The notes under the pieces were generated by a model. That model saw nothing but the letters and a program-made list of their open reading frames with translations, was not told the origin of the DNA and ran no database searches. Both the position numbers and the translations under genes were made by a program. 64,000 nt of DNA from Pelomonas sp. Root1237 (GTDB lineage Bacteria; Pseudomonadota; Gammaproteobacteria; Burkholderiales; Burkholderiaceae_C), in the NCBI RefSeq assembly GCF_001425055.1, contig NZ_LMDK01000022.1:62001-126000 (forward strand), read 5' to 3'. Shown here one piece after another: positions 1 to 64,000 of the stretch; the stretch's first letter is position 1, and each line of letters starts with the position of its first letter.

Positions 1-299
1 AGTTGCTGGCCCAACCTTTCGTCGGGCTGCCGGCAGAGGCGGGCCTGAGCCGCTTCCTGCAGGCCCGCGCGCTGCAGCATGGCCGTGGCCTGCACCACCG
101 CGTGCAGGTGCAGGGCTTCGACGCCATGCTGCGCCTCGTCGCCGATGGCGTCGGTGTGGCTGTCGTGCCGGCACTGACCGCGGCGCGGCTGGCTGGTCCA
201 CGTGTCCGTGTCCGCCGGCTGAGTGATGCCTGGGCCGTGCGCCAGTTACTGCTGTGCTTCGGCGAACTCACGCCCGGCGCCGCCGCGCTGCTCGATGCT

Positions 300-314
<15 letters not shown>
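1..314 (+). CDS. LysR-family regulator, C-terminal part only
   Basis: The gene enters from the left edge, so only about 103 C-terminal residues are visible and the DNA-binding domain is outside the window. The stretch [20 protein letters not shown] is typical of the effector-binding domain of LysR-type regulators, where a conserved glycine-valine-rich turn precedes a proline. The product ends with LLDALVVQ and TGA. Its last 15 bp overlap the end of the convergent ABC ATPase gene. Target genes cannot be inferred. The family call is fairly safe; the ligand is unknown. Confidence 0.75.
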
Positions 315-1065
<751 letters not shown>

Positions 1066-1082
<17 letters not shown>

Positions 1083-1719
1083 GGGCTTTGCCTTCCAGAT
1101 GTTGTGCCAAGAGGCTGACGGGGAAGCACAGCGCGAAGTACAGCAGCGCCACGCAACCGAAGACGAGGAAGGGCTTGAAGCTGGCGTTGGCGATCATGCT
1201 GCCGGCCTTGGTCAGCTCGATGAAGCCGATGACCGACGCCAGCGCCGTGCCCTTGATGACCTGCACCAGGAAGCCCACCGTCGGCGCGATGGCCAGGCGG
1301 CCGGCCTGCGGCAGGATGACGTGGCGCAGCTGCTCGCCGAAGCTCAGTGCCAGGCTGCGCGCCGCCTCCCACTGGCCGCGCGGCACGGCGTCCACGCAGC
1401 CGCGCCAGATCTCGACGAGGTAGGCGCTGGTGTAGAGGGTCAGCGCCAGTGCCGCGGCCGTCCAGGCCGACACCTCCAGGCCCAGCAGGGCCAGGCCGAA
1501 GTAGGCGAGGAAAAGCTGCATCAGCAGCGGCGTGCCCTGGAAAAGCTGCACGTAGAGCGCGATGGCGCGCCGGGTGCGGGCGCCCATGCCGATGCGCAGC
1601 GTCAGCAGCAGGCCGCCCACCAGGCCGCCGCCGATGAAGGCGATGACCGACAGGGCCACCGTCCAGCGCAGCGCCAGCAGCAGGTTGCGCACGATGTCCC
1701 ACAGGGTGAACTCGATCAT
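1066..1719 (-). CDS. ABC importer permease 2, amino acid type
   Basis: A 217-residue inner-membrane permease of the HisM/GlnP group. Several hydrophobic helices are visible, and the cytoplasmic EAA loop that docks the ATPase reads EAARSLALSFGEQLRHVILP. The start used here is the ATG at 1719, because it overlaps the stop of the preceding permease as ATGA and the protein then begins directly with the conserved N-terminal helix. A longer reading frame extends upstream but runs antisense-like through the other permease. It should pair with the first permease to form the heterodimeric channel. Confidence 0.92.
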
Positions 1720-2384
1720 GCCGACCGCCTTCCGAAGATGAAGCGCGGGCCGGCCCAGCTCAGCAGCTTGCGCGCTGCGATGGCCAGGGCCAGATAGGCC
1801 AGCGTCGCGATGATGAAAGCCTCGAAGGCGCGGAAGTTGCGGCTCTGGATGAGGTTGGCTGCATAACTCAGCTCCTCGGTGGAGATCTGCCCGCAGACGG
1901 CCGAGCCCAGCATGACGATGATGATCTGGCTCGTCAGCGCCGGCCACACGCGCTGCAGGGCCGGCGGCAGCACGACGCGCGTGAACACCTGCACGGGGCT
2001 GAGCGCCAGGCTCTGCGCCGCCTCCCACTGCCCACGCGGCGTGGCCTGGATACCGGCACGCAGGATCTCGGTGCCATAGGCGCCGAGGTTCAATGTCATC
2101 GCGATCAGCGACGCAGCCTCGGGCGACAGTTTCACGCCCGCGGCCGGCAGGCCGAAGAAGATGAAGAAGAGCTGCACGATGAAGGGCGTGTTGCGCAGCA
2201 GCTCGACGTAGGCACCGAGCAGGCGGCGCAGCCACACCGGGCCGCTGGCGCGCGACCAGGCGCCCAGCGTGGCGATGAGCAGGCCCAGCGGCGTCGCGAT
2301 GAGGGTGAGCCCCAGCGTCCATGCCAGGCCCTTGAGCAGCAGCGGCCATTCGGCCAGCACCGCGAGGAAATCGAAGCTGATCAT
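1716..2384 (-). CDS. ABC importer permease 1, amino acid type
   Basis: A 222-residue permease of the HisQ/GlnP group beginning MISFDFLAVL. The EAA loop reads EAAQSLALSPVQVFTRVVLP, and about five hydrophobic segments are present. It ends by overlapping the next permease start (ATGA), so the two membrane subunits are probably made in equal amounts. The gap to the upstream binding-protein gene is only 18 bp. It is the first permease of the four-component importer. Neighbouring genes do not identify the substrate beyond a small polar solute. Confidence 0.92.
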   Translation of the reverse strand: MISFDFLAVLAEWPLLLKGLAWTLGLTLIATPLGLLIATLGAWSRASGPVWLRRLLGAYVELLRNTPFIVQLFFIFFGLPAAGVKLSPEAASLIAMTLNLGAYGTEILRAGIQATPRGQWEAAQSLALSPVQVFTRVVLPPALQRVWPALTSQIIIVMLGSAVCGQISTEELSYAANLIQSRNFRAFEAFIIATLAYLALAIAARKLLSWAGPRFIFGRRSA

Positions 2385-2402
2385 GGCTTCGCTCGCTTCG
2401 CG

Positions 2403-3191
2403 TCAGAGCGGCAGGTCGCCGGTGCCACGGCCCAGCCACTTCTTGGACAGCGCCTCCAGCTCACCGGCCGCCTTGGCCGCCGCGATGATGTCGTTGACCT
2501 TGGCCAGCAGCGCGTCCTCACCCTTGGCGACGCCGACGAAGCACGGGCTGTCCTTGAGCAGCAGCTTGTATTCGGTGTTCAGCCCCGGGTTGCGCTGCAT
2601 CAGGTTGCCGGCGACGGCGGCGCTGGTGGCCAGCAGCTGGGTCTGGCCGGCGGCAAAGGCGGCGATGGTGGCGTTGTTGTCCTCGAAGCGCTTGTATTCC
2701 AGCGTGGCCGGCGCCACCTTGGCCAGCTCCTGGTCCTCCATCGCGCCACGCGTGACGGCCACGCTCTTGCCGCCCAGGTCGGCCCAGGTCTTGATGGGCA
2801 GGCTCTTGGCCGCGAACACGGCCTGGTAGAAGGGCGCGTAGGCGGCGCTGAAGTTGATGACCTTCTCGCGCTCGGGGTTCTTGCCCAGCGTCGAGATGAC
2901 CAGGTCGGCCTTCTTGGTCTGCAGATAGGCAATGCGGTTGGCGCTGGTCACCGGCACCAGCTCCACCTTGACGCCCAGCTTGGCCGCGATGAGCTGGGCC
3001 ACCGCCACGTCCAGGCCCTGCGGCGCCATGTCGGGGCCGACGAAGCCGTAGGGCGGGTAGTCCGTCGGGATGGCGATCTTGATCGCCTTGCTCTTCGTGA
3101 TGGTGTCCAGCGCGGTCTGGGCCTGGGCAGCGGCGGCCAACAGGCTCAGGCCGGCGATCAGCGTCAGGCGGCGGGAAAGCGTCAAGGTCAT
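2403..3191 (-). CDS. Periplasmic amino-acid-type solute-binding protein
   Basis: A 262-residue periplasmic receptor of the family 3 solute-binding proteins (PBPb fold). A signal peptide covers about residues 1-25 and ends in an AAAQAQ cleavage region. The mature start KAIKIAIPTDYPPYGFVG is the usual first strand and ligand loop, followed by GLDVAVAQLIAAKLG and KADLVISTLGK. The ATG at 3191 overlaps the stop of the GntR regulator gene as ATGA. Much longer reading frames upstream are shadows of the regulator. The residues contacting ligand cannot be matched with certainty to a particular amino acid. Confidence 0.93.
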   Translation of the reverse strand: MTLTLSRRLTLIAGLSLLAAAAQAQTALDTITKSKAIKIAIPTDYPPYGFVGPDMAPQGLDVAVAQLIAAKLGVKVELVPVTSANRIAYLQTKKADLVISTLGKNPEREKVINFSAAYAPFYQAVFAAKSLPIKTWADLGGKSVAVTRGAMEDQELAKVAPATLEYKRFEDNNATIAAFAAGQTQLLATSAAVAGNLMQRNPGLNTEYKLLLKDSPCFVGVAKGEDALLAKVNDIIAAAKAAGELEALSKKWLGRGTGDLPL

Positions 3192-3907
3192 AGCAGGGCT
3201 CCTAGGTAGGCGGGTTCGGCGGTGGAGGAAGTCGTGGAAGGCAGCGGCGCGAGGGCTTCGCGCAGCTGCTGCAACGGGTCGTCGTCGGCGGGCAGGCGCA
3301 GCGCGGCCTGCACGCTGGACAGGTGCTCGGCCATCAGCGCCTCGGCGCGGGTGCTGTCGCCAGCGGCCAGGGCTTCGACGATGGCGACGTGGTCCTGGCA
3401 GGACAGCGCCGCATCGTGGGAGGACTGGTAGCGCATCGCGATCAGCGTCGTGCGCGCCGTGACGTCGCGCAGCGTGTCGGCCAGCAGGCTGTTGCCCAGG
3501 CATTCGGCCAGGCAGACATGGAAGTCACCGAGCAGGAAGCTGCGCGTGCCGACGTCGTCGCCGCGCAGCGCCGCCTGTTCCTGCTGCAGATGCTGGTTGA
3601 GCCGCGCGATCGCGTCGGCAGGCAGTTGCGGCTGGCCGCGGATCAGGCCCAGTTCGATGACGCGGCGCGCCTCGAAGGCCTCGCGCACCTCGTCCGGCGT
3701 CGGCGCGATCAGATACCAGCCGCGCCGCGCGCTGACGGTGACGATGCCGCGCGCCGCCAGCCGCGTCAGCGCCTCGCGCACGATGGTGCGGCTGCAGTCG
3801 AACAGCATCGCCAGCTGTTGCTCACCCAGCCGCGCGCCAGGCGCGAGCTTCTGCGCAAGCACCGCTTCGATGATGCGCTGGCTGATGTCGGTGGCCGAGA
3901 TGCCCAT
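3188..3907 (-). CDS. GntR-family (FCD/FadR-type) regulator, first gene of the ABC operon
   Basis: A 239-residue regulator with an N-terminal winged helix (about residues 5-75; CSRTIVREALTRLAARGIV is the recognition helix region) and a C-terminal all-helical FCD domain that typically binds a carboxylate with a metal ion. It is the first gene of the operon and overlaps the binding-protein gene, so it probably controls its own transcription together with the importer. A CTTG-N4-CAAG palindrome lies about 40 bp upstream of the start and is a good candidate operator. The effector is probably the imported solute or a metabolite of it (inference). Confidence 0.9.
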   Translation of the reverse strand: MGISATDISQRIIEAVLAQKLAPGARLGEQQLAMLFDCSRTIVREALTRLAARGIVTVSARRGWYLIAPTPDEVREAFEARRVIELGLIRGQPQLPADAIARLNQHLQQEQAALRGDDVGTRSFLLGDFHVCLAECLGNSLLADTLRDVTARTTLIAMRYQSSHDAALSCQDHVAIVEALAAGDSTRAEALMAEHLSSVQAALRLPADDDPLQQLREALAPLPSTTSSTAEPAYLGALL

Positions 3908-3946
3908 GGCGGGGGCTTCGCAGCTTCCATGCCAGCGCTCATCTGG

Positions 3947-3958
3947 CTTGTATGCAAG
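3947..3958. promoter_or_regulatory. Candidate GntR/FCD operator
   Basis: The sequence CTTGTATGCAAG is an inverted repeat (CTTG and CAAG around TATG). It is close to the TTGTATACAA-type sites bound by FCD regulators of the GntR family. It lies 40 bp upstream of the GntR start and in the region shared with the divergent SDR gene, so one site could control both. Confidence 0.5.
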
Positions 3959-4006
3959 TCATGCGCACAAAACTGGGCCGGCTGAGCGCCTTGTCGCACC
4001 GGCGCG

Positions 4007-4045
4007 GTGCGGAACAGCCCCAATGCGGATCGGGTCGTTCCGCAT
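4007..4045. promoter_or_regulatory. Inverted repeats upstream of the SDR gene
   Basis: ATGCGGA (4023-4029) and TCCGCAT (4039-4045) form a 7-bp inverted repeat with a 9-bp spacer. GTGCGGAAC (4007-4015) can also pair with GTTCCGCAT (4037-4045). Three copies of the TGCGGA core in 40 bp, ending 32 bp before the SDR start, look like an operator rather than chance. The protein that binds is unknown. Confidence 0.35.
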
Positions 4046-4077
4046 CGGCTAGCTTCATTCTTTTTGGAAGGCTTGCC

Positions 4078-4863
4078 ATGGACCTGCAACTGAAGAACCG
4101 CCTCGCCCTCGTGTCGGGCAGCACGGCCGGCATCGGCCATGCCATCGCACAGTCCCTGGCCGCCGAGGGCGCGCGCGTCATCGTCAATGGCCGCATGCAG
4201 CCCGCGGTCGACGCCGCCGTCACCTCCATCCTGGCCACCACCGGCCAGGAGGTGTTCGGCTTTGCGGGCGACCTCAGCCAGCCTGACGTGGCCGAGGCGT
4301 TGGTGCGCGCGCACCCCGGCATCGAGATCCTGGTCAACAACCTGGGCATCTTCGAAGCCAAGCCTTTCGAGGACATCCCCGACGCCGATTGGCAGCGCTT
4401 CTTCGACGTCAACGTGCTCAGCGGCGTGCGCCTGGCGCGGCTGGTGCTGCCGGCGATGAAGGCGGCCAACTGGGGCCGCATCATCTTCATCTCCAGCGAA
4501 AGCGCCGTACAGATCCCGGCGGAGATGATTCACTACGGCATGACCAAGACGGCCCAGCTCGCCGTCTCGCGTGGCCTGGCCGAGTCCCTTGCCGGCACCG
4601 GCATCACCGTCAACAGCGTGCTGCCCGGCCCGACGCGCTCGCGCGGCGTCAATGAATTCGTCGAGCAAGTCTCCCAGGGCAAATCCTTTGCCGAGTTCGA
4701 GACCGAGTTCTTCGAGAAGGTCAGGCCGACCTCGCTGATCAAGCGCTTCGGAACGCCCGAGGAGGTGGCGTCCCTGGTGGCCTATGTCGCCAGCCCCCTG
4801 GCCTCGGCCACGACGGGGGCGGCGCTGCGGGTGGATGGCGGGACGACGAAGAGTGCGTTTTAG
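4078..4863 (+). CDS. Short-chain dehydrogenase/reductase (SDR)
   Basis: A 261-residue classical SDR oxidoreductase, presumably cytosolic. The cofactor motif is SGSTAGIG (residues 13-20), the NNLG strand motif is present, and the catalytic set is Ser140, Tyr153 and Lys157 (YGMTK). The C-terminal segment ends ALRVDGGTTKSAF, as in many FabG-like SDRs. The ATG at 4078 is chosen because GGAAGG sits 7 bp upstream; an open frame extending to 3952 lacks such a site. It diverges from the GntR/ABC operon, so it may act on the imported compound, but the substrate is unknown. Confidence 0.9.
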   Translation: MDLQLKNRLALVSGSTAGIGHAIAQSLAAEGARVIVNGRMQPAVDAAVTSILATTGQEVFGFAGDLSQPDVAEALVRAHPGIEILVNNLGIFEAKPFEDIPDADWQRFFDVNVLSGVRLARLVLPAMKAANWGRIIFISSESAVQIPAEMIHYGMTKTAQLAVSRGLAESLAGTGITVNSVLPGPTRSRGVNEFVEQVSQGKSFAEFETEFFEKVRPTSLIKRFGTPEEVASLVAYVASPLASATTGAALRVDGGTTKSAF

Positions 4864-4998
4864 GGAGGCCAGTCCGGCGCTATAGGCTGCTTCAAGCTGG
4901 AAGGGGATATGGGACATGCAGGAAACGGAAGCGCATTGAGCGCGGCGCCGAAACCCAACGCCTGAAACGAGCGTGCATGTAGAGCTGCCATCTCGCAC

Positions 4999-6081
4999 CT
5001 ACTTCGCCTCACGTGGGGCCGCCTGCAACAGCTCCATCAGCTCCTTCTTCCAAAACTTTGCCTGGAAGACCGTGCCGTGGCCCGCAGTCTGGTCGGACGC
5101 GGGTATCAGCAGGGCACGGCCGTTCTTCACGCGCTTGATGTCGCGCTCCATCACGCCCAGTTCGGGTGGATTGCGCTCGTCATCGGCTGAATTGATGGCC
5201 AACAACGTGGCCGTGATGCGCTCAAGCCCGGCGGCCGGGTTGTAGTCACGTGACGACTCCCATTGGTAGAGCACGTCGTTGGCGTCGGCACTGTAGGCGG
5301 CGGCCAGGCGGCTATTGACGAGCTCATCCGCCTTGGCCCGCACCGGTGCGATCTTGTTGAGTGCCTGGTTGCCGCCACTGGTAGCCAGGCCATAGAAAAC
5401 CGAGGCGAACTGCGCGCTGCGTGGTTGTTTGGTGTAGCCGCCGTTGAGCCAATCGGGGTCGTTGCGGATGGAGTCGATGATGAGGCGCCTGAGCATCCAG
5501 TTGCGGCCGGACATCTCCACCGGCAACGAGGCCATGGGGACTGCGGCGTCCATCATGTCGGGGTACTTCTGGGCCAGGAGCCACGTCTCCATACCGCCCA
5601 TCGAGAACCCCAGCACCAGCCGCAGGCGGCGTATGCCCAAATGCTCGGTCAGCAACCGATGCTGGGCCTCGACCAGATCGTCGTAGTTGTACTTGGGGAA
5701 AGCCATCCGAAGCCCATCGGACGGCTTGCTCGATTTGCCGTGCCCGATGGCGTCGGGCAGCACGATGAAGTAGCGGCTGGCATCCAGCGGCTGACCCGCA
5801 CCGAACAGCTCACCGGCAAAGGCGGCAGCCAGCATGCTGGTGCCCGACTGCGTGGTGCCATGCAGCACCAGGACCGGCTCGCCCGTCGGCGCGCCGACGG
5901 TCGTGTAGTGAATGCGAAGCTCGGAAAGCACCTCGCCCGTATGGAAGCGAAAGTCCCGCACCACCCAGTCGCCCTCCTTGACTGCGGGAGCGTCCGCGGC
6001 GTCGGCGGACAGAACGGTGAATGCGGTCAGGGCGAGCGTGGCAACACTGATCACCCACTTCAAGCCGACATCGGGAATCAT
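4999..6081 (-). CDS. Secreted alpha/beta hydrolase, homoserine O-acetyltransferase-like
   Basis: A 360-residue alpha/beta hydrolase with a signal peptide of about 29 residues (cleavage after VLSADA). The nucleophile elbow is GFSMGG with Ser160, the acid is Asp300 or Asp301 (SADDERNPPE), and the histidine is His335 (AGHGT). The oxyanion region is VLVLHGTTQS. The overall pattern resembles the MetX/homoserine acetyltransferase branch, but a secreted enzyme is unlikely to make methionine, so an esterase or acyl-transfer role is more plausible. The ATG at 6081 begins just before the signal peptide; the open frame continues upstream without a recognisable domain. Confidence 0.85.
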   Translation of the reverse strand: MIPDVGLKWVISVATLALTAFTVLSADAADAPAVKEGDWVVRDFRFHTGEVLSELRIHYTTVGAPTGEPVLVLHGTTQSGTSMLAAAFAGELFGAGQPLDASRYFIVLPDAIGHGKSSKPSDGLRMAFPKYNYDDLVEAQHRLLTEHLGIRRLRLVLGFSMGGMETWLLAQKYPDMMDAAVPMASLPVEMSGRNWMLRRLIIDSIRNDPDWLNGGYTKQPRSAQFASVFYGLATSGGNQALNKIAPVRAKADELVNSRLAAAYSADANDVLYQWESSRDYNPAAGLERITATLLAINSADDERNPPELGVMERDIKRVKNGRALLIPASDQTAGHGTVFQAKFWKKELMELLQAAPREAK

Positions 6082-6396
6082 GTTGGGCTCCTCTTGGCAT
6101 GCGGCACTTGCACCTTGGATTGGGCCCGACTGCGTCCCGGCCAAGGATGCCCCAGCCCTTACTTTGGCCTGCCAGTGGAGCGTGTCTGAAGCGGCAACAC
6201 GAGCTGGAAAACCCTCCTTGCCGGGCAACCGTGGCGAGGCGCTATCTCAATCGACTCGCATGAAGTCTTCAGCGGCGACCCGTCGCACGAAGTGCGCGGC
6301 TTTCGAGATCGTCACGTCTCGCCCGTCGCCGAACTGCCGCGCCGAAATCCCGGGATTGGCGTGCCGGTCGAATGCCCGCCATAGGCGGCGGATCAA

Positions 6397-6549
6397 ACCA
6401 GTCAACGCAACACATTCGCTGAGTCTCTCAGCGGGCGTTTGGAAGGCGAGCGTTTTGCGCGGCCTCTCGTTCAATTGTCTGGCGATCGAGTTGAGCTGTA
6501 GTTCGGAGTAGCCCGAGATGTCGATGTCCTTTGGCAGGTATTCTTTCCA
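6397..6549 (-). pseudogene. IS30-family transposase remnant
   Basis: About 51 residues match the C-terminal end of IS30 transposases: EYLPKDIDISGYSELQL, then NERPRKTLAFQTPAERL and ECVALTG, where such proteins usually stop. Upstream the frame is interrupted by a stop. Downstream the stop codon has been lost, so the frame runs on into unrelated sequence to 6247. No terminal inverted repeats or catalytic DDE segment remain nearby. This is the scar of an old insertion, not an active element. Confidence 0.75.
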
Positions 6550-6586
6550 TCAACACCCCTGCTGCTCACAAAGACACTTGAGCCCC

Positions 6587-6946
6587 ATGCTCGACTACCA
6601 GCTCGTTTGCGAAGTTCGCTACGAACTTGACCCCCATCGACTGGACGAGTTCGCGGACTACGCCCGCACCTGGGTCCGCCTCATCCGCCGCCATGGTGGC
6701 ATCCACCACGGCTTCTTCATGCCACGCGAGGCGCCGGCTGGGTCAGCCATGAGCTTCGCGAGCCTGGGTGCCACCGGCCCCGCTAACGAAGCCGTCGCCC
6801 TGTTCGCCTTCTCTGACGACGACGCCTACCGCCGCTACCGTGAAAGCGTGGCGGCCGACCCTGAAGGGATAGAGGCCAATACGCGGTTCGCGGACCCGCC
6901 CTTCAAGAGCTATCGACGATGCTTCCTTGAGCCGGCGAGCGAGTAG
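6587..6946 (+). CDS. NIPSNAP-family protein
   Basis: A 119-residue protein beginning MLDYQLVCEVRYELDPHRLD. A dimeric alpha-beta-barrel pattern is visible: an initial strand, WVRLIRRHGGIHHGFFMP, ALFAFSDDDAYRRYRESVAADPE, and a final FKSYRRCFL. This matches small bacterial NIPSNAP proteins, whose biochemical role is not established. The ATG at 6587 is preferred because the frame upstream to 6518 enters the IS30 remnant. It stands alone between the transposon scar and a convergent small membrane protein gene. Confidence 0.8.
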   Translation: MLDYQLVCEVRYELDPHRLDEFADYARTWVRLIRRHGGIHHGFFMPREAPAGSAMSFASLGATGPANEAVALFAFSDDDAYRRYRESVAADPEGIEANTRFADPPFKSYRRCFLEPASE

Positions 6947-7000
6947 GTCTCCCAATCGAAAATGGCCGGGCAGGTCTCAAACCTTGAGTGAGAGAGGGCT

Positions 7001-7210
7001 TCAAGGACCTGCGTGGACACGCCGCAAGCGCCACAACGCAACGCCGAATACGACCAGGCCAACTGCCAGCGCTGGCACCAGGGTCACAACGAGGTTGCCG
7101 TCCGGCGTGGCCCACGACACGGCACCCGCAGTGACCAAGGCCGCGACAGTCCCGAGCACGATGGCCGGCGATCTGGCTTTCCGACGCTCGCCCTGATTTG
7201 CGCTGTTCAT
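7001..7210 (-). CDS. Small two-helix membrane protein
   Basis: A 69-residue protein with two hydrophobic segments, about residues 16-35 and 41-62, separated by a short loop containing TPDGN. A basic N-terminus (GERRKARS) and a basic C-terminus (WRLRRVHAGP) suggest both ends lie in the cytoplasm. Its ATG overlaps the stop of the upstream esterase gene as ATGA, which is the main reason to believe it is translated. I do not recognise the family and cannot assign a role. Confidence 0.6.
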   Translation of the reverse strand: MNSANQGERRKARSPAIVLGTVAALVTAGAVSWATPDGNLVVTLVPALAVGLVVFGVALWRLRRVHAGP

Positions 7211-8217
7211 GGCTGAGCGAGCGCCTTGGCCAGAATCGGCAGGCTGACGTCCATCCGATAGTCGACCGCCGTATGGTCGTCGCTGAATTCCTCATACACA
7301 TGCGGCACGTCCATGGCGAGAAGCCGCTTGTGCATTCGCCTGGCGCCATAGACCAGGTTGTATTGGTCGACATCGCCGCAGTCGATGTACAGGGCCTTGA
7401 GCGCGACCAGTCCGCGCCCATGCTCTTCGACAAGGCTCAACGGGTCCCAGGCCATCCAGTTCGCCCAGCGCTCGGGAATCAGCTCGCAGGTATCCAGCGT
7501 CACCGGCAGGCGAACGCCATAGGGAACTGAAGGATCCGGGTCGAAGCTCGCCGCCTGAGCCAGCATCATGAGGATGTGCACGTCGCTGTCCTTGACCTTC
7601 TTGGCCTGCCAGAAGGCGTCGACCCACGCGCCGATCTCGGGTTTCTTGGCGAGCGCCCGAAGCACCGGCACGAATTCGTGCCGATAGAGAAGCTCGAATC
7701 CCATGTCGCCGGAATGCACGGCTGCCGCACTCCAGAAGTCCGGATGCAGCAGCGCATGGACCATCGCGCCGTAGCCTCCGCTGGACTTGCCGAAGATGCC
7801 GCGGCGGCCCGGCCCGCCGCAGCCAAAGCGGGCTTCGACGAAGGGCACTGCCTCAGCCCGCAGGAAATCGTCCCAGCGTCCTACCGCGGCCGAATTCACA
7901 TATTGATTGCCACCGAGGCGCGTGAAGCAGTCCGGGAAGGCCACGACGACGGGCGGCATGGCGCCGGTCGCAATCAAGCGGTCGAGCCGCTCAGGCAGGT
8001 TCTCGCCAAAATTCTTCCAGTTGGTGTGCGCCGGCCCGCCCGCGGTGAACCCCACGATATCGACCAGCAGCGGCAGGCCGCGGCCGTCATGCCCTGCCGG
8101 AACGTAGACGTCGATGGCGCGCAGCGTGGGGTCGCCGAGCAGATTGCCAGCGAGCACCTGGCTGTCAATCGCCAGGCGATGGACCGCACCGGCGGCCATG
8201 TTCGAGGTTGTGCGCAT
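7207..8217 (-). CDS. Esterase, alpha/beta hydrolase (esterase D-like)
   Basis: A 336-residue cytosolic hydrolase of the putative esterase family. The nucleophile elbow is GKSSGG (Ser145), followed by YGAMVHALLHPDFWSA. The acid is probably in IDCGDVDQYN and the histidine in SDDHTAVDYR. The ATG at 8217 has an AGGA ribosome site about 9 bp upstream; a TTG at 8235 is an alternative start. No signal peptide is seen. It is co-translated with the small membrane protein that follows. Substrate unknown; feruloyl- or formylglutathione-type esters are typical of the family. Confidence 0.85.
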   Translation of the reverse strand: MRTTSNMAAGAVHRLAIDSQVLAGNLLGDPTLRAIDVYVPAGHDGRGLPLLVDIVGFTAGGPAHTNWKNFGENLPERLDRLIATGAMPPVVVAFPDCFTRLGGNQYVNSAAVGRWDDFLRAEAVPFVEARFGCGGPGRRGIFGKSSGGYGAMVHALLHPDFWSAAAVHSGDMGFELLYRHEFVPVLRALAKKPEIGAWVDAFWQAKKVKDSDVHILMMLAQAASFDPDPSVPYGVRLPVTLDTCELIPERWANWMAWDPLSLVEEHGRGLVALKALYIDCGDVDQYNLVYGARRMHKRLLAMDVPHVYEEFSDDHTAVDYRMDVSLPILAKALAQP

Positions 8218-8348
8218 CTTGATCGTCCTACCCAAAGCCGAATTGTTCGCCCGCTGCTGACGTTAGCTGCTCGCCGCCCGAGGATAGTCGCGCGTCGACA
8301 GTCGGCCCACCCCAAAGCCGACACCGGCCAGTGCCCCGCAGCGCGGAA

Positions 8349-8849
8349 TCAATCCGTGTTCTTCGCCAGGCGAGCTGCGAGCTTCATGAGCGTGGGCACA
8401 CGCTTCCTGCCGTGCATGGCACGCAGTCGCGCCTTGGCTGCGCCAATGTCGATGCCCGCGCACGTCACAAACAGCGGCTGCGTTTCCTCTTCTCGCATGA
8501 CCTCGAACTGCGCCGACAGGCCCGGCAGGCGCTTCTTCGAAACACCCACGATAGGCACCTTGCCACCCAGCGCGTGATACAGGTGCTGGCCAAGGCCCGG
8601 CGTTTCGTCAGCATCCAGATGGACAAAGCCGTCAACCAGGATGAGCTCCGGTTCCAGGCTGTGCTCGCGCAGCAGTTGCATCACACAGGGCAGCTCTCGC
8701 AGGTCGAGTTCTCCTCGCACGGCCTTCTCGACATGGGTGATGCGCGAGATGTAAGTCTGCGTCGCTTCCGCAGCATCCCAGGCGTCGAAAGCCGCAGCAG
8801 CAGCATTCGCCTGCGCGCCATCGAAATGAACAGCCACTACGAGTTTCAT
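8349..8849 (-). CDS. Divergent endonuclease V-like protein
   Basis: A 166-residue protein resembling endonuclease V, the enzyme that nicks DNA or RNA 3' of deaminated bases such as inosine. Acidic residues match the family pattern: Asp10 in VAVHFDG, Glu52 in DLRELPCV, and Asp73 in LILVDGFVHL, followed by GLGQHLYHAL and VPIVGVSKK. It is shorter than typical members (about 220 residues), and the usual PYIPG and GHGxAHPR segments have diverged. The ATG at 8849 starts the first core strand; an upstream GTG at 8915 would add 22 residues of low quality. Its activity should be regarded as unproven. Confidence 0.7.
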   Translation of the reverse strand: MKLVVAVHFDGAQANAAAAAFDAWDAAEATQTYISRITHVEKAVRGELDLRELPCVMQLLREHSLEPELILVDGFVHLDADETPGLGQHLYHALGGKVPIVGVSKKRLPGLSAQFEVMREEETQPLFVTCAGIDIGAAKARLRAMHGRKRVPTLMKLAARLAKNTD

Positions 8850-9016
8850 GCAGGAGTATGAGCCGCTCTGGGAGTGCCGCCGGCTGAAGCCTCCTGCGTT
8901 CGCCCTACGATGCACGGCGTCAGCGTGGCGACGCTGGTAAACGCACGGCCGCAGCCGTCCCTGTGAGGGGTGCAGGCTTCGACACCTGCCACTGACACCT
9001 TGCCTTCTTTTATCCC

Positions 9017-9565
9017 ATGCCGCTTCTTCTCATCATCGACATGCAGGTCGGCATGACCTGGCCCCAGTCCGGCGTGCGCAACAACCCGCAGGCCGAGGTG
9101 CAGATCGCCCGCCTGCTGGACGCCTGGCGCCGCGCCGGCGCACCCATCGTGCACGTTCGCCACATCTCCCGCACACTCGGATCGCCGTTCTGGCCGGGCC
9201 AGCCCGGCGCGAAGTTCCAGCCTGCCCTGGCGCCGCGCGACGACGAGCACGTCGTCGAGAAGAACGTGCCCGATGCCTTCACCCACAGTGGCCTGGAGCG
9301 CTGGCTGCATGCGCGCGGCCACCGCTCGCTGGTCATCGTCGGCGTCAGCACCAACAACTCGGTCGAGGCCACCGCACGCAGCGCCGGCAACCTGGGTTTT
9401 CAGACCCATGTGGTGGCCGACGCCTGCTTTGCCTTCGACCTGACCGACCTGCGCGGCGTGCGCCATGCGGCCGAGGAGGTGCACCAGATGGCGCTGGCCA
9501 ATCTGCAAAGCGATTACGCCACCGTCATCGACGCCGAGGCGGCCGCCGCGCTGCTGGCCCGCTGA
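9017..9565 (+). CDS. Isochorismatase-fold hydrolase with Ser in place of the catalytic Cys
   Basis: A 182-residue protein of the isochorismatase/cysteine hydrolase superfamily. Asp8 (LLIIDMQ) and Lys82 (VEKNVPDAF) of the usual triad are present. The third position, normally Cys, is Ser115 in GVSTNNSVEATAR. Isochorismatases proper also lack the cysteine, so hydrolysis of a vinyl ether or similar bond is possible; amidase activity is less likely. The gene ends 3 bp before the two-component regulator gene, so they may be co-transcribed. Substrate unknown. Confidence 0.85.
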   Translation: MPLLLIIDMQVGMTWPQSGVRNNPQAEVQIARLLDAWRRAGAPIVHVRHISRTLGSPFWPGQPGAKFQPALAPRDDEHVVEKNVPDAFTHSGLERWLHARGHRSLVIVGVSTNNSVEATARSAGNLGFQTHVVADACFAFDLTDLRGVRHAAEEVHQMALANLQSDYATVIDAEAAAALLAR

Positions 9566-9568
9566 ACC

Positions 9569-10246
9569 ATGCGCCTCCTGCTTGTCGAAGACGACCTCAT
9601 GATCGGCGAGAGCCTGCGCGAGGCTTTGCGCCGCCAGGGCTTCGCAGCTGATTGGGTGCGAGATGGCCAGGCCGCCGATGCGGTCTTGTCCAGCGGCGAA
9701 CGCTTTGACGCCGTGCTGCTGGACCTGGGCCTGCCCAAGCGAGGCGGCATCGACGTGCTGCGCTCGATGCGGGCGCGCGAGGACGCGACGCCGGTCATCG
9801 TGCTGACCGCCCGCGACGCGCTGACCGACAAGGTGGCCGGCCTGGACGCCGGTGCCGACGACTACCTCGTCAAACCCTTCGAGCTGGACGAACTGCTCGC
9901 CCGATTGCGCGCCGTCACGCGTCGCCATGGCGGCCGCACCGACACGGGCTTGCAGGTCGCCGATCTGCGCCTGGACCCCGCCACCCGCGAGGTCACGCGC
10001 GCCGGCAAACCCATCCTGCTGTCGGCCCGCGAGTTCGCGCTGCTGGAGGCGCTGCTGGAGCGGCCCGGCGCCATCGTGTCGCGCGCCCAGCTCGAGGACC
10101 GCCTCTACGGCTGGGGCGAGGAGCTGGAGAGCAACGCCATCAGCGTCTACATGCACCAGCTGCGCAAGAAGCTCGGCGCCGACCTGCTGCATACCGTGCG
10201 CGGGCTGGGCTACTACGCCGGCCCTGAAAAAGGTGGCGCGCCATGA
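9569..10246 (+). CDS. OmpR-family response regulator (QseB/TctD-like)
   Basis: A 225-residue regulator with a receiver domain (about residues 1-115; phosphoacceptor Asp52 in LLDLGLP, Thr80 and Lys102 in the switch and KPF motifs) and a C-terminal winged helix (about 128-218) ending with ISVYMHQLRKKLGADLLHTV. The group that includes QseB, PmrA and TctD shares this form. It overlaps the start of the kinase gene by 4 bp, so the two are translated together. Regulated genes are not apparent; the hydrolase immediately upstream is a possible operon member. Confidence 0.93.
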   Translation: MRLLLVEDDLMIGESLREALRRQGFAADWVRDGQAADAVLSSGERFDAVLLDLGLPKRGGIDVLRSMRAREDATPVIVLTARDALTDKVAGLDAGADDYLVKPFELDELLARLRAVTRRHGGRTDTGLQVADLRLDPATREVTRAGKPILLSAREFALLEALLERPGAIVSRAQLEDRLYGWGEELESNAISVYMHQLRKKLGADLLHTVRGLGYYAGPEKGGAP

Positions 10247-11559
10247 AGTGGCTGGGCACGCTGCGCGGCCGCCTCTTCGCGCTGTTGGCGGCACTTGGCG
10301 CGGTGACGGCCCTGGCCGTAGCCGGCGCCACCTATGTCAGCGTGCGCGCCGAGGCCGACGAGTTGTTCGATTACCAGTTGCGCCAGACGGCGCTGTCGCT
10401 GCGCGACCAGGGCCGCATCGCCGGCGACGAGGCCGCGGCGCTGGCCGACCCCAGCCTGGACTACCTCGTGCAGATCTGGTCCGTGCAGGGGCTGGAGATC
10501 TATTCCAGCCGGCCGCAGGGCATGACCGAGGCGCTGCCGGCGCGCGCGGTGCTGGGCTTTTCAAACCTGCACCTCGCCGGGCAGGACTGGCGCGTGTTCA
10601 GCGCGGCCACGCCGCAGCGCGTCGTGCAGGTCGCCCAGCCGCTGGCCGTGCGCCAGAAGCTCGCCGCACTGGCGGCCCTGCGCAGTGTCGTACCGCTGGC
10701 AGTGGCCCTGCCGCTGGTGGCGGCGGCCGTCTGGTGGCTGCTCGGCGTGTCACTCGCGCCACTGGCGCGCGTCACCCGCGCGGCCCAGGCCGGCGGTGCC
10801 AACGCGTTGCACCCGCTGCCCACCGCCGGCCTGCCCGGTGAAGTGGCGCCGCTGGTCGACGCCTTCAACGACCTGCTCGGGCGGCTGTCGTCCGCCTTCG
10901 ACGCCCAGCGCAGCTTTGTCGCTGACGCCGCCCATGAGCTGCGCTCGCCGCTGACCGCGCTGAAGCTCCAGCTCGGCTTGCTACGCGATGCGGCGCCGGG
11001 CGAGGAGCAGGACGCTGCAATAGCCCGCCTGCGCGGCGGCATCGACCGCGCGGTCCATCTCGTCGAGCAGCTGCTGGCCCTGGCCCGCGCCGAGCCCGGT
11101 GCCGCGGCGGCCGAGTTGCCGCTGGACCTCGCCGACCTGGCCCGCCAGGCCGTGGCCGATGTGCAGCCGCTGGCCGACAAGGCCGACGTGACGCTGGCCC
11201 TGACCGCCCCCGACCCGCTGCCGCTGACCGGCGACCCCCAGGCCCTGCGCGGCGCCCTGCGCAACCTCATCGACAACGCCGTGAAGTACGGCGCCCGAAC
11301 GGTGCAGGTGAGCGCGCTGCGCGGCTCGCGTGGCGCACCGCTGCTGCGTGTGGACGACGACGGCCCCGGCATCCCGGCCGACCAGCGCGAGCGCGTCTTC
11401 GATCGCTTCCAGCGCGGCGAAGGCGCGACGGTTGAAGGCAGCGGGCTGGGTTTGGCCATCGTGCAGGCGGCGGCGCGGCAGCAGGGCGCCAGCATCAGCC
11501 TGGACGCATCACCACTCGGCGGGCTGCGTGCGGAGCTGGCCTGGCCGGCCACGTCATGA
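10243..11559 (+). CDS. Sensor histidine kinase paired with the OmpR-type regulator
   Basis: A 438-residue inner-membrane kinase. One helix lies at about residues 9-32 and another at about 145-168, enclosing a periplasmic sensor of roughly 110 residues. HAMP-like sequence follows, then the dimerisation/phosphoacceptor helix FVADAAHELRSPLTALKLQL with His231, and an ATPase domain with NLIDNAVKYG, DDDGPGIP, FDRF and GSGLGLAIV. The architecture matches QseC/TctE kinases. The 3' end overlaps the convergent transporter gene by 6 bp. The stimulus is unknown. Confidence 0.93.
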   Translation: MKWLGTLRGRLFALLAALGAVTALAVAGATYVSVRAEADELFDYQLRQTALSLRDQGRIAGDEAAALADPSLDYLVQIWSVQGLEIYSSRPQGMTEALPARAVLGFSNLHLAGQDWRVFSAATPQRVVQVAQPLAVRQKLAALAALRSVVPLAVALPLVAAAVWWLLGVSLAPLARVTRAAQAGGANALHPLPTAGLPGEVAPLVDAFNDLLGRLSSAFDAQRSFVADAAHELRSPLTALKLQLGLLRDAAPGEEQDAAIARLRGGIDRAVHLVEQLLALARAEPGAAAAELPLDLADLARQAVADVQPLADKADVTLALTAPDPLPLTGDPQALRGALRNLIDNAVKYGARTVQVSALRGSRGAPLLRVDDDGPGIPADQRERVFDRFQRGEGATVEGSGLGLAIVQAAARQQGASISLDASPLGGLRAELAWPATS

Positions 11560-12549
11560 CAACAGCCTGCCGCTGAGCGCCAGCCACACGGTGCGCACCG
11601 TGAGGACCGCGAGCGCCATGCTCAGCAGGCCCAGCAGCACGATGGCGATGACCCAGAGCGGCGCGCTGTCGCGGAACTGCGCGTACTTCAACGCTGCGTT
11701 GACCAGCGCGGCCAACGGGAAGCCGATCACCCACCAGCCCAGCGAGAAGCTGGCGCCGCGGCGGAACACCTTGGGCACGATGACAACGAACATGAACAGC
11801 GCGAAGTAGAAGAGCAGCGCGGCGAAACGGTCGACGCCGCCCACGAGGTTGACGTACGCCAGAAAGCCCACGGCAAAAGGCGCCATCAGGATCATCAGCG
11901 ACGGCGTCATGGCGGGCGCCAGCGGGTCGCGGTGCACGAGGCGGCTGAAGATCAGCAGGTAGAGCAGCACCGCCAGCACGGCGCCCACGGCACCGGCCAT
12001 CAGGTTGACCTCCGGCGCCCAGGCCATGGGCATGTGGCTGCCGGTCAGGGGGATGTCCAGCGTGGCCACGCCCGGCATCAGCGAGGCCGGCAGCGCGTGA
12101 GACGCGTCCACGCTGCCCTTGAGCAGGCGGGAGGTCGACACCCCTGCGAGGGCGAGCGTTGCCAGCACTCCGACCGTCCAGATAACGCTGGCGGCAGGCG
12201 TGCTGTACCGCTCGACAACCGCCGCCACCAGCAGCACCGCGATGACGACGGTGCCGAAGAAGTTGCCGGACACGGGGTGATGGAACTCCGCGTGCACGGC
12301 TTGGCGGTGCCAGGCCAGCTTGGCCAGATAGCCCAGCGACAACAACACGAACACGCCCACGGCAAAGGCGGCTATGGCCTCACCCACCCACACCGGCACG
12401 CCCAGGCTGATGTGCGCCAGCCGCCATGCAAGTGCCAGCCCCGACAGGCCCATGACCGAACCGAACAGGCTGACGGGCAGGTCGCGCACGGAGCTTGCCG
12501 GGCGCGTTTCAAAAGTGGGGGAGGCTGGGCCGATGGGTTGGGTTTGCAT
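11554..12549 (-). CDS. TehA/SLAC1-family membrane channel or exporter
   Basis: A 331-residue integral membrane protein with about ten hydrophobic helices, of the TehA/SLAC1/Mae1 (TDT) superfamily of anion channels and C4-dicarboxylate or tellurite exporters. Matching features include the basic N-terminus, LPVSLFGSVMGLSGLALAWR, LWR-like repeats and the late SLGWWVIGFPLAAL helix. The ATG at 12549 has AGAAGG about 7 bp upstream. Longer forms reaching 12861 run antisense through the regulator gene. It diverges from a GlxA-type AraC regulator that probably controls it. Substrate not determinable. Confidence 0.88.
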   Translation of the reverse strand: MQTQPIGPASPTFETRPASSVRDLPVSLFGSVMGLSGLALAWRLAHISLGVPVWVGEAIAAFAVGVFVLLSLGYLAKLAWHRQAVHAEFHHPVSGNFFGTVVIAVLLVAAVVERYSTPAASVIWTVGVLATLALAGVSTSRLLKGSVDASHALPASLMPGVATLDIPLTGSHMPMAWAPEVNLMAGAVGAVLAVLLYLLIFSRLVHRDPLAPAMTPSLMILMAPFAVGFLAYVNLVGGVDRFAALLFYFALFMFVVIVPKVFRRGASFSLGWWVIGFPLAALVNAALKYAQFRDSAPLWVIAIVLLGLLSMALAVLTVRTVWLALSGRLLS

Positions 12550-12579
12550 GATGAGCCTTCTGGCGCAATTTGCCGGTGT

Positions 12580-12638
12580 CGACATTTTCTGCCAGACTCG
12601 TTTGGGCGTCTTCGCCAACGTGCGACGTTTTCTGCCAG
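12580..12638. promoter_or_regulatory. Long direct repeats between tehA-like and araC-like genes
   Basis: CGACATTTTCTGCCAG (12580-12595) and CGACGTTTTCTGCCAG (12623-12638) differ at one of 16 bases and are 43 bp apart, about four helical turns on the same face. A third partial copy, TTCTCTGCCAT, follows at 12648-12658. Direct repeats are the usual form of AraC-family sites. They lie just upstream of the transporter gene and 29 bp before the regulator gene, so they fit control of both promoters. Confidence 0.65.
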
Positions 12639-12666
12639 TCATCGGACCTTCTCTGCCATCCCCGCC

Positions 12667-13623
12667 ATGCGCGTCGCCATCCTCGCCTTCCCCCGCTTCC
12701 AGCTGCTCGACGTCGCCGGGCCTGCCGATGTCTTCGTCGAGGCCTCGCGCCAGCTCAAGGACCCCAGGGCCTATCAGGTACAGCTGATCTCCAGCGAGGC
12801 CGGCCTGCTCACCAGCAGCAGCGGCCTGCGCCTGGCCGTGGATGCGACGGTGGCGACGCATCGCGGGCGCATCGACACCCTGCTCGTGGCTGGCAGCCCC
12901 ACCATCGAAGACATGGCGAGCGACGGGCCATTGCAGGACTGGCTGCGGCGCCTGTCGCGCACGGTGCGGCGCTACGGCTCAGTCTGCACCGGCGCCTTCG
13001 TGCTGGCGGCCACGGGTCTGCTCGACGGCAAGCGCGTCGCGACCCACTGGAACGCCGCGGCACGCCTGGCGGCCGCCTACCCCGAGGCCTGCGTCGAGGC
13101 GGACGCCATCTACGTGAAGGACGGCAAGCTGTTCACTTCCGCCGGCGTGACCGCGGGCATGGACCTCGCGCTCGCGATGGTGGAGGAAGACCACGGCCGC
13201 GACCTCGCGCTGCGCGTGGCGCGCGAGCTGGTGATGTTCCTCAAGCGGCCCGGCGGCCAGAGCCAGTTCAGCGCCCACCTGGCCGCGCAGACGTCCGAGC
13301 GATCCAGCGTGCGCGACGTGCAGGACTATGTGCTGGCCCACCTGAAGGCCGACCTTTCAGTGCCCGCGCTGGCCGCGCGCGCCGGCATGAGCGAGCGCAG
13401 CTTTGCACGCACCTTCCGCAGCGAGGCCGGCACCACACCCGCGGCCTTTGTCGACCATGCCCGCATCGATGCCGCCCGCCGCCTGGCCGAGGAGTCGGAC
13501 CTGCCGGCCAAGCGGCTGGCGGATGCGGTGGGGTATGCGAATGCGGACGGCTTCAGGCGGGCGTTTGCGCGGCGGTTGGGGGTCAGCCTGGCGGAGTACC
13601 GCAGGCGGTTTGCGAAGTCCTGA
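12667..13623 (+). CDS. GlxA-type transcriptional regulator (DJ-1/PfpI-like plus AraC domains)
   Basis: A 318-residue regulator. Residues about 1-190 form a DJ-1/PfpI-like (GATase1) fold: FPRFQLLDVAGPADVF, then YGSVCTGAFVLAATGLLDGK with the nucleophile-position Cys, and ATHWN. Residues about 215-318 carry two AraC helix-turn-helices (LSVPALAARAGMSERSFART and RLADAVGYANADGFRRAFAR). This is the GlxA/FtrA layout. It diverges from the transporter gene and faces direct repeats that are likely its own sites. The ATG at 12667 starts the fold directly. The effector is unknown. Confidence 0.92.
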   Translation: MRVAILAFPRFQLLDVAGPADVFVEASRQLKDPRAYQVQLISSEAGLLTSSSGLRLAVDATVATHRGRIDTLLVAGSPTIEDMASDGPLQDWLRRLSRTVRRYGSVCTGAFVLAATGLLDGKRVATHWNAAARLAAAYPEACVEADAIYVKDGKLFTSAGVTAGMDLALAMVEEDHGRDLALRVARELVMFLKRPGGQSQFSAHLAAQTSERSSVRDVQDYVLAHLKADLSVPALAARAGMSERSFARTFRSEAGTTPAAFVDHARIDAARRLAEESDLPAKRLADAVGYANADGFRRAFARRLGVSLAEYRRRFAKS

Positions 13624-13693
13624 CCGACGCCAAGGGCGTGCGGCTCAGGACTAAGGAGCTGGCGCCCGCTTTGCAGCGACTGCCGTCATCCGC

Positions 13694-13731
13694 GGCAGGT
13701 CGCCGGGTTCACGGTCTTGGACAGGAAGCAG
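13694..13731. repeat. Dispersed intergenic repeat fragment, copy 1
   Basis: This stretch resembles 18150-18187: both contain a (G/C)CAGGT(C/T)GCC(G/A)GGTTCACG core followed by a variant of GGACA-GAA-CAG. By eye about four bases in five agree. It lies in the 274-bp gap between the AraC-type regulator and the convergent LysR gene, which otherwise holds no convincing gene. Confidence 0.45.
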
Positions 13732-13897
13732 TCGTCGAGTCACCTGTCGACATGGCAGCAGCAACGACCGCTTTCGAGCGGCGAGGGTGCGCCACACGCA
13801 CCTCACCCCGACATCTCTGCAGCGGAAGCTGCAAGCAACCGTCCGATCGCTCAAGCGTCATCTGGGTATCCCTGAAAGAGCCTTCCTGGCGAAGTCA

Positions 13898-14815
13898 TCA
13901 GGGCAGTTCCCGCAAGTTCTCCCAGGACCGCTTCAAGTGGTCAATGAACCACCTGCCCGCGGGCCCGGGCGGTTCGGAAGCCGGGTGATACGCGGACATG
14001 GTCAACATGAAGCCCGTCCGCGGCATGTCGTCCACATCGAGGACAACCAGGGTGCCGTCAGCGATGTCCTTCTCGACCATGTGCAGTGGCATGCCGCCCC
14101 AGCCGACGCAGTCCTTCAGGAAGGCGTACTTGGTCGACAGATCGGCTAGGCGCCAGGTCGACGGCGACACCACGCCGTAGTCGCGTCCTGCCATCAGGTC
14201 TGATCGGTCGGTGAGCACCAGCTGGACGTGCTTCGCAAGCTCGCTCCGGGGAATCCGATCTGCCCATGCCGCGAGCGGATGGTTCGCCGCGGCGACCGAT
14301 ACCAGGGGCAATTCGCCCAAGCGTTCGCTCACCAGCGACGGGAACGTCACAGCCGGCAAGGTCGAGAGAATGCCCAAACTGCACCGCCCATCCAGCACGG
14401 GCTGGTAAGCCGCTCCCAGGCCCTCCACGAACAGGCGCAACGGCGTAAGAGGGAATTGGCTCGCAAATGCCTTTGCGGCAGCGCTGACGAGCGCAGTGGG
14501 GAAGAACACGTCAACCACCACCGAGAGCTCGGTCTCCTGGCCTGCCGCCATCAGCTTGGCTCGGGCCTTCAGCGTGTCCACACCAGACACGATGTTGCGG
14601 GCGTCGGCCAGCAGAAGCACACCCTCCGCGGTGAGCTTCGGAAACCGGCCTGAGCGGTCGAAGAGCACCACGCCGATTTGCTGCTCCAACCCGCTGACCC
14701 AGCCGCTCACCGCTGACTGCACGCGGTTGAGCTTGCGTGCGGCGGCGGAAAAGCTGCCCTCGTCCACCGCGGCGATGAACGTCCTGAGCTGGTCCAAGGA
14801 AACGCCGTCGAGCAA
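13898..14815 (-). CDS. LysR-family regulator diverging from the YceI/azoreductase genes
   Basis: A 305-residue LysR-type regulator with the N-terminal winged helix (SLDQLRTFIAAVDEGSFSAAARKLNRVQSAVSGWV) and an effector domain from about residue 90. The start is a TTG at 14815: it begins the conserved N-terminus and has GGAAGGAG about 7 bp upstream. No in-frame ATG gives a complete DNA-binding domain. It diverges from the yceI-azoR operon, the usual arrangement for a regulator of the neighbouring genes. An azoreductase target suggests quinone, azo or oxidative stress as signal (inference). Confidence 0.92.
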   Translation of the reverse strand: MLDGVSLDQLRTFIAAVDEGSFSAAARKLNRVQSAVSGWVSGLEQQIGVVLFDRSGRFPKLTAEGVLLLADARNIVSGVDTLKARAKLMAAGQETELSVVVDVFFPTALVSAAAKAFASQFPLTPLRLFVEGLGAAYQPVLDGRCSLGILSTLPAVTFPSLVSERLGELPLVSVAAANHPLAAWADRIPRSELAKHVQLVLTDRSDLMAGRDYGVVSPSTWRLADLSTKYAFLKDCVGWGGMPLHMVEKDIADGTLVVLDVDDMPRTGFMLTMSAYHPASEPPGPAGRWFIDHLKRSWENLRELP

Positions 14816-14861
14816 TTGAGACTCCTTCCATCTCTTAAACAGATGGATCGAATCTCAATAT

Positions 14862-14887
14862 ACCGGCTTCTCAGAATGGAAGCCGGT
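14862..14887. promoter_or_regulatory. Inverted repeat in the LysR/yceI divergent promoter region
   Basis: ACCGGCTTC (14862-14870) and GAAGCCGGT (14879-14887) form a perfect 9-bp inverted repeat with an 8-bp spacer in the 181-bp region between the divergent genes. It could be the LysR operator. The lack of a following T-run argues against a terminator. Confidence 0.5.
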
Positions 14888-14996
14888 CTCCATCATTCGT
14901 TCCCATGCAGCCATCGCTGCAAAGGATAGGAGGCAGCAGGGACCCATCTCTGTTTTAGCCCCAGTTTCTGCAAGCCACCCTCAAAGGACCCGTCCC

Positions 14997-15575
14997 ATGC
15001 GCAAGACCCTCATCGCGGCCGCACTGGCCGCCGCCACCGCACTCGTCGGCACTGCTCACGCGGAAGTCGCAACCTACAGCATCGACCCCACGCACACCTA
15101 CGTGACCTTCGAGGTCACCCACTTCGGCACTTCGACCAACCGCGGTCGGTTCGACAAGAAGGAAGGAACCGTTCAACTCGACAAGGCGGCCAAGACCGGC
15201 AAGGTCGAACTGACGCTCGAGACCGGCTCCATCAGCACCGGTACGGCCGCGTTCGACCAGCACCTGCAGAGCGACAACTTCCTCAACGCCGCCGCGTTCC
15301 CGACGGCCAAGTTCGCCGCCAGCACGTTCAGCTTCAACGGCGACAAGGTCAGCGAAGTCGCGGGGCAACTCACGCTGCTGGGCAAGACCCTCCCCGTCGT
15401 GCTGAAGGCCTCCAACTTCAACTGCTACACGAACCCCATCCTCAAGCGCGAGGTGTGCGGCGGCGACTTCGAGACCACGATTCAGCGCAGCCAATGGGGC
15501 ATCGGCTGGGGCATCAACTATGGCATCCCCGACACCGTGAAGCTCGCCGTGCAGGTCGAAGCCGTCAAGCAGTAA
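14997..15575 (+). CDS. YceI-family periplasmic lipid-binding protein
   Basis: A 192-residue exported protein with a signal peptide of about 22 residues (ending GTAHA). The mature part begins TYSIDPTHTYVTFEVTHFGTS, the classic YceI opening, and continues with the lipocalin-like barrel segments FDQHLQSDNFLNAAAFPTAKF and QLTLLGKTLPVVL. Members bind isoprenoid chains such as polyprenyl or quinone molecules. Here it leads an operon with an azoreductase, a reductase and a pirin, and is probably under the divergent LysR regulator. Confidence 0.93.
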   Translation: MRKTLIAAALAAATALVGTAHAEVATYSIDPTHTYVTFEVTHFGTSTNRGRFDKKEGTVQLDKAAKTGKVELTLETGSISTGTAAFDQHLQSDNFLNAAAFPTAKFAASTFSFNGDKVSEVAGQLTLLGKTLPVVLKASNFNCYTNPILKREVCGGDFETTIQRSQWGIGWGINYGIPDTVKLAVQVEAVKQ

Positions 15576-15614
15576 GCCCGCTGCGAACCACTCCCACCCA
15601 CTTCGAGACCCAAC

Positions 15615-16223
15615 ATGCAACTCCTTCATCTTGACTCCAGCGCCCTCGGCGCCGCGTCCGTCAGCCGCCAGCTGACTGCTGAAATCGTCGCCCGCCAAAA
15701 GGCGCTTCACCTGGACATCCGGGTGACCTATCGGGACCTTGCAGCCGACCCCGCCTTGCACCTCACCGGCGCTCATATGGCCGCACGCATGGGTGCTACC
15801 AGCGACGACGCCACCATCAACGCCGACCTGGTCAAGGGCAACGCCTACATGGACGAACTGCTCGCCGCAGACGTCCTCGTCATCGGCGCACCCATGTACA
15901 ACCTGTCGATTCCGACGCCGCTCAAGGCCTGGATCGACCGCGTCGCCGTGGCCGGCAAGACCTTCCAGTACACCGCGACCGGGCCGCAAGGGCTGCTCAA
16001 GGGCAAGAAGGCCTTCATCGCATCGGCGCGGGGCGGCGTCTACTCGGCCGGCAGCCCGGCTGCTGCGCTTGAGCACCAGGAAAGCTACCTCATCGGCCTG
16101 CTGGCCTTCCTCGGTGTGACCGACGTGAAGGTCGTGCGCGCCGAAGGCATCGCGTTCGGGCCGCAAGCCAAGGACGCTGCCATCGCGAAGGCCCTCCAAG
16201 ACATCGAGGCGATTGCGGCCTGA
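15615..16223 (+). CDS. azoR: FMN-dependent NADH:quinone oxidoreductase/azoreductase
   Basis: A 202-residue flavodoxin-fold enzyme of the AzoR family, which reduces quinones and azo compounds by two electrons using NADH and FMN. Signatures are LLHLDSSALG at the N-terminus, PMYNLSIPTPLKAWIDRV for the FMN and dimer region, GKTFQYTATGPQGLLKGKKA, and SARGGVYS. The length is standard. It lies 39 bp after yceI in the same direction. Combined with the neighbouring reductase and pirin it suggests a response to electrophiles or quinones. Confidence 0.92.
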   Translation: MQLLHLDSSALGAASVSRQLTAEIVARQKALHLDIRVTYRDLAADPALHLTGAHMAARMGATSDDATINADLVKGNAYMDELLAADVLVIGAPMYNLSIPTPLKAWIDRVAVAGKTFQYTATGPQGLLKGKKAFIASARGGVYSAGSPAAALEHQESYLIGLLAFLGVTDVKVVRAEGIAFGPQAKDAAIAKALQDIEAIAA

Positions 16224-16269
16224 AGGGCACGCGCTTCGCACATCTCAAACCCCCATCGAAAGAATCATC

Positions 16270-16860
16270 ATGACCTCCTACTCCATCATCGGTTCCGGCA
16301 ACGTCGGCACCGCCCTGGCCCGTCACTTCGCCCGCAGCGGCATTTCCGTTCGGATCGCCAACACGCGCGGCCCCGAGTCCATTGCATCGCTTGCCGCTGA
16401 ACTTGGCGACAAGGTGGTTCCCGTCGCGTTGCAGGACGCTCTTGCGGCCGACGTCGTCATCCTGGCTGTTCCGTTCCGTGCTCACGCAGCGGTCGGCGGA
16501 GCCCTCTCGAACTGGTCTGGCAAGGTCGTTGTAGACGCGATGAACACCTACGGCATCTCGCCGGAAGAGTTGAAGGGGCAGGCTTCCACGGACGTGGTGG
16601 CTGCCGCTTTCCCAGGCGCGAAGGTGGTCAAGACGCTGAACCAGCTGCCGGCCAAGCTGCTCGCGCAAGACCCTGCGGTCAACGGTGGTCGGCGTGTCAT
16701 GTTCGTGTCGAGCAACGACGCCGGCGCTGAGGCGGCGATGGCCAAGCTGGTCGCGGACCTGGGCTTCGCGCCGGTCCCTCTGGGCAAGGCGAACGAGGGC
16801 GGGCTGCTGATCGGTATGGGCGGGCCGCTGATCCTGCAGAACCTCATCAAGCTGAGCTGA
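16270..16860 (+). CDS. NADP-binding reductase of the F420-dependent NADP oxidoreductase-like family
   Basis: A 196-residue Rossmann protein beginning with SIIGSGNVGTALARHFARSG (motif GSGNVG at residues 8-13). It continues with an NTR segment for the adenosine phosphate (IANTRGPES), DVVILAVPF, VVVDAMNTYG and VKTLNQLPA. It matches the NADPH-dependent reductase branch related to F420-dependent NADP oxidoreductases; such proteins occur in organisms without F420. The ATG at 16270 is 46 bp after azoR. It probably belongs to the same transcript. The true substrate is unknown. Confidence 0.85.
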   Translation: MTSYSIIGSGNVGTALARHFARSGISVRIANTRGPESIASLAAELGDKVVPVALQDALAADVVILAVPFRAHAAVGGALSNWSGKVVVDAMNTYGISPEELKGQASTDVVAAAFPGAKVVKTLNQLPAKLLAQDPAVNGGRRVMFVSSNDAGAEAAMAKLVADLGFAPVPLGKANEGGLLIGMGGPLILQNLIKLS

Positions 16861-16905
16861 CTGCCGCCCACGGGTGGCTCACCCACTGCTCTCTTCGGAT
16901 TGTTC

Positions 16906-17880
16906 ATGCCCCGTTCCATCATCAGCGTCGCCCGGCTCGGCACCCCCTGGGAAACCATCGACCCGTTTCTCGTCTGCGCCTATCACCTCGACCACTATCC
17001 ACCTGGGAACGCCGACTTGGGACCGGTTGAGCCACCACCTGCCGATACAGGTGCCGGAAAGCCCTGGCGCATGTACTTCGGGCAGACGGTGCCAGGCTTC
17101 CCTGCCCACCCGCATCGCGGCTTCGAGACCATCACCATCGTCCGCCAGGGCGTGGTCGACCACTCGGACTCACTGGGCGCCACAGCCCGGTATGGCGCGG
17201 GCGATGTGCAGTGGCTGACTGCGGGGCGTGGTGTCGTGCATGCGGAGATGTTCCCTTTGCTGGACCCCCTCGAGCCGAACACGCTGGAGCTGTTTCAGAT
17301 ATGGCTGAACCTGCCGGCGCGCGACAAGATGGCTGAGCCCAGCTTCAAGATGTTCTGGGCCGAGGACATCCCGAGGCATGTTGAAGCCGGCGTCGACGTC
17401 ACATGCATCGTCGGCGCCTTGCACGGAGTGCACATGCAACAGCCGCCGTCACCGCCTTCAAGGTCATGGGCGTCAGACCCTAGTTCAAACTTGGCCGTGT
17501 GGACGTTGAAGATGGCGCCGGGTGCGAGGTGGCAGCTACCGCCTGCCTTGGGTAGTGGCACGCGCAGGCAGCTCCTCTTCTTCAAGGGCTCCACGCTGAC
17601 CATCGACGGTGAGTGCGTCGACGCGCGTTCTGCTATCGAGGTCGACTGCTCCGCCGTGGTCGAGCTTGTAAATGGGTCCAAGGAAGCCGAGGTACTGCTG
17701 CTCCAAGGCCGCTCGATTGAAGAACCCGTCGTGCGGCACGGGCCGTTCGTGATGACCACGCTAGACGAAATCCGACGTGCCTACGAAGACTACCGACACA
17801 CCCGGTTTGGAGATTGGGCTTGGGGCGTCTACGACCCGAACCATGGCTCGAAGCGGGGAAGGTTCGCTTCAACCGATTGA
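16906..17880 (+). CDS. Pirin-family protein
   Basis: A 324-residue bicupin of the pirin family. The metal-binding cluster is visible as PAHPHRGFET (two His) and GRGVVHAEM (His and Glu), the set used by pirins with quercetin dioxygenase activity. A second cupin domain occupies about residues 180-290. It is the last gene of the LysR-linked stress unit, 45 bp after the reductase. The ATG at 16906 gives the natural N-terminus; a TTG two codons upstream is also possible. Enzymatic or regulatory function is undetermined. Confidence 0.88.
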   Translation: MPRSIISVARLGTPWETIDPFLVCAYHLDHYPPGNADLGPVEPPPADTGAGKPWRMYFGQTVPGFPAHPHRGFETITIVRQGVVDHSDSLGATARYGAGDVQWLTAGRGVVHAEMFPLLDPLEPNTLELFQIWLNLPARDKMAEPSFKMFWAEDIPRHVEAGVDVTCIVGALHGVHMQQPPSPPSRSWASDPSSNLAVWTLKMAPGARWQLPPALGSGTRRQLLFFKGSTLTIDGECVDARSAIEVDCSAVVELVNGSKEAEVLLLQGRSIEEPVVRHGPFVMTTLDEIRRAYEDYRHTRFGDWAWGVYDPNHGSKRGRFASTD

Positions 17881-18478
17881 CTTTCGAGGACCGTGGTCAA
17901 GCGACTGCTCCCATGGGCGAAGCTGCCGGTCGGTGCCAGCAGCGCTCAACGACCGGTCCGGACGGCTGCTGTCGCTGCTGCATTGGCATGTGAATGACTC
18001 AGCTCAGCCTGATGCCAAAGTTCGGCGGACTACTGCTTCGCAGCGGTTGCCGTCGTTCGACGATGGCAACCATGCGACGGCTTTGCGCCCTAAGCGGAAG
18101 GTCGAGATCGACGCTCAAGGGCGGCACTGCAGCGGGTGCAGTCTTCCGATCCAGGTTGCCAGGTTCACGCTCCCGGACACGAACCAGCAGCGATGGCCGC
18201 TGTCGGGGAGCGCCCCGGAATAGGTGTGGCACTTGAGCGAGGGATGAGTGCGCCTGCGATGCGGCTGGAGGCTGCCGCAGGAGCAGAATTCGCGGCCTGC
18301 GAGGCGCTGATCGCCCGCAATCGCTCCGCCACTTCCAGATCACGACGAGTTCGCGCCCTCATCGACCGTCGTGTACGGGGTTTTGCAGACCTTCCCTAGC
18401 AGGTCGATGGTCGAACGTCACGCCGTCAAAAGGGGCAGGCGGAGAGGCACGGAGCCGCCGCCTCCACGGCACTAGCGC
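17881..18478. other. 598-bp gene-free region with repeat fragments
   Basis: No open frame here has a ribosome site and recognisable protein sequence. It contains two dispersed repeat fragments: 17980-18016 (GAATGACTCAGCTCAGCCTG core) resembling 21534-21570, and 18150-18187 resembling 13694-13731. It lies between convergent pirin and lipoprotein genes. It is best read as decayed intergenic or former mobile sequence. Confidence 0.5.
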
Positions 18479-21268
18479 TTACACGCCCACTCCGATCAGG
18501 TTGACTGTCGGAGCCGTGCCGTTGCTGAGGCTCAGGCCCAGTTGCCTCGAGTAGGGCTGCGCCGCAGTGGGACGAAAGCGGATGCGGAAAGTGCACGAAC
18601 CGCCGTTAGCCGCCAGTGTGCCGCTGGTGCAGGTGTTCTCGTAGAGCTCCCAGTTGGCCGGCGCCGTGACGCTAACGCCAGTGGCCACCGTCGTGGTGCT
18701 GGTGTTCTTCAGCGTGAACACGTCCGATCCGGTGCCTGAGCCGATCACCTGATTACCCCAGTTGATGGTGGGGTAGTCGGTCAGGCCGGCGACGTAGAGG
18801 TGCAAGCTCGCCTGCACGCCCACTCCGATCAGGTTGACTGTCGGAGCCGTGCCGTTGCTGAGGCTCAGGCCCAGTTGCCCCGAGTAGGGCTGCGCCGCAG
18901 TGGGATGAAAGCGGATGCGGAAAGTGCACGAACCGCCGTTAGCCGCCAGTGTGCCGCTGGTGCAGGTGTTCTCGTAGAGCTCCCAACTGGCCGGCGCCGT
19001 GACGCTAACGCCAGTGGCCGCCGTCGTGGTGCTGGTGTTCTTCAGCGTGAACATGTCCGATCCGGTGCCTGAGCCGATCACCTGATTACCCCAGTTGATG
19101 GTGGGGTAGTCGGTCAGGCCGGCGACGTACAGGTGCAGCGTCGCCTGCACGCCTACGCCGATCAGGGTGACCGTGGGGGCGGTGCCGTTGTTGAGGGTCA
19201 GCCCCAGCTGTCCCGAGTAGGGCTGCGCCTGGGTCGGCAGGAAGCGGAGGCGGAAGGTGCACGATCCACCGTTGGCCGCCAGCGTGCCGCTGGTGCAGTT
19301 GTTTTCGTAGAGCTGCCAGCCGGCCGGCGCCGTCACGCTGACACCGGTCGCCGCCGCCACCGTGTTCGTGTTTTTCAGTGCGAACAGATCCGAGCCGGTG
19401 GTCGAGTTGAGTTCCTGGTTCAGCCAGTTGACGGTGGGGTAGTCGACCAGGCCGCCGACGTACAGGTGCAGGCTCGCCTGCGCTGCATCGACGGTCAGGT
19501 TCGCGTTGCGCGTGGCCGGTGTATTGAGCGTGTTCTTCGCCGTCGCGGTGCAGGTCAGCGTGCCGACGACGGTCACCGGCACGGGGATGCTGCCACTGGC
19601 GCCAACGCCCGTCGCCGCGAAGCCGTTGGTGCAGCTGACGTCGACCGAGGCGGCGTTCTGGGCGGCCCAGCTGAAGGTCACCGTGTTGCCCGCCCGGATG
19701 CTAGCAACGTCGAAGCTGGCCGAAGTCACTTGCGCCGCCACAACCCCGGTGCCATTCAGGGACACCGGCGCCAAGGCGCCCTTGGCATGGCTGAGCGTCA
19801 GCGCCGCCTGGCGCGCGCCCGTCTGTGCCGGCTGGAACTTGACGCGGAAGCTGCAGCTGCCCTGGGTGCCGAGCATGGTGGCACAGCTGTTGTCGGTGAC
19901 CACCCAGTCGTTGGCGCCTCCGATGGCGAACGCCAGTCCGGTGGCGGCCGTCGAGAGGCTCTTGTTGGTCAACTTGAAGTCGGCATATTCGGGTGCCGCG
20001 CCAATCGTGTGCGCGCCGAGGTCCACGCTGGCCGGGTTCACCCACTTGTCGTAGCTGATCTCCAGGTCGGGGGCCATCCAGGCCTTGAGCACGTTGAACC
20101 AGCCGTAGTTGGCGAGCTGCGGGTTCTCCTGCTGCTCCTGAGCCGTGAAGAAGTCATCCGCGTCCCAGAGGATGATGCCGCCCACGTGTTGCCCCGCGGT
20201 CCATTGCAGCGAGGTGCGGAACACCTCGGCGGGCAGCAGCCGCTCCTTGTAGTCGACCAGGCCGTGGGTCGTCCGGCATATGGTGCGATTGGCATCCGTC
20301 AGCTTGATTTCGTCGTCGGTGATGCCGAGCTTGACGCGGCAGAGGCTGTCGAACTCGCCATCAGAGAACCAGCGCGTGCCGACGAACGGGATGACGGGTA
20401 GCTGCCATTCGCGGGCCAGCTCGAGGGTCTGCGTGTTCTTCGCCTCCCAGAGCGCCTGGTAGTCGGTGTGGTTGGGCGAATAGTCGAAGTACAGGGCCGG
20501 CGCAACGAAATCGACACTGGTGCGCAGTGCGTTCTTCAGCGTGCGGTTGCCTGCCCGGTGCCCTTTGCACAGCTTGTCGCTGTAGGAATCGTTGCTGGCG
20601 TCGGTGTCCTGGTCGATGGCGGGGAGGCAGTCGGCGTTGATGGCGTTCGGCATGCCATACATGCCGAACTGGAGGTTGGCCCGGCACTGCGCGTTCTCGT
20701 TGATGCCTTCGCGCACCCATTTGACGAGCAACTGGTAGTTGTCAAAGTTGAGCCTGGCCTGAGTGATCTTGGCCTGGTCAAGGGTGGTGGCCAGCTCATC
20801 CACCCAGTACTGCATGTGCCACTCGATGTCGATCACCAGGGTGTTGACGCCAGCACTGGGTCCATAGGACGGGCTAGCGCAGAAGTCGCGGCCAATCTGC
20901 CGGACAGCTTCCGCATCGGCATCAACCAATAGCCGGGGCGGAGGCGTGTCCGTGTCCACCCACGTTTCGTGGCCCACCCACTTGGGTTCGTCCAAACGCT
21001 TCTGGGGCCAGACGTAGATCTTGCGGAGCCCGAGGCTGGCTTGGAGGGCGCTCGTGTCCTTGTTGTCATAGACCACGCTGTCGTAGACCGGCACCGATAG
21101 GCCGCCGGTCATGTCGCCCGCAGCCAGCGCGCGTCGCGTAGGTTGCTCGGCGCCGACAGCGGCAGCTTTCGCAGCCAGCGGGGCTTCATAGCCGCCACCG
21201 CCGCAGGCCGTGATCAGACTGCAGCAAGCCACAGCTAACAGCGCACTCGCACGCATCCCATTTTTCAT
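18479..21268 (-). CDS. Large lipoprotein with choice-of-anchor-D-like tandem C-terminal domains
   Basis: A 929-residue exported lipoprotein. The signal peptide ends with the lipobox LITAC, followed by GGGG. Residues about 50-430 form an unrecognised enzyme-like domain (IYVWPQKRLDEPKW, TLVIDIEWHMQYW, APALYFDYSP, GGIILWDADDFF), possibly a TIM-barrel hydrolase. Then comes a choice-of-anchor-D-like beta domain, an Ig-like segment, and three tandem 111-residue domains each starting LHLYV and ending LIGVGV with a conserved Cys pair. The ATG at 21268 has GGAGGG 5 bp upstream. The stop comes exactly at a repeat boundary. It is probably an outer-membrane or surface protein; substrate unknown. Confidence 0.8.
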   Translation of the reverse strand: MKNGMRASALLAVACCSLITACGGGGYEAPLAAKAAAVGAEQPTRRALAAGDMTGGLSVPVYDSVVYDNKDTSALQASLGLRKIYVWPQKRLDEPKWVGHETWVDTDTPPPRLLVDADAEAVRQIGRDFCASPSYGPSAGVNTLVIDIEWHMQYWVDELATTLDQAKITQARLNFDNYQLLVKWVREGINENAQCRANLQFGMYGMPNAINADCLPAIDQDTDASNDSYSDKLCKGHRAGNRTLKNALRTSVDFVAPALYFDYSPNHTDYQALWEAKNTQTLELAREWQLPVIPFVGTRWFSDGEFDSLCRVKLGITDDEIKLTDANRTICRTTHGLVDYKERLLPAEVFRTSLQWTAGQHVGGIILWDADDFFTAQEQQENPQLANYGWFNVLKAWMAPDLEISYDKWVNPASVDLGAHTIGAAPEYADFKLTNKSLSTAATGLAFAIGGANDWVVTDNSCATMLGTQGSCSFRVKFQPAQTGARQAALTLSHAKGALAPVSLNGTGVVAAQVTSASFDVASIRAGNTVTFSWAAQNAASVDVSCTNGFAATGVGASGSIPVPVTVVGTLTCTATAKNTLNTPATRNANLTVDAAQASLHLYVGGLVDYPTVNWLNQELNSTTGSDLFALKNTNTVAAATGVSVTAPAGWQLYENNCTSGTLAANGGSCTFRLRFLPTQAQPYSGQLGLTLNNGTAPTVTLIGVGVQATLHLYVAGLTDYPTINWGNQVIGSGTGSDMFTLKNTSTTTAATGVSVTAPASWELYENTCTSGTLAANGGSCTFRIRFHPTAAQPYSGQLGLSLSNGTAPTVNLIGVGVQASLHLYVAGLTDYPTINWGNQVIGSGTGSDVFTLKNTSTTTVATGVSVTAPANWELYENTCTSGTLAANGGSCTFRIRFRPTAAQPYSRQLGLSLSNGTAPTVNLIGVGV
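18482..19480 (-). repeat. Three tandem 333-bp coding repeats
   Basis: The period is exactly 333 bp: the ACGCC(C/T)AC junction recurs at 18482, 18815 and 19148. The two units nearest the 3' end (18482-18814 and 18815-19147) are almost identical in DNA, while the third is more diverged. This indicates a recent duplication on top of an older one, inside the lipoprotein gene. Confidence 0.85.
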
Positions 21269-21701
21269 GGACCCTCCCCTGTTGAGATTCGCAATCAAGC
21301 CCGGCCGCATCACGTGCGTAGGGCGTACTCTTTGGCGCGCGATTGTAGGCAAAACCATCCGATCAATAGCAAGCCTGCTACAGCGGGAGCGGATAGGTTG
21401 TGACCTTGATCAAAACGGGTGTTGGTACCAGTGCGTGGTCTGCCCCGCGGTCGAGCGACCGGTTCCCTGCTTGAAGCCGCCGGGCGGGGCCAGCGGCACC
21501 CAATGACGGGTTTTCGTGGATGTTGCCGCTCGTGCATCGGCCCACGAATGACTCAGATCAGCCTGAAGCCGCCACCGCAGACTCCACGTCCCACGTCGCC
21601 TTAACTTTCACCTCACCTTCCCCTCATCGAGCCCTCACCTCCCCTCCCTAGAGTCCACGGCAACGGCTGCGCCGCAGCCCGCCCCTAGAGGAGAGTTCTC
21701 G
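21269..21701. other. 433-bp gene-free region upstream of the Do protease
   Basis: This divergent region separates the lipoprotein and protease genes. It contains a dispersed repeat fragment at 21534-21570 (GAATGACTCAGATCAGCCTG core). It also holds two direct repeats, CCTCACCTTCCCCTC (21611-21625) and CCTCACCTCCCCTCC (21633-21647), 22 bp apart, which could be a tandem response-regulator site for the protease. No gene is seen. Confidence 0.45.
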
Positions 21702-23228
21702 ATGACCCAGACCGCCAAGATGACGGTGACTGCCGCGGCCGCTGCGCTGCTGGCTGCCGGTGTGACGCTGACCACCACGGCTTCGGGGTGGACCTTGCCC
21801 GGGTTTCACAAGGCGCCCGCCGCAGCGGCCACCGACGCGACGCCCGGCGGCGCCGCCCCGACCACCGTGGCCCTCGCTGCGGCCACCACACCGGCACCCG
21901 CCGTGGCCCTTCCCCCCGCCCAGTTGCCCAACTACCGCGCCATCGTGCAGACCCAGGGCCCGGCCGTGGTCGGCATCACCGTGGCCGGCCTGCACAAGGT
22001 GGGCAATGACGACGGCGACGAAGGCCCCGTCGCGCGGGGTGACGATGACCCCTTCTTCCGCTTCTTCCGCGGCATCCCCGGGCTGCGCATGCCGCAGCAG
22101 GGGCCGCAACCCTTCCGCGGCCAGGGCTCCGGTTTCATCATCAGCAGCGACGGTGTCGTGCTGACCAACGCCCACGTCGTGCGCGACGCCAAGCAGGTCA
22201 CCGTCAAGCTCAGCGACCGCCGGGAGTTCTCGGCCAAGGTGCTGGGCAGCGACCCGGCCACCGACATCGCCGTGCTCAAGCTCGACGCCAAGGGCCTGCC
22301 CACCGTGCAGCTGGGCGACCCCAAGCAGGTGCAGGTCGGCGACTATGTGCTGGCCATCGGCGCGCCCTATGGCTTCGAGCAGACGGCCACGCAGGGCATC
22401 GTCAGCGCCAAGGGTCGCTCGCTGCCCGGCGACAGCGTCGTGCCCTTCATCCAGACCGACGCGGCCGTGAACCCGGGCAACTCGGGCGGCCCGCTGTTCG
22501 ACGCGGCCGGCCGTGTCGTCGGCGTCAACGCGCAGATCTTCTCGCAGAGCGGCGGCTTCCAGGGCCTGGCCTTCTCCATCCCGGTGGACGTGGCGCTGAA
22601 GGTCAAGGACCAGATCGTTGCCCACGGCAAGGTCGAGCATGCGCGACTGGGCGTCACGCTGCAGGACCTGTCGGCGCCGCTGGCCTCGTCCTTCGGCCTG
22701 GGTGTACCCGACGGCGCCCTGGTCTCCAGCGTGCAGCCCGAAAGCGCCGCCGCCAAGGCCGGGCTGAAGGCGGGTGACGTCATCACGGCCATTGACGGCG
22801 AGCCGGTGCGCGTGGCGGGCGACGTTTCCAGCCGCGTCGGCCTGGCCCGCCCCGGCGACAAGCTCAAGCTGGAGCTGTGGCGCGACAAGTCCCGCGTCAG
22901 CGAGACCGTCAGCCTGGGCCGCGCCGACAAGGACGCACAGGAAGCCAGCGCCACGCCCCAGGGCGGCTCGCTGGGCCTGGCGCTGCGTCCGCTGGAGCGC
23001 CAGGAGCTGCGCGGCTCGGGGCTGGACCATGGCCTGCTGATCGAAGGCGTGACCGGCCCGGCCCAGCTGGCCGGCGTGCAGCCCGGCGACGTGCTGCTGG
23101 CCCTGAACGGCAAGCCGGTGCAGAACGTGGAGCAGGTGCGCGACGCGCTGAAGGGCAAGCCGGCCTCGGTGGCCTTGCTGGTGGCGCGTGACGGCCAGCA
23201 GATCTTTGTGCCGGTGCGACTCGGCTGA
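21702..23228 (+). CDS. Do-family (DegP/HtrA-like) periplasmic serine protease
   Basis: A 508-residue envelope quality-control protease. The N-terminal about 28 residues are hydrophobic (signal or anchor), followed by an Ala/Pro-rich linker. The trypsin-like domain has the triad His158 (TNAHVV), Asp188 (ATDIAVLKL) and Ser261 (NPGNSGGPLF). Two PDZ domains follow, at about 290-390 and 410-505. The ATG at 21702 has an AGAGGAGAG ribosome site. A rho-independent terminator lies 40 bp downstream, so it appears monocistronic. Such enzymes degrade or refold misfolded periplasmic proteins; the exact paralogue (DegP, DegQ, MucD) is not resolved. Confidence 0.93.
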   Translation: MTQTAKMTVTAAAAALLAAGVTLTTTASGWTLPGFHKAPAAAATDATPGGAAPTTVALAAATTPAPAVALPPAQLPNYRAIVQTQGPAVVGITVAGLHKVGNDDGDEGPVARGDDDPFFRFFRGIPGLRMPQQGPQPFRGQGSGFIISSDGVVLTNAHVVRDAKQVTVKLSDRREFSAKVLGSDPATDIAVLKLDAKGLPTVQLGDPKQVQVGDYVLAIGAPYGFEQTATQGIVSAKGRSLPGDSVVPFIQTDAAVNPGNSGGPLFDAAGRVVGVNAQIFSQSGGFQGLAFSIPVDVALKVKDQIVAHGKVEHARLGVTLQDLSAPLASSFGLGVPDGALVSSVQPESAAAKAGLKAGDVITAIDGEPVRVAGDVSSRVGLARPGDKLKLELWRDKSRVSETVSLGRADKDAQEASATPQGGSLGLALRPLERQELRGSGLDHGLLIEGVTGPAQLAGVQPGDVLLALNGKPVQNVEQVRDALKGKPASVALLVARDGQQIFVPVRLG

Positions 23229-23269
23229 CACATCTCGACGGCAGGGTGGCAGGCGCCACTCCGCACCTG

Positions 23270-23300
23270 GCCCGCGGCTCATCTGCCGCGGGCTTTTTTT
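23270..23300 (+). terminator. Rho-independent terminator after the Do protease
   Basis: GCCCGCGGC (23270-23278) pairs perfectly with GCCGCGGGC (23285-23293) around a 6-base loop and is followed by seven T residues. Confidence 0.9.
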
Positions 23301-23404
23301 CATCAGCGCTCCAGCCGGTGAAAACTCACGCGGCCGCCTGCCGGCCGGCCGGTTGCGCTAGGCTGCGTGTCATCTCACCGACTGCGGAGACCGCCCTGGA
23401 GATC

Positions 23405-23773
23405 TTGCTTGAACTGCTGCTCGAACTGATCTTCCAGGTCTTCGGCGAACTGCTCGTCGAACTCGGCCTGCATGCCGTGGCCGAGCCTTTTCGCAAGCAG
23501 CCCAGCGTCTGGGTGGCCGTGCTCGGCTATGTGCTGCTGGGCGGCATCGTCGGCGCGCTGAGCCTGTGGCTGATGCCCCAGCACCTGACGCGCGATGGCT
23601 GGCCCCGCCTGGCCAACCTCGTCGTCACGCCCGTGATCGCCGGTTTCGCAATGACGCTGATGGGCCTCTGGCGCGCGCGCCGCGGCGACCCGGTGCTGCG
23701 CATCGACCGCTTCGCCTACGGCTATCTGTTCGCACTGACGGTCGCCGTCGTGCGCTACAACTTCGCAAGCTGA
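23405..23773 (+). CDS. Small membrane protein of unknown function
   Basis: About 122 residues from a TTG at 23405. A leucine/glutamate-rich helix comes first (LELLLELIFQVFGELLVELG), then three hydrophobic segments: VWVAVLGYVLLGGIVGAL, a central one beginning LANLVVTPVIAGFAMTL, and YGYLFALTVAVVRY. Conserved-looking charged residues (RIDRF) precede the last helix. The start is uncertain: no ATG is available, GGAG lies close to the TTG, and a CTG at 23396 is possible. It is 6 bp upstream of the next gene, so the two may be coupled. I do not recognise the family. Confidence 0.6.
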   Translation: MLELLLELIFQVFGELLVELGLHAVAEPFRKQPSVWVAVLGYVLLGGIVGALSLWLMPQHLTRDGWPRLANLVVTPVIAGFAMTLMGLWRARRGDPVLRIDRFAYGYLFALTVAVVRYNFAS

Positions 23774-23779
23774 GCCGCC

Positions 23780-24658
23780 ATGGACGCCATTCGCTGGGTT
23801 CTCATCCTCATCGCGATTGGCGCTGCAGCTGCCGCCGCCCTGTGGCTGGGGCTGAGCGCGCCGCCCGCAGGCCCGGCCTCGCCCTCCCAGCCCACGACCG
23901 TCGTGGCCCAGCCCGCCGCGCCGCCCCTGGCGGCTTCGGCAGCCTCGACAACCACCCGCGCGGTGGCGCGCGCCGCCTCCGCAACGGCTTCGCCGACACC
24001 CACCTCCGCAAGGCCGGCCGCACCGCGCATCGGCTCGGAAGGGTACGGCCCGCACATCGATCGTGCGATGGCCGGCGACGATGCGGCGGCCGCCTGGGAG
24101 GCGGTGCGCTGGCTGCGGCTTTGCGCGTCGAACGAGACGCGGCGCAACAGCTTCGAGACCGTCCGCAACCAGGGGATATCGCCGGAAATGATGACCCAGA
24201 TGATGGTGGAGGCCGATGCCGAGTCGAGGCGCTGCCAGACCGTGACCGCCCAGCACCGCGTGATGCTGCCGGAACTGGCCTCACGGGCGGTGCGGGCCGG
24301 CGTGGCCGAGGCGGCCTCGGCCTTTGCCGCCGCGACCTTCCCCGGCGACCTGACCGCCGCGCAGCGCCAGCAGGTGGCCGAAGCGATGCGGCGTGACGCG
24401 CTCGCCGGTGACGGGCTCAGCCTCATCAATGCGGCGACGTCCAACCCCGCGTGGGGACTGAGCGACGCCGAGCGTTTGAGCTTTCTGATGGCCTACGCCG
24501 AACTGCCCGATCACCCTGAGGCCAAGGGCATGGCCAAGTCGCTGCTGGAGCGGGGTGCGCTTCACCTGGCCGCGCCGCCCACACCGCAGCAGATGGCCGC
24601 GGCCAGAGAGGCGGCGCAACAGATCCTTGCGCGCAGGCATGCTGGCGGCAAGCCCTGA
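23780..24658 (+). CDS. Unknown membrane-anchored protein
   Basis: A 292-residue protein with one N-terminal transmembrane helix (about residues 6-26), an Ala/Pro/Thr-rich linker to about residue 85, and a helical domain to the end (for example AWEAVRWLRLCASNETRRNS and SRRCQTVTAQHRVMLPELAS). Two Cys residues in these segments could pair. It is probably periplasmic or held at the membrane. It follows the small membrane protein by 6 bp. No family is recognised and no function can be assigned. Confidence 0.65.
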   Translation: MDAIRWVLILIAIGAAAAAALWLGLSAPPAGPASPSQPTTVVAQPAAPPLAASAASTTTRAVARAASATASPTPTSARPAAPRIGSEGYGPHIDRAMAGDDAAAAWEAVRWLRLCASNETRRNSFETVRNQGISPEMMTQMMVEADAESRRCQTVTAQHRVMLPELASRAVRAGVAEAASAFAAATFPGDLTAAQRQQVAEAMRRDALAGDGLSLINAATSNPAWGLSDAERLSFLMAYAELPDHPEAKGMAKSLLERGALHLAAPPTPQQMAAAREAAQQILARRHAGGKP

Positions 24659-24664
24659 GGTCGC

Positions 24665-25288
24665 TCAAGGCATGCCGTTGTCCACGTAGTCGGCAAACCC
24701 CGGCCGCGCGCTCAAGCGCTGCAGCCAGGCCTCCACCGCCGGCAGTTCCACGCGCTCGATCGGCGCGTTCTTCCAGCGCTGGGCCGACAGGCCGAGCACG
24801 ACGTCGGCCAGCGTGAACTCAGGCCCGGTCACGAAGGCGCCCGTCTTGGCGAGCTGCACTTCCAGCATGCCCATGTGCTTGTTCCAGTTCGCCACGCCTG
24901 CAGTGATGGCCTCGGGCGTGGCCGGCTGGCCGCGCACCAGCGCCATGAAGGCGACGCGCCAGCTGTTGTTCAGCTCGCCGGCCTGCCAGTCCATCCACTG
25001 CTCGACCCTGGCGCGCGCCTGCGGCTCGGTCGGCAGCAGCGTGGTTGCGTAGAGCTTGGTGGCGAGATAGCGGCAGATGGCATTGCTCTCCCACAGCACG
25101 AAGTCACCATCGATGAGCACGGGTATCAGGCCGTTGGGGTTCATCGCCAGATAGCCCGGCTCCTGCGGCGAGCGAAAACCCGCCCCCCAGTCCTCGCGGT
25201 CGAGCTCGAGATCGAGCTGCGCGGCGGTCCACATGACCTTGCGGACGTTGATGGAGGTGAGGCGGCCGAGGAGACGGAGAGCAGGCAT
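24665..25288 (-). CDS. Glutathione S-transferase family protein
   Basis: A 207-residue cytosolic GST. The N-terminal thioredoxin-like domain includes SINVRKVMWTAAQL, LAMNPNGLIPVLIDGDFVLW with the cis-proline, and ESNAICRYLA, the glutamate-serine pair that holds glutathione. The helical C-terminal domain includes FTLADVVLGLSAQRW. The catalytic serine is probably in the LTSINVRK segment. It stands alone, convergent with the preceding unknown gene. Substrate unknown. Confidence 0.9.
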   Translation of the reverse strand: MPALRLLGRLTSINVRKVMWTAAQLDLELDREDWGAGFRSPQEPGYLAMNPNGLIPVLIDGDFVLWESNAICRYLATKLYATTLLPTEPQARARVEQWMDWQAGELNNSWRVAFMALVRGQPATPEAITAGVANWNKHMGMLEVQLAKTGAFVTGPEFTLADVVLGLSAQRWKNAPIERVELPAVEAWLQRLSARPGFADYVDNGMP

Positions 25289-25327
25289 GGGAGATGCGGG
25301 CGAGTCAACGGAGCCTGCAGTGTCGGT

Positions 25328-27079
25328 TCAGAAGTCGGCCCATTCACCATCGGCCGCCGCCGGGGGCTTGACGACGGCCGGGCCGGCGGCAGGCCTGGAG
25401 GGCACGCGCGGCTCGACGGGTGCCTGTCTGCGCACGACGGCCTTGACCGCCGGTCGCGTCGACGGCCGGCTCACGGGTGGCGAGGGCTTGCTTGGCCGGG
25501 GCGCCGGCACGGCCGCATGAGCCTCGTGCGCGAGCCGGAAGACCGCCACCGCTGCCACGAGCTGGCGGGCCTGCTCCTTGAGGCTCTCGGCGGCGGCGGC
25601 GCCTTGTTCGACGAGTGCGGCGTTCTGCTGCGTGGTCTGGTCCATCTGCATGACCGCTTCGCCGACCTGGGCCACGCCGCTGCTCTGCTCGCCGCTGGCG
25701 CTGCTGATCTCGCCCATCAGGTCTGTGACGCGGCGGATCGCGTCGACCACTTCGGTCATGGTCGAGCCGGCCTGGTCCACCAGCACCGTGCCGCGCTCGA
25801 CACGCTCGACGCTGGCCATGATCAGCGACTTGATCTCCTTGGCCGCCTGGGCGCTGCGCTGGGCCAGCAGGCGCACCTCGCCGGCCACGACCGCGAAGCC
25901 GCGGCCCTGCTCGCCGGCTCGCGCGGCCTCCACCGCCGCATTCAGCGCAAGGATGTTGGTCTGGAAGGCGATGCCGTCGATGGTGCCGATGATGTCGGAG
26001 ATGCGCTGCGAGCTCTGCTGGATGTCCCTCATCGTCGCCACCACTTCGTTGACGACGGCGCCACCCCGCACGGCCACCTCGCTGGCGCCTTGTGCCAGCT
26101 GGTTGGCCTGGCGGGCGTTGTCGGCGTTCTGCTGCACGGCCGAGCCCAGCTGCTCCATCGACGCCGCCGTCTGCTCCAGGGCGCTGGCCTGCTCTTCGGT
26201 GCGGCTGGACAGGTCCTGGTTGCCCTGCGCGATCTGGGCACTGGCGATGGCCACGCTGTCGGAGTTGGCGCGTACGGTGCTCACGATGAGGGCCAGCGCC
26301 TCCTGCATGCGCGCCACAGCAGCCACGGTACTCGTCGTGTCTCCTGACCGCACCGGTACCGGCTGGGCCAGGTCTCCATCGGCCACGCGCTGCACGGCCT
26401 CGCTGAGTTCGCCCGGCTCGGCACCAAGTGCGCGGCTCAGGCTGCGCGACAGTGCCCAGCCCACGAGACCACCCAGCAAGGCCATCGCGACCGCGCCGCC
26501 CAGCATCTCCATGCCGCTGCTGGCGGCGACTTGGCCGGCATCCTTGGCGAGCTGGTTGGCGACTTGGCTCTGCAACTCGATGGAATCGTCGACGGCCTTG
26601 AAGATCGTGCTCTGCCGGGCACGCACCTCGCCGGTCAGCATCGCCGCGCCCTCGGCTGTCTTGCCCTCGCTCGCCAGCGCCAACACCTGGTCCAGCCCGT
26701 GCCGGTAGGCGGGCGTGTTGTCGGTGATGAGCTTGAGCAGCGCCCGGCTCCTGGGCTGCGCGAGCGCCTTGTCCAGCATGGCGAGCGACTCGTCGGTGGC
26801 CGCACGCATCTCGCCGATGCGCTTCACCTCGGCAGCACGGACGGTCGCATCGGTCGTCAGCAGCACATTGCGCACCGCGCGAGCGCTCGTGTTGAGGTTG
26901 TCCTTGATGTCGGCGAACTTGTCCATCTTGGGCATGCGATCAAGGGCCAGCTCGTCGACCTTGGCGGCCAGCGAGCCCATCCGCAGCATGCCGAAGACGG
27001 CGATCACAAGGCCGAGCAGCACCGCCGAGCCGAAACCCAGGGCCAATCGGGTGGAAACCTTGAAAGCATTGAAGTTCAT
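25328..27079 (-). CDS. Methyl-accepting chemotaxis protein
   Basis: A 583-residue chemoreceptor. A first transmembrane helix lies at about residues 12-32 and a second at about 190-212, enclosing a four-helix-bundle type periplasmic domain ([28 protein letters not shown]). A HAMP segment and a long cytoplasmic coiled coil follow. The signalling tip contains [20 protein letters not shown] and [19 protein letters not shown], which contacts CheA/CheW. A Pro-rich tail ends EWADF, and no CheR-binding pentapeptide is evident. The ATG at 27079 starts just before the first helix. The ligand is unknown. Confidence 0.93.
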
Positions 27080-27327
27080 GGCTTGACCTCGTCGAAGGAG
27101 TCGAGCGGCTGGCGACATCGTCGACTCAGCCGGAAGTCGGTCGGCAGGACGCCGTTGTCCGCCTGCACCGCGCTGCGCCTTGGGCGGCGCTCGCTGAAGG
27201 GCGCCGCTGCTGGGCTGCCCTGCAGAGCCAGCATGACAGGGATCTTGAGGCGCTGCAAGCTGCACTCCGTGCCTCGGCCGTGCCTCCGGATAGGCACGGG
27301 ATCTGCCTGCGGCCACACAGCGGCTAG

Positions 27328-27559
27328 CTAGCCCTGTGTCGACGACTGCTGCGCGCGGCCCGCCTCGGTCAGGGTCACCGTCCAGCGGCCCGCGTCGTCG
27401 CAATGCAGGCTGACCCAACCAGGCCCGGCGACGCCACCGAGCCGGGCGTCACTCAGGGCCGTGAACTCGCGCAGCAACTCGCTGACGCGGGCGTCCAGGC
27501 GCTTGGCCAGGCGCGTCAGCGGCACGGCCCGGGCGCCATCGCCCAGCTCATGCAGCAGG

Positions 27560-27576
<17 letters not shown>
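27328..27576 (-). CDS. Small protein co-translated with the FdhF/YdeP oxidoreductase
   Basis: An 82-residue protein starting at a GTG (27576) that lies inside the last codons of the oxidoreductase gene (17-bp overlap). The sequence ([36 protein letters not shown] followed by a short beta-hairpin-like [20 protein letters not shown]) looks like a winged-helix domain. No family is recognised with confidence. Its position suggests a role in regulation or maturation of the oxidoreductase, but that is inference only. Confidence 0.6.
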
Positions 27577-29872
<2,296 letters not shown>

Positions 29873-29902
29873 GTCAGTGGTGCCCGGCCGCCCGAAGCCG
29901 CT

Positions 29903-29947
29903 GACGCCCCCCCTCGGGAGGCAGTGAGCAGCGCGAACGTGGGGGCT
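29903..29947. repeat. Possible Burkholderiales-type intergenic GC-rich repeat
   Basis: A stretch of the form GACGCCCCCCCTCGGGAGGC, then GTGAGCAGCGCGAACGTGGG. From general knowledge, similar GC-rich sequences recur between genes in related genomes. Only one copy of this kind is seen in this window. Confidence 0.35.
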
Positions 29948-29964
29948 GTAAGGTCATATACCAA

Positions 29965-30000
29965 GAAAAAGGCCCCGCGCCTTGCACAGGCAGCGGGGCT
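29965..30000 (-). terminator. Rho-independent terminator after the OFA antiporter
   Basis: On the minus strand GCCCCGC pairs with GCGGGGC around a 14-base loop, followed by CTTTTTCTT. It lies 22 bp after the antiporter stop, between it and the oxidoreductase gene, so the latter may depend on read-through or its own promoter. Confidence 0.75.
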
Positions 30001-30021
30001 TGTCAGCCTAGCAGGACCGGA

Positions 30022-31692
30022 TCAGTTGAAGAACTTGCCCACGTTGATGAGGGTCTTGTACACGCCCCAGGCCAGTGGGATGCCCACCGCGGCCCAGGCC
30101 AGCGCCACCACCGCGGGCGAAGTCGCGGCACTGGCGCCCGACCCCGAACCCACCTCGGCGGCCGCAGCGCGCTCGTGCGCCAGGCGCTTTTCCTCGGCCA
30201 GCTCGGCCTCGGTCATGAAGTGCTTGTCGGCCACCGGACGGATCATCAGGTTGGCGATCAGGCCGACGACCAGCATGCCCACGAGGATGTACATGGTCTG
30301 GTTGTAGACCTGCTCGCGCGGCAGGCCCAGCTCCAGCTGGTAGTCGCGCATGTAGTTCACGACGACGGGGCCCAGGATGCCGGCCGTGGCCCAGGCCGTC
30401 AGCAGGCGGCCGTGGATGGCACCCACCATCTGCGTGCCGAACAGGTCGGCGAGGAAGGCCGGCACGGTCGCAAAACCGCCGCCGTACATGCTCAGGATGA
30501 CGCAGATCGCGCCGACGAAGGCGAGCTTGGAGCCGGCAGCCGCGCTGCTGGGGATGCTGGCGTACATCAACCCGCCAAGCAGGAAGAAGACGACATAGGT
30601 GACCTTGCGGCCGAGCTTGTCCGACAGGCTGGCCCAGAAGAAGCGTCCACCGATGTTGAACAGGCTCAGCAGCGCCGTGAAGCCGGCAGCCACGGCGGCG
30701 ATCTTGGCCAGTTGCGCCTTGTCCAGTTCACCGAACTTGGCCGTCAGGCCGATCAGCGAACCGCCGAAGACTTCCTGCAGCATGGGGCTGGCCATGCCGA
30801 TGACGCCGATGCCGGCCGACACGTTCATGCACAGCACGATCCAGACCAGCCAGAACTGCGGAATGCCCCAGACCTTTTTCACGTGCACGTGGCGCTGCGT
30901 GATCATGGCGTTGCTGCCCTGGGCAACCGGTGCGGTCCAACCGGCCGGCTTCCAGCCCGTGGGCGGCACGCGATAGCCGAATGCGCCGCCGATCATGAAG
31001 ACGAAGTAGACGAGGGCCATGACGATGAAGGTCTGCGTCACGCCGACGTCGGTGGCCGTGGCGAAGGTCTTCATCAGTTCGGCCGCCAGTGGCGAGCCGA
31101 TCATGGCGCCGCCGCCAAAGCCCATGATGGCCATGCCGGTGGCCATGCCGCGCTTGTCCGGGAACCACTTGATCAGCGTACTGACCGGGCTGATATAGCC
31201 CAGGCCCAGGCCGATGCCACCGATGACGCCGCTGCCCAGGATCATCAGCCAGAACTGGTGCAGATGAATGCCCAGCGCCGAGATCAACATGCCGCCGCAC
31301 CAGCACAGGGCCGACACGACACCGGCCTTGCGCGGGCCGGCGCGTTCGAGCCAGCCACCCCAGATCGCCGCGGAGCAACCCAGGAAGACGAAGAACAGCG
31401 TGTACATCCAGCCCAGCGTCGAGACCTTCCAGTCGCAACCGCTGACGAAGAGTTCCTGGAAGAAGCCCACGTCGGCGCCGCACTTGATCGCCTCCTTGAT
31501 GCCCAGGGCCTTGGACAGCGGCAGCCAGAACACCGAGAAGCCATAGGCCATGCCGATGCACAGATGGATGGCGAGGGCCGCCGGCGGCACCAGCCAGCGG
31601 TTGAAGCCGACGCCGGCAATGGTTCTTTCCTTGTCGAGCCAGCCCGCACTCCGACCCGGACCGGGTACGGCATCCAATCCCACTGAAGACAT
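30022..31692 (-). CDS. OFA-family MFS transporter (oxalate/formate antiporter type)
   Basis: A 556-residue major facilitator with about twelve helices and a C-terminal extra helix (about residues 530-550, WAAVGIPLAWGVYKTLI). The first helix region (LAIHLCIGMAYGFSVFWLPLS) and the loop FPDKRGMATGMAIMGFGGGAM are typical of the oxalate/formate antiporter branch. The ATG at 31692 has GAAGGGAA 7 bp upstream. The much longer frame to 32172 runs antisense through the response-regulator gene. It is upstream of the FdhF/YdeP oxidoreductase and diverges from a sigma-54 regulator, which suggests regulated carboxylate exchange. Confidence 0.9.
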   Translation of the reverse strand: MSSVGLDAVPGPGRSAGWLDKERTIAGVGFNRWLVPPAALAIHLCIGMAYGFSVFWLPLSKALGIKEAIKCGADVGFFQELFVSGCDWKVSTLGWMYTLFFVFLGCSAAIWGGWLERAGPRKAGVVSALCWCGGMLISALGIHLHQFWLMILGSGVIGGIGLGLGYISPVSTLIKWFPDKRGMATGMAIMGFGGGAMIGSPLAAELMKTFATATDVGVTQTFIVMALVYFVFMIGGAFGYRVPPTGWKPAGWTAPVAQGSNAMITQRHVHVKKVWGIPQFWLVWIVLCMNVSAGIGVIGMASPMLQEVFGGSLIGLTAKFGELDKAQLAKIAAVAAGFTALLSLFNIGGRFFWASLSDKLGRKVTYVVFFLLGGLMYASIPSSAAAGSKLAFVGAICVILSMYGGGFATVPAFLADLFGTQMVGAIHGRLLTAWATAGILGPVVVNYMRDYQLELGLPREQVYNQTMYILVGMLVVGLIANLMIRPVADKHFMTEAELAEEKRLAHERAAAAEVGSGSGASAATSPAVVALAWAAVGIPLAWGVYKTLINVGKFFN

Positions 31693-31802
31693 GGTGTTCC
31701 CTTCGACGTTGATGTGAATCTCGTGCGCAACCACCATCAGCCCGCCCGAGGCGGCGCAGGATACGGGTTGCTTTGTGACGAGTCCGCCGTTGAAGTGGCG
31801 AT

Positions 31803-31818
31803 CTAGGGAAAAACCTAG
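31803..31818. promoter_or_regulatory. Inverted repeat between the antiporter and the NtrC-type regulator
   Basis: CTAGG (31803-31807) and CCTAG (31814-31818) flank GAAAAA, a 16-bp dyad 111 bp upstream of the antiporter start and 62 bp upstream of the regulator start. Its position, more than 80 bp from the antiporter start, suits an enhancer for a sigma-54 activator. I could not find a clear -24/-12 promoter. Confidence 0.45.
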
Positions 31819-31879
31819 CGCGTCGTGCGGAAAATCCGGGCAGATGGCACGGTTGGATGGGCGGCTATCCTGCTGCGCC

Positions 31880-33223
31880 ATGCGACGCGTATTGATCATT
31901 GACGACCACCCCGGCGTGGGCCAGGCGCTGGAACTGCTGCTGTCCCTGCACGACATCGAGGCCAGCATGGCCACCAGCCCCGAGGAGGGCCTGACCCTGC
32001 TGGACAAGCGCGCCTTCGGCCTCGTCATCCAGGACATGAACTTCACGGCCGACACGACCTCGGGTGAGGAAGGCGAGCAGCTCTTTCGTGCCATCCGCGC
32101 GCGCCGCCCCGACCTCCCCGTCATCCTGCTGACGGCCTGGACACGGCTGGACGCGGCCGTGGCCCTCGTCAAGGCCGGCGCGGCCGACTACCTCGCCAAA
32201 CCCTGGGACGACGCCAAGCTGATCGCGACCGTCGAGAACCTGCTGGAGCTGGGCGAGGCCAACCGCGAAATCGCACAGCTGCGCGAGGCGCGGGCCGCCA
32301 GGCGCGCAGCGCTGGCACGGCGCTACGACCTCGCCGGCCTCGTGTTCGGCTCCGATGCGATGGCCAATTTGCTCGAACTGGCCGGCCAGATTGCCGCGGC
32401 ACCGGTGCCGGTACTGATCACCGGACCGAACGGCGCCGGCAAGGAACGCATTGCGGCCTTCGTGCATGCCAATTCGAGTGCGCACGGCGGCCCTTTCGTC
32501 GCACTGAATTGCGGCGCCCTGCCGGCCGACCTCATCGAGGCCGAGCTGTTCGGCAGCGACAGCGGCGCCTACACCGGTGCGGCCAAGGCGCGCGTGGGCC
32601 GCTTCGAGGCGGCCGATGGCGGCACCCTTTTCCTGGACGAGATCGGCAACCTGCCGCTGGCCGGCCAGGTCAAGCTGCTGCGCGTGCTGGAGACGGGCCA
32701 GTTCGAGCGCCTGGGCTCGAGCAAGACGCGCCAGGTGCGGGTGCGCGTGCTGAGCGCGACGAATGCCGACCTGCGCGCCATGGTCAAGACCGGCGCCTTC
32801 CGGGAGGACCTGTTCTACCGCCTCAACCTCATCGAGCTGAGGCTGCCGCCCCTGGCCGAGCGCCGCGACGATGTGCTGCCGCTGGCTGAACACTTCCTGG
32901 CCGGCCGGGCGCGTTTGAGCGAGGCCGCGCGCGAGGCCCTGCTCGCCCACCGTTGGCCAGGCAATGTGCGCGAACTGAAGAACGCCGTCGAACGCGCGGC
33001 CCTGCTGTGCCAGGGCGGTGAGATCACGCCGGCCCTGCTGGGGCTGGAGGAAGCCAATGGCAATGGCGGGGGCGCCTGGCGCAACCTCGACGAGCCCAGC
33101 CGCGAGGTCGTCGTCGCGGCGCTGAACGCGGCCGGCGGCGTGGTCAGCCGCGCGGCCAGCCAGTTGGGTCTGTCCCGCCAGGCGCTGTACCGGCGGCTGG
33201 AGCGTTATGGGATAGACCTTTGA
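31880..33223 (+). CDS. NtrC-family sigma-54-dependent response regulator
   Basis: A 447-residue regulator: receiver domain (about 1-125, phosphoacceptor Asp52 in VIQDMNF), AAA+ domain (about 155-385) and Fis-type helix-turn-helix ([22 protein letters not shown]) at the end. Walker A is GPNGAGKE (182-189) rather than the common GESGTGKE, and the sigma-54 contact loop is GAYTGA (229-234) rather than GAFTGA. Walker B is LFLDEIG, and the arginine finger region is [10 protein letters not shown]. Its stop overlaps the kinase start (TGATG). It diverges from the antiporter genes, its probable targets, though a PEP-CTERM gene also follows the pair. Confidence 0.92.
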
Positions 33224-34584
33224 TGCCGCTGTCGCTGCGCGCACGCGCACTGCTGGCACTCGGCGCGGCGGCGGTCGTGCCGCCCCTGGTCATCCTCGGC
33301 GTGCGGCGAGCGGGCCTGGATGCAGGCATCGCGCTGGCCGTGGCGGTGATCGTCATGCTGCCGCTGATCGGCTGGTTGGCGGCGTTCTGGCTGGCGCCGC
33401 TGCTGCGGCTCACGCGCGCGCTCGAAGGCGCCGTGTTGAGTTATCGCGACGGCGACTTCAGCCTCAACTTGGCGCCAGACGGCCCACGTGAGCTGATCGA
33501 GCTGACGCAACTGCACGCCGAACTCGGCCTGGCCCTGCGCGAGCAGCGCCAGCACCTGGCCCAGCGCGAGCTGCTGCTGGACACCGTCGTGCAGAACACG
33601 CCCGTCGCGCTGGTGCTGACGGCGCCGAGCGAGCGCATCGCCATTGCCAACCTGGCCGCACGCCAGTTGCTGGGCGACGGCCGCAGCCTGACCGGGCTGG
33701 ACTTCCCCACCGTCATCGCCCACCTGCCGGAGGCGCTGCGCGAAGCCCTCGCCGGCGACGCCGACCGGCTTTTCGCGGTGACGCTGCCCGATGGATCGGA
33801 GGAAACCTTCCACCACAGCACGCGCACATTCAGGCTGCAGGGCCAGCCGCATCGGCTGCGGCTCCTGCGACGCATGACGCGGGAGCTGTCGCGGGCCGAA
33901 GTCGCGACGTGGAAGCGCGTCATCCGCGTGTTGAGCCACGAGCTGAACAACTCGCTGGCGCCGATCTCGTCGCTGGCCCACAGCGGCGCGGAGCTGGCGC
34001 GGCGCGGCAACACCGAGCGCCTGCTGCAGGTGCTGGCCAGCATCGGCGAGCGCGCGGCACATCTGCATGTCTTCCTGAGCGGCTACGCGGCCTTCGCCAA
34101 GCTGCCGGCACCGCGCCGCGCCGCGGTGGACTGGTCGGCCTTTATCGCCCGGCTGGCGACGCTGGGCGAATTCCGCGTCGAGGGCGCGCCGCCCGATCAG
34201 CCCGGCTGGTTCGATGCGGCCCAGATCGAACAAGCCCTGCTCAACCTGATCAAGAACGCCCATGAGTCGGGCAGCGACCCCGACGAGATCCTGCTGCGCC
34301 TGGCCAGCCAGGGCGATGAGCTGCGCATCGAAGTGCTGGACCGCGGCCCCGGCATGAGCGAGGCGGTGCTGGCCCAAGCCTTGCTGCCCTTCTACTCCAC
34401 CAAGCGCTCCGAACCCGGCTCCCAGGGCGGCACCGGCCTGGGGCTGGCGCTGGCAAGGGAGATCGCCGAAGCCCACGACGGCCATATCGCGTTGGCCAAC
34501 CGGGACGGTGGCGGGCTGCGGGTGACGATCCGGCTGCCAGGGCGTGCCGTCCTGTCGAATGGGGATGCCAAGACAAGCAATTAG
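33223..34584 (+). CDS. Sensor histidine kinase paired with the NtrC-type regulator
   Basis: A 453-residue kinase with two N-terminal membrane helices (about 8-26 and 36-60) separated by only about 10 residues, so it has little periplasmic sensor. A HAMP-like region, a PAS-like domain (about 115-210) and the phosphoacceptor segment VIRVLSHELNNSLAPISSLA with His239 follow. The ATPase domain has NLIKNAHESG, DRGPGM and GGTGLGLALAREI. This resembles NtrY-type kinases. The ATG at 33223 overlaps the regulator stop; a TTG one codon earlier is possible. The signal is probably sensed in the membrane or cytoplasm. Confidence 0.92.
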   Translation: MPLSLRARALLALGAAAVVPPLVILGVRRAGLDAGIALAVAVIVMLPLIGWLAAFWLAPLLRLTRALEGAVLSYRDGDFSLNLAPDGPRELIELTQLHAELGLALREQRQHLAQRELLLDTVVQNTPVALVLTAPSERIAIANLAARQLLGDGRSLTGLDFPTVIAHLPEALREALAGDADRLFAVTLPDGSEETFHHSTRTFRLQGQPHRLRLLRRMTRELSRAEVATWKRVIRVLSHELNNSLAPISSLAHSGAELARRGNTERLLQVLASIGERAAHLHVFLSGYAAFAKLPAPRRAAVDWSAFIARLATLGEFRVEGAPPDQPGWFDAAQIEQALLNLIKNAHESGSDPDEILLRLASQGDELRIEVLDRGPGMSEAVLAQALLPFYSTKRSEPGSQGGTGLGLALAREIAEAHDGHIALANRDGGGLRVTIRLPGRAVLSNGDAKTSN

Positions 34585-34646
34585 TGACAGAGTGCACAAC
34601 TTGTTTCAGCGGGCCACCGCCGGCTCGCTGCCTTGGGAGCCGTGCC

Positions 34647-35705
34647 ATGTCTCTTCGTGCCTTGACCCTGCTGGGTCTCGCTTCCCTCGCCTGCACCGCC
34701 CAGGCGCAGTCGCAATACCGCCTGTTTGCCGAGTCGTATGCCGGCTACTACAACAGCATCCAGACGACCAGCCCCGTCTTCGGCCTGGACGCCAACGGCA
34801 ACCCAAATACCGTCTACGGCAGCGTGTATTACGGCTCCGACTACCGCAGCGGCGCCGCCTACGATCAAGCCACGCCACTGCCCAATGTGACGGCCGGTGG
34901 TGTCTGGGCAGGTGACGCCAGCCAAGGCATGACGCCCGTCACCGCCAATGCCTACGGCATGACGGACTGGGGCAGCAACCACGCCAGCGCCTCGCTGGCC
35001 GGCTTCACGCCGGTGAGCCAGAGCTACGACGGCCAGTTCGTCGTCGGCGCGACCAGTTGGCCCATGCACGTGGAGAGCAACAACCTGACCTATGCGGTCG
35101 GGCGCTCGGCCTGGGAAGAGCTCTACCAGATCGGCGGCGGCACCGGCACGGGCACCTTCACCGGCACCATCCACATCGACGGCAGTCTCGCCGGCATCAC
35201 GACGGGCAATGGCGGCGCGTCCATCGACTGGTCGCTGCGCTCCTTCTCCAACCAGGTCGTCGCGTCGGTCTACGCCTACTACGACGCGGGCTCGGACCAC
35301 TGGAACAAAAGCGTCTACAGCGACGGCCTGTGGACCTACACGGACGGCAACGGCACGCTGACGATCAACGAGGATGTCATCGGCAGCTACAGCTTCACCT
35401 ATGGCACGGCGCTATACCTGAAGTCCGAGCTGAGCACGAGCATCAGCGGCAACGGTGCCGCGGACTTCTCCAACACCGTGCAGTTCACGGGCATGCAGTT
35501 GCCGCAGGGCTCGACGGTCTATGTGATGTCTGGCGCCGCTGCGGCGGACTACGGCATCAGCTTCGCCGGCAATGGCAGCGGCACGATCTGCCAGAACCTC
35601 GCCTGTGCGACCGGCGGCGGCTTGCCGATTCCCGAACCCGAGACCTATGCGCTGCTGCTGTCGGGCCTGAGCGTCATCGCCTGGGTGGCGCGTCGCCGTC
35701 GCTGA
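34647..35705 (+). CDS. PEP-CTERM exported protein
   Basis: A 352-residue exported protein. The signal peptide is about 22 residues (ALTLLGLASLACTAQAQ). The mature region is rich in Gly, Ser, Thr and Tyr with repeated beta-type segments. The C-terminus carries the tripartite sorting signal PIPEPETYALLLSGLSVIAW followed by VARRRR, which exosortases recognise and cleave. No exosortase gene is in the window. The ATG at 34647 has GGGAG upstream. It lies 62 bp after the kinase gene in the same direction, so co-expression with the two-component system is possible. Molecular role unknown; many such proteins accompany extracellular polysaccharide. Confidence 0.88.
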   Translation: MSLRALTLLGLASLACTAQAQSQYRLFAESYAGYYNSIQTTSPVFGLDANGNPNTVYGSVYYGSDYRSGAAYDQATPLPNVTAGGVWAGDASQGMTPVTANAYGMTDWGSNHASASLAGFTPVSQSYDGQFVVGATSWPMHVESNNLTYAVGRSAWEELYQIGGGTGTGTFTGTIHIDGSLAGITTGNGGASIDWSLRSFSNQVVASVYAYYDAGSDHWNKSVYSDGLWTYTDGNGTLTINEDVIGSYSFTYGTALYLKSELSTSISGNGAADFSNTVQFTGMQLPQGSTVYVMSGAAAADYGISFAGNGSGTICQNLACATGGGLPIPEPETYALLLSGLSVIAWVARRRR

Positions 35706-35711
35706 ACTGAA

Positions 35712-35832
35712 GCCCCTCGCCCGCGGGTACGCGGTCGGTCCCCCGAGGGGACGGCGATGCTTGCCGGATCGACCGGCAAGCACATCGCCAACGGCGGGCC
35801 GGCTAGGGAGCGGCCCGGCGCTCGGCCTGCAA
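35712..35832 (+). repeat. Multi-hairpin intergenic element, copy A
   Basis: The element has an outer pair CCCCTCG...CGAGGGG, a central hairpin CTTGCCGG-N5-CCGGCAAG (35760-35780) inside GATG...CATC, and a third palindromic part GGGCCG...CGGCCC. It lies between the convergent PEP-CTERM and AEC transporter genes and could act as a terminator in both directions. Related copies are at 41425, 43641, 44257, 54123 and 58237. Confidence 0.8.
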
Positions 35833-35842
35833 GCTTCATAGG

Positions 35843-36802
35843 TCAGATCAGCAGGGCCGCCAGGCTGCTGAAGCTGAAAAAGGCCAGGCCGGTCGACGCC
35901 AGGATGATGCGCGCGATGCGGCCGTTGTCTGCGCCGTAGCGCTCGGCCAGCAGCGACACATTGCTGGCGCTGGGCAGCGCGGCCGCCAGCGTCAGCGCAA
36001 CCAGCTGCGGCCAGGCCAGCGGCGCCCCCAGCCAGCGCGCCGCGGCACCCAAGGCGAAGACCAGCGCCGGATGCAGCAACAGCTTGATGGCAGCCACCGG
36101 CAGGTAGAGCGCCGCCGGCGTCACACGGCCGGCCTTGCGGTTGGCACGGCCCGAGCGGCTGAGCACCGCGCCAATGGAGAACAGCGCCACCGGCGAGGCC
36201 GCATCCCCCAGCATGGCAATGACCTTGGCCAGCGGCCCAGGCAACACCAGGCCGCTGACGCCCAAAGCCGCACCCAGGGCAATGGACCAGGGCAGCGGAT
36301 TGGAAGCGGCCGCCTTCAGCGCCTGCACGAACGCCGCCCGGCCGGCATGCCCGCTGGCGCCAGCCTGGGCCAGGGCGATGCACAGCGAGCTCGTCACGAA
36401 GAGGTCGGCCAGGATGGTGCTGACGACAGCCCCGCCAGCGGCATTGCCCAGCAACGCGACGATCAGCGGCACGCCCATGAAGCCGGTGTTGGGGAAGGCC
36501 GCCACCAGGGCGCCAAAGGCCGCGTCCTTCATGCCCACTCGCTCGGACAGCGTCGTTGCCACCGTGAAGAAGACGATCAGCAGCGCCGAGCTGAGATAGA
36601 CGCCGAGCAGGGCCGGGTTCAGCAGCTCCAGCAGCGGCGTGTCGCGGCCGAAGCGGAACAGCAGGCAGGGCAGCGCAAAGAAAAGCACGAACCCATTCAG
36701 GCCGGGAATGGCGCTGTCCGGCAGCAGGCCGCGCTCGGCGGCCAGCCAGCCGCACAGCACCAGCGCGAAGAACGGAAAGGTCGTGGCGAGAACGGCAAGC
36801 AT
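35843..36802 (-). CDS. AEC-family transporter (auxin efflux carrier-like)
   Basis: A 319-residue membrane protein with ten predicted helices in two five-helix halves. The AEC-family pattern includes the early helix FPFFALVLCGWLAAERGLLP, GLNGFVLFFALPCLLFR, the FPNTGFMGVPLIVALLG crossover motif, and LPSASNVSLLAERYG in the second half. Characterised bacterial relatives export or exchange organic acids such as malate or malonate. It stands alone, with copy A of the hairpin element at its 3' end. Substrate unknown. Confidence 0.9.
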   Translation of the reverse strand: MLAVLATTFPFFALVLCGWLAAERGLLPDSAIPGLNGFVLFFALPCLLFRFGRDTPLLELLNPALLGVYLSSALLIVFFTVATTLSERVGMKDAAFGALVAAFPNTGFMGVPLIVALLGNAAGGAVVSTILADLFVTSSLCIALAQAGASGHAGRAAFVQALKAAASNPLPWSIALGAALGVSGLVLPGPLAKVIAMLGDAASPVALFSIGAVLSRSGRANRKAGRVTPAALYLPVAAIKLLLHPALVFALGAAARWLGAPLAWPQLVALTLAAALPSASNVSLLAERYGADNGRIARIILASTGLAFFSFSSLAALLI

Positions 36803-36907
36803 TGTCCGGGGGCGAGTATCCAGGGCCGTGAGCGAATGCGCGGACCGGCCCGCTTTGTAACAAAGGGGGATGGCAGCCCCCTGGGGTCACCCCTAATATG
36901 CCGCGCC

Positions 36908-37951
36908 ATGCGCATGCCCAATCTCTCCCTGCCACCGCCAGCCGCCGCCGCGCCCCTGGACGAAGGGCAGGCGCTGGGCGTGTGGCGGCTGGAGAAACCG
37001 CTGGCCGACGGCGAGCAGGCCCATGCCGGCCAGTGGTACAGCGCCCACCATGCAATGGCCACGGAGCAGAAGGCGGCCGTCCTCGTGCTGGACCGCAGCG
37101 ACCAGGGCGCCGGCGTCATGCTGCGCTACGCCGACCAGGCCGGTGACCTCGCCAAGCTGCAGCACCTCCACATCGCCGTGCCCAGCGACAGCGGCGTGAC
37201 ACCCGATGCCCACCCCTATCTGATCGTCGAAGGGGAGCATGGCGAGCCGGTGCTGCCGCAGTTGCACCAGTTGGGGCTTCGCCAGCGCGTCGAGTTGCTG
37301 GTGCAGCTCTGCGAAGCCCTGCGCTCGGCCCACCAGCAGGGCTGGCTGCTGGCCGAGATCGACCCCGCCATGATCTGGCTCGGCCCCGAAGGCGGCGTGC
37401 GCCTCATGGGCCTGGGCCTGACCAAGATTCCCGACCCGACCGACCCTTTCGACCGCGGCCTGAGCCTCGGCGCTTCGCCGGCCTTCGTGGCGCCCGAGCG
37501 CCGCAACGGCGAACCACCCACTCTCGCCAGCGAGATCTATGGCCTGGGCGCCCTGGCCCGCGTCTTCATCTGCGGCTGGGAGGACACCCCCCGGGGCTTG
37601 GCGCCGCTGCGTGGCAGCGTGGCCGAGGCCTGGCCGCTGATGAAGTCGGCGCAGCAGATCAAGCTCGATGCCCTGCTGCGCGGCACCATGGCCGAATCGC
37701 CCGAGCTGCGCACGCGCGGCGCCGAGGGCCTCGCCGACGAACTGCGCGAGTGGCTGGGCCTCGCCCCCCCACGCAGCGCCGGCAGCGCTGCCGAACCCGG
37801 CCCCGCCGTCGAAGCCAAGGCTCGAGCCGCCTGGTGGAAGCGCTGGCTGTGGCTCGGCGCCGCGGCCGGTGTGGGCCTGCTCGCCATGGCGGCCCACGTT
37901 TCGGAGCCGTCTGCCCCCACGGCCGGCACCCGCGGTCTGCCCCAGGGTTGA
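36908..37951 (+). CDS. Degenerate protein kinase (predicted pseudokinase) with C-terminal membrane helix
   Basis: A 347-residue protein whose middle part follows the Ser/Thr kinase C-lobe: LVQLCEALRSAHQQGWLL, the catalytic-loop position LAEIDPAMIWLG (148-159), the DFG position MGLGL (167-171), and an intact VAPER activation-segment end (194-198) with EIYGLGALARVFICGW. The HRD aspartate, the DFG motif and the ATP-binding lysine are all missing, so catalysis is unlikely. A transmembrane helix lies near the C-terminus (about residues 300-320) with a short extracytoplasmic tail. The ATG at 36908 is used; the frame upstream is antisense to the AEC gene. It may be a scaffold or sensor. Confidence 0.7.
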   Translation: MRMPNLSLPPPAAAAPLDEGQALGVWRLEKPLADGEQAHAGQWYSAHHAMATEQKAAVLVLDRSDQGAGVMLRYADQAGDLAKLQHLHIAVPSDSGVTPDAHPYLIVEGEHGEPVLPQLHQLGLRQRVELLVQLCEALRSAHQQGWLLAEIDPAMIWLGPEGGVRLMGLGLTKIPDPTDPFDRGLSLGASPAFVAPERRNGEPPTLASEIYGLGALARVFICGWEDTPRGLAPLRGSVAEAWPLMKSAQQIKLDALLRGTMAESPELRTRGAEGLADELREWLGLAPPRSAGSAAEPGPAVEAKARAAWWKRWLWLGAAAGVGLLAMAAHVSEPSAPTAGTRGLPQG

Positions 37952-38032
37952 GCTTTCCGGACGTTGGCTAGGGATGTCGCCGCAGCGGCCCCTCGGCCAA
38001 CATGCGCGCCCTACCAATGCTGGAGCACCGCC

Positions 38033-38620
38033 ATGGCCCGTTCTCTCCTTGCGCCTTTCGTCGCCGTCGCGCTGTCGCTGGCCACCTCGGCTGCGATGGC
38101 CGCCAGTTTCAACACCGATGCCGAAGGCTGGACCACCAGCAACGGTGGCGCCCAGGTCTGGATGGCCAGCGGCGGCAACGGCGGTGGCTGGCTCCAGGTC
38201 ACCGACATCACGGACGACGACTTCCTGCTGAACGCGCCCACTGCCTGGTTGGGCAACTGGTCGGCCTTTGCCGGCGGCACGCTGTCCTTCGACGCCAGGA
38301 ACATCAACGGCGATGCGCCGGACTGGGCGCCTTTCGGTGAAGTGACCATCATCGGGGCCGGCGGCGGCGTGGTGTTCGACATGGTGGCCGCGAACAACCC
38401 GCCGGCCGATGGTCAGTGGCATCACTACAGTTTCGTGCTGCCGTCCTGGCAGGTGCTGGCCAACGTGACCAGCCTGACGATCAAGGGCGAATTCCATGCT
38501 GGCGTCACCGAAGTGGTCGGCATCGACAACATCCAGGTCACGGCCGTGCCCGAGCCCACCCACGCGGCACTGCTGCTGGGCGGCCTGGGGCTGCTGGCGG
38601 CGCTACGGCGCAGGCGCTGA
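38033..38620 (+). CDS. PEP-CTERM protein with laminin-B-like domain
   Basis: A 195-residue exported protein. The signal peptide of about 23 residues ends SAAMAA. The mature part begins SFNTDAEGWTTSNGGAQVWM and continues GGGWLQVTDIT and GTLSFDARNI, a beta-sandwich pattern seen in laminin-B-type domains of other PEP-CTERM proteins. The C-terminus is VPEPTHAALLLGGLGLLAAL followed by RRRR, a clear exosortase signal. It follows the pseudokinase gene by 81 bp in the same direction. A carbohydrate-binding or matrix role is plausible but not shown. Confidence 0.85.
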   Translation: MARSLLAPFVAVALSLATSAAMAASFNTDAEGWTTSNGGAQVWMASGGNGGGWLQVTDITDDDFLLNAPTAWLGNWSAFAGGTLSFDARNINGDAPDWAPFGEVTIIGAGGGVVFDMVAANNPPADGQWHHYSFVLPSWQVLANVTSLTIKGEFHAGVTEVVGIDNIQVTAVPEPTHAALLLGGLGLLAALRRRR

Positions 38621-38699
38621 ACCCGTTCAGCCGGCCCGGGTTGCCCGCGATGCACGGCCTTCGGGGCTCGGCAACAATGCGCGCTTCTCCGGAGGTTTC

Positions 38700-38780
38700 A
38701 TGGCCCGCCCGCTGCTTGCGCCGTCATACGCGACCCGTTTTGTCCCGATCCCTGCCGGCTTGAACCGGCGGGCGTGCTGA
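38700..38780 (+). CDS. Candidate 26-codon leader ORF coupled to the ligase-like gene
   Basis: Starting at the ATG at 38700 with a strong GGAGG 5 bp upstream, this frame encodes MARPLLAPSYATRFVPIPAG and six more residues, and stops at TGA 38778-38780. The last A of that stop is the first base of the ATG of the next gene (TGATG). The downstream gene has no good ribosome site of its own. This arrangement suggests that ribosomes must translate the short ORF to reach the large gene. No peptide function is known. Confidence 0.6.
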   Translation: MARPLLAPSYATRFVPIPAGLNRRAC

Positions 38781-41419
38781 TGGCCGCGGTCGGCGCCTCC
38801 CCCGCCCCCTCGGGCCTGCTCGGCCTTGGCGAACTGCAGCTCAAGCTGCCCGCCACCAAGACCCAGTGGCTGGCCCTCGCGGCCGGCGTCGGCTTCGGCC
38901 TCGTGGGCGCCGAGCTGGCCTGGCACCACCCGCTGTCGGGGCCGCTCGCACTGGCTGCCTGGGGCGCCGCTGTGCTGCTGGCGGCGCTGTTCTGGGTCAA
39001 GACGCCCGTTCTTGTGCTCGCGCCGCTGCCCCTGATCGGCCTGGCGCCCTGGACCGGCTGGATCAGCTTCGAGGAGATGGACCTGCTCGTCACCGCCTGC
39101 GGCTGCGGCGGTTATCTGGCCTATGCGCTGCAGCTGAACGCGCGCGACCGCGCGCCGGCCTGGCGCCACGGCCTCGTCTATTCGCCGGTCGTCGTCGTGC
39201 TGATGATGGCCCTGGCGCTGTCCGCGGCCTGGAGCATCAGGCGCGGTTTCGCCGACGCCGGTGGCTTCACCTTCGGCTGGTTCCATGGCTATCACGAGGC
39301 GATGAACTCGGTGCGCAACGCCAAGGCCATCTTCCTGGCGCTGGCCCTGCTGCCGCTGTGGACGGCCGCAGCCACCGCGCGTCCAAGAGGTTTCTCGCGC
39401 GGCCTGCTGCTCGGCCTGGTGCTGGCCCTGGCCGGCGCCAGTGCCGCCGCGCTGTGGGAGCGCCTGGCCTACCCCGGCGTGCTGGACTTCTCGACCGACT
39501 ACCGCACCACGGCCCTTTTCTGGGAGATGCATGTCGGCGGCGCGGCCCTGGACGGCTTCCTGGTGCTGACCCTGCCCTTCGCCCTGCTGGCCCTGCTGCG
39601 CACGCGCTCGCCCTGGCGCTTTGCCATCGGTCTTGTCATCGCGCTGCTGGCGGCCTATGCCTGCCTCACCACTTTCTCGCGCGGCGTCTACCTGGCGTTG
39701 CCGCTGGCTCTCATCCCCATGGTCATGCTGGCCGACGCCCAGCGCCGCCGCGCCGCAGCCTCGGGCCCGGAAAGCAGCCAGATCGACAGCACGCTGGGCG
39801 CTGTCGACGAGCCGCTGCCGCGCCTGGCCAAGGTCGGGGCGCTTGCCATGGCCGGCGCCTTCGCGCTGGCGGCCGCTCTGATATTCGGCAGCGGTGGCTA
39901 CCGCGGCCTGCTGGCCCTGTTCTTTGTCATGGTCATCCTGCTGGCCATGCCGGCCAGCCTGTGGCTGCCCACCTTGAGCCAGCGGCTGACGGCGCTGATC
40001 ATGGGCGGCCTGCTGGCCCTGTTGCTCGGTGGCGCGAGCTGGGCCTTGTCCATGGCCGTGCCGAAGGCGGCCTATGTGCTCAACGTCGTCGCGCTGCTGT
40101 GCTGCGCCGCGCTGCGCTGGCGCGACCAGCCGGGGCAGGCACGGCCCCTGTATGTGCTGCTGGTCGCGACGGCCTGGTTCTGGCTGCTGGCCACCATGGT
40201 CATCGTGGCCGACTACTGGAGCGGCACCACGGGCCGCTGGACGGCGCTGGCAGCAGGCCTGGCTCTGGCCGGCGTGTGGGCGGCCATGCTGGTGGAGCCG
40301 CGCCTGTGGCCCTTGCAGGGCAAGGACAGCCACGGCGCCGCGGGCTGGCGCAAGCGCGCCCTGCTGGTTGCCGGCCTGCTGATGGTGATGGCCATCGTCG
40401 CGGCCCTGGGCGGCGGCGCCTATCTGCGTGACCGGGTGGCCACCTGGAAGGAGGACGGCCAGACCCGCCTGACGCATTGGCGCGAGGGCCTGCACCTGCT
40501 GCACGGCGGCCGCCAGTGGCTGCTGGGCAAGGGCGCGGGGCGCTTTGTGCCGAGCAATTTCTACGAGGGCCCGGTCAGCAGCCAGGTGGGCGACTACCGG
40601 CTGCGCCACGACCCGACCGAGTCCTATCTGGCGCTGGCCGCCGGCAAGCATGCGCTGGGCCGCGGCGAACAGTTCCGCGTCAGCCAGCGCATCACCGCAC
40701 CGGCGGCCGGGCCTGTTGCCATCACCCTGGTGCACCGCACGGCGGCCGACGCGAATCTGGTGCTGCAGATCTGCGAGAAGAACCTCATCTACCCGGACAA
40801 CTGCCACAGCGTCGAGCCGATGCTCAAGCCGCTGCGGGCCGAGGCGCCGGCGGAAGGCGGCGCCGAAGCCACGGCGCCTGCCGCGGCAACAGCCGGCATG
40901 GGTGCCTGGCAGACCAGCGAATTCAAGCTCGGGCCGGTGCCAGCGCTGGGCGGCGACTGGTGGGCCCCGCGCTTCGTGACCTTCTCCATGGCGCTGGACA
41001 CGCGCGCGGCGCGCGTCGACATCGCTCGCATCGCGATGCAGGACGCCCAGGGGCGCCAGCTGCTGGTCAATGGCGATTTCAACCGCGAGATGGCACGTTG
41101 GTTCTTCTCCAGCGACCGCCACCACCTGCCCTGGCATATCAAGAACGCGGCCCTGCACGTGCTGTTCGAGCAGGGCCTGGTGGGCCTGGCCCTGCTGGGT
41201 GGGGCCTACCTGCTGGTGCTGGTGCGCCTGAGCTTCGGCCGTGGTCGCGACCATCCGCTGGCGCCGGCCATCGTCGCCGCGCTGATCGGCTTAGGTACCG
41301 TGGGCGCTTTCGACAGCTTGCTGGACGCCCCCCGCGTCGGCTTCGTTTTCTTCACGCTGCTGCTACTGGGGCTGGGGCTGCGGGCCTTGCCAGGGGAAGG
41401 GGTAGCGCGAGTGGCATGA
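38780..41419 (+). CDS. O-antigen-ligase-like polytopic membrane protein with a periplasmic insert
   Basis: An 879-residue protein with about 13 hydrophobic helices in its first 560 residues, containing a Wzy/WaaL-like pattern (LTTFSRGVYLALPLALIPMV, and RLTHWREGLHLLHGGRQWLLG followed by KGAGRF). Between about residues 630 and 770 lies a hydrophilic beta-rich insert (ITAPAAGPVAITLVHRT, CEKNLIYPDNC, FKLGPVPALGGDW), then HHLPWHIKNAALHVLFEQG and three final helices. It probably polymerises or transfers a polysaccharide in the periplasm. The start is the ATG at 38780; a GTG two codons earlier is also open. A 26-codon ORF overlaps its start. Confidence 0.8.
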   Translation: MAAVGASPAPSGLLGLGELQLKLPATKTQWLALAAGVGFGLVGAELAWHHPLSGPLALAAWGAAVLLAALFWVKTPVLVLAPLPLIGLAPWTGWISFEEMDLLVTACGCGGYLAYALQLNARDRAPAWRHGLVYSPVVVVLMMALALSAAWSIRRGFADAGGFTFGWFHGYHEAMNSVRNAKAIFLALALLPLWTAAATARPRGFSRGLLLGLVLALAGASAAALWERLAYPGVLDFSTDYRTTALFWEMHVGGAALDGFLVLTLPFALLALLRTRSPWRFAIGLVIALLAAYACLTTFSRGVYLALPLALIPMVMLADAQRRRAAASGPESSQIDSTLGAVDEPLPRLAKVGALAMAGAFALAAALIFGSGGYRGLLALFFVMVILLAMPASLWLPTLSQRLTALIMGGLLALLLGGASWALSMAVPKAAYVLNVVALLCCAALRWRDQPGQARPLYVLLVATAWFWLLATMVIVADYWSGTTGRWTALAAGLALAGVWAAMLVEPRLWPLQGKDSHGAAGWRKRALLVAGLLMVMAIVAALGGGAYLRDRVATWKEDGQTRLTHWREGLHLLHGGRQWLLGKGAGRFVPSNFYEGPVSSQVGDYRLRHDPTESYLALAAGKHALGRGEQFRVSQRITAPAAGPVAITLVHRTAADANLVLQICEKNLIYPDNCHSVEPMLKPLRAEAPAEGGAEATAPAAATAGMGAWQTSEFKLGPVPALGGDWWAPRFVTFSMALDTRAARVDIARIAMQDAQGRQLLVNGDFNREMARWFFSSDRHHLPWHIKNAALHVLFEQGLVGLALLGGAYLLVLVRLSFGRGRDHPLAPAIVAALIGLGTVGAFDSLLDAPRVGFVFFTLLLLGLGLRALPGEGVARVA

Positions 41420-41424
41420 TGTGC

Positions 41425-41546
41425 GCCCCTCGTCCAAGGTGTACCTTGGCCGGTCCCCCTACGGGACGGCGATGCTTGCGGCGTTGAACCGCAAGCACAT
41501 CGCCAGCGCGGGCCGGCTTGGGAGCGGCCCGTCGCTCGGCCCGCAA
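41425..41546 (+). repeat. Multi-hairpin intergenic element, copy B
   Basis: It contains the central hairpin CTTGCGG-N7-CCGCAAG (41475-41495), the third part GGGCCGGCTTGGGAGCGGCC, and in its left arm an extra palindrome CCAAGGT-GT-ACCTTGG (41434-41449). It lies between the ligase-like gene and rep, in the same orientation as both. Confidence 0.8.
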
Positions 41547-41566
41547 GCAGAGCCGCCACCAAAGAC

Positions 41567-43618
41567 ATGTCATCCCCGCCCGCCGCTGGCCTCAATCCGG
41601 CCCAGCTCGAAGCCGTCTACCACCTGAGCGGTCCCTGCCTCGTTATCGCTGGCGCGGGCTCGGGCAAGACGCGCGTCATCACGACCAAGATCGCGCAGCT
41701 GCTGGTGTCGGGCTACCGGCCCAGCCAGATCGCCGCCATCACCTTCACGAACAAGGCTGCGCAGGAAATGCGCGAGCGGGCCAAGGCACTCGTCGGCAAC
41801 AAGGCGGCCAAGGACCTGGCGATCTCGACCTTCCACTCACTGGGCGTGCGCCTGCTGCGCGAGGAGGGCTCGCGGGTCGGGCTGAAAGAGCAGTTCTCCA
41901 TCCTCGACAGCGACGATGTGCTCAACGTGCTGAAGGACGCCGGCGGCACGACGGATGTGAACCAGGCGCGGCGCTGGCAGTGGACCATCTCGCTGTGGAA
42001 GAACCAGGGGCTGGACGCGGCCCAGGCAGCGCAGGTGGCCAAGGACGAGGATGAACGCTCGGCCGCCGCCGTCATGGTGCGCTACCAGGAGCGCTTGGTC
42101 GCCTACCAGGCGGTGGACTTCGACGACCTCATCACGCTGCCGCTGAAGCTGCTGACGACGCACGCCGAAGCGCGCGCGAAATGGCAGGACAAGCTGCGCT
42201 ATGTGCTGGTGGACGAATACCAGGACACCAACGCCGTGCAGTACGAGCTGCTGAAGGCGCTGGTGGGCGAGCGCGGCATGTTCACGGCCGTGGGTGACGA
42301 CGACCAGTCCATCTACGGCTGGCGCGGCGCCACCATCGAGAACCTGAAGCGCCTGCCGACCGACTACCCCAAGCTGAAGGTCATCCCGCTGGAGCAGAAC
42401 TACCGCTCCACCGGCAGCATCCTGCGCGCGGCCAACAACGTCATCGCCGGCAACCCCAAGATCTTCGAGAAGAAGCTGTGGAGCGAGTTCGGCGACGGCG
42501 AGCCCATCGCGCTGCTGGAGGCTGACGGCGAGGAGCACGAGGCCGAGCGCGCCGTGGCGCGCATCCAGCAGCTGCGTGCCGATGGCAAGGGACCTCAATA
42601 CCGCGACTTTGCGATCCTGTACCGCGCCAACCACCAGGCACGCATCTTCGAGCAGGCCCTGCGCCGCGCCCAGATCCCCTACAAGGTCTCGGGCGGCCAG
42701 AGCTTCTTCGACAAGGCCGAGATCAAGGACCTGTGTGCCTGGCTGCGCCTGCTGGTGAACCAGGACGACGACCCGGCCTTCCTGCGCGCCGTGACGACGC
42801 CCAAGCGCGGCATTGGCCACCAGACCCTGGGCGCCTTGGGCACCTTCTCGGCGCAGTGGAAGTGCAGCATGTTCGAGGCCCTCTTCTCCGAGAGCCTGGC
42901 CACTTCGCTGACCAAGCGCGCCCTGGACGGCCTGCACGAGTTCGGCCGCACCGTGAACGAGCTGCAATACAAGGCCAAACATACCGAAGGCCACACCGCG
43001 GCGCACGCCATGCTGACCGAGTGGCTCAAGGACATTGCCTACGAGGCCCACCTGCTCGACAACGAGGAGAACGAGAAGGTCGCGCAGGCGCGCTGGGGCA
43101 ATGTGCTGGACTTCGTCGACTGGGTCGCCAAGCGCTGCGGCGGCCAGCAGAGCGAGGAAGGCGGCGTCAGCTTCACCGAACCCAAGCAGAGCGTGCTGGA
43201 CGTGGCGCAGACCATCAGCGTCATCCTGTCGCTGGCCGAGCGCGGCGACGACCAGGACCAGGTCACGCTGACCACGCTGCACGCCTCCAAGGGCCTGGAG
43301 TGGCCTCACGTCGTGCTCGCCGGCGTCAACGAGGGCCTGCTCCCCTTCAAGCGCGAGGAGACCGAGCTGACGGTCGAAGCGCTGCAGGAGGAGAGGCGGC
43401 TGATGTACGTGGGCATCACCCGTGCGCGCACGACGCTGGCCGTGTCGACGTTGCGCCGGCGCAAGAAAGGCCGCGACACCGTCGTGGGCATTCCCAGCCG
43501 CTTCCTGGCCGAGATGAAGCTGCACGAAGGCATCACCCGTGAAGATCCCCGGGAAAAGCTCAAGCGCATGCGCGAGGAACTGGCCGCCAAGGCAGCCGCC
43601 CGGGCGGCACCCCAATAG
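41567..43618 (+). CDS. rep: ATP-dependent DNA helicase Rep
   Basis: A 683-residue superfamily 1A helicase. Motifs in order: Q motif LNPAQLEAV (9-17), Walker A AGAGSGKT (28-35), motif Ia TFTNKAAQEM, motif II VDEYQDTN, motif III DDDQSIYGWRGA, motif IV LEQNYRS, motif V TLHASKGLEW and motif VI EERRLMYVGITRARTTL. The N-terminal ISTFHSLGVRLLRE and overall length fit Rep better than UvrD, which is longer. Rep assists replication through protein-bound DNA. It is flanked on both sides by hairpin elements B and C and appears to be a single-gene unit. Confidence 0.92.
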   Translation: MSSPPAAGLNPAQLEAVYHLSGPCLVIAGAGSGKTRVITTKIAQLLVSGYRPSQIAAITFTNKAAQEMRERAKALVGNKAAKDLAISTFHSLGVRLLREEGSRVGLKEQFSILDSDDVLNVLKDAGGTTDVNQARRWQWTISLWKNQGLDAAQAAQVAKDEDERSAAAVMVRYQERLVAYQAVDFDDLITLPLKLLTTHAEARAKWQDKLRYVLVDEYQDTNAVQYELLKALVGERGMFTAVGDDDQSIYGWRGATIENLKRLPTDYPKLKVIPLEQNYRSTGSILRAANNVIAGNPKIFEKKLWSEFGDGEPIALLEADGEEHEAERAVARIQQLRADGKGPQYRDFAILYRANHQARIFEQALRRAQIPYKVSGGQSFFDKAEIKDLCAWLRLLVNQDDDPAFLRAVTTPKRGIGHQTLGALGTFSAQWKCSMFEALFSESLATSLTKRALDGLHEFGRTVNELQYKAKHTEGHTAAHAMLTEWLKDIAYEAHLLDNEENEKVAQARWGNVLDFVDWVAKRCGGQQSEEGGVSFTEPKQSVLDVAQTISVILSLAERGDDQDQVTLTTLHASKGLEWPHVVLAGVNEGLLPFKREETELTVEALQEERRLMYVGITRARTTLAVSTLRRRKKGRDTVVGIPSRFLAEMKLHEGITREDPREKLKRMREELAAKAAARAAPQ

Positions 43619-43640
43619 CCCCCGCCGTAGTGCCTTTCTG

Positions 43641-43759
43641 CGGGGCGAGCGCTGGGCCGCTCCCGAGCCGGCCCGCGCTGGCGATGTGCTTGCGGCTCGA
43701 TGCCGCAAGCATCGCCGTCACCACGGGGGACCGGCCAAGGTACCCCTTGGACGAGGGGC
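43641..43759 (-). repeat. Multi-hairpin intergenic element, copy C (inverted)
   Basis: This copy is in the opposite orientation. The central hairpin CTTGCGGC-N6-GCCGCAAG is inside GATG...CATC (43683-43713), with CCAAGGTACCCCTTGG as the spacer palindrome, matching copy B. It lies 22 bp after rep, so rep is bracketed by an inverted pair of elements. Confidence 0.8.
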
Positions 43760-43792
43760 TTCTCAATAGTCAAGACTGAAGCGCTCATTCGC

Positions 43793-43824
43793 GGGGGTAC
43801 CCCCCGAGCGCGTGAAGTCTTCAC
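43793..43824. promoter_or_regulatory. Two palindromes upstream of the PEP-less exported gene
   Basis: GGGGGTACCCCC (43793-43804) is a perfect palindrome. GTGAAGTCTTCAC (43812-43824) is a perfect inverted repeat with one central base, ending 61 bp before the ATG. A close variant, GTGAACTCTGCAC, sits at 44587-44599, ending 62 bp before the next exported-protein gene. Confidence 0.5.
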
Positions 43825-43885
43825 AACCTCGCCACGGTAGGCTGCGAACAATGCGATCCAGCCCTTCTTTCCGGTGAGCCTGCAC

Positions 43886-44251
43886 ATGAAAGCCCTGGTC
43901 CTTGCTGCCGTCCTCGCTGCCCTGAGTTCCTCGACCCCGGCCGGCGCCACGCGCGAAGCGCGCCAACCCATCGTCGACACGACGACGGCCACTGTGATTG
44001 CCGATGCCGGCCGCCTCGGCTCGGCCAGCCTGACGTCGTTCAACGGCAACGCCCACTGGACGCCGGCCAACCGCCAGGCCGAAACCGAGTTCGACGCTCT
44101 GCCCGCCGAGGTCGACACGGGCTCGCTGCTGATCGTCCTTGGTGCTCTGGCCCTGGCAGTTGCGCGCCCCGTGAGCCGCGCCCTGCGTCGCCAGGAGCAA
44201 CAGCGCCGTGCCGCGGCACTGGCCAGCACCCTCGCGCACACGCCGCGGTAA
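43886..44251 (+). CDS. Small exported protein with a PEP-CTERM-like tail lacking PEP
   Basis: A 121-residue protein with a signal peptide (LVLAAVLAALSSSTPAGA), a short polar region, then a hydrophobic helix TGSLLIVLGALALAVARPVS and a basic tail ALRRQEQQRRAAALASTL. The layout mimics exosortase substrates but has no PEP motif. The tail after the helix closely resembles that of the PEP-CTERM protein at 44662. The ATG at 43886 is used; a GTG four codons upstream is possible. It may be a membrane-anchored partner of that protein. Function unknown. Confidence 0.65.
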   Translation: MKALVLAAVLAALSSSTPAGATREARQPIVDTTTATVIADAGRLGSASLTSFNGNAHWTPANRQAETEFDALPAEVDTGSLLIVLGALALAVARPVSRALRRQEQQRRAAALASTLAHTPR

Positions 44252-44256
44252 AACTG

Positions 44257-44450
44257 CCCCTCGCCCAGCCACGCCCTACTGAACGCAGGCGTGCCTGATC
44301 GGTCTTGCAGACCGCGCTGCGGCAGTGCCGCAGCTCTTCGGCAGGCACATCGCGCCCACCGGGCGCAATGTGTCCGGCCGAAGCCCCCGAGGGGACGGCG
44401 ATGCTTGCGGCATCGAGCCGCAAGCACATCGCCCAAGCGGGCCGGCTCGG
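44257..44450 (+). repeat. Multi-hairpin intergenic element, copy D (expanded left arm)
   Basis: The central hairpin CTTGCGGC-N5-GCCGCAAG, part of GATG...CATC, and the start of the third part are present. The region between the CCCCTCG and CGAGGGG arms is enlarged to about 120 bp and contains further small inverted repeats (for example CTGCGGCAGTGCCGCAG at 44329-44345). It follows the PEP-less exported gene by 5 bp. Confidence 0.75.
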
Positions 44451-44586
44451 TGAACTGGAGTCGGACACAAGCAGTCCCTGCGGACTGCTTGTGCCTACGG
44501 AAGGCCATGGGCCTCTGGCCCATGGCAGGCTTCAGTGAATTGCTTCACAGGCGGCACACCGGCCTGAGGGGGGTGGTTTCGCGAGT

Positions 44587-44599
44587 GTGAACTCTGCAC
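44587..44599. promoter_or_regulatory. Variant of the GTGAAGTCTTCAC palindrome
   Basis: GTGAACTCTGCAC matches 11 of 13 bases of the palindrome at 43812-43824. It ends 62 bp before the ATG at 44662, almost the same distance as in the upstream gene. Confidence 0.45.
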
Positions 44600-44661
44600 C
44601 CGGCACGGGGCAGAGCTGGCTAAAGAATCGCGGCCAGTCATCACACCGCCTGCCCCCGCCC

Positions 44662-45351
44662 ATGAAACGCGCCCTGTCCCTGCTCGCTCTGATTGCCTTC
44701 GGCAGTTCCGCACTGGCCGCCCCCGCGCCGGTGAACCTGCTCGTCAACGGCAGCTTCGAGAGCACGGCCGTGGCCAACGGCAACTGGGTCAACGTGGTCA
44801 CCACGCCGGGCTGGACCTGGCTCGGCGGGCCCGGCAGCGGTTTCGAAGTCCGCAACAACGTCGCCGGCACGGCCCAGGACGGCCGCAATTTCCTCGAGCT
44901 CGACACCAACGGCAACACGCTGATGGGTCAATACCTCGACAACCTCAGCGCTGGCGCACGCTATGAACTGAGCTTCTGGTATGCACCGCGCGAGCTCCAG
45001 GCCGCGTCGACCAACGGCATGCAGGCGTTCTGGAACGGCGTGCAGCTCGGCGCCACCCTGAGCGGCCTCGGCGGCAGCGGCAATCAATGGACCGAGGTCA
45101 AGTTCAGCCTGACGGCACAGGCCGGCCGCAACCTGCTGAGCTTCGCATCCGTGGGCACCAGCGACGGCCTGGGCGGTAACCTCGACAACGTCAACCTGAA
45201 CCGCATCCCCGAGCCCGGCAGCCTGGCGCTGACTTTCGCCGCGCTGGCGGGCTGCCTGCTGCTGCCGCGTACGCTGCGCCGCCAGGCCGAGGCGCGCCGC
45301 GCCACGGCGCTGGCCGCCGCGCTGACGGCCCCCACGCCGCGCCCGCGCTGA
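44662..45351 (+). CDS. PEP-CTERM protein with unusual Arg/Ala-rich extension
   Basis: A 229-residue exported protein. The signal peptide is about 19 residues (ending SSALA). The mature region begins VNLLVNGSFEST and continues TPGWTWLGGPGSGFEVRNN and GRNFLELDTNGNT, a beta-sandwich pattern common in PEP-CTERM proteins of the DUF642-like or carbohydrate-binding type. The sorting signal is IPEPGSLALTFAALAGCLLL. Instead of ending soon after the basic cluster, it runs on for about 25 residues (RRQAEARRATALAAAL), like the tail of the protein at 43886. Probably exosortase-processed. Confidence 0.85.
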   Translation: MKRALSLLALIAFGSSALAAPAPVNLLVNGSFESTAVANGNWVNVVTTPGWTWLGGPGSGFEVRNNVAGTAQDGRNFLELDTNGNTLMGQYLDNLSAGARYELSFWYAPRELQAASTNGMQAFWNGVQLGATLSGLGGSGNQWTEVKFSLTAQAGRNLLSFASVGTSDGLGGNLDNVNLNRIPEPGSLALTFAALAGCLLLPRTLRRQAEARRATALAAALTAPTPRPR

Positions 45352-45361
45352 GCCGCTGCCG

Positions 45362-46870
45362 TCAGGCGGGCTGCACGCCGGCTCGGCCGTCTTGCACGGC
45401 GAAACGTGCCACCGTCCGGATGGCGCTGTCAGGCTGCAGGGCATCGTCCAGCGACCGAACCGCCGCCCGCAGCCCCGCCTTGTCGACCACGAAGGCCATG
45501 TAGCCACGCTGGTCGCTGCGGCCGTAGTGCAGGTGCGGGTTGTGCGGCAACACCTCGTCCAACCGCTGCTGCTTGCCACCCCAACTGGTGATGGAACTGC
45601 CGCAGAACTCGCTGGCGACGACGGGCGAGTCGGGGTCGTCGAAGTCGGCCTTCAGGTCTGCCACGACGTGCGAATGCACGTCGCCGCCCAGCACGACGAC
45701 GTTGGGCACCTGGCGTTCGCGCACGGTCGCCAGCAGCCGGTTGCGGGCCGGCGCGTAGCCATCCCAACCGTCGGTCCAGTAGGTGGGCTCAGTCGCGTTC
45801 CAGTTCATGCGCGCCATCAACGTCTGCTGTGCGACGAGATTCCAGCGGCCCGGCGTGGTGTCCCAGCCCTCGGCCAGCCAGCGTTCCTGGGCCGCGCCCA
45901 GCAGCGTGCGTTTCGGGTCCAGCAGCTCCGGGCACTCCCGCAGCGGCAGCGTGTTGCTGCCGTATCTGCCGGCCTTGGTGCACAGCTGCGGGTCGCGGTA
46001 CTGGCGGTCGTCCAGCGCATGGATGACGGCCAGCCGCCCCCAGATGTGGCGGCCATGCATGCGCATCTCCACACCGCGCGGGCGCCAGGCCTTGGGCAGG
46101 GGCTGGTGCTCCCAGCAGGCCTGGTAGGCGGCGGCCCGGCGCGCCGGGAAGTCCTGCGCGATCTTCTCGCCGCGCAGCCCGGCGTAATCGTTCTCGACCT
46201 CGTGGTCGTCCCACACGTACAGCCAGGGCACGGCGGCATGCATGGCCTGCAGCGCGGGGTCGGACTTGTACTGCGCGTAGCGGCCGCGGTACTGGTCCAG
46301 CGTCACGGCAGCACCGCCTTCCACGGCCCGCACGCGGCCCGGTGCCGCGCCGTATTCATAGATGTAGTCGCCCAGGAACATGACCAGGTCCAGCTCCTCG
46401 GCCAGCATGTGGCGCCAGGCGGCGAAGAAGCCGTGGTCCCAGCGCTGGCAGCTGGCGATGGCAAAGCGCAGCGGCTCCAGCGCGTCCGCGGCCGGCGTGG
46501 TGCGCGTGCGGCCTGCCGGGCTGCGCTGGCCCAGGGCTTCGAAGCGGTACCAGTACCAGCGGCCGGGCTTGAGCCCTGCGGGCTCGGCGTGCACGCTGTG
46601 CGCCCAGGCGCCTTCAGCGATCTCGGTGCCCGAGGCGACGCGGCGCTGAAAGGCTTCATCCTCCGCAACCTCCCAGCGCACCTCGACGCGCGCCGGCAGG
46701 TCAGCGCCGGTCAGCCGGGTCCACAGCACCATGCCGTCAGGCGTCGGGTGACCGGATGCGATGCCCAGCGCGAAGCGCGGCGCCACGTCCGCTCGCGCAT
46801 GGCGCAATAAGCCGGGCGCGAGGCCGGCGGCCAGGGACAGCTGCAGCAGGTGGCGGCGATGGGTGTCCAT
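45362..46870 (-). CDS. PhoD-like alkaline phosphatase/phosphodiesterase
   Basis: A 502-residue exported metallophosphatase. The N-terminus HRRHLLQLSLAAGLAPGLL is a probable Tat signal. An N-terminal Ig-like domain (FALGIASGHPTPDGMVLWTR) precedes the catalytic domain with FLGDYIYEYG, VWDDHEVENDYAG and VLGGDVHSHVVADL, residues that bind iron and calcium in PhoD enzymes. The length is standard. It stands convergent with the PEP-CTERM gene and upstream of nothing in its own direction. It likely releases phosphate from organic phosphoesters in the periplasm. Confidence 0.92.
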   Translation of the reverse strand: MDTHRRHLLQLSLAAGLAPGLLRHARADVAPRFALGIASGHPTPDGMVLWTRLTGADLPARVEVRWEVAEDEAFQRRVASGTEIAEGAWAHSVHAEPAGLKPGRWYWYRFEALGQRSPAGRTRTTPAADALEPLRFAIASCQRWDHGFFAAWRHMLAEELDLVMFLGDYIYEYGAAPGRVRAVEGGAAVTLDQYRGRYAQYKSDPALQAMHAAVPWLYVWDDHEVENDYAGLRGEKIAQDFPARRAAAYQACWEHQPLPKAWRPRGVEMRMHGRHIWGRLAVIHALDDRQYRDPQLCTKAGRYGSNTLPLRECPELLDPKRTLLGAAQERWLAEGWDTTPGRWNLVAQQTLMARMNWNATEPTYWTDGWDGYAPARNRLLATVRERQVPNVVVLGGDVHSHVVADLKADFDDPDSPVVASEFCGSSITSWGGKQQRLDEVLPHNPHLHYGRSDQRGYMAFVVDKAGLRAAVRSLDDALQPDSAIRTVARFAVQDGRAGVQPA

Positions 46871-46888
46871 CGCCGCATTCTGGCTTGG

Positions 46889-48955
<2,067 letters not shown>

Positions 48956-49274
48956 GCGCAGCTCCGCGCTTCTTGTGAAGCAGTGGCTCAGCAAGTGGCT
49001 GCAAGTACATGATTCTTAAAGGCTCTTGGGTTGCCCACAATTTCTGTGGATAAGTTTGTGAGCAAATCGCCCCGTGCGGGCCGATAGAGCGCCAGAGCGG
49101 GACGAACCGCCCCAAATCCGTTCATCGGCGCCATTTGAGTGCTGCCTTGAAAATCAAGCACTTAGCACGAATTCGGGAAAACTCTTAGGTGCGCCGCACC
49201 AACGACAGTCCGCCGCCCTCGCCTCCCGAATTTTGGGGATAAGTCATCGCGGAACTGCAGATTTGACGGCCCTG
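48956..49274. other. hemE-priA intergenic region with DnaA box
   Basis: This 319-bp gap holds no gene. It contains a perfect DnaA box, TGTGGATAA (49045-49053, the reverse of TTATCCACA), and a one-mismatch relative TGGGGATAA (49234-49242). A stem made of AGTG/CACT and CTTG/CAAG lies at 49138-49162. It could hold the priA promoter. A replication-origin role is not supported by only two boxes. Confidence 0.5.
49045..49053 (-). promoter_or_regulatory. Consensus DnaA box
   Basis: TTATCCACA on the minus strand, 90 bp upstream of the priA start, matches the DnaA consensus exactly. It could link priA expression to DnaA. Confidence 0.55.
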
Positions 49275-50354
49275 TCAGGCTGCAGTTCGCAGGCGGCGCG
49301 AATGCTGGTGAACCTCGTCCACCAAGGCTTCCACGCTCTCGGGCGGCGTGAACTGGCTGATGCCATGGCCAAGGTTGAAGACATGGCCGTGGCCGGCGGC
49401 GGGCTTGCCGAAACTGTCCAGCACGGCGCGGGCCTGAGCGCGTACGGTTTCGGGTGGCGCGAACAGCACATTGGGATCGAGGTTGCCCTGCAGCGCGACA
49501 CGGTCGCCCACGCGGGCACGGGCGGCGCCGAGGTTCATCGTCCAGTCCAGGCCGACGACGTCGGCACCGGCGTTGGCAATCTCGTCCAGCCACAGGCCGC
49601 CGCCCTTGGTGAACAGCAGGCGAGGAATGCGCACGCCACCGTGCTCGGTTTTCACCTGGCTCAGCACCCGGCGCGAATAGGCCAGGCTGAACTGCTGGAA
49701 TGCGCCGTCGGCCAGCACGCCGCCCCAGGAGTCGAACAGCATGACGGCCTGGGCGCCGGCTTCGATCTGGGCGTTCAGATAGGCGGCCACCGAGCGGGCG
49801 TTCACGTCCAGGATGCGGTGCATCAGGTCAGGGCGTGAGTACATCAGGCTCTTGACGAGGCGGTAGTCGTCGGAGCCCCCGCCTTCCACCATGTAGCAGG
49901 CCAGGGTCCAGGGGCTGCCGGAGAAGCCGATCAGCGGCACGCGGCCGTTCAAGGCCTTGCGGATGGACGTGACGGCGTCGAAGACATAGCGCAGCTTGTC
50001 CATGTCGGGCACTTCCAGCGCCGCAACCGCCGCCTCGTCGCGCACCTGCCTTGCGAATTTCGGGCCCTCGCCCTGCTGGAAGGACAGGCCCAGGCCCATC
50101 GCGTCGGGCACCGTCAGGATGTCGCTGAACAGGATGGCGGCGTCCAGCGGAAAACGCTCCAGCGGCTGCAACGTCACCTCGGTGGCGTAGTCGCGGTTGG
50201 TGGCCAGGCCCATAAAGCTGCCGGCCTTCTCGCGCGTGGCGCGGTACTCGGGCAGGTAGCGGCCGGCCTGGCGCATCAGCCAGATGGGGGTGTGCTCGGT
50301 GGGCTGACGCAGGCAGGCGCGCAGGAAGGTGTCGTTTTGCAGGGGGGCGAACAT
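49275..50354 (-). CDS. hemE: Uroporphyrinogen decarboxylase HemE
   Basis: A 359-residue cytosolic enzyme that removes four carboxylates from uroporphyrinogen III to give coproporphyrinogen III in haem synthesis. Signatures are [16 protein letters not shown] near the N-terminus, [30 protein letters not shown], the catalytic LFDSWGG, and [11 protein letters not shown] and FNLGHGI towards the C-terminus. The ATG at 50354 gives the standard N-terminus; a longer frame to 50426 is not needed. It diverges from lemA and precedes priA. Confidence 0.96.
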
Positions 50355-50449
50355 GGCCAAATTATCCCTGCTGCCTTTCGCCGGCCCTCGCAGCGCGTGG
50401 GAGCGCCGTTTGCCGGTGCTCTGCATCCTCCCAGCAGCGAGATGCGCCC

Positions 50450-51067
50450 ATGATCCGAACCCTCGTCACCGTGGCGGCCGCCGCCAGCCTGTCGGGCTGC
50501 GGCTACAACCAGTTCCAGACGCTGGACGAGCAGGTCAGCGCCAGCTGGGCCGAGGTGCTGAGCCAGTACCAGCGCCGGGCCGACCTCATTCCCAACATCG
50601 TCAACACGGTCAAAGGTGAGGCCAATTTCGAGCAGGAGACGCTGACCCGCGTCGTCGAGGCGCGTGCCCGTGCGACCAGCGTGCAGGCCACGCCGGAGCT
50701 GGTCAACGACCCCGAGGCATTGAAGAAGTTCCAGGCCGCGCAGGGTGAGCTGAGCAGCGCGCTGTCCCGGCTGCTGGTGGTCACCGAGAACTATCCCAAC
50801 CTGAAGGCCAACCAGGGCTTCCAGGATCTGCGCGTGCAGCTCGAAGGCACCGAGAACCGCATCACCGTGGCGCGCAACCGCTACATCCAGACGGTGGCCA
50901 GCTACAACGTCCACACGCGCAGCTTCCCGAACAACCTGACGGCCATGCTGTTCGGCTACAAGGCCAAGCCCAACTTCACCGTGCAGAACGAGGCGGCCAT
51001 CACGACGGCGCCGACGGTGGACTTCGGCACGATGGCCAGGCCGGCGGCACCGGCCGCGTCGAAGTAG
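50450..51067 (+). CDS. lemA: LemA-family lipoprotein
   Basis: A 205-residue LemA protein. The N-terminus is a lipoprotein signal ending LSGCGYN. The conserved four-helix region includes [57 protein letters not shown] and the [13 protein letters not shown] end. It is followed by two TPM-domain genes, a common bacterial trio. The family lies at the cell envelope; its molecular role is not established. Confidence 0.93.
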
Positions 51068-51074
51068 CCACGCG

Positions 51075-51983
51075 ATGCGCTGGCTGACTGCCTTGCTGCT
51101 GCTGTTGGCGGCGCCGTGGGTCCAGGCCCAGGGCGTGCAGCCCGTGCCGGGACTGAATGCCCGCGTCATCGACCAGACCGCCACCCTCGACGCCGCACAG
51201 CGCCAGGCGCTGGAAGACCGGCTGGCCGCCTACGAGCGCGCGTCGGGGCCGCAGATCGTGGTGCTGATGGTGCCGACGACCGCGCCCGAGGACATCGCCG
51301 CCTATGCCCAGCGCGTCGCCGACCAGTGGAAGATCGGCCGCCGCGAAGTGGGTGATGGGCTGCTGATCGTCGTCGCCAAGAACGACCGCAAGATGCGCAT
51401 CGAGGTGGCCAAGGCCCTCGAAGGCGCGGTGCCCGACCTGGCCGCGCGGCAGATCATCGACACGGCCATGAAACCGGCCTTCCGCAATGGCGACTACGCC
51501 GGCGGCCTGCAGGCGGCCATCGAGAAACTGCAGGCGCGCATCAACGGCGAAGGCCTGCCAGCCCCCGCTTCCGCGCCGCACGCCGGTGACAACGAGGGCT
51601 TTGGTTTCCAGGACCTCGGCATGCTCTTCTTTATCGGCGTGCCGGTCGTCGGCATGCTGCTGACCGGCCTGTTCGGCCGCAAGCTGGGCAGCCTGGCCAC
51701 GGCAGGCGCCGCCGGCGCGGCGGGTTGGGCCTTTGGCGGCGGCCTCGTCGTGGCCGGCATAGCCGCGGTCGCGGCCCTGGTGCTCGTGGGCCTGTTCGGC
51801 ATCGGCGCCGCTCGACGCAGCTCCGGCCTTGCCGGACTCAGCGGCCGCCGCGGCGGCATGCTGATCCCGCCCATCATCTTCGGCGGGGGTGGTGGCGGGG
51901 GTGGTGGCTTCGGTGGGGGCGGCGGCTTCTCTTCCGGCGGGGGCGGCAACTTCGGCGGCGGTGGCGCCTCGGGAGACTGGTGA
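51075..51983 (+). CDS. TPM-domain membrane protein (YgcG-like)
   Basis: A 302-residue protein with a signal peptide (LLLLLAAPWVQAQG), a TPM domain (about residues 28-160; GLNARVIDQTATLDAAQRQA, IGRREVGDGLLIVVAKNDRK), two membrane helices (about 178-195 and 215-240), and a Gly/Ser-rich C-terminus (GGGGGGFGGGGGFSSGGGG). The glycine tail is typical of YgcG-type proteins encoded beside lemA. The last codon overlaps the start of the next gene (TGATG). Function unsettled; some TPM proteins act in photosystem repair or as phosphatases. Confidence 0.92.
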   Translation: MRWLTALLLLLAAPWVQAQGVQPVPGLNARVIDQTATLDAAQRQALEDRLAAYERASGPQIVVLMVPTTAPEDIAAYAQRVADQWKIGRREVGDGLLIVVAKNDRKMRIEVAKALEGAVPDLAARQIIDTAMKPAFRNGDYAGGLQAAIEKLQARINGEGLPAPASAPHAGDNEGFGFQDLGMLFFIGVPVVGMLLTGLFGRKLGSLATAGAAGAAGWAFGGGLVVAGIAAVAALVLVGLFGIGAARRSSGLAGLSGRRGGMLIPPIIFGGGGGGGGGFGGGGGFSSGGGGNFGGGGASGDW

Positions 51984-52516
51984 TGGCGCGCCTGTCACTC
52001 CAGCGTTTCATCCGCCATCGCCTCTGGGACGAGGACGATGCCCGCCGCGTGCTGCCACCCGAGGCGCTGGTGCGGCTTCAGCAGCGCGTGGCCGACAGCG
52101 AGCAGCGCCACAGCGGCGAGATCCGCGTCTGCGTCGAAGCCAGCCTGCCACTGAGCTACCTCTGGCGCGACGCGCCGGCGCGCGAACGGGCCGTCACGAT
52201 GTTCGCCAAGCTGCGCGTCTGGGACACCGAGCACAACAACGGCGTGCTGATCTACCTGCTGCTGGCCGAGCACCGCATCGAGATCGTCGCCGACCGCGCG
52301 CTGGCGCGCCGTGTCGACGCCGGGCGCTGGCAGCAGCTGGTGGACGCGATGGGCGAAGCGTTTCAGGCTGGCCGTTTCGAGCCCGGCCTCAACGAGGCCA
52401 TCGATGCCGTGGATGCCCTGCTGGTGGCCCACTTCCCGCGCGCTCCTGGCGCCGCCACGCAGCGCCTCAACGAACTCCCCGACGAGCCCCTGCTCGCGGG
52501 GCGCCGTGCCCTATAG
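51983..52516 (+). CDS. Second TPM-domain protein, soluble
   Basis: A 177-residue protein lacking a signal peptide. A TPM-type domain is recognisable from LVRLQQRVADSEQRHSGEIR, RAVTMFAKLRVWDTEHNNGV and LIYLLLAEHRIEIVADRALA. It overlaps the preceding gene as TGATG and so forms the end of the lemA-TPM-TPM operon. The 3' end overlaps the convergent mutarotase gene by 6 bp. It presumably faces the cytoplasm, while the first TPM protein faces outward. Role unknown. Confidence 0.88.
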   Translation: MARLSLQRFIRHRLWDEDDARRVLPPEALVRLQQRVADSEQRHSGEIRVCVEASLPLSYLWRDAPARERAVTMFAKLRVWDTEHNNGVLIYLLLAEHRIEIVADRALARRVDAGRWQQLVDAMGEAFQAGRFEPGLNEAIDAVDALLVAHFPRAPGAATQRLNELPDEPLLAGRRAL

Positions 52517-53347
52517 CAGCGTCAGGCTCTGCCGGCCCACCCAGCTCTCGCCCGCCGGCAGCTCGACCGGCCGGCCAATGCATGCTGCCTCCACGCACAA
52601 CATCTCCGACCAGCCTTCGGGGGGCATGTCGGCCAGCTTGGCGCAGCGCTCGGGGCCAGGGTTCCAGACCACGGCATCTTCGAAACCCTGCTGGCGGACG
52701 GCCACCTGGCGCCGGTCCTCGGTCACCAGCAGCGGACGCTCCTTGACACCGAAATAGATGCGGTCCAGGTCCAGCACGCCCTTTTCGCCGGTCAGCAGCA
52801 GATCCATGCGCTGCAACGCCTCGGCCTGCTTGATGCTGTCGAAATAGCGCAGGCCGGCCAGCCCTTCGACGCTGACCGCGTCCAGGTCGGCCACGCGCAA
52901 ATAGGTATGCAGCGCCGCTGTGAACTGCAGCGGTGCGTCGCCGAGGTTCTCACAGGCGAGTTCGATGTCGAGGCTGCGGCCGCCCACGCGCACACTCAAC
53001 TCCAGCTCGAAGGCATGCGGCCAGATCGCACGCGTCGCGTCGCTGTCACGCAGGCGCATGACGGCGAGCGCATCGTCCTTGCCCTGCTGCTGCTGGACCA
53101 GCTCCCACGGCAGCGTGCGCGCAAAGCCATGCTTGGGCAGCGGCCCGCGCTCGGCAAACTGCGGGAAACACACTGGCACACCGCCGCGGATGGCCTTGCC
53201 TGGCGTGAATTCGCTGCGCGGCGACAGATACAGCTGCTCACCGGCACCGGGCGGACGCCACGACAGCAGGTGGCCGCCGTGCAAGCTGAACTGGGCGCTC
53301 GCGCCATCGGGGCTTTGCAGGGTGAAACTGGACGGTTCGGAGCTCAT
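52511..53347 (-). CDS. D-hexose-6-phosphate mutarotase (YeaD-like)
   Basis: A 278-residue aldose-1-epimerase-fold enzyme that interconverts the anomers of glucose-6-phosphate and related sugars. Pattern: SLHGGHLLSWRP, AIRGGVPVCFPQFAERG, KHGFARTLPWEL with the histidine-aspartate region, FTAALHTYLRVADL carrying the second catalytic His, and VVWNPG. The ATG at 53347 starts the fold; a longer frame to 53371 adds only eight residues. It is a single gene convergent with the lemA operon. Confidence 0.9.
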   Translation of the reverse strand: MSSEPSSFTLQSPDGASAQFSLHGGHLLSWRPPGAGEQLYLSPRSEFTPGKAIRGGVPVCFPQFAERGPLPKHGFARTLPWELVQQQQGKDDALAVMRLRDSDATRAIWPHAFELELSVRVGGRSLDIELACENLGDAPLQFTAALHTYLRVADLDAVSVEGLAGLRYFDSIKQAEALQRMDLLLTGEKGVLDLDRIYFGVKERPLLVTEDRRQVAVRQQGFEDAVVWNPGPERCAKLADMPPEGWSEMLCVEAACIGRPVELPAGESWVGRQSLTLL

Positions 53348-53412
53348 GGCAGGCGGGGCGCGACGGGGCAAAGCCCTATCATCGCCGACTTGTTTTTTCG
53401 GGGCCGCCGCCC

Positions 53413-54150
53413 ATGAACACAGCCAGCGCCCGCCCTTCCCAGAAACTGGCCTTCGTGCCCGAGACCCGTTTCGGCCTGTGGTTCCTGTCCACCGCGACCT
53501 GGCGTGTTCACGTGCTGGGCCGTGCGCTGAGCGACCTGCAGCGCATGGCGCCGGACGCGCCGCGCGGCGGCGTCATGCTGGACATCGGCACCGGCCAGGG
53601 CCACTCCCTGCCGGAGATGGCGGCACGCTTTGCGCCGGCCCAGATCCATGCACTCGACCCCGAGCCCGACTTCGAGGCCCGCTGCGCCGCGATGGTGAAA
53701 GCCTGCCCCGTGCCCGTCACCCTGCACGCGGCGCATGCCGAGCGCATTCCGCTGCCGGACGCGTCGGTGGACATCGTGCTGTGCCACCAGACCCTGCACC
53801 ACATCGTCGACCAGAAAGCGGCCCTGGCCGAGGCGTTTCGCGTGCTTAAGCCCGGCGGCCTGCTGCTGCTGGCCGAGAGCACGCGCGCCTACATCCACAG
53901 CTGGATCATCCGGCTGCTGTTCCGCCACCCCATGCATGTGCAGCGCACGGCGGACGAGTTCATCGCCCTGGTGCGCGAGGCCGGCTTCCAGGTGGACGCG
54001 GACCGCATCAGCACGCCCTATCTGTGGTGGAGCCGCAGCGACCTGGGTGCGCGCGAATGGCTGGGCTTGGGCCAGCCGAAAAATCGCGAGGAAACGCTGC
54101 TGAACGCCGTGGCAAGAAAGCCAGCCCCTCGCCCAGCCTTGCACGGCTGA
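53413..54150 (+). CDS. Class I SAM-dependent methyltransferase
   Basis: A 245-residue methyltransferase. Motif I is MLDIGTGQGHSLPEMA (DIGTGQG at 57-63), the acidic end of strand 2 is ALDPEPDF, and VDIVLCHQTLHHIVDQ and FRVLKPGGLLLLAEST follow as in UbiE/Methyltransf_11 proteins. The last residues, APRPALHG, are encoded within the left arm of hairpin element E, so the gene's 3' end has been remodelled by that repeat. It faces the aryl polyene cluster end but on the opposite strand. Substrate unknown. Confidence 0.85.
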   Translation: MNTASARPSQKLAFVPETRFGLWFLSTATWRVHVLGRALSDLQRMAPDAPRGGVMLDIGTGQGHSLPEMAARFAPAQIHALDPEPDFEARCAAMVKACPVPVTLHAAHAERIPLPDASVDIVLCHQTLHHIVDQKAALAEAFRVLKPGGLLLLAESTRAYIHSWIIRLLFRHPMHVQRTADEFIALVREAGFQVDADRISTPYLWWSRSDLGAREWLGLGQPKNREETLLNAVARKPAPRPALHG

Positions 54151-54262
54151 ACGCCGACAAGTCCGGTCGGTCCCCCGAGGGACGGCGATGCTTGCCGGCT
54201 CGACCGGCAAGCACATCGCCCTAGGCGGGCCGGCTTGGGAGCGGCCCGGCGCTCGGCCCGCA
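54123..54262 (+). repeat. Multi-hairpin intergenic element, copy E
   Basis: It starts inside the last codons of the methyltransferase gene. Central hairpin CTTGCCGG-N5-CCGGCAAG within GATG...CATC, then GGGCCGGCTTGGGAGCGGCC. It lies between convergent methyltransferase and deacetylase genes and ends 8 bp before the latter's stop. Confidence 0.8.
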
Positions 54263-54270
54263 ATGCGCAA

Positions 54271-55176
54271 TCAGTCCAGCGGCGGCTCGGGCAGGATCCA
54301 GGCCAGCAGCGAAGTCCAGAAGCCCGGGATGCGGATCTGCACGCTCGGGTCGGTCAGCGCCCGCGCCCGCGCAGCGGCTTCCAAGGATTCGGCCGAGTCG
54401 TAGAACGGCGGATCGGCCAACACCAGCCCGGCCTTGTTGGCGCCATCGACGAGGATCTGCAGATACTCGTCGACATGGCTGCCGGTGAAGGGGTTGGCAT
54501 CGTGGAAGGTCACGACCACCGGCCGCACGCCGTCCACCAGCGGCAGCTCGGTGACCCGCCGGCGCAGCTCGCGCATCTGGTGCTCGAAATGCGAGCGCCG
54601 GCGCAGGCTGGCATTGGGCCAGGGGATCTTGCCGTCGTTGGCGGACAGGTCCGTCATCACGACGCTGAGTCCATGGCGCTGATAGGCCGCGAAGGTGCGC
54701 GCGTCGTAGGCCCAATGCGGCGGGCGCACCAGCACCGGGGGGCGGCCGGCCAATTCCATATGCGCCGCCAAGCCCTGGCTGAGGCTGCCTTCGAGCAGCT
54801 CATCACTCAGCTTGGTGTGGCTGGTGTGGCCGGGCGTCGCGGTGTGAAAACCCAGCACATGGCCCTCCGCCAGCGTGCGGCGCATCAGCGCCTGGCCGCG
54901 CGGCGTCGCACCGCCGTTCACGGCGCCCGTCTGCACGAAGAACAGCGCCTTGATGCCCGGCTGGATGGCATTGCGCGCGAGGCCGTCGAGGATCTGGACC
55001 GTCGGGTTGTCGGTCTCCCGCGCGCTCGGGCCGTCGTCGAAAGTCAGCAACAGGCGGATGGGCACCGGGGCGCTCACCGACACATGCTCGGCCAGCGGCG
55101 ACGGGTCGGCCGCGGCATGGGTCGCGACGACCAACGCCAGGCTTGCAAATGCCGCTGCGAAGCGCCATCGCGCCAT
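54271..55176 (-). CDS. Polysaccharide deacetylase (NodB-like), exported
   Basis: A 301-residue enzyme with a signal peptide (FASLALVVATHAAA). NodB-fold motifs: LTFDDGPS (Asp47, Asp48), the metal-binding GFHTATPGHTSH, VRPPHWAYDART, and the late VVTFHDANPF. These enzymes remove N-acetyl groups from cell-wall or extracellular glycans. The ATG at 55176 has GGAGGCAGG upstream. It is the last gene of the aryl polyene strand, separated from the phosphopantetheinyl transferase gene by 34 bp. Its place in pigment synthesis, if any, is unclear. Confidence 0.88.
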   Translation of the reverse strand: MARWRFAAAFASLALVVATHAAADPSPLAEHVSVSAPVPIRLLLTFDDGPSARETDNPTVQILDGLARNAIQPGIKALFFVQTGAVNGGATPRGQALMRRTLAEGHVLGFHTATPGHTSHTKLSDELLEGSLSQGLAAHMELAGRPPVLVRPPHWAYDARTFAAYQRHGLSVVMTDLSANDGKIPWPNASLRRRSHFEHQMRELRRRVTELPLVDGVRPVVVTFHDANPFTGSHVDEYLQILVDGANKAGLVLADPPFYDSAESLEAAARARALTDPSVQIRIPGFWTSLLAWILPEPPLD

Positions 55177-55210
55177 CCTGCCTCCGTACTGCTTTCGTGG
55201 GGCCAGCAGT

Positions 55211-55873
55211 TTATTCGCCGGCCCTGCGCGCCCGGCAGCGGCGCCACACTGCATTCATGGGGCCTTCGATGCGCACAGGCAACTTGGGATTGCAGGCCAC
55301 AGCCAGCACCACAGCGCCGATGGTCGTGACGGCCACGTCGCCCTCGGGGTCGTCGCTGAAGTCCAGCGCCCGCATCAGCGCAAAGTCCAGACCCTGTTCG
55401 CGCGCCTTGAGCCAGGCCTCCTTGAGCGTCCAGGCCTGCAGAAAGACCTGCGCGCGCGCCTCGACCGGCAAGGCGGCCAGCTCGGCGCGCTGCGCGGGGC
55501 TGTGCACCGTCTCGGCCAGGGCCAGGTGGTCGCGCGGCCGAGCCAGGCTTTCCACATCGATGCCGATCGGCACCCCGGCCGCGACGCAGGCGACTGTGCC
55601 GGCGCTGTGGCTGATGGACACGAACACATCGCCACGGCCCGCCACGCGGCAGGCACCGCTGCTGGCCACCTCCAGTGCGGGCGGCTCATCCGAGCCCAGC
55701 CAGCGCTGCACCGCGCGGCGCGCCAGCCAGCGGCCGGCCAGGAAGGTGTCGCGCCGGGCCTCGGTGCCCAGCGACTGCAGGCGAGCCTGCTCGGAGGGCG
55801 TCAGCCAGGCGCCCGGTGACGGCATGCCGACCCGCAGCTCAGGCTCGGCGGCCAGCAGGCAGAGCAGGGTCAC
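55211..55873 (-). CDS. 4'-phosphopantetheinyl transferase, Sfp type
   Basis: A 220-residue enzyme that activates acyl carrier proteins by adding the phosphopantetheine arm. Motifs: VFVSISHSAG, IGIDVE (Asp106, Glu108, magnesium ligands) and WTLKEAWLKA (Trp148, Lys151, Glu152, Lys156). The start is a GTG at 55873, 16 bp after the preceding gene; no strong ribosome site is seen, so the start is moderately sure. Within this cluster it presumably loads the aryl polyene carrier proteins. Confidence 0.92.
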   Translation of the reverse strand: MTLLCLLAAEPELRVGMPSPGAWLTPSEQARLQSLGTEARRDTFLAGRWLARRAVQRWLGSDEPPALEVASSGACRVAGRGDVFVSISHSAGTVACVAAGVPIGIDVESLARPRDHLALAETVHSPAQRAELAALPVEARAQVFLQAWTLKEAWLKAREQGLDFALMRALDFSDDPEGDVAVTTIGAVVLAVACNPKLPVRIEGPMNAVWRRCRARRAGE

Positions 55874-55889
55874 CGCGAGCCGTGGTCAG

Positions 55890-56324
55890 TCACTCAACCT
55901 TGGCCAAAGTGCCGCGCAAAGCGACGCCAATGACGAAGGCACCGGCATGGCACTCGAAATCGGTCGCACTCTTGTACTCCACCTTCCGGTAGTAGCTGAC
56001 GATGTCGACCACGGCATTGGCGCCGTGGCGCTTGGCGCCATCCTGCAGATCGATCAGCGCACTCAATGCGGCCCATTTGCAACCATAGTCGTCCGCCTTG
56101 CCGAAGCCGTTGGTCTTCGGATTGGCCACGTAGGTCGCGAGGCGTCTGCTGACCTTCGGCGTCGCTTGACCGGCCAAATAGAACTTGAACGCCGGGTCCA
56201 GTTTTTCCTTGGCCTCGGGCAGTTCCAGCACATCGGCCAGCGGGATATGCAGCACGGTGTCGCGCGCGAAGGCTGGCGCCGACAGCAACGCAGCGGCGGC
56301 CAAGACCACAAGACGAAACTTCAT
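55890..56324 (-). CDS. Small periplasmic protein of the aryl polyene cluster (1)
   Basis: A 144-residue exported protein with a signal peptide (LVVLAAAALLSAPAFA). The mature part begins RDTVLHIPLADVLELPEAK and includes LDPAFKFYLAGQATPKVSR and HGANAVVDIVSYYRKVEYKS, then two late Cys-containing segments. Proteins of this kind are sometimes mislabelled as excinuclease subunits; nothing here supports DNA repair. The ATG at 56324 has AAGGAG 8 bp upstream. It is 94 bp after a second small periplasmic protein with a similar GADALVDY-type motif. Role unknown. Confidence 0.75.
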   Translation of the reverse strand: MKFRLVVLAAAALLSAPAFARDTVLHIPLADVLELPEAKEKLDPAFKFYLAGQATPKVSRRLATYVANPKTNGFGKADDYGCKWAALSALIDLQDGAKRHGANAVVDIVSYYRKVEYKSATDFECHAGAFVIGVALRGTLAKVE

Positions 56325-56418
56325 GAGCACGCTCCTTGAACGGGGCTTTCGATGATGCCGTATCAAGGGCGCCGCACAGGTAGGCGGAAGCCGGCAAATG
56401 CGCTGCGCAGCCCTGCGA

Positions 56419-56931
56419 TCACTGCGGCGCGGATGCCGCCTGATCGGCCGTGGCGGCGGCGGGCGCCTGAGGCGCGACGCCCTGCGCCAGCGCCTCGGGG
56501 CTCTTGTTGGTCGTCAGGATGACCTCCATGCGCACGCCACCCATGGCCTCGCAGGACTTGCGAGGCGCCTCGTTCCAGCGGATGGCGGTTGCCGTGACCA
56601 CCGGGCGCACGACGCGCCAAGGCCAGAAGCCAAAACGCTGCGAACTGTTGTAGTCCACGAGGGCATCGGCCTTGTTCGCCAGGGCCTGCTGCACCAGGGC
56701 CGGCAGCAACTCCTTGACGCCGCCATAGGTGCCCTTGGCGACCTTGAGCTGTTGCAGTTTCTGGTGCGGCATGTCGGACGGCGCACCGTTGTCGAAGACG
56801 CAGAGGTCTCGACCTTCCTGCGACAAGCTGGCGGCGATCCGCTTGCCGTCAGCCAACTCCTGTTCCGGCGAACCGGCTTGCGCCGCAGCGCTCGCCAAGA
56901 TCATTGCAACGGTCAGTACGCTCTGCTTCAT
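56419..56931 (-). CDS. Small periplasmic protein of the aryl polyene cluster (2)
   Basis: A 170-residue exported protein with a signal peptide (VAMILASAAAQA). It contains LCVFDNGAPSDMPHQKLQQL, a PALVQQALANKADALVDYNS segment resembling the ANAVVDIVSYY stretch of the next gene, VTATAIRWNEAPRKSCEAMG, and an Ala/Pro/Gln-rich tail. Two Cys may pair in the periplasm. It lies 27 bp after apeR on the same strand. It is probably an accessory of the pigment cluster. The family is not recognised. Confidence 0.7.
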   Translation of the reverse strand: MKQSVLTVAMILASAAAQAGSPEQELADGKRIAASLSQEGRDLCVFDNGAPSDMPHQKLQQLKVAKGTYGGVKELLPALVQQALANKADALVDYNSSQRFGFWPWRVVRPVVTATAIRWNEAPRKSCEAMGGVRMEVILTTNKSPEALAQGVAPQAPAAATADQAASAPQ

Positions 56932-56958
56932 CAGGCCCTCCCAGGCGGGTTGTCGAAA

Positions 56959-58194
56959 TCAAAGGCGGCGCAGGATCAACGAAGTGTTGATGCCGCCGAA
57001 GGCGAAATTGTTCGTCATCGCGAACTCGGTCTGCAGCACGCGGCCGCCACTCAACACATAGTCGAGATCGCCGCAGCGCGGGTCGACGCGCTTGAGGTTG
57101 ATGGTGGGCGCGAACCAGTCGGCGTTCATCATCTCCAGCGTCATCCAGGCCTCCAGTGCACCGCAGGCGCCCAGGGTGTGGCCCATATAGCTCTTCAGCG
57201 ACGAGATCGCCACACCGGTGCCAAAGATGCTTTGCGTGCCCTGGCTCTCGGCCACGTCGCCCTGGTCGGTGCTGGTGCCGTGAGCGTTGACGTAGGGGAT
57301 GGCAGTGGCGGGCAGGCCGGCGTCTTCCAGCGCGAGCCGCATGGCCTGGGCCATGGTCGAGGACTGTGGCTGCGTGACGTGGGTGCCGTCGCAGTTGGTG
57401 CCGTAGCCGACGATCTCGCCCAGCATCTTGGCGCCGCGCGCCTTGGCATGCTCGTACTCCTCCAGCACGAAGGTGCAGGCGCCCTCGCCCAACACCAGGC
57501 CGTCGCGGTCGGCGTCGAAGGGGCGCGGCGTCAGGCGCGGCTGGTCGTTGTACTTGGTGCTGGTGGCAAACAGCGTGTCGAACACCGCCGCCTGCGTCGG
57601 GTCCAGTTCCTCGGCGCCGCCGGCCAGCATGGCGACCTGGCGGCCGCTCTGGATGGCCTCGTAGGCATAGCCCAGGCCCTGGCTGCCCGAGGTGCAGGCG
57701 CTGCTCGTCGTGATGATGCGGCCGGTGATGCCGAAGAACACCGCGATGTTGACGGTCGCGGTGTGCGACATCATCTTCACGTAGGTGTTGGCGTTGATGC
57801 CCTCGATGCTCTTGACCGTCATCATGCGGCCGAAGTCGCCGATGGCGCTGGGTGTGCCGCTGGAGCTGCCGAAGCTCACGCCCATGCGGCCGCTGGTCAG
57901 CAGCGGGTCGCCGATGAGGCCGGCCTGCTCCAGTGCCAGCTCGGCCGAGCGCGTGGCCATCTGCGCCACGCGGCCCATGCTGCGCATGGTCTTGCGGTTG
58001 TAGCGGTCGGCCGGCAGCTCGAAGGGTGCGCAGGGCACCCCGACCTGCGTGTTCAGGCCCTCGTAGGCGGCCCAGTCGGCCATGCGCTGGACCTTGTTGG
58101 TCTCGGCGCGCAGGCTGTCCATGACGGTTTCTGCGTCATGCCCCAGCGGCGACAACGCGCCGATGCCGGTGATGACGACTCTCTTGTTGCTCAC
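56959..58194 (-). CDS. apeR: Beta-ketoacyl-ACP synthase of the aryl polyene cluster
   Basis: A 411-residue thiolase-fold ketosynthase. Active-site residues: Cys167 in SSACTSGSQG, a His in NAHGTSTDQGD and a His in KSYMGHTLGACG, so it is catalytically complete. In aryl polyene systems the last KS of the O-P-Q-R gene order is ApeR, which matches its place here. It starts at a GTG (58194) that overlaps a short upstream ORF stop as GTGA. A repeat element and a relic of the apeQ 3' end separate it from apeQ. The symbol follows the E. coli/Xenorhabdus naming and rests on gene order plus family. Confidence 0.88.
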   Translation of the reverse strand: MSNKRVVITGIGALSPLGHDAETVMDSLRAETNKVQRMADWAAYEGLNTQVGVPCAPFELPADRYNRKTMRSMGRVAQMATRSAELALEQAGLIGDPLLTSGRMGVSFGSSSGTPSAIGDFGRMMTVKSIEGINANTYVKMMSHTATVNIAVFFGITGRIITTSSACTSGSQGLGYAYEAIQSGRQVAMLAGGAEELDPTQAAVFDTLFATSTKYNDQPRLTPRPFDADRDGLVLGEGACTFVLEEYEHAKARGAKMLGEIVGYGTNCDGTHVTQPQSSTMAQAMRLALEDAGLPATAIPYVNAHGTSTDQGDVAESQGTQSIFGTGVAISSLKSYMGHTLGACGALEAWMTLEMMNADWFAPTINLKRVDPRCGDLDYVLSGGRVLQTEFAMTNNFAFGGINTSLILRRL

Positions 58195-58232
58195 CCGACC
58201 ATCCCCCCATTCACAGAAATCACCTGATTCAT
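58191..58232 (-). pseudogene. Relic duplicate of the apeQ 3' end, mini-ORF coupled to apeR
   Basis: The minus strand encodes MNQVISVNGGMVG and a stop; the final QVISVNGGMVG is identical to the C-terminus of ApeQ but uses different codons. Its TGA overlaps the apeR GTG as GTGA. A GAGGGG ribosome-like site, supplied by the adjacent hairpin element, lies about 6 bp upstream of its ATG. It may keep apeR translationally coupled although apeQ is now 124 bp away. Confidence 0.65.
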
Positions 58233-58236
58233 GTCT

Positions 58237-58317
58237 GCCCCTCGTCCGCCGAGTACGCCGGCCGATCCCCCGAGGGGATGCGGGCCGGCTTGGGAGCGGC
58301 CCGGCGCTCGGCCCGCC
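58237..58317 (+). repeat. Multi-hairpin intergenic element, copy F (lacks central hairpin)
   Basis: The outer CCCCTCG...CGAGGGG arms and the GGGCCGGCTTGGGAGCGGCC part are present, but the GATGCTTGC hairpin is missing. It sits inside the aryl polyene operon, between the apeQ stop and the relic of the apeQ 3' end. Confidence 0.8.
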
Positions 58318-58318
58318 C

Positions 58319-59053
58319 TCATCCGACCATTCCTCCGTTGACCGAAATCACCTGACGCGTGATGTAGGCGGCGTCCTCGCTCATCAAGAAGGCCACCAGG
58401 GCCGCCACCTCCTCGGGCTGGCCGACGCGCTGCGCCGGGATCAACTTCAGCGCGTGCTCCAGCACTTCGGCGTCGATCATGTCCGTCTCGATGAGGCCCG
58501 GTGCCACGCAGTTGACCGTGATCTTGCGGCTGGCCAGCTCGACGGCCAGCGCCTTGCTAGCGCCGATGATGCCGGCCTTGGCGGCACTGTAGTTGACCTG
58601 CCCGCGGTTGCCCATCAGGCCCGAGACCGAGGCCAGCGTGACGATGCGGCCGGGCTTGCGGCGGCGCACCAGCGGCATGGTCAGCGGCTGCAGCACGTTG
58701 TAGAAGGCGTCGAGGTTGGTGTGGATGACGGCGTCCCAGTCCTCACCGGTCAACGCCGGGAAGGCGCCGTCGCGGGCAATGCCGGCATTGCAGACGACGC
58801 CGTAATAGCAGCCATGGGCCTCCACGTCGGCCTCCAGCGCGGCGGCAGTGGCGGCGCGGTCGGCGACGTCGAAGGCGAGCACGCGGGCCTGGCGGCCGAG
58901 TTCGCGCACAGCCTGGGCGACGGCCTCGGCTTCGTCGCGGCGGCTGCGGCAATGGATGACGACGTCGTAGCCGTCGCGCGCCAGCCGCAGCGCGATGGCG
59001 CGGCCGATGCCACGGCTGGAGCCCGTCACCAGCACGGTATGGGGAGTACTCAT
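58319..59053 (-). CDS. apeQ: 3-oxoacyl-ACP reductase of the aryl polyene cluster
   Basis: A 244-residue SDR of the FabG type. Motifs: TGSSRGIG (10-17), CNAGIARDGAF, VTLASVSG (catalytic Ser), NYSAAKAG (Tyr and Lys) and NCVAPGLIETDM. It reduces the keto group in each elongation round of the polyene. The ATG at 59053 overlaps the stop of the dehydratase gene as ATGA. Its C-terminus ISVNGGMVG is duplicated just downstream. The symbol follows aryl polyene naming by order and family. Confidence 0.9.
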   Translation of the reverse strand: MSTPHTVLVTGSSRGIGRAIALRLARDGYDVVIHCRSRRDEAEAVAQAVRELGRQARVLAFDVADRAATAAALEADVEAHGCYYGVVCNAGIARDGAFPALTGEDWDAVIHTNLDAFYNVLQPLTMPLVRRRKPGRIVTLASVSGLMGNRGQVNYSAAKAGIIGASKALAVELASRKITVNCVAPGLIETDMIDAEVLEHALKLIPAQRVGQPEEVAALVAFLMSEDAAYITRQVISVNGGMVG

Positions 59054-59523
59054 GGGGTCTGTCCGTTCAGGAAAGCCTCCGGGTCGTCGGGCCCGAAGAC
59101 ATTGAGGCTGGCGCGCGCCACCTCGGCGCCATCGATGCTGATGACGCACTCAAACTGGCCCAGGCCGTTGTCGGCCTGGAAGAGGCGTTGCACCTGCACG
59201 CGCAGCACGTCGCCGACGCGAAAGGCGGCACGATTGCACTGGTAGCGGCGCGTGCCGAGCAGGAAGCCGATGCGGGCGGCCCCGCCCTCATCGGCCTTGA
59301 TGTGACGTTGATAGCCGGCCCATGCAGCGGCCGCCTGGGCCATGTATTCGACGCCGGCCGATGCGCTGAGCTGGCCACCCTGCACCAACAGATGGTCGGC
59401 GCGCACGGTGGCCTCGGCCAGCAGCGACTCGGCATCGGCCTCGATGACGCGGTCGAGCCAGCTCATCGCGCCGCGGTGCGGCACGAGGTCGGCTATATCG
59501 AGGACAGCGAGGTCAGTCTTCAC
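59050..59523 (-). CDS. apeP: 3-hydroxyacyl-ACP dehydratase-like protein of the aryl polyene cluster
   Basis: A 157-residue hot-dog fold protein: DIADLVPHRGAMSWLDRVIEA (with His in PHRGAM, as in FabZ), ASAGVEYMAQAAAAWAGYQ on the central helix, and RVGDVLRVQVQRLF. It should remove water from the 3-hydroxyacyl intermediate. It starts at a GTG (59523) inside the end of the ketosynthase gene (11-bp overlap) and ends overlapping apeQ. No ATG gives a proper N-terminus; the frame upstream to 59682 is antisense shadow. Confidence 0.87.
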   Translation of the reverse strand: MKTDLAVLDIADLVPHRGAMSWLDRVIEADAESLLAEATVRADHLLVQGGQLSASAGVEYMAQAAAAWAGYQRHIKADEGGAARIGFLLGTRRYQCNRAAFRVGDVLRVQVQRLFQADNGLGQFECVISIDGAEVARASLNVFGPDDPEAFLNGQTP

Positions 59524-60685
59524 GGGTGAGCACCAGCGCAGCATTGCTGCCGCCGAAGGCAAATGAATTGGACAACACCGCGCGCGGGGCGGCGGCCAGG
59601 CGCTCGCCAGGCTGGACGAGACGGATGGCGGGCAAGGCGGCGTCGCGTTCGCCATCGAAATGGTGGCCGGGCAAGGCGCCATCGCCCAGCAGGGTCAACC
59701 AGCCGATGGCGGCCTCCAGCGCACCCGCGGCGCCCAGCGTGTGGCCGGTCAGCGGCTTGGTGGAACTGCAGGGGGTGTTCAGGCCGAAGACGCGCGCCAC
59801 GGCCTCGCTCTCCATCGCGTCGTTATGCGGCGTGGCCGTGCCGTGCAGGTTGAGGTAGCCGATGTCGGCAGGCGAGAGGCCCGCCATGTCCAGGGCCGCG
59901 CGCATCGCGGCCTCGGCACCGCGGCCGTTGGGCTCGGGCGCGGAGATGTGATGGGCGTCGCTGGTCTCGCCCCAGCCGGCCAGGCGGACGGCCGGGCCTT
60001 CGCCTCTTTCACGCGTCATCAGGAAAAGTGCGCCGGCCTCGCCGATGTTGATGCCGCAGCGCTGGGCGCTCATGGGATTGCAGCGCGCGTCGCTGACGGC
60101 CTCCAGTGCGGCAAAACCGGCGACGGTGAAGTCGCACAGGCTGTCGGCACCGCCGCAGACGACGGCATCCGCCATGCCGGCCTGCAGCAGCCGCGCCGCA
60201 CTGGCCAGGGCCTTGCTGCTGGACGAGCAGGCCGTGGAGATGACATAGGCGGGGCCCAAGGTGCCGAGCTCTTCGGCCAGCAGCGCAGCGCCGGAGCCGA
60301 TCTCCTGCTGGCGCACATCGTGCCAGACCGGCAGTTCGCCGTGCTCGCGGTGGTGGGCCCAGGCGGCTTCGCTCTCGCCGACGCCCGAGGTGCTGGTGCC
60401 CAGCACGATGGCCACGCGCAACGGGCCGAAGCGTTCGATGGAAGCATCCACCGCGGCGCGGATGGGTTGCAGCGCCGTCAGCAGCAACGCGTTGTTGCGG
60501 CTGCGTTGCGCGTTGGCGTCGGGCAGGGGCAGGGGCTGGCGCACACGGCCCAGGTGCAGGGTGCGGCCGCGCCAGGCCTCGGGCTCGACGCCACTGGGCG
60601 TGTTGGCCCACAGCGACGCGGCCAGCGTGGCGGCGTCATGGCCGGCGGCGCAGACGACGCCCAGGGCGTTCAAGTAGAAGGACAT
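59513..60685 (-). CDS. apeO: Beta-ketoacyl-ACP synthase of the aryl polyene cluster
   Basis: A 390-residue ketosynthase with Cys153 in STACSSSS, His in NLHGTATPHND and His in KPLTGHTLGAAG, so all three catalytic residues are present. By position (before dehydratase, reductase and second KS) it corresponds to ApeO, which in characterised systems works with the chain-length-type partner ApeC; that partner is not in this window. The ATG at 60685 overlaps the preceding lipoprotein gene as ATGA. The naming is by order and family. Confidence 0.87.
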   Translation of the reverse strand: MSFYLNALGVVCAAGHDAATLAASLWANTPSGVEPEAWRGRTLHLGRVRQPLPLPDANAQRSRNNALLLTALQPIRAAVDASIERFGPLRVAIVLGTSTSGVGESEAAWAHHREHGELPVWHDVRQQEIGSGAALLAEELGTLGPAYVISTACSSSSKALASAARLLQAGMADAVVCGGADSLCDFTVAGFAALEAVSDARCNPMSAQRCGINIGEAGALFLMTRERGEGPAVRLAGWGETSDAHHISAPEPNGRGAEAAMRAALDMAGLSPADIGYLNLHGTATPHNDAMESEAVARVFGLNTPCSSTKPLTGHTLGAAGALEAAIGWLTLLGDGALPGHHFDGERDAALPAIRLVQPGERLAAAPRAVLSNSFAFGGSNAALVLTRED

Positions 60686-61239
60686 CAGCCTCCCTCCAAA
60701 GGGCGCGACTCGATGCGCAGTTGATAGTGCTCGGCGCGATTGTCGATCTCGACGCGCGCGCGGCCGTCCAGGTAGCGCACGGTCAGGCGCGTCTCGCCGG
60801 ACTGGCGCAGCGTGCGCTCGTTGCCTGACTCATCCACGGTCCAACTCGCGGGCAGCGCGGCCTGCAATGCAGGCAGCGGCGCGAAGACCAGGGCGATGTC
60901 ACGCAGCACGCGCGCCGGATCGACGGCGGCGGGCAGCATGGGATGGCGCTGCACCTTCAGCTCGTGGCCGTCCCAGTTCAGCGTCAACACGCGCTGACCG
61001 AAAGCGAGGCCGGCGAGTTGCAACTGCTGCGCGTCGACCTGCAGCAGCGTGTCGAGTTGGCGCTCGGTGACGGCACCGCTGGGGTCGTCCGGCACGTCGG
61101 TCACCGTCAGCCGCTGCGCCAGCGACAGCTCGGCGCCAAAGGCGGCCGGTGCCAGCTGCAGCGGCGGCAGCGCAGCCGGCGGCGGCAGCGTCTGGCAGGC
61201 TGACAGCAACAGCGCAGCGAACAGGATCAGGGGGCGCAC
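60685..61239 (-). CDS. DUF3261-like lipoprotein of the aryl polyene cluster
   Basis: A 184-residue lipoprotein starting at a GTG (61239). The signal peptide RPLILFAALLLSACQ contains the lipobox LSAC. The mature part is beta-rich: LDTLLQVDAQQLQLAGLAFG, RVLTLNWDGHELKVQRHPML, YLDGRARVEIDNRAEHYQLR. Such proteins recur in aryl polyene clusters beside LolA-like and MMPL genes and are thought to help move the polyene lipid to the outer membrane. It overlaps both neighbouring genes, by 13 bp and 3 bp. Confidence 0.82.
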   Translation of the reverse strand: MRPLILFAALLLSACQTLPPPAALPPLQLAPAAFGAELSLAQRLTVTDVPDDPSGAVTERQLDTLLQVDAQQLQLAGLAFGQRVLTLNWDGHELKVQRHPMLPAAVDPARVLRDIALVFAPLPALQAALPASWTVDESGNERTLRQSGETRLTVRYLDGRARVEIDNRAEHYQLRIESRPLEGG

Positions 61240-62459
61240 AACTGCTCCAGCGTGCGCATGCGCTCGGGGTGCGCGACGTAGGGGTTGGTCAGGTCCCAGG
61301 CGTAGCCGGCCAGGATGGACGAGATCATGCGGCGGATGTCGGGGTTCTGGTCCTGGTGGAAGATGACGTCCTGGAAGCCGCCGCGGTACCAGCTCTCCAC
61401 AAAGGCACGGAAGGCGTCCACGCCGGCACGCAGCGGCTTGGCGTAGTCCTTCTCCCAGTCCACCGCTTCGCCGGCGCGTTCGCGCAGCAGCGCCGTCACG
61501 GCCAGGTCGGCGGACTTCACGGCGATGGTCACGCCGCTGGAGAACACCGGGTCCAGGAACTCGCCCGCATTGCCCAGCAGCGCAAAGCCCGGGCCCCACA
61601 GCGACTTCACATTGGCGGCATAGCCCTGCAGCTTGTTGGCCGGCGTGTCCCAGACGGCGTCCTTCAGCAGCGTGGCCAGCGTCGGTGTCTCGGCGACGAC
61701 GGCCTTCAGTCGCTCCGTCGCGTCCTCGGGGAAGCGGTCGAAGTACTCGGCCCGCGCGACGACGCCCAGCGAGCAGCGGCCGTTGCTGAAGGGGATGGTC
61801 CAGAACCACACGTCCACGTCGTCCGGATGCACGGTAACGAGGATCTTGGTGCGGTCGAACGTCGGGTCGCTGATGCGGTCCTGCACATGGGTGAAGGTGG
61901 CGGCGCGCACGGGGAAGCTTGAGGGCGTCTCCAGGTCCAGCAGGCGCGGCAGCGTGCGGCCGAAGCCGCTGGCGTCCAGCAGATGGCCGGCTTCGACGGT
62001 GTAGGCCGCGCCACCGTCCAGCGGCTGCACGTCGAGCTGCGGGCGTTGACCTGCCGCGACGCGCACGGCCGTCACCTCGTGGCGGTAGCGCACATCGGCG
62101 CCGGCCTTGGCGGCGCCATTGGCCAGCACCTGGTCGAAATGCGCGCGCTGCACCTGGTAGGTCGTGCCCCAACCGGGCGTGAACTTGTCGCGGAAGTCGA
62201 AAGCGGTGCGCTTGGGGCCGCGGCAGAAGGCCGCGCCGTTCTTGAACTGGAAGCCGGCCTCGACGACGTCCTGCAGCAGCCCCGCCTTCTCGATATAGGC
62301 CATGGACTGTGGCAGCAGGCTCTCACCGATGGAGAAGCGTGGAAAGAGCTGACGCTCCAGCACCGTCACGGCCAGGCCTTGGCGGCGCAGCAGGGCCGCA
62401 GCGACGGCGCCTGCAGGGCCTGCGCCGATGATGCAGACGTCAGTCGTTTCGAGGGTCAT
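61227..62459 (-). CDS. FAD-dependent oxidoreductase (tryptophan-halogenase-like)
   Basis: A 410-residue flavoprotein beginning with the dinucleotide motif DVCIIGAGPAGAVAAALLRR (GAGPAG). It continues with FPRFSIGESLLPQSM, typical of the halogenase/geranylgeranyl reductase branch, GWGTTYQVQRAHFDQVL, LLDASGFGRTLPR and GFALLGNAGEFLDPVFSSGV near the FAD site. The lysine-containing WxWxIP halogenase signature is replaced by VWFWTIPFSNGR, so halogenation is uncertain. The ATG at 62459 lies within the end of the MMPL exporter gene (20-bp overlap). It probably tailors the pigment. Confidence 0.87.
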   Translation of the reverse strand: MTLETTDVCIIGAGPAGAVAAALLRRQGLAVTVLERQLFPRFSIGESLLPQSMAYIEKAGLLQDVVEAGFQFKNGAAFCRGPKRTAFDFRDKFTPGWGTTYQVQRAHFDQVLANGAAKAGADVRYRHEVTAVRVAAGQRPQLDVQPLDGGAAYTVEAGHLLDASGFGRTLPRLLDLETPSSFPVRAATFTHVQDRISDPTFDRTKILVTVHPDDVDVWFWTIPFSNGRCSLGVVARAEYFDRFPEDATERLKAVVAETPTLATLLKDAVWDTPANKLQGYAANVKSLWGPGFALLGNAGEFLDPVFSSGVTIAVKSADLAVTALLRERAGEAVDWEKDYAKPLRAGVDAFRAFVESWYRGGFQDVIFHQDQNPDIRRMISSILAGYAWDLTNPYVAHPERMRTLEQLCAP

Positions 62460-64000
62460 GGTCGTTGACGAAGAAAGGGGTGAGGAACCAGGCCAGGGCA
62501 ATTCCCAGGCCCAGGGTCAGGCCGAAGGCCCGCAAGGCCGGCGTGCCGGACAGGGCCAGCAACCCGAAGGACAGCCAGGTGCTGGCGGCCGCGAGTGTGA
62601 TGGAGACGAAGCCGCGCAGGTCCCGCCGGCTCGGCTGGGCGAGCAGGAAGATGCCGTAGTCCACTCCCACGCCGAGCAGCAGCAGCAGGGCCAGCACGTG
62701 GAAGAGCTGCCAGGGCTGGCCGAGCAAGGCGGTGGCGGCCAGCGCCAGGCTGCCGGCCAGCAACGTCGGCACCAGAGCGCGCCACCAGGCAGCGCCCAGG
62801 CGCCAGGCGAGCAAGGCTGCGACGGCGCCCACCGCAATCGCCAGCACGCCGAGCATGCGGATGCGCTGACGGGCGAGCAGCTCGGAGACATCGGCCACTT
62901 TGTCGACCCAGCGCACCGTCGTGCCGTCGGCCAGGGCGGCAAGCTGCGGCAAGGATGCCCGCGACACGCCACGCAGCATCACGACGCTGTGCCAGCGGCC
63001 GTCGGTATCGCGGCCCAGCCACTGATGGCGCGCGGCCTCGCTGACGGGCGCCGCGCGCCAGGCCTCCACCGTCAGCACCGGCGCCGCAACGGCGTCGGGC
63101 TGCGGCACGGGCTGGCCCAGCTGCTCGGCCACCAGCAGCGACACCTCGGCCCAGCGGCGCTGCACCAGGGCCGCATCAGAGGCCTGGCGCGCGGGCGACG
63201 GCACCCAGTCGGAAACGGCCTGCCAGCCGCCGATGCCGGGCATGCCGGCGAGCTTGGCCTTCAAGGTTTCCTCGCGTTCGAGCAGGACTTCCTCGCTGCC
63301 CGCGTTGAGCAGGTAGAACTGCGCCGGGCTGGGCAGGTCCAGCCGCCGGCCGATGTCGATCTGCTCCTGCATCAGCGCGGGCGGCGTGTTCTGCAGCAGG
63401 CGGATGTCGTCGTTGGCCTGGCCGCACCAGGCGGCAGCCGCCAACAGAGCGGCGATGACGACGCCGCCGATCAGGCCGCTGCGCCAGTTCAGTTGCGGCC
63501 AGCGCTGCCAGGCGCGGCCCAACGCGCGCGTCAGCGGCCGCACGGGCACGGGGCCGGCGTCCAGATGCGGGAACCACAGCCAGGTGCTGACGAAGGCGGC
63601 CGAGAGGCCGGCGGCAGAGAACAGCGCGACCTGCTGCAGGCCCGGGAAAGGCGTCGTCGCGAGCAGGGCATAGCCGGCCAGCGTCGTGCTGAGGGCCAGC
63701 ACCATGGTCGGCAGCTGCTCGCGCATCAAGGCGAAGCGCTGCGCCGGCGGCTGGGCGATGCGGCTGCTGTAGTGGCTGCTGGCGTAGTTCTCCGCCACGC
63801 CGACCAGGCTGGCGCCGAACACCAGCGTGATCAGGTGCAGCTCGCCAAACACCGCCAACGTCGCCGCCACGGCCACCAGCAGGCCGCTGCCCACCGACAG
63901 CAGCACTAGCAGGCGCGGCCGAATGCGGGCGAAAGCGAACCAGCTCAAGGCAAACACGCCGACGAGAGAGCCGATGCCGATGAGGTGCATCTCGCGCTGG
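62440..64000 (-). CDS. MMPL/RND-type exporter of the aryl polyene cluster, partial
   Basis: The C-terminal 520 or so residues of a large exporter that continues beyond the right edge. A group of helices (from LIGIGSLVGVFALSWFAFAR to FSAAGLSAAFVSTWLWF) is followed by a periplasmic domain of about 200 residues and a second helix group, which contains LLLLLGVGVDYGIFLLAQPS, the aspartate motif used for proton coupling. MMPL proteins in aryl polyene clusters are thought to export the polyene-lipid precursor. It overlaps the FAD oxidoreductase gene by 20 bp. Its N-terminus is not visible. Confidence 0.9.
   Translation of the reverse strand, partial: QREMHLIGIGSLVGVFALSWFAFARIRPRLLVLLSVGSGLLVAVAATLAVFGELHLITLVFGASLVGVAENYASSHYSSRIAQPPAQRFALMREQLPTMVLALSTTLAGYALLATTPFPGLQQVALFSAAGLSAAFVSTWLWFPHLDAGPVPVRPLTRALGRAWQRWPQLNWRSGLIGGVVIAALLAAAAWCGQANDDIRLLQNTPPALMQEQIDIGRRLDLPSPAQFYLLNAGSEEVLLEREETLKAKLAGMPGIGGWQAVSDWVPSPARQASDAALVQRRWAEVSLLVAEQLGQPVPQPDAVAAPVLTVEAWRAAPVSEAARHQWLGRDTDGRWHSVVMLRGVSRASLPQLAALADGTTVRWVDKVADVSELLARQRIRMLGVLAIAVGAVAALLAWRLGAAWWRALVPTLLAGSLALAATALLGQPWQLFHVLALLLLLGVGVDYGIFLLAQPSRRDLRGFVSITLAAASTWLSFGLLALSGTPALRAFGLTLGLGIALAWFLTPFFVNDHDPRND

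Follow-up and report, generated by a model that had tools for sequence, protein, structure and literature searches.

The genes apeQ and apeR follow each other on the minus strand of the window, i.e., the complete 64,000-nt stretch of DNA under analysis, which stems from a genome of the Roseateles/Pelomonas group (G000) that belongs to the same genus as G009 and G014 (Roseateles MAG). They are part of a fatty-acid-type operon, and the Ape designations were, apart from the match of the neighboring gene to an ApeP-like family, adopted from a first-pass annotation of the same DNA. Between both genes lies a three-hairpin repeat element, which is followed by a second version of the apeQ 3' end (Table 1).

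Table 1. Features at the apeQ-apeR junction (columns: feature, positions in the window, strand, evidence)
apeR, beta-ketoacyl-ACP synthase, GTG start overlapping the stop of the bridging frame	56959..58194	-	PF00109/PF02801; NF006587, 666 bits versus cut-off 470
Second copy of the 37-nt repeat, tail of the mini-ORF	58190..58226	-	
Bridging frame, 43 codons, ATG in the apeQ stop, across the element, ends over the apeR start	58191..58322	-	
GAGGGGC at the right end of the element, followed by AGACATGAAT, which contains the mini-ORF ATG (58232-58230)	58227..58243	-	
Three-hairpin repeat element, short type	58237..58317	-	R1 match, 96.3 bits; covariation
37-nt repeat, first copy, comprising the functional apeQ 3' end through TGAG	58318..58354	-	
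apeQ, FabG-type 3-oxoacyl-ACP reductase, 244 codons	58319..59053	-	PF13561/PF00106; TIGR01831, 401 bits versus cut-off 339
apeP-like neighbor of apeQ	59050-59682		match to ApeP-like family

The functional tail of apeQ, read from CAG to the stop at 58321-58319, returns after the element in a mini-ORF of 13 codons (58232-58191), where it is preceded by ATG AAT. Both tails have the codons CAG GTG ATT, ATG GTC, and TGA in common and differ in TCG/TCT, GTC/GTG, AAC/AAT, and three times GGA/GGG, i.e., in 6 of the 36 shared nucleotides, all of which are synonymous third positions. According to the alignment, the second tail begins 9 nt past the modelled element; the stop of the mini-ORF lies on the apeR GTG (58194-58192) in a GTGA overlap, and the GAGGGGC (58243-58237) stands at ribosome-site distance from the mini-ORF ATG (58232). 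The first-pass annotation had described the repetition of the apeQ tail with other codons, the GTGA transition into apeR, and the position of the GAGGGGC, and direct re-reading of the sequence showed that all of its statements on the letters were right. Two further ribosome-site-like motifs are located in the tails themselves, i.e., GGAGGA (58336-58331) in the first one for the frame starting at 58322 and GGGGGG (58208-58203) in the second one ahead of apeR, with the G run placed 8 nt before the GTG.

The ATG that overlaps the apeQ stop (58322) opens a frame without any stop across the element, which is in phase with the mini-ORF and comprises it as its last third. Stop and start codons overlap at both ends of this bridge (ATGA at 58322-58319 and GTGA at 58194-58191). 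The mini-ORF had previously been proposed as a tiny leader that couples apeR; it does exist, but the frame available for coupling is not limited to it and extends over 43 codons from the ATG in the apeQ stop. In G016, the equivalent ATG also opens a frame of 43 codons, here ending in an ATGA overlap. The element of G016 measures 80 nt compared with 81 nt in G000, and the number of codons is nevertheless the same because one base lost inside the element is balanced by one gained at its right end.

A family draw of 399 genomes contained 35 with an ApeQ match at an E value of 1e-70 or better, and the loci of 30 of them were retrieved. The junctions were compared in 119 locus rows with an apeQ match; 106 of them were distinct, and 104 of these had an apeR match behind. 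The gap does not exceed 20 nt in 98 of the 104 junctions, most of which overlap, and this comparison supports the earlier proposal that apeQ and apeR once overlapped directly. As that proposal also held, they are now pushed apart by the repeat plus a second tail, both of which are present between them. Of the six wider gaps, those of 26, 44, and 45 nt contain no element, one of 136 nt belongs to an Iodobacter MAG (L066), and those of G000 and G016, the only two of the 104 junctions with element and second tail, measure 124 nt each. Neither is present in the nearest apeR relatives of these two genomes. In the apeQ and apeR trees, G000 groups with G009 (support of 0.84 and 0.97, respectively) and G016 with G012 (0.56 and 0.89), G009 and G012 are devoid of the insert, and the ape element copies of G000 and G016 are not each other's nearest, observations that bear on the idea of one vertical insertion common to G000 and G016. 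A full second ketoreductase gene at this place, named by the first-pass annotation as incompatible with its reading, does not occur in intact form at the junctions viewed; ahead of apeR, L066 contains the first part of an apeR-like sequence together with a decayed end that resembles apeQ.

A family of three-hairpin repeats

The consensus of the element, derived from 31 of 32 extracted copies (the divergent second copy in L018 was left out), consists of three hairpins with a modelled length of 81 nt and starts with nGCGGGCC and ends with GAGGGGC. In a covariation set of 97 copies (93 distinct), standard pairs account for 96.8% of the pair cells versus 88.8% in shuffles, both partners vary in 16 of the 25 pairs, and the covariation score of 0.248 versus 0.097 was matched by none of 500 shuffles and far exceeded that of slid controls, with the proviso that the alignments were fitted to the model and that related copies inflate such counts. 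Rfam 15 gave no gathering match in the window and none at E values up to 1 on the elements in seven loci. Matches at an E value of 1e-10 or better were found in 19 of the 20 genomes of the genus and, in a sample of 150 genomes out of the larger family, in 35 genomes and 33 of 141 genera; copy numbers are lower bounds, with the best 150 candidates per genome scored (the best 31 in the 150-genome family search). The window itself harbors further matches to the element model at 41425-41545, 43639-43759, 35712-35790, and 54218-54262, two of which represent a long type (about 121 nt) that has one additional hairpin, and a tandem array of five matches spaced 90 bp apart is located at G084:C198:144240-144680.

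REP sequences of the GTAG and CGTC families are likewise dispersed palindromes near genes and, in the accessible part of the respective study, some GTAG REPs supply the stop codon to flanking frames (PMC3733652). In contrast to these palindromes of 20 to 40 bp with a GTAG or CGTC tag, the element comprises 81 nt and three hairpins, and its consensus has neither a GTAG nor a CGTC end. A link to REP-associated transposases did not emerge at three Y1_Tnp loci of the own genome, where no R1 match was better than an E value of 0.46. The element also differs from a MITE in its ends, as the left end GCGGGCC and the right end GAGGGGCNNACATGA are not inverted repeats (consensus, judged by eye).

Position of the repeats in gene overlaps

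The Roseateles set comprised 97 matches, i.e., 95 distinct copies after two identical ones had been dropped. An ATG exactly 4 nt past the modelled element opens at least 80 codons in 58 of them, and some start codon within 13 nt does so in 72, the latter versus 521 of 1820 and 420 of 1840 control positions. On the other side, an open ATG is present within 33 nt upstream of the element in 74 of the 95 copies versus 1239 of 3760 control positions. Frames that begin at an ATG within 45 nt upstream end no later than 20 nt after the element in 55 copies, at 21 to 60 nt in 4, and at 61 to 150 nt in 2, and run more than 150 nt beyond it in 14; the remaining 20 copies have no such frame. In some copies, among them L152 and L154 in G000 and L036 in G007, the frame continues into the following gene and extends its N-terminus; in L152, this extension stands in front of FTLLEVV, a sequence that we take to be a prepilin-like motif. 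A lack of stop codons was dropped as a sign of translation because it is not strand specific; 64 of the 95 copies have no stop on the sense strand, and on the antisense strand this number rises to 76.

Altogether, 47 of the 95 copies lie between two NTGA overlaps, one with the stop of the upstream gene and one with the start of the downstream gene. The spacing of these overlaps is 2 modulo 3, as required for a bridging frame, in 40 of the 47 copies (86 to 116, in increments of three) and at 28 of 32 distinct sites (majority per site; binomial, 3e-10). The seven misfits include the ape locus, which was counted with its 90 nt to the ATGA of the element; the 128 nt to the true apeR start fit. A further 53 copies, taken as a second set from genera of the family outside Roseateles, are a nonrandom selection of best-scoring rows picked by hand, 10 program-chosen loci, and L121; they include 23 double-overlap sites, all distinct, of which 22 have a spacing of 2 modulo 3. 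L121 itself, located in another genus (G129), carries the same element at the apeP/apeQ junction (2228-2308, minus strand) between two ATGA overlaps 110 nt apart. Among 21 weaker matches of the own genome, 17 of the long type (120 to 123 nt) and 4 of 79 to 82 nt, the ATG occurs once at the 4-nt place and an open ATG upstream nine times.

Empty sites were identified as well. At one junction, compared in 19 genomes, the element is present in 3, a direct ATGA overlap in 14, and another repeat in 2, and sites with the element exceed the direct overlaps by 89 bp; at another junction, the element occurs in G000 alone, and the alignment with G008 again shows an excess of 89 bp. The inserts of 128 bp at the ape locus and 173 bp at a GspF-type gene are both 2 modulo 3. 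Filled sites have an ATGA on both sides versus a single one in empty sites, which corresponds to either a 4-nt duplication or an ATGA borne by the element.

Origin of the two gene ends

Direct duplications flank 4 of the 95 Roseateles copies, i.e., those at the ape locus in G000 and G016, at the GspF-type gene in G011, and, with the element in antisense orientation to the gene, at a DUF444-type gene in G018. In the second set, they flank 1 of the 53 copies, that at a QueC-type gene in G052, with the top score only tested against the mismatched-pair maximum of the Roseateles set. A general trait of all copies, once considered, is thus not indicated by these numbers. The local match scores from flank to flank range from 23 (ape in G000) to 64.5 in the four duplicated Roseateles copies, and the tail repeat is not due to chance because mismatched flank pairs reached a maximum of 19.5. 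In the four cases with the element in sense orientation, the bridging frame keeps its phase across the second tail, reaches the overlap with the following gene, and comprises 43 codons in G000 and G016, 58 in the GspF-type case, and 48 in the QueC-type case.

A comparison with G009 and G012, taken as nearest relatives from the apeQ and apeR trees, revealed over 36 nt that the mini-tail of G000 has 4 differences from G009 and its functional tail 7, and that the second tail of G016 has 2 differences from G012 and its functional tail 5; the mini-tail of G000 also has 4 differences from five tails other than that of G009, and other tails are equally close to the mini-tails. For the DUF444-type gene of G018, the distance to G004 is 1/36 for the left-over and 8/36 for the functional start, and the functional tail of the QueC-type gene in G052 resembles G032 and its second tail G026. 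The second tail of the GspF-type gene has the ending of 11 of the 14 orthologues but one changed residue, the distances of both copies to most orthologues differ by 1, and single ones of its changes are shared by G002 and G015. There is accordingly moderate evidence, from few sites and with the GspF-type case weak, that the tail after the element may be native and the one before it imported together with the element. Such an import does not account for the constant position of the right joint at the end of the element. Since the second tail looks native and the first one like a different allele, the synonymous differences may predate the insertion and need not date it, and the previous conclusion that the event is not recent loses its basis. 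A selected peptide, suggested by the fact that all six differences between the mini-tails of G000 and G016 are synonymous, was rejected as an explanation, because native gene ends account for this pattern without any peptide function.

Homology-facilitated illegitimate recombination, in which one end is joined by homology and the other one illegitimately (PMC3240628, accessible part), is in line with an imported gene end that was inserted, together with the element, ahead of the native end. Compared with this process as outlined there, plain illegitimate joining would not predict a joint at the right end of the element in five of five copies.

An origin by duplication in place, the history put forward in the first-pass annotation, or by a long target-site duplication, which would have generated two initially identical tails that later drifted, with the left-over kept for apeR coupling, appears improbable to us. 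It would agree with the tail copies abutting the element, at 0 to 24 nt on the left and with second copies that begin 9, 9, 11, 9, and 10 nt after the element in the five cases, and with the identical boundaries of the 37-nt repeat in G000 and G016. Yet the 6 and 4 differences of the ape pairs and the 7 of the DUF444-type pair are all synonymous versus 23 to 37% expected at random, which disfavors such a duplication because a free left-over should change residues. Drift is also at odds with the distribution in the DUF444-type pair, whose 7 changed nucleotides fall into 6 codons within the first 33 nt and are followed by 48 identical nucleotides, and with the QueC-type tails, which differ in residues typical of two relatives. 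The relic of a tandem second apeQ that was mostly deleted and left its end ahead of apeR is a far less probable source still; the decayed apeQ-like end and apeR-like start of L066 at the same junction recall such a situation, but chance deletions would not place the second tail 9 to 11 nt from the element in five of five copies, and, L066 aside, the junction sequences viewed showed no other piece of apeQ.

A selfish insertion without consequence, after which apeR would start alone at its G run and both the mini-ORF and the bridging frame would be irrelevant, is assigned a similarly small chance as the duplication in place. The G run 8 nt before the GTG and the nature of the element as a dispersed repeat are in line with it. 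The frame-keeping spacing, found at 28 of 32 sites in the Roseateles set and at 22 of 23 in the second set, argues against it, and so does the predicted fold of the stretch alone, in which bases of the element mask the whole apeR G run in G016 and most of it in G000. With the element present, the predicted unpaired fraction of this run, which is a prediction on GC-rich RNA, is 0.11 to 0.46 in G000 and 0 in G016, and the run is more covered than with the tail alone.

Proposed translation across the element

Building on the directly observed sequence, frame, repeat family, covariation, frame-keeping spacing, and empty sites, we regard it as fairly probable that the ape feature represents a three-hairpin repeat of about 85 bp in a stop/start overlap, with a bridging frame, a native second tail, and a coupled apeR. 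The ATG overlapping the apeQ stop would be the old apeR start, which now opens the 43-codon frame through the element, and the second tail would be the native apeQ end that keeps a ribosome-site-like G run and the GTGA overlap; the functional first tail most likely reached the locus jointly with the element, through recombination with DNA of a relative. Ribosomes that finish apeQ would restart on the bridging frame, unfold the hairpins, thereby open the apeR G run, and restart on apeR at the GTGA. Judged from the sequence, the bridge probably mediates a translational coupling of apeR; the mini-ORF could initiate alone at 58232, and apeR has a G run of its own.

More tentative, with chances that we place slightly below even, is the generalization to mobile structured repeats that are specialized for 4-nt overlaps, split one coupled junction into two by adding a ribosome site, a start, and a hairpin-rich bridge, and can carry gene ends with them and turn the native end into a leader. 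Overlapping genes are usually seen as places where an insertion breaks coupling. If the generalization is true, a repeat family with frame-keeping spacing in overlaps would illustrate the survival of small elements in operons and the way in which repeats can spread through densely overlapping operons and leave them intact. It would also provide numerous naturally occurring tests for termination-reinitiation over structured RNA and bring to light hundreds of short translated frames that had been overlooked, and the second-tail cases would illustrate how a gene end and a small repeat are transferred jointly from one species to another.

Termination-reinitiation at ATGA overlaps is well established in general, and 13 of 14 tested pairs were strictly coupled according to the accessible text of PMC6728339. 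The overlap of stop and start is shared with the pairs described there; at the ape locus, one overlap has become two, which are joined via the frame of a structured repeat. Short palindromic repeats with open frames that are tolerated in translated sequence are known, e.g., Rickettsia palindromic elements (RPE) and intragenic ERIC/RU elements (PMC10969869 and PMC2759123, in the portions available). As in RPE, an open frame through the repeat joins neighboring coding sequence, with 55 of the 95 Roseateles copies ending within 20 nt and 14 reading on. The known cases, as presented in these portions, are in-frame fusions inside genes, whereas the element lies between genes and has a separate bridging frame. 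A literature search, with most subscription papers outside its range, recognized no described repeats in stop/start overlaps with a frame-keeping bridge. Translated palindromic repeats are hence already known, and the overlap-lodged, frame-keeping bridge is a new variation.

A different repeat with CACAGAGGCACAGAG arms occurs at the same operon junctions in several genomes (L256, L264, and related GspF-type loci; L321 and L343).
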